Of a DNA stretch of 22,140 bases, positions 1 through 22,140 are shown one piece after another. Position 1 is the first letter of the stretch. Each line of letters opens with the position of its first letter. Origin of the DNA: Candidatus Poribacteria bacterium. GTDB taxonomy: Bacteria; Poribacteria; DTPJ01; WJIO01. A program made the position numbers and the translations under genes. Location: positions 1 through 22,140 of the forward strand of contig WJIO01000451.1 of NCBI GenBank assembly GCA_014730235.1, read 5' to 3'. The notes below the pieces were generated by a model. That model was not told the origin of the DNA, ran no database searches, and worked only from the letters and a program-made list of their open reading frames with translations.

Positions 1-398
1 TGGGTGAAAAAGAGGGTTACGAACCAATATCCCTTGAGATTACCAGAGGCGCGGTATTTGGACATTTCAACCTGATAGACAAACCAGGAGCATTTGAGTT
101 ATATCTGGGAATCCAGGGGGGTGTATGCGTGTCCAATGTATCGCAATATAACGCACCGGCTGGTTTGGACGATATTCAGACAGTTAATCTCCTGGCGGGT
201 GGAGAAATGGGTGTGAATTTTTACCTTGCCAGATGGTTTAAGCTCTCAGTAATAGGCGGCGGTTATTATGCTGGTGATATAGAATACGCAGCAAAGGAAG
301 CCTCATACTGGGGAGAATCACAATATATCATGGAAAAAGTGCCTTTAAATCCCTTTTATCTGGGTGTGTCACTAACCCTTACTTTGTGGGCGTTTTAA
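1..398 (+). CDS. Outer-membrane beta-barrel-like protein, 5'-truncated
   Basis: The frame is open from the first base (codons begin at base 3) and ends in TAA at 396-398, giving 132 visible C-terminal residues; the start lies upstream of the window. The sequence alternates hydrophobic and polar or glycine residues, as in GAFELYLGIQGGV, FKLSVIGGGYYAG and FYLGVSLTLTLWAF. This is typical of amphipathic beta strands, and the protein ends in an aromatic residue (Phe), as many outer-membrane barrels do so that the BAM complex can recognise them. GTG at 129 could start an 89-residue product, but the open frame continues upstream in the same style, so it is probably internal. Only 9 bp separate it from the next lipoprotein gene, so the two are probably co-transcribed. 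The barrel assignment rests on composition and pattern only; the family is not recognised. Confidence 0.6.
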   Translation, partial: GEKEGYEPISLEITRGAVFGHFNLIDKPGAFELYLGIQGGVCVSNVSQYNAPAGLDDIQTVNLLAGGEMGVNFYLARWFKLSVIGGGYYAGDIEYAAKEASYWGESQYIMEKVPLNPFYLGVSLTLTLWAF

Positions 399-407
399 GG
401 AGATAAC

Positions 408-908
408 ATGAAGAAAAGAATGATTTTTTGCATTTTAATTATAATATCATTACTTGTTGGCTGTGGTGAAGACGAAGGTGACGAAGAATATGTTTCAAAT
501 GAGAGTGCCCGGGATAGCTATTATTATCCCGACATACAAAATCAGGTGTTTTACGGTACATGGGGATTCAAACTGGAAATAACTCAAGGAGTTTCAGACC
601 CATCCATAGCATGGTATACTACAGGTTTTAAATATGTCATTGTTACAATATTCAAGGGAAAAATTGACCTTAAAGATAACAGAATAGCAAATTTCAATGA
701 TGCCATCTGGACATGGCATACCGGTCTTGGTAAGGGTCGGGAAGGTAATATCAGCTATTATGATGGTCAGGACATGAGATTTGGGGAAATTCTGGATACA
801 GTAACACCCCTTGAACCGGGAACATATTATATTACCGCATGGGGATATGATGATAATTATGATTTATTTCGCTCTACACAGGAATATGAGCATGTTTATC
901 AAAAGTAG
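408..908 (+). CDS. Small lipoprotein of unknown function
   Basis: This 166-residue protein has a clear lipoprotein signal peptide: MKKR, a hydrophobic core to residue 15, then the lipobox LVGC with the lipidated cysteine at residue 19. An acidic linker (GEDEGDEE) follows. The mature part is rich in aromatic residues and beta-prone (YYYPDIQNQVFYGTWGF, GTYYITAWGYDD), which suggests a small beta-sandwich-like domain. A strong ribosome site, AAGGAGA, lies 6-10 bases before the ATG. The gene sits 9 bp after the barrel protein and 26 bp before an oxidoreductase gene, so it probably belongs to one transcript. The protein should sit on a periplasm-facing or outer-membrane leaflet. No family was recognised and no enzymatic motif is visible. 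Confidence 0.8.
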   Translation: MKKRMIFCILIIISLLVGCGEDEGDEEYVSNESARDSYYYPDIQNQVFYGTWGFKLEITQGVSDPSIAWYTTGFKYVIVTIFKGKIDLKDNRIANFNDAIWTWHTGLGKGREGNISYYDGQDMRFGEILDTVTPLEPGTYYITAWGYDDNYDLFRSTQEYEHVYQK

Positions 909-934
909 CAGTAAATTTATCAAGGAGGATCATA

Positions 935-1993
935 ATGGATAAGATTAGAGTAGGTGTAATAGGCAGCGGCGGTATATTCAAAGGCCTGCATATACCGTAT
1001 TATGAAATGACAGATCGGGCGGAAATTGTAGCTGTGGCTGACATGAATGAAAATTCCGCGAAGGAAGTGGCAGGACGTTTTGATGCTGATGCTTATACGG
1101 ATTATCGCAAAGTATTGGAAAGGGATGATGTTGATGCTGTGGATATATCCACACACCCGAAACCCCATCGGGATATAACCATAGCTGCGGCGGAAGCGGG
1201 TAAGCATATTCTATTGGAAAAACCCATGTGTCGAAACGTGGCAGAAGCTGATGAAATGATCGCTGCCGCCAATAAAGCCGGGGTAATGCTTCAAGTGGCT
1301 TATATGATGCCGTTTCATCCAGTCTATCAAAAGTTAAAGGAACTACTGGACAACGGCACTCTTGGGGATTTGCACATGGCCTACTGTAATCAGATCGGAT
1401 GGTTTAATCCTGGACATCCCTGGCTTTTCATCAAGGAAGAATCTGGTGGGATGCTTGTAGAACAGGCTATACATAATTTTGATGTATTCCTGTGGCTGTA
1501 TGGCCCTGTGGAGTCAGTTTATGCCTATACAAGTCATATACCCCTTGGCGGTACATATCCCGATGAAGATAAGGCTGTTGAAAATAACGCCATTCTGCTG
1601 ATTAAATTTATAGAAGGCGGATCGTGCATGTTTATAAAAAGCTGGGCGGCTGAGGTTGGACATGGTGGTGAAGGTCTGGTGTGTTCAAAGGGATCGGCTA
1701 CTTTCTCCCAGGGTGGTTTGACATGGAAAACTCATGATATGAAAAAAACTGAAACTTTCTCTCCCGCAGTGCCTGATGACGATACATATAATACCGTTTC
1801 CCCCGATGTCCGTAAGAAACGTTATTGGAGTTATGCTTCAAAAGGCATGAGCATTGATCACTGGCTTAAGTGTATAGCTGGTGAGGAAAAACCTACTACC
1901 TCCGGTCTAGTAGGTCGGGCGGGAATTGAGATAGCAGAAGCCGCTTATCGATCATCGGAAAGCGGCATGCCAGTAACTCTTACAATCAAATAA
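935..1993 (+). CDS. Gfo/Idh/MocA family NAD(P)-dependent oxidoreductase
   Basis: This 352-residue protein has the usual length and layout of the family, which oxidises or reduces sugars, inositols and related compounds with NAD(P). The N-terminal Rossmann fold carries the dinucleotide loop GVIGSGGI (residues 7-14) and an acidic residue after beta-2 (VADMN, Asp36). The family motif EKP is at 95-97, where Lys96 is the expected catalytic lysine. The C-terminal alpha/beta domain contains GGMLVEQAIHNFD (171-183), whose His180 is the likely substrate-binding or catalytic residue. No export signal is visible, so the enzyme is presumably cytoplasmic. AAGGAGG lies just upstream of the ATG. It sits between a lipoprotein gene and a secreted LamG protein, which hints at carbohydrate handling. 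The substrate cannot be read from sequence. Confidence 0.93.
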   Translation: MDKIRVGVIGSGGIFKGLHIPYYEMTDRAEIVAVADMNENSAKEVAGRFDADAYTDYRKVLERDDVDAVDISTHPKPHRDITIAAAEAGKHILLEKPMCRNVAEADEMIAAANKAGVMLQVAYMMPFHPVYQKLKELLDNGTLGDLHMAYCNQIGWFNPGHPWLFIKEESGGMLVEQAIHNFDVFLWLYGPVESVYAYTSHIPLGGTYPDEDKAVENNAILLIKFIEGGSCMFIKSWAAEVGHGGEGLVCSKGSATFSQGGLTWKTHDMKKTETFSPAVPDDDTYNTVSPDVRKKRYWSYASKGMSIDHWLKCIAGEEKPTTSGLVGRAGIEIAEAAYRSSESGMPVTLTIK

Positions 1994-2014
1994 AAACAAA
2001 GGAGGTATTTAATA

Positions 2015-2821
2015 GTGAAATATAACAAGCTTGTAAATACCATATCATTGGTGTTTGCTTTTGTTATTATGATAACACCCGGAAACAGCCAAGCGGAAAT
2101 TACTCAGGAATCCATTGTCGGTGCATGGCTTTTTGATGAGGGCGCCGGGGAAAAAGCTATGGATATAACCAGAAAGAGCGCTGATGGTTTATTAACAGGC
2201 GGCCCTAGCTGGGTTGATGGTAAATATGGTCAAGCACTTGGTTTTGACGGTTCTGATGATTATTTGGAAATTGCTCTACCGGAAATACTCAATAATATCC
2301 CCGGTAACAGCTTCTCCGTAGTTTACTGGATAAATGTCCGGGATATAACCGGAAGCGGGAATATCTGGACAAGAGTTATAGAAGCCCGGTTTGACAATGT
2401 CAACTATTTTCAATTTGTTATACAGATAAACGATGGTGAGTTTGGTGTAAATCATGTAGCTGATGGCTCTGAAAGGACCGTTATTACCGACAATCCTATA
2501 AGCGCTGATACCTGGTATCATGCGGCTTTAGTTTGGGATGCAACTCAGGCTACAATAAAATTTTATCTTGATGGTGTTCTTCAGTCCGGTGTAGGAACTA
2601 CACCTGCTTCTCCGGGAGACAAAAAAGAGATTAATATTGGAAGGAGAACTGATGGCAACATTGACACCTATTTTGATGGTATCATTGATGAATTCGCCAT
2701 CTTAAACGTGGTTTTGACTGAAGAAGATATTGAGACTATTATGGATTATGGTTTGTTTGTTATAGCACCTGTTTCATCAAAAGGAAAACTTGCTACTTTA
2801 TGGAGTAAGATTAAAGATTAG
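2015..2821 (+). CDS. Secreted LamG/concanavalin-like domain protein
   Basis: This 268-residue protein starts at GTG 2015, with GGAGG nine bases upstream. A signal peptide covers about residues 1-27 (hydrophobic core LVFAFVIMI, then NSQA before the probable cut). The rest is one LamG/laminin-G-like jelly-roll domain. Diagnostic segments are VGAWLFDEGAGE near residue 36, the FDGSDDYLEI strand, TWYHAALVWD, KFYLDGVLQ and FDGIIDEFAILNVVLTEEDI. LamG domains bind glycans or act as accessory modules. No catalytic domain is attached. The C-terminus after the domain reads VSSKGKLATLWSKIKD, a short basic tail that resembles tails I recall on Poribacteria LamG proteins; this is recollection, not a database result. 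It is the last gene of the run and is followed by a hairpin terminator. Confidence 0.85.
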   Translation: MKYNKLVNTISLVFAFVIMITPGNSQAEITQESIVGAWLFDEGAGEKAMDITRKSADGLLTGGPSWVDGKYGQALGFDGSDDYLEIALPEILNNIPGNSFSVVYWINVRDITGSGNIWTRVIEARFDNVNYFQFVIQINDGEFGVNHVADGSERTVITDNPISADTWYHAALVWDATQATIKFYLDGVLQSGVGTTPASPGDKKEINIGRRTDGNIDTYFDGIIDEFAILNVVLTEEDIETIMDYGLFVIAPVSSKGKLATLWSKIKD

Positions 2822-2846
2822 TATATAAATTATAAATTACACAAAT

Positions 2847-2883
2847 ATGCTTCATTCATTTTAACTGAAAATGAATGAAGCAT
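2847..2883. terminator. Bidirectional hairpin terminator between convergent genes
   Basis: A perfect 16-bp inverted repeat (2847-2862 ATGCTTCATTCATTTT pairing with 2868-2883) encloses a 5-base loop. It lies in the 104-bp gap between two convergent genes that end at 2821 (plus) and 2926 (minus). The inner end of the stem is T-rich/A-rich in either direction. A long uninterrupted U-tract after the stem is missing, so efficiency is uncertain, but position and perfection favour a shared terminator. Confidence 0.65.
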
Positions 2884-2925
2884 TTCAAAATATAATACAT
2901 ATCATATATACCTCTTTTATATTGA

Positions 2926-3528
2926 TTATTGAGAATATTGGGTGTTATATGGACGTAGAATCTTTCGTAATCTACGTGTAGCGCGAAAGAGATGGGCCTT
3001 AACTGTTCCCAGAGAACAATCCATTGCTTCTGCGATTTCCTTAAGTGCTAATCCCTCATAATGACGTAATATAAATACTTTTCTTTGCTTATTCGGCAGT
3101 TGCTGTACCGCCCGTGATATTATCCTTTGAAGCTCGTTATCTTCCAAAGGAGTATCGGGATTTACTGTTTCTTTATTAGTAACGGATTGTCGGATCTCAA
3201 CATCAGTTATATCCTCAAATATTTTCTCTCCCGGTTGCTTTCTGAGATGATCCATACAAGCATTTACCGTAACCCGTCTTAACCAAGCGTCAAAGGCAGA
3301 AGTGTTTTTTAATTTATCAAGAGATTTAAAGACCTTTATAAATACTTCCTGAGATATGTCATATGAGTCTTCACAATTACGGGTGAAGCGATAAGCTAAA
3401 TTATAAACGTGCTTTTGACATCTTTTAACTATCTCATCAAATGCACTTAATTCCCCTCTTTGAAACCTTTCTACTAATACTGCACGGTCAACATAAGATA
3501 TTGTCTCAATCCCCGTTGCTGTACCCAT
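2926..3528 (-). CDS. ECF-type RNA polymerase sigma factor (sigma-70 family)
   Basis: The 200-residue product has the two domains of an extracytoplasmic-function sigma factor. Region 2 lies at about 24-96 (AFDEIVKRCQKHVYNLAYRF, then DISQEVFIKVF, which contacts core polymerase and the -10 element). Region 4 lies at about 143-192 (LPNKQRKVFILRHYEGLALK, then a helix-turn-helix SLGTVKAHLFRA for the -35). Start choice: ATG at 3528 has AAAGGAGG nine bases upstream. An in-frame ATG 14 codons further out (3570) would place that ribosome site inside the coding region, so it was rejected. No anti-sigma gene, zinc-finger or membrane protein adjoins it, so its control is not visible. A DUF4097 lipoprotein gene lies divergently about 450 bp away and could be a target. 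Confidence 0.93.
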   Translation of the reverse strand: MGTATGIETISYVDRAVLVERFQRGELSAFDEIVKRCQKHVYNLAYRFTRNCEDSYDISQEVFIKVFKSLDKLKNTSAFDAWLRRVTVNACMDHLRKQPGEKIFEDITDVEIRQSVTNKETVNPDTPLEDNELQRIISRAVQQLPNKQRKVFILRHYEGLALKEIAEAMDCSLGTVKAHLFRATRRLRKILRPYNTQYSQ

Positions 3529-3979
3529 TTTGAGTTTCCTCCTTTTCTTATATGTTCTATTCCCTGGCATCTACTTTGCAATTTTCATAATTGTTACTAA
3601 TTTAATATACTGCAAGATATTTGCCAGTTGCTCTAAAGGCTTTATTTTGCTTATAATGCTGTTGATAGAGCAATTTATTCTTGATCCTGTTTTGTGTTTG
3701 TGGTATATATGCTACAGTTATGCGTGGTAATGTGACACACAACAGTAGTATATATGATACGAACACACAGGGATCATAGTTTCAGCTAAAAAAGAAGGTT
3801 CTTCCGACTTGAGTGGGGTAAAGATAAGAAACTTCTTTATGCTGTCATTCCTGCTTCAAGCTTTTTGAAAAAGCTTGAGCAAAAAGGAATAAGAGTTTCG
3901 CAGGAATGACAAGCTGAGAGAATTTTTCAATTATGACCACACTAAACCCGGAAGAGCCAAAAAGGAAAGGACAGATAAA
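3529..3979. other. Intergenic region between divergent sigma-factor and DUF4097 genes
   Basis: About 450 bp without a supported gene. It holds the sigma-factor ribosome site on the minus strand (3538-3546) and an inverted-repeat element at 3843-3911. An AT-rich segment around 3700-3760 contains a weak plus-strand promoter-like pair (TTGATC, 17 bp, TATATA near 3681-3709, each 4/6). Upstream of 3980 there is a GGAAAGGA ribosome site (3963-3970). A 66-codon plus-strand open frame at 3530-3730 was judged spurious because it overlaps the sigma-factor leader and has no ribosome site. Confidence 0.5.
3843..3911. repeat. Dispersed inverted-repeat element, diverged copy
   Basis: The outer arms TGTCATTCCTGC (3843-3854) and GCAGGAATGACA (3900-3911) are perfect 12-bp inverted repeats. 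They match the ends of the longer element at 17640-17718. Inside is a second, unrelated hairpin, TCAAGCTTTTT-G-AAAAAGCTTGA (3856-3878). The interior differs from the other copy, so only the termini are shared, as in a degenerate or internally replaced miniature element. No encoded protein and no clear target-site duplication were seen. Confidence 0.7.
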
Positions 3980-4795
3980 ATGAGAAAAAGCTTTCTGATT
4001 ATGATACTTTTACCGGTGTGTTTGTGTTGCTGTACAGTTGGAGACGTAAAAGTAGAGAAGACTGAGTTTGAAACATTTCCGGCTTCAGGGATACATGAAG
4101 TCAAGCTTAATACAGAAAATGGACGTATAGAGTGTCTTGTAGTTGAAGAAAATTCTATAAACATAGAACTGGAAAAATGGGCCACAGGTAACAACACAGA
4201 TGATGCCCTGGATAATGTCTATGACATTGATGTTGATATTGTTAAAAATTCAAGAACCCTTATAATTGATGTGGACATACCCCATAGAATAACTACAGAT
4301 TATGGCTGTGATGTATTTATCGAAATTCCTGAAGATATTGCCCTCGATCTGGATACTTCCAATGGAAGTATTAATCTATCCGGAGTATATGAAGACTTTA
4401 AGTGCTATACTTCTAACGGAAGCATTATTACCAGTAACACCCGGGGTGATGCGGAACTCAGAACTTCCAATGGAAGTGTAACTATAAGAGATCACCGGGG
4501 AAATCTAAACGCAAGAACTTCATCCGGAAAAATCAGTGCTTCGGTAATTATTCCGGATAAGGGTGAATGTTATTTAAAAACATCAAACGGCAGTATAAGT
4601 CTATCCATACCTGATAATACATCAGCATATATAAAGGCTTCAACATCCAACGGGAATATTGATATTACCGGTCTTGATGTTGTAGTTACGAAAATGGACA
4701 GGACAAAGTTTGAAGGCAGGATAGGATCCGGAAACGCTGATATAGATTTGGAAACTTCTAACGGCAGTATATTGATTAGAGATTATAGGAATTGA
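3980..4795 (+). CDS. DUF4097-type beta-repeat lipoprotein (putative adhesin fold)
   Basis: This 271-residue protein begins with a lipoprotein-like signal peptide: MRKS, a hydrophobic core, then a cysteine cluster CLCCCT at residues 15-19 that contains the probable lipidation site. The mature part is built from short beta repeats marked by TSNG[SN]. Copies occur near residues 126, 144, 162, 180 (TSSGK), 201, 222 and 259, spaced 18, 18, 18, 21 and 21 residues apart, then a longer gap. This is the pattern of the DUF4097 family, predicted to form a right-handed beta-helix or beta-sheet stack at the envelope. Its molecular role is unknown; members often lie near ECF sigma factors, and one lies here on the opposite strand. 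The gene ends 3 bp before the next start, suggesting translational coupling. Confidence 0.88.
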   Translation: MRKSFLIMILLPVCLCCCTVGDVKVEKTEFETFPASGIHEVKLNTENGRIECLVVEENSINIELEKWATGNNTDDALDNVYDIDVDIVKNSRTLIIDVDIPHRITTDYGCDVFIEIPEDIALDLDTSNGSINLSGVYEDFKCYTSNGSIITSNTRGDAELRTSNGSVTIRDHRGNLNARTSSGKISASVIIPDKGECYLKTSNGSISLSIPDNTSAYIKASTSNGNIDITGLDVVVTKMDRTKFEGRIGSGNADIDLETSNGSILIRDYRN

Positions 4796-4798
4796 AAT

Positions 4799-5281
4799 TT
4801 GATTGAAAAAATAAAGACTCGACATGAATTAGTTAATATACTTAACGAAATCCGGAAACAGGGAAAGAAAATCGTAACAACCAACGGATGTTTTGATGTG
4901 CTCCACGTCGGTCATATTCGCTATCTTCAGGCAGCTAAAGAATTGGGTGATATTCTGGTTATAGCTGTAAACAGCGATGATTCTGTAAAAACTTTAAAAG
5001 GTGATAAACGTCCACTGGTAACAGAGGATGAAAGAGCAGAAATGCTGGCGGCTCTGGAATGTGTGGACTATGTTATGATTTTCCCGGAACTCACACCGGT
5101 GGAATTTTTAGAGGAACTTCGTCCTCATATTCACGTAAAAGGTGGGGATTACGCTCTGGATCAGGTGATTGAATTTGAAACGGTAAAAGCTATAGGTGCT
5201 GAAATGCACCTTGTTTCAGGAGTGCCGGGAAAATCAACGACGGACCTAATAAAGTTGATTGTAAAAAGATATGAGAATTAA
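4799..5281 (+). CDS. hldC: D-glycero-beta-D-manno-heptose 1-phosphate adenylyltransferase (HldE C-terminal/RfaE2-like)
   Basis: This 160-residue, single-domain cytidylyltransferase-like protein matches the free-standing form of the HldE C-terminal domain. Motifs are TTNGCFDVLHVGHIRYLQ (about 27-44, with the nucleotide-binding HxGH at 36-39), VNSDDSVKTLKGDKRP (57-72), HVKGGDY (112-118) and GKSTTDLI (144-151, the ST[ST] signature). Known family role: it activates heptose 1-phosphate with ATP to make ADP-heptose for the lipopolysaccharide inner core; homologues can instead make other NDP-heptoses. The start is TTG 4799, with a weak AGGA eight bases upstream and only 3 bp after the previous stop. 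No kinase, epimerase or GmhA partner is in the window, so the sugar specificity is inferred from the family. Confidence 0.88.
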   Translation: MIEKIKTRHELVNILNEIRKQGKKIVTTNGCFDVLHVGHIRYLQAAKELGDILVIAVNSDDSVKTLKGDKRPLVTEDERAEMLAALECVDYVMIFPELTPVEFLEELRPHIHVKGGDYALDQVIEFETVKAIGAEMHLVSGVPGKSTTDLIKLIVKRYEN

Positions 5282-5296
5282 ACCAACTTAATCAAT

Positions 5297-5857
5297 TCAT
5301 CGCAAATTCAATTCGGTTATCTTGTTTCTAATATATTCACTGGGCATATTACATGCCTTTGCCAATTCTTTTATGCCTAACTTTTTATAATTATTTTTCA
5401 GAAATTCCTCCTTTTTTTTACTCCATTTGCTTTTTCTTTTTCTAACCAGATTCATACGACTAAGCTTTTTTGCCAAGGCAAGCTCTGTAACTCCCAGTTT
5501 TTTGGCAAGAAAAGCGTTGGACATAGTTTCGTAATTATCTTTGAGAAATTGCTCCCTTCCCGGAGTCCATTCCTTCAGACGACGAAGACCCAGAGTTCCG
5601 AGTCTTTTTTCTACTGCACATGTTGACTTTTTTAGTTTTTTTGCCAGTTCTGCATTAGTCATGTTAAGGTAATTCTCTCTGATAAAATCATCTTTTTCTT
5701 TTGACCAGCTATTTCTCTTTAAGCCAAGTTTTTTAAGCTGGTATCCGACAGCACCAGGGGTTGTGTTAAAATATTCTGCAAACTTTTTGCGACTCATGTG
5801 CAGATAGTTATCTTTGAGGAACTGCTTGTCTTCATCTGTCCATTTTCTTCTTGGCAT
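5297..5857 (-). CDS. Four-repeat Trp-anchored helical (SANT/Myb- or HTH-like) protein, possible DNA binder
   Basis: This 186-residue, strongly basic protein consists almost entirely of four tandem repeats beginning at Trp6, Trp51, Trp97 and Trp145 (spacing 45, 46 and 48). The repeat consensus is roughly W(T/S)xxxxxFLKxNYxxMsxxxLAkkLxxxxxAVxxkLxxLxLxR. The first segment resembles the Trp-containing helices of SANT/Myb domains. The LAKKL...AVEKRL segment resembles the second and third helices of a helix-turn-helix. No nuclease, ligand-binding or membrane segment is present. Start choice: ATG 5857 has GGGGGA upstream and lies about 20 bases after the predicted transcription start. A TTG at 5881 would fall above that start site. 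The gene converges on the nucleotidyltransferase gene with a 15-bp gap. The role is unknown; a DNA-binding or architectural function is inference. Confidence 0.75.
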   Translation of the reverse strand: MPRRKWTDEDKQFLKDNYLHMSRKKFAEYFNTTPGAVGYQLKKLGLKRNSWSKEKDDFIRENYLNMTNAELAKKLKKSTCAVEKRLGTLGLRRLKEWTPGREQFLKDNYETMSNAFLAKKLGVTELALAKKLSRMNLVRKRKSKWSKKKEEFLKNNYKKLGIKELAKACNMPSEYIRNKITELNLR

Positions 5858-5883
5858 GTTTTCCCCCAATTTAGAGCTCAAAA

Positions 5884-5911
5884 ATTACAATTTAAAGACA
5901 TTAAATGTCAC
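5884..5911 (-). promoter_or_regulatory. Predicted sigma-70 promoter for the four-repeat protein gene
   Basis: Read on the minus strand, GTGACA (complement of 5906-5911, 5/6 to TTGACA) is followed after 16 bp by TGTAAT (complement of 5884-5889, 5/6 to TATAAT). Transcription would start near 5877, giving a leader of about 20 bases before ATG 5857. Confidence 0.5.
5897..5909. promoter_or_regulatory. Palindromic candidate operator GACATT-A-AATGTC
   Basis: A perfect 6+1+6 palindrome overlaps the -35 box and spacer of the predicted promoter at 5884-5911. A site here could let a repressor, possibly the four-repeat protein itself, block polymerase. Autoregulation is inference from position only. Confidence 0.35.
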
Positions 5912-5943
5912 TGAAAAGAGGGTTTTTTGCTTTAAAAAGCAAG

Positions 5944-5968
5944 AAAGGCGTTTTATTAACGCCTTTTT
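5944..5968. terminator. Hairpin terminator, AAAGGCGTT / AACGCCTTT
   Basis: A 9-bp perfect stem (5944-5952 with 5958-5966) and a 5-base loop TTATT are followed by further T residues on the plus strand. It lies 48 bp beyond the stop codon of the minus-strand thymidylate synthase gene. On that strand the stem is followed by the weaker tract CTTGCTTTTT. It probably terminates the minus-strand transcript and also insulates the promoter of the next gene. The polarity of the T-tract is better for plus-strand readthrough. Confidence 0.55.
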
Positions 5969-6013
5969 CCCATAGCCATTTTTTTACTATTCATAATATT
6001 ATTTATTTTCAAA

Positions 6014-6826
6014 TTATTTAATTTTTTCCTTCTCCAGACGTTCCCGGACTTCCTGGAACATAGGTTCAGCAAATTCTGTATTCCATGTTCTTTTTTCAAA
6101 AGAACGGGCTTTCACGGTTTCAAGAAATCCTTCGAATTCCTTGTAATATGAACCATAAATATGAAAGCTGTCGGTAATATCTACATATCTCCCTATCTTG
6201 ATTTCCTTATCCAATCTTTCACTGATCTTCTGGGCTATTAAACGCTGAAGATCGGTTATGGCAAATATATTCATAAAAGCAGCTTTATAACCATCTCTGG
6301 ATCGCCAGTGTACGTTCATGTTTAGAGACAATTGATCTTCTTCATTCATTATTCTGCACCATACGCGCTGAAGACATGGAGGATCATAAGCTCCGGGATC
6401 CAGATTTACGTTCCATGTTATGGCTTGAGCTCTGCGAGAATATCCAACCCGGGATAATTTTTCCACTATAAAATCTATCTGGTTGGTTTCAACACCTTCA
6501 GAGGGATATCTGAATAATCTTTGATGGTAAGTATATTCCCATTTACCCTCTTCAGGTTTTATCCAGTGGTCGTGGATACCTTCTATCACTTCCTGGCGAT
6601 ATACCTCCAGGTCTTCCAAGCCTCCGGGAAAAGCCCTGTGAATTCGTGGTTCAGACATAGGATCCAGAATTTCCATAATCATGGTGCAGTCTTTGCTTGG
6701 TGGATCTCCCTCTTTGTCATATTCGGTTTTTATCTTAACACCCTTTTCCCAGGTTGCTATTACAGCTTTTTCCCATGTTTCGGGAATATTTTTACCTCTG
6801 GCAACCAATATCGGTATATTCGACAT
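6014..6826 (-). CDS. Thymidylate synthase family protein (ThyA-like, archaeal-type divergent form)
   Basis: This 270-residue protein is close in size to E. coli ThyA (264). Active-site elements align with the classical enzyme: YSRRAQAITW (Arg131/Arg132 for phosphate), the nucleophile in DPPCLQRVW (Cys151), RSRDGYKAAFMN (Arg175, Ser176, Asp178, Asn186) and DSFHIYGSY (His222, Tyr224). Asn186 falls at the position of E. coli Asn177, which selects dUMP; an Asp there marks dCMP hydroxymethylases. The reaction would therefore be dUMP plus methylene-tetrahydrofolate to dTMP and dihydrofolate. The N-terminal half lacks the usual ELLWFL and WG-W segments and looks like archaeal-type relatives. The gene follows the ceramidase-like gene by 11 bp, with GGGG overlapping that gene's TAG as ribosome site. 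An alternative would be a modified-pyrimidine enzyme of the same fold. Confidence 0.85.
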   Translation of the reverse strand: MSNIPILVARGKNIPETWEKAVIATWEKGVKIKTEYDKEGDPPSKDCTMIMEILDPMSEPRIHRAFPGGLEDLEVYRQEVIEGIHDHWIKPEEGKWEYTYHQRLFRYPSEGVETNQIDFIVEKLSRVGYSRRAQAITWNVNLDPGAYDPPCLQRVWCRIMNEEDQLSLNMNVHWRSRDGYKAAFMNIFAITDLQRLIAQKISERLDKEIKIGRYVDITDSFHIYGSYYKEFEGFLETVKARSFEKRTWNTEFAEPMFQEVRERLEKEKIK

Positions 6827-6837
6827 GAATCTTACCC

Positions 6838-8136
6838 CTAATTACTCAGCCTTTGCATAAGTTTTAAAGAAGTCTTTATAATCTTGTTAGCCACGTTTTG
6901 ATCTACTGGATAGATACCATAAAGCATATATGCCGAATGAGTCTCATAACCACCTTCCTGAAAGGCTTTTTGTGTTGGCATATAACCTATACAGCCATTG
7001 GTATAACCAGTAACAAATGTATGATTAAAAGGTGAATCTTTTTTGATGCTAAGTCCTATATCAACAAACACCTCACCGGGAATACCGACTATGCCAATAT
7101 CTCCCAGCTTGATAACCTGGACTTCCACAGGAACTTTTGCTGCAAGCTTGACTTTTTTCACCATTGTAAGAGCATCCCGGGCCCATGTTAGGGTTATTTC
7201 TCTTTCCATGTCATGCTCTGTTTGATTGATTTCCTGTTTACGTCTATCTATAATAGCTTTAAGTTCTTCTTTTGATGGCAGTTGCCCTGAATTCAATTTC
7301 ACGATTTCTTTTGTCGTTTTTATTTCCACATCCGGTGATGTTTGTATAGCTTCGGAAACTTTCACTACTTCAGCACCCAGAACTTTACCCAGACTGGCGG
7401 CATCCTCAAAAGTACCTCTCCGGGCAGGATTTAAATCCCCGGTCATACCGTTGAAAAACATGGCAATGGAATTTTCACCATTTGCATTTTCAACAAAATC
7501 CATCGCATAACCGGGATAATCTCTTGATATAAGATAATTATCTCCACCCATAACCACAGGATGACATGCATAATTTACCATAGTGCATATATTTTTATCC
7601 TGTGTATCCTGTATTTTTATTATTCCCACCTGGTAATCAATAGCACCGGCAGGATTTACGCCAAGTATAACTCTATCATCCTGCCTCTGGCGTCTGTTGA
7701 CATTGATTTCAACATGACCTATGCCGGCACCAAGCTGAGCGTCTACCATATTACGATTGGCAATAGAAACAGCACCAGCTATCTTTTTTTCAAGTATGGA
7801 TACCCACTGCCTGTCCAGTTTACCAAAGCCTCGCAGGGGTGAAACCTGAGGACCAGAATGGGTATGGGTAGTGCTTATAAATACATTTTCGACATCAATG
7901 TCTGTCATGTTCTTGACTTTATTGCGGATAGATGAAACAGAACTTTCGTCAAGATTTAAAAGATCACAACTCACAAGGCATATTTTTATTTGCCCATCGT
8001 AAAATACAACGGCTTTGGCATATAAGTCGTCATGAATTCCCTCTGAAGGTTTTACTCTGTTACCAAACCCTGTCATATTTATTCCCGCATAGGGTGTTAT
8101 ATTAACCGCTGCCGTTCCTACCTTAAGTTTTGTCAT
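6838..8136 (-). CDS. Neutral/alkaline non-lysosomal ceramidase N-terminal-domain family hydrolase
   Basis: This 432-residue protein corresponds to the catalytic N-terminal domain of the neutral ceramidase family. Visible motifs are VGTAAVNITPYAG near the N-terminus, the zinc-binding STTHTHSGPQ (residues 88-97), YACHPVVMG (further metal ligand) and FNGMTGDLNPAR. GYTNGCIGYMPT and EGGYETHSA lie near the C-terminus. Known family members cut the amide bond of ceramide, but many bacterial proteins of this single-domain length lack the C-terminal immunoglobulin-like domain and have no demonstrated substrate. No signal peptide is seen, so it is probably cytoplasmic, which argues against bulk lipid hydrolysis outside the cell. 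It is preceded by a fair promoter and co-transcribed with the thymidylate synthase gene. Confidence 0.88.
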   Translation of the reverse strand: MTKLKVGTAAVNITPYAGINMTGFGNRVKPSEGIHDDLYAKAVVFYDGQIKICLVSCDLLNLDESSVSSIRNKVKNMTDIDVENVFISTTHTHSGPQVSPLRGFGKLDRQWVSILEKKIAGAVSIANRNMVDAQLGAGIGHVEINVNRRQRQDDRVILGVNPAGAIDYQVGIIKIQDTQDKNICTMVNYACHPVVMGGDNYLISRDYPGYAMDFVENANGENSIAMFFNGMTGDLNPARRGTFEDAASLGKVLGAEVVKVSEAIQTSPDVEIKTTKEIVKLNSGQLPSKEELKAIIDRRKQEINQTEHDMEREITLTWARDALTMVKKVKLAAKVPVEVQVIKLGDIGIVGIPGEVFVDIGLSIKKDSPFNHTFVTGYTNGCIGYMPTQKAFQEGGYETHSAYMLYGIYPVDQNVANKIIKTSLKLMQRLSN

Positions 8137-8202
8137 GTTCTATAATCTCTATTAATGAAGTAATTTTAAATTTTGCCTTTATGCTGTTAAATAGACTTTA
8201 CC

Positions 8203-8231
8203 ATAATATCAAAATGTAACAGAAAATTCAA
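8203..8231 (-). promoter_or_regulatory. Predicted sigma-70 promoter for the ceramidase-like/thymidylate synthase pair
   Basis: On the minus strand, TTGAAT (complement of 8226-8231, 4/6) and TATTAT (complement of 8203-8208, 5/6) are spaced by exactly 17 bp. They lie in the 122-bp gap upstream of the gene starting at 8136. The leader would be about 60 bases. No terminator-like hairpin for the upstream gene was seen in this gap. Confidence 0.5.
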
Positions 8232-8258
8232 CAAAAATCTCTGAACTTTGCATATGAT

Positions 8259-9632
8259 CTATATACTGAGGGAAACCTCAATATTATTAAGTCCCTCTTC
8301 CAGGTCTAATCTTATGAAAATCAGTTGATTCCCAATCCATTTTACTGCACGGGCATTTGTTGAGACAAGGTTAAACGTAGAGTGATCATCCCATATTGTC
8401 AGGCCGAAAGGCATTTTCTTTATAGATTCAATATCAAATTCCATTATAAGCTTTTCCCTGTCTCTGGATGGTCTGAAGGATGACATAGTTGGTATTTCTT
8501 TTTCTATGTAAGATTGGGTATCAAAAGGTGGGCGAAAATAATTTCGCATTTCAACAGGGAACATCTCACCTTCATTGAATATCATCTGACATTCGTGGTC
8601 ATAATAGAAAAAAGTCATGGGATATGGAGGTTTTTTCTTTGGATCAGTAGAAGCGAAGAATTCAATATCAAGATTCATGGGTATTATACCTCCAGAAAGC
8701 ATGCTACAACTTTCTGTCCGGCTGAATTGATTTTTATAATATTTAACCGCATCAAGTATAGTTATTGGTTGGATATTTTTATTTAATCTAACTTCCCTGA
8801 AAAAGCCGTTTAATATATCCACCAGTTCCTCTATTGTGCCTTTATTATATTCCTGATAACTGGAATACTGCATGTCCCAAGCAGATTGAGCCTGTATAAA
8901 GGTTAAAAAGCGATTCCAGGATACGTTCTTTATATATTCATTTATTAAAGCATTTGCGTATGAGAGATTTTTGTTTGCGATTAGCTTGGAATCTCTCATT
9001 GATTTTGGTACGACGGAAAATACCTGGTAATTTCCACTGTGGTAGGCACTGTTGAGGTTTAACGAATTTTGCTCAATACCAACAATCCCGCTTTCGTCCT
9101 GACCTGGGATATTATGATAATGTTTTGAGATGAAGAAAAAACTCCAGGGACACCCTTTATCCGTATTGTTATCATCATCGTTCCATCTGTAACCCCATAA
9201 TCCTTTGCAGCCTTTATCCTGAAATATCTCTAATATTGCTTCCGATTTGGCATCAACAGAAACAACATTAAACTCCCACCAGGGTAGAGCCTCTTTAACT
9301 TTTCGTATTTCTTCATCAAGCAAATCAGGCAAATGCTGCTGCAGTAAAAGGACTTCCTCTGCTTTGGATGATGGTGCAATTTCTTTTTCTTTGAATATCC
9401 CGGAAATATTAATATGAAGAATTATTTGATCACCATATTCATGATGACCATTGTTAATAATATTGCTGGCTTGATTGGCGGAATAGCTATCCACTAACCA
9501 TGTTACAGGTAGGCTGAATTTATGAGCTAAAGCAGATAAAAGCTTCATTCCCTCTACGGGAACATCAGGATTGTTCTCCGTAATTTTTGTCAATGCTGGA
9601 CATAAAAAAGAATAGACAAGTTTATCTTCCAT
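8259..9632 (-). CDS. Polysaccharide-deacetylase/NodB-fold-like protein, function unknown
   Basis: This 457-residue protein has no signal peptide. The N-terminal third resembles the distorted beta-barrel of NodB-type deacetylases and related carbohydrate-active proteins. Segments are VPVEGMKLLSALAHKFSLPV followed by TWLVDSY (Asp48), HHEYGDQIILHIN (His63/64, Asp68, His73), and near 117-165 WWEFNVVSVDAKSEAILEIF, KGLWGYRW and KGCPWSFFF. In true deacetylases an Asp and a His-x3-His bind metal; that exact HxxxH is not obvious, so catalysis is uncertain. The C-terminal 150 residues (EMRNYFRPPFDTQSYI, FGLTIWDDHSTFNLVS) look like a beta-rich accessory domain. ATG 9632 has no clear ribosome site. The gene stands after the yajC hairpin, so its promoter is unclear. 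The fold assignment is tentative. Confidence 0.6.
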   Translation of the reverse strand: MEDKLVYSFLCPALTKITENNPDVPVEGMKLLSALAHKFSLPVTWLVDSYSANQASNIINNGHHEYGDQIILHINISGIFKEKEIAPSSKAEEVLLLQQHLPDLLDEEIRKVKEALPWWEFNVVSVDAKSEAILEIFQDKGCKGLWGYRWNDDDNNTDKGCPWSFFFISKHYHNIPGQDESGIVGIEQNSLNLNSAYHSGNYQVFSVVPKSMRDSKLIANKNLSYANALINEYIKNVSWNRFLTFIQAQSAWDMQYSSYQEYNKGTIEELVDILNGFFREVRLNKNIQPITILDAVKYYKNQFSRTESCSMLSGGIIPMNLDIEFFASTDPKKKPPYPMTFFYYDHECQMIFNEGEMFPVEMRNYFRPPFDTQSYIEKEIPTMSSFRPSRDREKLIMEFDIESIKKMPFGLTIWDDHSTFNLVSTNARAVKWIGNQLIFIRLDLEEGLNNIEVSLSI

Positions 9633-9652
9633 TGGTTATAAATTAATTTCAG

Positions 9653-9697
9653 CATCATTCCGGGAAAGGCTGATAATCAGCCTTTCCCGGAATGATG
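9653..9697. terminator. 22-bp perfect palindromic hairpin after yajC, probable transcript end
   Basis: Bases 9653-9674 pair perfectly with 9676-9697 around a single central A, a 22-bp stem containing ATTCCGGGAAAGGC. It starts 12 bases past the yajC stop on the minus strand and ends 20 bases before the next start. The stem is GC-rich and stable, but no T-tract follows in either direction, so a Rho-independent mechanism is not assured. Exact symmetry would also suit a cruciform, a repetitive extragenic palindrome or a 3'-end-protecting stem. Confidence 0.55.
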
Positions 9698-9709
9698 GAT
9701 TTGTATTAC

Positions 9710-10006
9710 TTATTCACCTTCTATAAGTTCACCAGCGCGATTTAAAAATGCTATACGCGCTCTGGAAACTTCAATTTTAACGTCTTCGTCTTTAACAGTA
9801 GCAACTTTCAAAACTGCTACAGTTTCTTTCAATCCCACTATAGTTCCGTGTATACCACCCTCTGTAACAACCGTATCTCCCTTGGATAAGTTATTCAGCA
9901 TGTTCTGATGTTTTTTCATTTTCTTCTGCTGTGGTCTTATCAAAATAAAATAGAAGATACCAAAGATAAGTATAAGGGGAACAATAGTTCCAAGAATTCC
10001 CTCCAT
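9710..10006 (-). CDS. yajC: Preprotein translocase accessory subunit YajC
   Basis: This 98-residue protein has the standard YajC layout. A single transmembrane helix (residues about 5-23, GTIVPLILIFGIFYFILI) runs directly into the signature RPQQKKMKKHQ. A small soluble domain follows, with LSKGDTVVTEGGIHGTIVGL. YajC joins SecDF-YidC as an inner-membrane accessory of the Sec channel. GGAGG lies 8-12 bases before the ATG. It is the last gene of the yebC-ruv-queA run, 53 bp after queA. In many bacteria secD and secF follow yajC; here a NodB-like gene follows instead, behind a strong hairpin. Confidence 0.95.
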   Translation of the reverse strand: MEGILGTIVPLILIFGIFYFILIRPQQKKMKKHQNMLNNLSKGDTVVTEGGIHGTIVGLKETVAVLKVATVKDEDVKIEVSRARIAFLNRAGELIEGE

Positions 10007-10059
10007 TACATTTCCTCCAATTTTCGGACTGGAAATATAGTTCGCATTAATTCCAGTCG

Positions 10060-11091
10060 TTAAAGTATAAGCATTGCATCTCCGTAGCTGTAAAATCTAT
10101 ACTTTGTTTTGACTGCCTCTTCATAAGCCTTTAAGATAAAATCCCTGCTGGCAAAAGCTGATACTAACATAATTAAGGTTGAACGAGGCAGATGAAAGTT
10201 GGTTATCAAAACATCAACTATACGGAATTTATAACCCGGATATATGAAAATATCGGTAATACCGGAACCTGGTAGTGTTTTACCATGAGAATCTACTGAT
10301 GATTCCAGGGTTCTCACAGAAGTTGTACCTACTGCAATAATTTTTCCACCCCTGTTTTTAGCTTCATTTATCTTTTCAGCGGCTTCATTTGTTATTTCAT
10401 ATTCTTCAGAATGAATATGATGTTCCTCCACATCTTCAGACCTCACTGGCTGAAATGTACCTAGACCAACGTGAAGGGTTAATTCGACTTTCTCTATACC
10501 CTTTGACGCAAGTTTCTTTAATAACGTTGGCGTAAAATGAAGGCCCGCTGTAGGAGCCGCCACTGCTCCATTTTGACTGGCGTATACTGTTTGATAACGC
10601 TTTTTATCCTCCTCTTCCGCGTTTCTTCTGATATAAGGAGGTAAAGGTGGTTTACCCAGGTCGTCCAAAATTTTATTGAAATTTTCGTTATACGAAAATT
10701 TCAATAAACGTCCCCCTGTGTCAGTTTTACCTAATACTTCAGCTTCAAGCCTTCCATCACCAAATATCAATCTGGTTCCCGGTTTAAGCCTGCTGCTGCG
10801 CTTTACAAGTCCTTCCCATATATCATTACCTTTTGGTTTCAGGAGAAGTACCTCATAACTTCCGCCGCTTCCAGCCCTTTTACCCATAAGCCGGGCGGGA
10901 ATTACCTTTGTATTATTTACCACCAACAGGTCACTGGATGTAAGGAATTCGGGTAAATCCGAAAACCTTCGATGCTTTATGCTTTCATTAGCTCTATTTA
11001 GCACCATAAGCCGGGATTCATCACGTTGGTTTAGGGGATACTGGGCGATGAGTTCTTCTGGCAGGTGATAATCAAAAAGGGATGTTTTCAT
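10060..11091 (-). CDS. queA: S-adenosylmethionine:tRNA ribosyltransferase-isomerase QueA
   Basis: This full-length 343-residue QueA transfers and isomerises the ribosyl moiety of SAM onto preQ1 in tRNA, making epoxyqueuosine at wobble position 34. Characteristic segments in order are LFDYHLPEELIAQYP at the N-terminus, DLLVVNNTKVIPARL (54-68), GAVAAPTAGLHFT (175-187), LTLHVGLGTFQPV (205-217), HIHSEEYEI, VGTTSVRTLES and LITNFHLPRSTLIMLVSAFA (296-315), ending in RFYSYGDAMLIL. It lies 12 bp after a DUF2905 gene. The usual partner tgt (tRNA-guanine transglycosylase) is not beside it, so queuosine completion depends on genes elsewhere. Confidence 0.97.
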   Translation of the reverse strand: MKTSLFDYHLPEELIAQYPLNQRDESRLMVLNRANESIKHRRFSDLPEFLTSSDLLVVNNTKVIPARLMGKRAGSGGSYEVLLLKPKGNDIWEGLVKRSSRLKPGTRLIFGDGRLEAEVLGKTDTGGRLLKFSYNENFNKILDDLGKPPLPPYIRRNAEEEDKKRYQTVYASQNGAVAAPTAGLHFTPTLLKKLASKGIEKVELTLHVGLGTFQPVRSEDVEEHHIHSEEYEITNEAAEKINEAKNRGGKIIAVGTTSVRTLESSVDSHGKTLPGSGITDIFIYPGYKFRIVDVLITNFHLPRSTLIMLVSAFASRDFILKAYEEAVKTKYRFYSYGDAMLIL

Positions 11092-11103
11092 ACTAGCTCA
11101 GGT

Positions 11104-11322
11104 CTATCTTTTTCCCAGAAGGCGAAATAATAAGGTTAATATAATACTTATGATAATACATGTGGTAATCGGAAAATAAAAGGAAAATCCATCGCGCTTT
11201 ATGCGAATATCCCCCGGAAGTTTACCCAGCCATGAAACACGTCCCGAAAGAAGAATTATTCCACCAAGAGCGATTATGATAACACCGAAAATAATCAGTG
11301 ACTTACCTAATAACTCTCTCAT
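11104..11322 (-). CDS. DUF2905 small membrane protein
   Basis: This 72-residue protein has two hydrophobic helices. The first spans residues about 7-27 (KSLIIFGVIIIALGGIILL) and the second about 47-66 (FYFPITTCIIISIILTLLF). They are joined by the conserved loop WLGKLPGDIRIKRDGFSFYFP, which defines the DUF2905 family. The function is unknown. The gene is commonly found between ruvB and queA, exactly as here (6 bp after ruvB and 12 bp before queA), so it is translated from the same messenger. It is expected in the inner membrane. Confidence 0.92.
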   Translation of the reverse strand: MRELLGKSLIIFGVIIIALGGIILLSGRVSWLGKLPGDIRIKRDGFSFYFPITTCIIISIILTLLFRLLGKR

Positions 11323-11328
11323 TTCTAA

Positions 11329-12354
11329 TCAATCCCAGAGTTCCTGTTGATGTGCTGGTATTTTTATATCCAGATGGTCGTATGCCAGCTTTGTGGCTAC
11401 TCTACCTCGCTGTGTTCTGCTGATTAAACCGGCCTGGATTAAATAAGGTTCATGGGCATCCTCAACAGTTCGATCCTCTTCGTTGACTGAAATGGCTATA
11501 GTTGACAGACCAACAGGACCTCCGCTGAATTTCTCAATTATAGTCCTGAGGATTTCCCGATCCATCTCTTCAAGACCCAGTTCGTCAACCTCGTAAAAGT
11601 CCAGGGATTTTGTGGCTATCTCCGCGCTTATTATATCTTTTCCCTTGTACTGAACGTAATCCCGAACGCGTCTTAGCATACGTTTGGCAACTCTGGGAGT
11701 TCCCCGAGAGCGGCTTGCGATAATCCTGTCTGCGCCACCTTCTACATCAATTCCTATCTTTAATAATTCGGCGTCTCTTCTTATAATTTTGCTCAAATGT
11801 TCCACGTCATAAAAATCCAGCCTGAGGTTTATACCAAATCTATCTCTGAAAGGTGCAGAAAGCAATCCCATTCGGGTAGTGGCGCCTACCAAAGTAAACT
11901 TGGGCAGTGAAATTGGCACTGTCCTGGCATTGGGTCCCTGCCCGAGGATTATATCCAGCCGATAATCTTCCATAGCTGGATAAAGCATTTCCTGAATTTC
12001 GTTTCTGGTGCGGTGAATTTCGTCAATGAAAAGAACATCGCCAGCTTTGAGATTTGTAAGAATAGCCGCCAAATCCATCTTCTGAACCAGCATGGGGCCT
12101 ACAGTGGTTCTTACGCCAACGTCCATTTCATGGGAAATGATGTTTGCTAATGTGGATTTTCCCAACCCCTGGGGTCCGCTGAGCAAAACGTGTTCCAGAA
12201 CCTCATTTCGGCTTTTGGCTGCCTCGATGGCTATTCTTAGCTGTTCTTTAACTTTTTCCTGGCCTATAAAATCGTCAAATCGTTTTGGTCGAAATGTATA
12301 ATCATCCCATTTGTCGTTATCTTGAGCACCAGGATCTACAATTCTTTCGTCCAT
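11329..12354 (-). CDS. ruvB: Holliday junction branch migration ATPase RuvB
   Basis: This 341-residue AAA+ motor drives branch migration of Holliday junctions together with RuvA. Visible elements are the N-terminal FRPKRFDDFIGQEKVKEQL (21-39), Walker A GPQGLGKST (60-68), Walker B VLFIDEIHR (107-115) and sensor 1 with arginine finger GATTRMGLLSAPFRDRFG. The C-terminal winged helix contains GGPVGLSTIAISV and EPYLIQAGLISRTQRGR. The Walker A has Gln where most RuvB proteins have Pro (GPPGLGKTT) and Ser in place of the first Thr; both changes look tolerable. It follows ruvA by 35 bp and precedes the DUF2905 gene by 6 bp. Confidence 0.97.
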   Translation of the reverse strand: MDERIVDPGAQDNDKWDDYTFRPKRFDDFIGQEKVKEQLRIAIEAAKSRNEVLEHVLLSGPQGLGKSTLANIISHEMDVGVRTTVGPMLVQKMDLAAILTNLKAGDVLFIDEIHRTRNEIQEMLYPAMEDYRLDIILGQGPNARTVPISLPKFTLVGATTRMGLLSAPFRDRFGINLRLDFYDVEHLSKIIRRDAELLKIGIDVEGGADRIIASRSRGTPRVAKRMLRRVRDYVQYKGKDIISAEIATKSLDFYEVDELGLEEMDREILRTIIEKFSGGPVGLSTIAISVNEEDRTVEDAHEPYLIQAGLISRTQRGRVATKLAYDHLDIKIPAHQQELWD

Positions 12355-12389
12355 TCTATCACCTGAGTAAACCAGTTTAATGGATTATA

Positions 12390-12983
12390 TCAACTTTTTA
12401 ATAATCTTATAGCTTCAGTTATAACATCTTCAAGGTTTGCATCTTCACCTAAACGACGTTCTGCCCGGTAAACGGCATATTCGGCGGCTGATTGGCTTAC
12501 GTCCAGACCCATTAAAGCCAGAACTGCGTCGTTGCCTGATTCCGGAGCGATCATCTTTGCCATTTCATCATCAATATGAATTTTTCCGATTTTGTCTTTA
12601 AGTTCCAGAACAATGCGTTCTGCGGATTTTTTGCCAATTCCGGGTATTTTTGTCAAAGCCTTTGTGTTGCCCTGGGCAACGGAAGTTCTGAATTCATCTA
12701 CAGATAAAGTGGATAATATGCTTAAGGCGACCTTAGCACCTATACCAGAAATAGACAGGACTAATTCAAAAAGGTCTTTCTCCTCACCTGATAAAAAGCC
12801 GTATAGTTCGGCTGTATCTTCCCTGATATGATGATAAGTATGCAGTTTTAACTGATCACCCACAGCAGGCAGTTCCTGGTATGTGGAAAGCGGGATAAAT
12901 ACTTCATATCCCATACCATTTACATCTATTATAGCCAGATTTGGTTCTTTATGATCCAGCACACCTCGGACATAAGCAATCAT
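12390..12983 (-). CDS. ruvA: Holliday junction-binding protein RuvA
   Basis: This 197-residue protein has the three RuvA domains. An OB-fold lies at about 1-63 (MIAYVRGVLDHKEPNLAIID, GYEVFIPLSTY). The tandem helix-hairpin-helix domain contains LSISGIGAKVALSILS and LTKIPGIGKKSAERIVLELK, which hold the junction backbone. A C-terminal three-helix domain (about 150-197, NDAVLALMGLDVSQSAAEYA) contacts RuvB. RuvA tetramers bind four-way junctions and load RuvB hexamers. It lies 15 bp after ruvC within the minus-strand operon. Confidence 0.96.
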   Translation of the reverse strand: MIAYVRGVLDHKEPNLAIIDVNGMGYEVFIPLSTYQELPAVGDQLKLHTYHHIREDTAELYGFLSGEEKDLFELVLSISGIGAKVALSILSTLSVDEFRTSVAQGNTKALTKIPGIGKKSAERIVLELKDKIGKIHIDDEMAKMIAPESGNDAVLALMGLDVSQSAAEYAVYRAERRLGEDANLEDVITEAIRLLKS

Positions 12984-12998
12984 GCTGAATTCACCTCT

Positions 12999-13505
12999 CT
13001 ATATTTTTCTGTCAGTTCCCAAAGCATTTCTCATCCTGTAAGAGCTTAAATGACATATAGCCAGGGCCAGGGCATCGGCGGCGTCATCGGGTTTGGGTAT
13101 TTCAGAAAGGCCAAGCAAAACCTTTATCATTTGTTGTATTTGTGCTTTATCTGCTCTACCATATCCTGTTACAGCTTGCTTTACCTGTATAGGTGTATAT
13201 TCCCGCAGTTCCAGTTCTGCAATTGCACTGGTTAGAATTACAACACCCCTGGCCTGGGCCACGAGCATGGCAGTGGATATATTTTTATTAAAGAAAAGCT
13301 CCTCTATTGCCACCACATCGGGTTTATATTCATCAATCAGAGAGTTTATGCCTTCATGTATTTTTTTTACACGCTGGGGATATGGTGTTTTGGCTTTGGT
13401 GCGGATAACACCATAATCAATTTGATGCAGGCTTCCGTCGGATGAATCTGAAACGAGGCCGTATCCTGTAATTGCTGTTCCTGGATCTACTCCTAATACA
13501 ATCAT
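12999..13505 (-). CDS. ruvC: Crossover junction endodeoxyribonuclease RuvC
   Basis: This 168-residue RNase H-fold resolvase cuts Holliday junctions symmetrically. The four acidic metal ligands are all present: Asp7 in VLGVDPGTAITGYG, Glu68 in VAIEELFF, and Asp141 and Asp144 in PDDAADALALAICH. The DNA-contacting segment ARGVVI and the TGYGRADKAQIQQM stretch also match the family. ATG 13505 is 8 bp after the yebC stop, so expression is coupled. The length is typical (about 160-175). Confidence 0.97.
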   Translation of the reverse strand: MIVLGVDPGTAITGYGLVSDSSDGSLHQIDYGVIRTKAKTPYPQRVKKIHEGINSLIDEYKPDVVAIEELFFNKNISTAMLVAQARGVVILTSAIAELELREYTPIQVKQAVTGYGRADKAQIQQMIKVLLGLSEIPKPDDAADALALAICHLSSYRMRNALGTDRKI

Positions 13506-13513
13506 AATATAAA

Positions 13514-14260
13514 TTATGCAACCTGATCGAGGATTTCGTCTGGCATATCGAAGTTTGCGTATACATTCTGAACGTCGTCATAATCTTCCAGACTTTCCAG
13601 AAGTTTCAGCATTTGCATGGCCTCTTTGCCATCAATTTCCACTGTTGATTGTGGAATCATGCTTATTTCTGCCATGGATATCTCTATATCTGCTTCATCA
13701 ATAGCTTCTCTAACTACTTCAAAATCTTCGGGTTGAGTTGTTATTTCGTATGAATCACCGTTATCAGTTACATCTTCAGCGCCAGATTCAAGAGCTATCA
13801 TTATAATTTCATCTTCATCAGCTTTATCTTTATCAACGACTATGAGTCCTTTTTTATCAAATAACCATGCAACAGAACCCATTTCGCCCATATTTCCACC
13901 ATTTTTTGAGAAAATATATCTCATATCAGCTGTAGATCTATTGCGGTTATCTGTAACGACTTCTACCAAGACAGCTACACCCTGGGGGCCATAACCTTCG
14001 TATGTAATCTCTTCGTATGAAAGCCCTGGCAGTTCGCCAGTTCCCCTTAATATGCCTCTTTCGATATTATCGTTAGGCATATTCTGGGCTTTTGCATTGG
14101 CGATAGCAGTCCTCAATCTGGGATTGGTCTCAGGATCGCCTCCGCCCTCTCTGGCTGCCAGAGTGATTTCCTTTATAAGCTTTGTAAATATCTTACCTTT
14201 TTTGGCATCGGCTGCTGCCTTTTTGTGTTTTATTGTTGACCACTTGGAATGGCCGGACAT
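13514..14260 (-). CDS. yebC: YebC/PmpR (TACO1) family protein
   Basis: The 248-residue product begins with the universal family N-terminus [20 protein letters not shown]. It continues with [36 protein letters not shown] and [20 protein letters not shown], and has the usual acidic C-terminal half. Members were described as DNA-binding regulators (PmpR), and more recent work links YebC/TACO1 to translation through difficult proline-rich stretches. Start choice: ATG 14260 has AGGAGG eight bases upstream (14268-14273). An in-frame ATG 24 codons further out would fall inside the predicted promoter (14304-14332), so it was rejected. It is the first gene of the run through yajC. Confidence 0.96.
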
Positions 14261-14303
14261 TTTCGTTCCTCCTTTCATTAATTTACATAAATAACCATTC
14301 AAA

Positions 14304-14332
14304 ATTATACACCAGTGTCCTTTGGGTTTCAA
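14304..14332 (-). promoter_or_regulatory. Strong sigma-70 promoter of the yebC-ruvCAB-queA-yajC operon
   Basis: On the minus strand, TTGAAA (complement of 14327-14332, 5/6) and a perfect TATAAT (complement of 14304-14309) are separated by 17 bp. The predicted start near 14297 gives a leader of about 37 bases to the yebC ATG. Confidence 0.75.
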
Positions 14333-14343
14333 GGTTTTTCTGA

Positions 14344-14372
14344 TTGAATATAAATCCCATCAATGATATACT
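14344..14372 (+). promoter_or_regulatory. Predicted promoter for the URO-D/methyltransferase fusion gene
   Basis: TTGAAT (14344-14349, 4/6) and TATACT (14367-14372, 5/6) are spaced by 17 bp. It is back to back with the yebC promoter, with only 11 bp between their -35 boxes. The leader would be about 34 bases. An AAAGGA ribosome site (about 14397-14402) precedes ATG 14413. Confidence 0.55.
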
Positions 14373-14412
14373 GGCTATGCAATACATATATGATTGAAAG
14401 GAAAAATTAAAT

Positions 14413-16161
14413 ATGAACGAAAAGGAAAACTCTATACGCATTATCCGATTTAACAATCCCGAAAGGGTTACAGGTGGTTATCCTGGACATGGCATAGGAT
14501 ATCGGGGATGCAATCATGCCGGATATACTGAGGGTGGGGATCATCTGTCTGTGGGATCGTCATGGTATGATATATGGAACACCAAGTGGCATAAATCCCA
14601 TGAAGGTGTTATGTCTTTTCCTGTGAAATTTCCCCTGGCTGATCTGCCAACAGCACTTAAAAGCTATCAATGGCCTGATCCTGATGATGAGCGAATCTGC
14701 AAACAAATTTATCAACAGGCCGAAGGATGGAATCCTGAAACCGCTTTCCTGGTAGGTTCACACCGGGATACATTGTGGGAAAAGAGCTACATGCTGGTGG
14801 GTATGGAAGATTTGATGTGCTTTTTCCAGACCGAACCGGAAGCCGTAAGGGAACTCCTTCATCGCATTATGGATTTTCAACTGGGCATTGCAAAGCATTA
14901 TCTCAACGCAGGGGTTGAAGTTGTTGGTATGAGCGACGATCTGGGAACACAGCACGGGCTTCTACTATCACCGAAGATTATCAGGGAATTTTTTATACCC
15001 GAATATAAGAGACTTTTTAAACTGTATAAACAAAACGATGTTATGGTAAATTTTCATAGCTGCGGTCACATTATTCCGGTATTGGATGTTTTCATGGAGC
15101 TTGGTGTGGATATACTCAATCCCGTCCAGGCTACAGCCAATGATCTGGACGAGGTAAGGAGAATAACTCAAGGACATATGGCTTTACAGGGTGCTGTAAG
15201 CTCTGCGGTTATAATGAAAGGACCAAAAGAAGCTATACGTCAAGAGGTGGCTAAAAGAATATGGCAGCTTGGTCGGAACGGCGGTTATTTCTGCGCCCCT
15301 GATCAGGGCATGCCCTGGCCTGAAGACCATATCAGATATTATCGTGAAGCTGTCCAGGAATACGGGGAGTATCCTGTTAAGCAGCCTGATGATTCAAAAG
15401 CTCTATCCCAGGAAAGGTTTTCAAAATATGCCGCCAATTATGTCACAAGCAAAGCCCACGCAGAGGGTGATGAACTGGACAGGTTAGTGGAAATAACTCA
15501 ACCTAAACATGATTGGTTAGTTCTGGATGTAGCCACCGGCGGCGGTCATACAGCTTTAAAATTTGCCCCTTATGTGAAGCATGTAACAGCTACGGATATT
15601 ACACCTGCTATGCTGGAAACTGCAAAGAATTTTATATCTCAAAAGGGAATTAAGAATGTGAATTTCAGGTTAGCCGATGCTGAAAATCTGCCTTTTGATA
15701 ATGATATATTCAACCTGGTAACATGTCGTATTGCACCGCATCATTTCCCCGATTGTCCCAAATTTATAAGAGAATGTGCCAGGGTTTTGAAAAAGGATGG
15801 TATACTTTTAATCCAGGATCACCTTTTACCAGAAGATGAAGAGTGCGCCCGATACATAGACAAATTCAATAAAATCAGAGATCCAAGCCATAACATGGCC
15901 TATTCTGAATCCCAGTGGGTGAGTATGTTCCAGAACGCCGGTTTGTCTGTCTTGCATATAGAAGAAATCACAAAACAACACGAATTTTTATCCTGGGTTA
16001 AAAGGCAGGATGTCGGTGAAGATGTTATTGATGAATTGATTAAAATGGTAAAAAATGCCCCACCCTTATTTATGGAATGGACATCCCCAGAAAATTTCGG
16101 CACTCCTGAAGCTACCTTTATTGACCATCACATCATTATTTCCGGTAGAAAGGAAAAATAA
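14413..16161 (+). CDS. Fusion: uroporphyrinogen-decarboxylase-like domain + class I SAM methyltransferase
   Basis: This 582-residue protein has two domains in one uninterrupted frame. Residues about 20-322 form a URO-D-superfamily barrel of the type seen in corrinoid-dependent methyltransferases (MtaA/CmuA-like) and other proteins of unknown role. The likely zinc ligands are His215 and Cys217 (NFHSCGHI) and Cys294 (GYFCAPDQGMPWPE). Residues about 335-582 are a class I SAM-dependent methyltransferase of the UbiE/YcgJ type: FSKYAANYVTSKAHAEG, motif I VLDVATGGGHT (370-380), acidic TATDITPAM, ADAENLPF, and HHF with ECARVLKKDGIL. The linker near 322-335 has no Met or ribosome site that would suggest a missed boundary. 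No cobalamin-binding domain is present. A methyl-transfer or demethylation role is inference; the substrate is unknown. UDP-galactopyranose mutase lies downstream. Confidence 0.88.
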   Translation: MNEKENSIRIIRFNNPERVTGGYPGHGIGYRGCNHAGYTEGGDHLSVGSSWYDIWNTKWHKSHEGVMSFPVKFPLADLPTALKSYQWPDPDDERICKQIYQQAEGWNPETAFLVGSHRDTLWEKSYMLVGMEDLMCFFQTEPEAVRELLHRIMDFQLGIAKHYLNAGVEVVGMSDDLGTQHGLLLSPKIIREFFIPEYKRLFKLYKQNDVMVNFHSCGHIIPVLDVFMELGVDILNPVQATANDLDEVRRITQGHMALQGAVSSAVIMKGPKEAIRQEVAKRIWQLGRNGGYFCAPDQGMPWPEDHIRYYREAVQEYGEYPVKQPDDSKALSQERFSKYAANYVTSKAHAEGDELDRLVEITQPKHDWLVLDVATGGGHTALKFAPYVKHVTATDITPAMLETAKNFISQKGIKNVNFRLADAENLPFDNDIFNLVTCRIAPHHFPDCPKFIRECARVLKKDGILLIQDHLLPEDEECARYIDKFNKIRDPSHNMAYSESQWVSMFQNAGLSVLHIEEITKQHEFLSWVKRQDVGEDVIDELIKMVKNAPPLFMEWTSPENFGTPEATFIDHHIIISGRKEK

Positions 16162-16163
16162 AT

Positions 16164-16340
16164 ATGCAACATCCTGAATCCGGCGATGTTTTTCGAGAAT
16201 ATATATGGTATAAAGAGAATGGAGACGCGGGTGGATCTTTAAGAATCGGTGGAAATAAACGTCATATTCATCCCGATAGAGGTTGGAACCATAATTATAT
16301 AATATTTCTGATTCGATATATCGGGGGAAACAGTGGATAA
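16164..16340 (+). CDS. Possible 58-residue ORF between the fusion gene and glf
   Basis: ATG 16164 follows the fusion gene's stop by 2 bp, with AGGAAAA a few bases upstream. The ORF ends at TAA 16338-16340, overlapping the GTG start of the mutase gene by 8 bp, so it would fill the gap exactly and couple translation. The predicted peptide begins MQHPESGDVFREYIWYKENG, is rich in Gly, His and aromatic residues, and has no recognised domain or membrane helix. It may be a real small protein, a remnant of a larger gene, or simply translated leader for the mutase. Confidence 0.35.
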   Translation: MQHPESGDVFREYIWYKENGDAGGSLRIGGNKRHIHPDRGWNHNYIIFLIRYIGGNSG

Positions 16341-17442
16341 GGCTTTGGTAATTGGCTCAGGGCCCGCCGGTTCAGCATGTTCCCGAATACTGGCCGAGGC
16401 TGGATGGAAGGTAGACCTTTTTGAAAAACGAAATCATATTGCGGGAAACTGCTTTGATGAATATGATGAAAACAGTGTTCTGGTTCATCGCTACGGCCCC
16501 CACTACTTCCGAACCGATTCCATAGAGCTTGTAAAATGGCTTTCAAAATTTACCCACTGGATACCTGGACATTATTATGTCAGATCTATGGTTGATGGTA
16601 AATTCATTCCTGTTCCTGTGAATCTATCAACTTTTGTATCTCTTATAGGAAAGGTACTGACGGAAGATGAATTTAAGACTTATCTGGAAGAGCAAAGAAT
16701 AACTTGTCAAAATCCAATTAACGCAGAGGAACAATGTCTGGATATGGTAGGTAAAGAACTATACGATTTACTTTTTAAAGGTTATACTATAAAACAATGG
16801 GGAATAGAACCTTATGAATTAAGTCCAGCGGTTACAGAAAGATTACCATTAAGGCTAAACTGGGATGAGCGTTACCCGTCGGAAAAATATCAGATCATGC
16901 CAAAAGATGGTTATACTGCCATGTTTAATAATATCCTTCAGCATCCCAATATTCACGTTGAACTTAATCATGAATTAAACCCATCAGATATCAGTAAGAT
17001 GCAAAACAATTATGATTTAACTATATATTCTGGTCCTGTGGATGCTTTCTTTGGTTTTGAATATGGTAAACTGGGATACCGTTCTTTAAGGTTTGTGTGG
17101 AAGCACTTTGCTGAAACATACAGACAACCCTGTGTCCAGATTAATTATCCCCATAAATACCGGTATACCCGTACTGTTGAGATAAAACATGTAACAGAGC
17201 AAATGTGTCAGGGAACAACTATCTGTTATGAATATCCTCAGGATGAGGGTGAACCCTTTTATCCAATTCTTACCGGGGATAATTTACAGAAATATGATAA
17301 ATATAAGTTGCTGGTAAATAAGGAAAAAGCAAAAAGGAATCCTATTTTATTTCTGGGTAGACTTGCAGAGTATAAATATTTCAATATGGATCAGATTTTT
17401 ATAAAGGCAATTCAGACCGTAAAAAATATTCTTGGAAAATGA
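16333..17442 (+). CDS. glf: UDP-galactopyranose mutase
   Basis: At 369 residues it matches the size of bacterial Glf (about 367 in E. coli). It interconverts UDP-galactopyranose and UDP-galactofuranose using reduced FAD, supplying galactofuranose for surface glycans. The FAD-binding loop is VIGSGPAGSACSRILAEAGW (6-25), followed by LFEKRNHIAGNCFDEYD. Further family segments are RYGPHYFRT, FIPVPVNLSTF, LLFKGYTIKQWG, NWDERYP, MPKDGYTAMF, RYTRTVEIKH, CYEYP and near the end FLGRLAEYKYFNMDQ. The start is GTG 16333, with GGGGGA 5-10 bases upstream and overlapping a possible small ORF. No galactofuranosyltransferase gene is adjacent, so the acceptor is unknown. Confidence 0.95.
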   Translation: MDKALVIGSGPAGSACSRILAEAGWKVDLFEKRNHIAGNCFDEYDENSVLVHRYGPHYFRTDSIELVKWLSKFTHWIPGHYYVRSMVDGKFIPVPVNLSTFVSLIGKVLTEDEFKTYLEEQRITCQNPINAEEQCLDMVGKELYDLLFKGYTIKQWGIEPYELSPAVTERLPLRLNWDERYPSEKYQIMPKDGYTAMFNNILQHPNIHVELNHELNPSDISKMQNNYDLTIYSGPVDAFFGFEYGKLGYRSLRFVWKHFAETYRQPCVQINYPHKYRYTRTVEIKHVTEQMCQGTTICYEYPQDEGEPFYPILTGDNLQKYDKYKLLVNKEKAKRNPILFLGRLAEYKYFNMDQIFIKAIQTVKNILGK

Positions 17443-17448
17443 TAATCA

Positions 17449-17477
17449 TTGACAGGTAATGGATATGGTTTTAGAAT
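17449..17477 (+). promoter_or_regulatory. Near-consensus sigma-70 promoter after glf
   Basis: A perfect TTGACA (17449-17454), a 17-bp spacer and TAGAAT (17472-17477, 5/6) lie 6 bp past the glf stop. Transcription would start near 17484 and reach the cupin start at 17817 through a leader of about 330 bases that includes two inverted repeats. A small RNA ending at one of those hairpins is an alternative product. Confidence 0.6.
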
Positions 17478-17534
17478 TAATATTATCTTTAAACTATACT
17501 TTCGCACTTTTTAAAAGACATAACATTTATACAC

Positions 17535-17566
17535 TTGCAGGGATACGGTATACCGTGTCCCTACAA
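17535..17566. repeat. Imperfect 32-bp palindrome centred on GGTATACC
   Basis: The core GGGATACGGTA/TACCGTGTCCC (17540-17561) has one mismatched pair. Symmetry continues outward to TTG...CAA with one more mismatch. Similar TAGGG-CACGG-...-CCGTG-CCCTA palindromes occur as dispersed repeats in many environmental bacterial genomes (recollection). It could be a repetitive extragenic element or a large operator in the cupin leader. Confidence 0.55.
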
Positions 17567-17639
17567 CAAGTCGAGAACCCTAATGAAATCTGTATTTACC
17601 GTTTTGATATGTAATCGTTAAAAAATGGATATAATTTAG

Positions 17640-17718
17640 TTGTCATTCCTGCGAAAGCAGGAATCCAGTCTTTCAGGATAGTGTTTTTTCTGGATTCCTG
17701 CTTTCGCAGGAATGACAA
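17640..17718. repeat. Dispersed inverted-repeat element with nested hairpins (MITE-like)
   Basis: Two perfect arms (17640-17668 and 17690-17718, 29 bp) flank a 21-bp T-rich centre. Each arm itself folds: ATTCCTGCGAAAGCAGGAAT is an 8-bp hairpin with a GAAA tetraloop, so the element can form either one long stem or two small ones. The outer ends TGTCATTCCTGC/GCAGGAATGACA recur at 3843-3911. No transposase gene is present and no clear target duplication flanks it. Confidence 0.8.
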
Positions 17719-17740
17719 ATTCTGTAGTTAAACATAGAAT
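17712..17740 (+). promoter_or_regulatory. Hybrid promoter formed at the repeat edge, upstream of the cupin gene
   Basis: ATGACA (17712-17717, 5/6 to TTGACA) is the terminal sequence of the inverted repeat. After 17 bp TAGAAT (17735-17740, 5/6) follows in unique sequence. It would give a leader of about 70 bases to the start at 17817. Its use is inferred from box match and spacing only. Confidence 0.45.
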
Positions 17741-17816
17741 AAAGCGATTGTTATAAACATAACTTTTTTTAACGACTACTTAAATAGAAAATATAACTAA
17801 AAAGGAGAGTATAAAA

Positions 17817-18182
17817 TTGGCAAAACATATACCACCAGTAAAAATAAAAGACGCTGAACCTGAAGAATTCCCCTGGGGTGAAATAAGATGGTTATGGAGC
17901 AGCAAAATTAACCCCGATGCAGAGCAGACAATGGGTTATGTCAAGATAAATTCAGGTGAAAAGAATACCTTTCATGCTCATCCAAACTGCGAGGAACTGC
18001 TTTATGTCCTTAAAGGTGAATGCGATCACTGGATAGACGATGAGAAATTCCATCTTGAACCGGGCATGTTAATCCGAATCCCCAGGGATTCCGAACACTA
18101 CGCCATAACCACCAGCAGTGAACCCCTGGAAGCACTTATATTCTATTCAACACCTGACAGAGAAACAAATGTCATAGAGTAG
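17817..18182 (+). CDS. Single-domain cupin protein
   Basis: This 121-residue cupin-2-type beta-barrel starts at TTG 17817, with AAAGGAGA about 8 bases upstream. Cupin motif 1 is GEKNTFHAHPNCEELLYVLKGE (begins at residue 47), with metal ligands His53, His55 and Glu59 or Glu60. Motif 2 is LEPGMLIRIPRDSEHYAI, with His94 as fourth ligand. Small cupins of this kind act as sugar isomerases, dioxygenases or sensors; the sequence does not say which. The protein is cytoplasmic. Its gene stands 10 bp before a Gfo/Idh/MocA oxidoreductase gene and in line with a URO-D gene, which suggests one small-molecule (probably sugar-derived) pathway. Confidence 0.88.
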   Translation: MAKHIPPVKIKDAEPEEFPWGEIRWLWSSKINPDAEQTMGYVKINSGEKNTFHAHPNCEELLYVLKGECDHWIDDEKFHLEPGMLIRIPRDSEHYAITTSSEPLEALIFYSTPDRETNVIE

Positions 18183-18192
18183 GGAGTCAGAA

Positions 18193-19269
18193 ATGCCTCA
18201 GAAATATAACTTTGAATATGAAAGCAGGATCAAAGCTGGATTTATTGGCTGCGGCGGTCATTCGTTCAGGAATATATATCCTACGTTTCAGAATGCGCCA
18301 GTGGAATTAGTCGCTGTATGTGACATCAACAGGGAACGAGCTGAAACATACAGGAAAATGTTTGGCGCAGAAAAAGCTTATGATAATCACCTTCAGATGC
18401 TACAGAAAGAGAATCTGGATGCTGTGTTTGTAGTGACAAACTACGAAAACGGTCGGGCCCGTTATCCAAAGCTTGCTATGGATATTATGAATTCAGACTG
18501 CCATGCCTGGATCGAAAAACCCCCGGCATCCAGCGTTGCAGAAGTCCAGCAGATGATGGAAGTCAGCGAGAAAACCGGTAAATTTGTAATGGTGGGTTTT
18601 AAGAAAACGTTTTTTACTGCCATTGAAAAAACCAAAGAGATAATCGAATCAGAAGAATTTGGCACACCTGCATCTATATACGTCAGATACCCTCAGCATC
18701 TGCCGGATATTAAAGACCGAAATGATGACCACAAAATGTTGGGTTTCCTGGATCATATAGGTCATCCCGGTTCTATACTGCATTATCTCATGGGTAAGAT
18801 TAAGCACCTATACTATGAACGAGAGCCCATCAACGGTGGAAGCATAGCCACCATCAAGTTTGTCAGCGGCGTTGTGGGCAGTCTGCACCTCACATCGGGA
18901 CAGTCGGGAACAAGTCCGTTGGAACGTGTGGAAGTCATCGGTCGGGGATGCAATGTAGTAGTGGATAACGGCGTTAAACTAACATACTACCGCAGAGGTG
19001 GACGAGGACCTGGAGGTTACGGACGCTCACCCGACTACATGGGAAATAATGAAGGCGCGCCATTGTATTGGGAACCGGAATTTTCCCTGGGTCAGTTGTA
19101 TAATAAGGCCATATTCATGCTGGGATATGCCACAGAGGTAATATATTTCGCCGAATGTGTTCTTAATAACACACCACCGGAAAAAAGCAATCTGGAAACA
19201 GCACTGGAAATAACCAAGCTCTATGAAGCATATAAAAATGATTCCGGACAGATAATTCAGATCAACTAA
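18193..19269 (+). CDS. Gfo/Idh/MocA family oxidoreductase
   Basis: This 358-residue NAD(P)-dependent dehydrogenase-like protein has the dinucleotide loop AGFIGCGGHSF (residues 15-25), the acidic end of beta-2 in AVCDIN (Asp44) and the family EKP at 108-110 (IEKPPASSVAEVQQMM). In the C-terminal domain, GFLDHIGHPGSILHYLMG holds the likely catalytic Asp/His group. A Gly-rich loop near 272-285 (YRRGGRGPGGYGRSP) is unusual. It is clearly diverged from the oxidoreductase at 935-1993 and probably acts on a different substrate. Its neighbours are a cupin gene (10 bp upstream) and a URO-D-like gene (31 bp downstream), forming a three-gene plus-strand unit. Confidence 0.92.
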   Translation: MPQKYNFEYESRIKAGFIGCGGHSFRNIYPTFQNAPVELVAVCDINRERAETYRKMFGAEKAYDNHLQMLQKENLDAVFVVTNYENGRARYPKLAMDIMNSDCHAWIEKPPASSVAEVQQMMEVSEKTGKFVMVGFKKTFFTAIEKTKEIIESEEFGTPASIYVRYPQHLPDIKDRNDDHKMLGFLDHIGHPGSILHYLMGKIKHLYYEREPINGGSIATIKFVSGVVGSLHLTSGQSGTSPLERVEVIGRGCNVVVDNGVKLTYYRRGGRGPGGYGRSPDYMGNNEGAPLYWEPEFSLGQLYNKAIFMLGYATEVIYFAECVLNNTPPEKSNLETALEITKLYEAYKNDSGQIIQIN

Positions 19270-19300
19270 CTGATTAGTTAATTATAAGAGGATACAAAAA

Positions 19301-20383
19301 ATGCTATTGGATATTCCTGTAAAACCTGACTATGAAGCACTTTTATCAAATTTGCGTCGAGAAGGAACGCCCAGGAGGGTACATTACCTCGAATTATTTC
19401 TTGATGGTGAAATCAAATGGAGTATCATAAACCGATACGGTCTTGGTAAGGACATAAAAGAGGATGATCCCTATAGACACCTGAAAATGGAAATCGAATT
19501 GCAACGTTTCCTGGGTTATGATTATGTAGCCAGCGGGATTGAGGGATTGGGTTTTCCAAGGGAAACAATGGTATCAGAAGATACCAGCGAAATAGAAGGC
19601 CAGAAAAGGAATCAGCGAAACTGGACTGATGAACACAAAGGCCCTATAAATAGCTGGGAGGATTTTGAAAAATATCTCTGGCCCGATCCAGGCAATTTCA
19701 CCACTAACACCCTGGAATGGCTGTCGGCAAATCTGCCGGAGGATATGTGTATTGTGGCTGGATGTCACAGCATATTTGAACAGGTGACGTGGTTGATGGG
19801 TTATGAATTTCTGTGTTATGCCATAAACGATACACCGGATCTGGTGGATGCCATGTTTGAAAAGATCGGTGGTATATTCCACGAAGTGGCGAAAATATTA
19901 GCTCAGGTGGATAGGGTAGAGATACTTTTTGGCGGGGATGATATGGGTTTCAAGACGGGGCCTATGGTGGCCCCTGAAACACTGATAAATGGCTCATTCC
20001 CATGGCATAAGAAAAATGCGGAAGTTGCCCATGAAGCCGGTAAGCTTTATCTCCTGCACGCCTGCGGTAATCTATCAACTTTGATGGATAGCCTGATAAA
20101 CTACGTCAAAATAGACGGAAGACACTCATTTGAGGATGAAATTGAACCTGTTACAGAAGCAAAGAAAAAATATGGCTCTCAGATTGCCCTGTTAGGTGGG
20201 ATTGACGTTAATTTTCTTTGCCTTGCCGATGAAAAACAAATAAGAAAACGGGTTCAGAATACTCTTGATATATGTCATACCGACGGTGGATATTGTCTTG
20301 GTTCTGGAAACAGCGTGGTTAATTATATGCCCGTTGAAAATTACCTGGTGATGATGGATGAAGGCCGTCGTTATACCGCTTAG
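19301..20383 (+). CDS. Uroporphyrinogen-decarboxylase-superfamily protein (methyltransferase-like)
   Basis: This 360-residue protein has the length of a single URO-D barrel. Its metal-binding pattern resembles corrinoid:CoM-type methyltransferases rather than true HemE: His253 and Cys255 in LLHACGNLSTLMDSL, and Cys332 in GGYCLGSGNSVVNYMPVENY. Other superfamily segments are WPDPGNF, GCHSIFEQVTWLMGYE, GGDDMGFKTGPMVAPET and LLGGIDVNFL. It lacks the arginine-rich N-terminal motif expected of heme-pathway URO-D. AAGAGG precedes the ATG by about 10 bases. It closes the cupin/oxidoreductase unit and is 12 bp upstream of a TPR lipoprotein gene. A role in methyl transfer or demethylation is inference. 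Confidence 0.88.
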   Translation: MLLDIPVKPDYEALLSNLRREGTPRRVHYLELFLDGEIKWSIINRYGLGKDIKEDDPYRHLKMEIELQRFLGYDYVASGIEGLGFPRETMVSEDTSEIEGQKRNQRNWTDEHKGPINSWEDFEKYLWPDPGNFTTNTLEWLSANLPEDMCIVAGCHSIFEQVTWLMGYEFLCYAINDTPDLVDAMFEKIGGIFHEVAKILAQVDRVEILFGGDDMGFKTGPMVAPETLINGSFPWHKKNAEVAHEAGKLYLLHACGNLSTLMDSLINYVKIDGRHSFEDEIEPVTEAKKKYGSQIALLGGIDVNFLCLADEKQIRKRVQNTLDICHTDGGYCLGSGNSVVNYMPVENYLVMMDEGRRYTA

Positions 20384-20395
20384 AGAGGTGTTCTT

Positions 20396-22140
20396 TTGAT
20401 ACATAGGCTTATGGTGCTTTTCTCATGTTTCATAATTACAGTCTCTTGTTTTGGTGTGCTTTCATGCTTTGAATCTGCTCCTGATAAATTTGAGCTACAG
20501 ACAGCCCTTGATCTTATGGAAAAGAAAGAATATACCAAAGCAGATGAAATACTAAAAGAGCTTATTCCAAAAATCAAGGATTCAGATACGAAAAGCAATT
20601 ACCATTATGTAGCCGCAACATCCTACAGGAAACAAAAGCAATGGGAAAAGGCCATTCACGAATATAAATCAGCTTTGCAGAACGAAAGGTTTATACTGGC
20701 TGATCTGGCAAGATTACATATAGCTTCTGCATACAGACAACTGGAAGATTACATTCGTGCTGTCGAATGGTATATGATAGTGGCGGAGCAACAACCAGCC
20801 AATTATCTGAGTGTAGAAGCAAGTTTCCAGGTAGGCGAGTGTTTCTTTGATGCAGAAGAATATGAAGAGGCCATTAATTTCTATTCCAGATTTGTTACTG
20901 TATATCCCGACGAAGAACTACAGGAAGCAACATACAAAATAGCAAAATGTCACCATAAAATGGGAAATCTATCGGAAGCCGTCGAAAATTATCTCATGGT
21001 TTTTCAGTATAATCCTAGAACCGAAACGTCGGCAAAGGCCGTAGAAGATATGCAAGACTTAGGATCAAAATTGATTGAAAAGTCGGAAGATTACCTTAAC
21101 TACGGCAAAGCTCTTTATTATAACAAAGATTATAAAGATGCAATAACCCATCTAAAAAAAGCACAGGGCGAAAATATCAATATCTCCGCAGAAGCTGTAT
21201 ATTATACGGCCGAATCTTATTTTAGGGAGAGGGATTATACTTCAGCTATAAAAGAATATGAAAGAGTGATAAGTCAATATAGCGAAAGCGGATTTGTTCC
21301 CGGTTCCCAATACCAGATAGCGATATGTTATCTAAAGAAAAATCAATTAACAAAATCCAACAAACTTCTGGAACAGTTTGTCATGGATCATCCGGAAAGC
21401 AGTCTGGCTGATAACGCTTTATTCCAGATAGCTGAGAATTACCGGGATAAGAACAATTACCCAAAGGCTGTGGAATTTTACCTCAGATCAGCCCGAGATT
21501 ATCCGGATAGCAACCTTGCTGATGACTCCATGTGGAAAGCGGCATGGTTGACAAAAGAAATGGGAGATATAGATAAAAGCGTTGAAATTATGAATAGCAT
21601 TATTCAGCAGATTCCCTACAGCATCTTTGCCGGTGCATCCCGATTCTGGATAGGAGTTATGGCAGAAAAAGCCGGTAACTGGTCAAAAGCCCTGGATGCA
21701 TATATTTTATCAGTCAATAGCAAAGACTGGTATTATTCCCATAGGGCAAAAATCCGCATACGCTGGCTGGCAGATCAGGGGAAAATAAAATCCCCGGCAG
21801 AAGGTATTAATACAGCCATGATAAAGCAAGAGGAATTACCGGAATTGGAGGAAGATATAAGAAATCAGATGTCTGAAAGGTCTGCATTGCTCTGGGATTT
21901 AAAAATATTTGACGATGCCGTCAGAGAGCTTTTATCCCTCTTACCTAATGCAACTGAACCGAAGGGTATATATTATTATCTTTCGGTATGCTATGAAAAA
22001 ACCGGTGATTACAATAATTCGTGGCGTTATGCCTGGAGATTTTCAAATTTGCTCGCAGAGGATGATAAAAAAAGAGAAATCCCTCTGGAAATTTATAAGC
22101 GATTATATTTAAAGGCTTATTGGAATGTAATAAAACAAAA
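20396..22140 (+). CDS. TPR lipoprotein, probable soluble lytic transglycosylase, 3'-truncated
   Basis: The frame opens at TTG 20396 (AGAGGTG 5-12 bases upstream) and stays open to the end of the window, showing 581 residues. The signal peptide (MIHRLMVLFSCFIITVSCFG, then VLSC) suggests lipidation at Cys24. From residue 33 the protein is a long series of tetratricopeptide-type helical hairpins, such as LDLMEKKEYTKADEILKEL, YRKQKQWEKAIHEYKSAL, CFFDAEEYEEAINFYSRFV, YFRERDYTSAIKEYERVI, YRDKNNYPKAVEFYLRSA and AEKAGNWSKALDAYILSV. The last visible part, IPLEIYKRLYLKAYWNVIKQ, resembles the stretch leading into the SLT catalytic domain of Slt-type murein transglycosylases. The catalytic Glu would lie beyond the window, so the enzymatic call is inferred; a pure TPR scaffold lipoprotein is the alternative. 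Confidence 0.78.
   Translation, partial: MIHRLMVLFSCFIITVSCFGVLSCFESAPDKFELQTALDLMEKKEYTKADEILKELIPKIKDSDTKSNYHYVAATSYRKQKQWEKAIHEYKSALQNERFILADLARLHIASAYRQLEDYIRAVEWYMIVAEQQPANYLSVEASFQVGECFFDAEEYEEAINFYSRFVTVYPDEELQEATYKIAKCHHKMGNLSEAVENYLMVFQYNPRTETSAKAVEDMQDLGSKLIEKSEDYLNYGKALYYNKDYKDAITHLKKAQGENINISAEAVYYTAESYFRERDYTSAIKEYERVISQYSESGFVPGSQYQIAICYLKKNQLTKSNKLLEQFVMDHPESSLADNALFQIAENYRDKNNYPKAVEFYLRSARDYPDSNLADDSMWKAAWLTKEMGDIDKSVEIMNSIIQQIPYSIFAGASRFWIGVMAEKAGNWSKALDAYILSVNSKDWYYSHRAKIRIRWLADQGKIKSPAEGINTAMIKQEELPELEEDIRNQMSERSALLWDLKIFDDAVRELLSLLPNATEPKGIYYYLSVCYEKTGDYNNSWRYAWRFSNLLAEDDKKREIPLEIYKRLYLKAYWNVIKQ

Follow-up and report, generated by a model that had tools for sequence, protein, structure and literature searches.

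The window, by which we mean the whole stretch of 22,140 nucleotides that was analysed, is contig 404 of a 5.53-Mb MAG of Candidatus Poribacteria, a draft in 451 contigs that is 92% complete. It carries a single reading frame of 582 codons (582 aa), open throughout from ATG to TAA, in which a URO-D-like barrel is followed by a class I SAM methyltransferase (Table 1). Directly 3' of this gene is a short orphan frame (16164-16340, + strand; MQHPESGDVFREYIWYKENGD...) that extends up to the start of a UDP-galactopyranose mutase gene. It has no Pfam match, occurs only once in the genome, and could represent the beginning of a disrupted gene. A second URO-D-family gene is present on the same contig (19301-20383, + strand), adjoining genes for a Gfo/Idh/MocA oxidoreductase and a cupin. 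The minus strand encodes a 270-aa protein (6014-6826) with a weak but significant partial match to thymidylate synthase (PF00303, E 4e-11), not of the usual full-length form, and a bacterial neutral/alkaline ceramidase-like protein (6838-8136; PF04734, E 9e-25).

Table 1. Features of the fused gene, with positions in the window
Feature	Position	Strand	Basis
Fused ORF, URO-D-like barrel and class I SAM methyltransferase	14413..16161	+	ORF, Pfam, codon score
AAAGGA, Shine-Dalgarno-like, 10 bases 5' of the ATG	14397..14402	+	read in the sequence
UroD-superfamily barrel, about residues 1-322, N-terminally short by comparison with most paralogues	14413..15378	+	Pfam PF01208, paralogue alignment
H215-S216-C217, the HxC pair of MtaA-type zinc sites	15055..15063	+	paralogue alignment, 4ay7
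C294, the "distal Cys" of the earlier note, off the ligand column	15292..15294	+	alignment with paralogues and 4ay7
Q298, aligned with the third MtaA zinc ligand	15304..15306	+	alignment
Junction, residues 323-325, linker of at most a few residues	15379..15387	+	barrel paralogue ends at about 322-325; stand-alone methyltransferase starts at about 323-326
Class I SAM methyltransferase, residues 326-582, YcgJ/BH2331 type	15388..16158	+	Pfam, structure-database search, alignment, tree, predicted structure
SAM motif I, VLDVATGGGH (370-379)	15520..15549	+	sequence
D395, acidic, end of strand 2	15595..15597	+	conserved in relatives

An earlier note on this DNA had proposed that one frame joins the two domains, and this is confirmed. 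When the window was shuffled 50 times at the mononucleotide level, no open frame exceeded 189 aa, against 582 aa for the fused gene. Pfam places URO-D (PF01208) at residues 126-317 with E 2e-23, and Methyltransf_31/11/25 at residues 370-509 with E 3e-23 to 9e-23. A codon-usage score was derived from eight other genes in the window. In 50-codon windows along the fused gene it favours frame 1 every time, including 301-350 and 331-380, and the coding signal crosses the junction with neither a dip nor a change of frame. There is thus no sign of the frameshift or stop near codons 322-335 that the note had named as a finding that would refute it; the frame is continuous in the sequence, and the unbroken frame-1 signal rules such a lesion out. 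No in-frame ATG, GTG or TTG occurs between codons 300 and 359, so that an intact SAM half is not made separately from a standard start, and separate expression from an internal start is ruled out.

The barrel half scores 83.4 bits against PF01208, for which the gathering score is 23.9, but the match covers only profile positions 151-346. The N-terminal part is roughly 50 residues short by comparison with most paralogues; paralogue L011 is similarly short. Hence of the claim that both domains are complete, the part that concerns the barrel can be accepted only with a reservation, while the SAM half does align with stand-alone homologues to the last residues. There are about 60 further URO-D-type matches elsewhere in the MAG, the best of these paralogues being 26-35% identical to the barrel, and in 144 other genomes no relative reached an E value of 1e-36. 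Features of the barrel conserved in the paralogues are DDLGTQ (175-180), HSCG (215-218) and a C-terminal GG/P motif. The predicted structure of this half, made from a shallow alignment, has pLDDT mostly below 60. The large expansion of the URO-D family was seen at L141, L142 and L144: one member is directly beside a corrinoid protein gene (L142, 677-2411), and that at L144 is clustered with genes that, from reading them, we take to be sugar-isomerase-like and RraA-like.

With regard to function, the HemE uroporphyrinogen decarboxylases have an N-terminal RQAGR signature, and no RxAGR motif is present anywhere in the fused protein, which scores 29.2 bits against the HemE family (TIGR01464, cut-off 302.95). 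The MtaA/MtbA-type methylcobamide:CoM methyltransferases and CmuA resemble it in barrel family, in the HxCG motif and in the overall C-terminal half. However it falls far under the cut-off of the MtaA/CmuA family (TIGR01463, 61.6 of 235.4 bits). Among solved structures, the top match of a profile of the paralogues is methylcobalamin:CoM methyltransferase (4ay7, E 8e-17), and CdmB is also matched (E 2e-7). The note had proposed the HSC at 215-217 and a distal cysteine as zinc ligands. H215 and C217 are indeed in place, but C294 is four residues before the MtaA ligand column and is not common to the paralogues. In a profile alignment the cysteine of LAPGCG in 4ay7 falls on Q298 (CAPDQG), where many paralogues have histidine. 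The third ligand is thus Gln and not the distal Cys of the H-x-C plus Cys set of TIGR01463, and the zinc site is incomplete relative to MtaA. This leaves methyl transfer possible, as CdmB, also a UroD-type methyltransferase, works without zinc (PMC13222342).

No B12-binding domain is matched by Pfam in the fused protein, in agreement with the note, which had drawn a contrast with CmuA. It is correct that a SAM domain is found where CmuA has its fused corrinoid-binding domain, but the contrast is weaker than it was made to appear, because many UroD-type methyltransferases have their corrinoid on a separate protein, CdmB and CdmC being an example (PMC13222342). The genome encodes four B12-binding_2 proteins and one RACo-type reactivator, with corrinoid proteins on contigs 110 and 202. 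On contig 202 a URO-D gene comes immediately after the gene for a 209-aa corrinoid protein, in an apparent operon. None of the B12-binding_2 matches is on the contig of the fused gene. With corrinoid proteins encoded elsewhere in the genome, and their use in trans being common, the lack of a cobalamin module is unremarkable. The UroD methyltransferases I of the CdmB/MtoB/VdmB type, with a UroD barrel and the corrinoid protein in trans (PMC13222342), provide a parallel in this respect, although the sequence relation is weak, CdmB being matched only by way of the paralogue profile, and there is no cdm-like operon here.

It is possible, though in our judgement unlikely, that the barrel has some other activity of the UroD superfamily, such as a decarboxylase-like or lyase-like one, the fusion then being a two-step modification enzyme with no corrinoid involved. 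The low score against the MtaA/CmuA family and the absence of the third zinc ligand would fit this, as would the location of most URO-D-type paralogues on contigs without any of the four corrinoid genes. However the HSxG and DDxGxQ motifs are common to the barrel and the paralogues, one of which is in the apparent operon with a corrinoid protein. The match to HemE is poorer still, and the zinc-free CdmB (PMC13222342) indicates that in some UroD-type methyltransferases the metal is dispensable.

The SAM half is of the YcgJ/BH2331 type, most of the domain aligning with the solved structures (E 5e-46 to 1vl5 and 3e-44 to 1xxl), and the YcgJ/BH2331 members examined are all stand-alone proteins. 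We know of no characterisation of the function of YcgJ or BH2331. Motif I, D395 and the TCRIAxHHF motif are conserved in relatives, and we take D395 to be the expected contact to the SAM ribose, by the convention for class I methyltransferases. This is the only half that is confidently modelled, with pLDDT mostly above 90. CpaM, the corrinoid protein-associated methyltransferase (NF043040), is also a class I SAM methyltransferase, with a corrinoid link by name, but the fused protein is not a member (45.6 bits, cut-off 180).

There is no close paralogue of the SAM half in its own genome. Its nearest relatives, among the best 80 of 439 loci, are stand-alone proteins, mostly from Anaerolineae/Chloroflexota MAGs, with 49-55% identity; the stand-alone copy in other Poribacteria families is about 41% identical. 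In a quick maximum-likelihood tree the SAM half falls among 11 rows of which 8 are Chloroflexota (SH-aLRT 98), and the Poribacteria form a separate clade (SH-aLRT 98). As it groups with the Chloroflexota and apart from the Poribacteria copies, the SAM half was likely acquired laterally from a Chloroflexota-like source, this being the indication of a single quick tree.

The stand-alone relatives align with the SAM half from first to last residues, and their start coincides with the junction, where the peptide is EYPVKQPDDSKALSQERF. On one side the barrel ends as its paralogues do (EYGEYPVK, compared with KEFGKYPIKLPQ in paralogue L017), and on the other MSSDPRSLSQERF aligns from the first residues with QPDDSKALSQERF of the stand-alone Anaerolineae proteins. 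Thus a natural C-terminus is joined in frame to a natural N-terminus, an outcome that chance chimeras rarely give and that favours a real fusion. The junction is also precisely the place where stop and start codons would be expected if adjacent URO-D and SAM methyltransferase genes had been merged by loss of a short stretch in an assembly or sequencing error. For a draft MAG in 451 contigs, with one example on one contig, this has to be considered, and over the second half of the gene GC does drop, from about 0.45 to 0.39. Nevertheless such a deletion would have to be in frame and to trim only the stop, spacer and start, and the codon signal is continuous across the gene. The contig is moreover consistent with its genome: the RuvB encoded in the window is single-copy in the genome, 76% identical to the RuvB of the single genome from the same order and no more than 60% to those of the rest of the phylum. 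From this pattern the contig belongs to its Poribacteria genome, which rules out a contaminant contig, and we regard an assembly error as rather improbable.

The fusion is so far a single example in one genome. The window's own genome excepted, no second case was found in 386 genomes, nor in eight members of the phylum that were searched more deeply. No URO-D fusion is among the best 80 of 439 confirmed loci when one-per-species genomes were searched with an alignment of the SAM half, and no place in plasmids covers 80% of the query. The whole fused protein found no match in genome contigs or viral contigs, and the URO-D alignments none in viral contigs. An apparent second fusion in the same genome, a "1007-aa frame" on contig 445, proved to be a read-through of separate genes. 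In the same-order genome there are other genes beyond yebC, and the fused gene is absent from that place. Titles and abstracts of the literature gave no described example under a UroD and SAM-methyltransferase fusion, CpaM, or Poribacteria with URO-D.

The note had held that homologues always encoded as two separate adjacent genes would speak against its reading. Every relative examined is indeed separate, but no close one adjoins a URO-D gene, the only relative with a URO-D gene nearby, in the flanking sequence examined, being the distant L113 (31% identity). Without a second fusion or a close relative beside a URO-D gene, there is no independent genomic link between the two activities. The failure to find the fusion elsewhere in the order and phylum, and the orphan frame just downstream, could also be accommodated if a recent natural deletion had joined two neighbours neutrally, with no coupling and with one or both halves still working or decaying. 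However both halves have kept their motifs and the full coding signal, and we think this improbable. The note had speculated that the protein could link the demethylation of one substrate to the methylation of another, or methylate or reactivate a partner of its own. It is very improbable that the halves form such a coupled shuttle on one polypeptide. In it the barrel would demethylate a compound through a corrinoid protein, while the SAM domain would methylate that compound, a linked one, or the corrinoid partner.

We put at about one half the probability that this is a genuine in-frame fusion, private to one lineage of Poribacteria, that tethers two otherwise ordinary enzymes; what each half catalyses, and whether joining them brings a benefit, is what we infer. 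In this genuine fusion the barrel would most likely work like the methyltransferase component of corrinoid systems, passing methyl groups between its substrate and the corrinoid of a separate protein. The YcgJ-type half, probably obtained laterally from the Chloroflexota-like source, would methylate a small molecule, and the fusion would keep two steps of one pathway co-expressed and close together. Against this account, the gene is known from one draft MAG and there is no conservation to show that selection keeps the fusion. The third zinc ligand is missing from the barrel, which is also the poorly modelled half, and the contig has no B12-binding_2 match.

As one case from a draft genome, the fusion is for now a modest lead. 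If the halves were coupled, methyl groups would be exchanged between the corrinoid and SAM pools by a new route. For one of the dozens of UroD-superfamily proteins in this lineage, the fusion points to a candidate second step, which gives a pathway link that can be tested.
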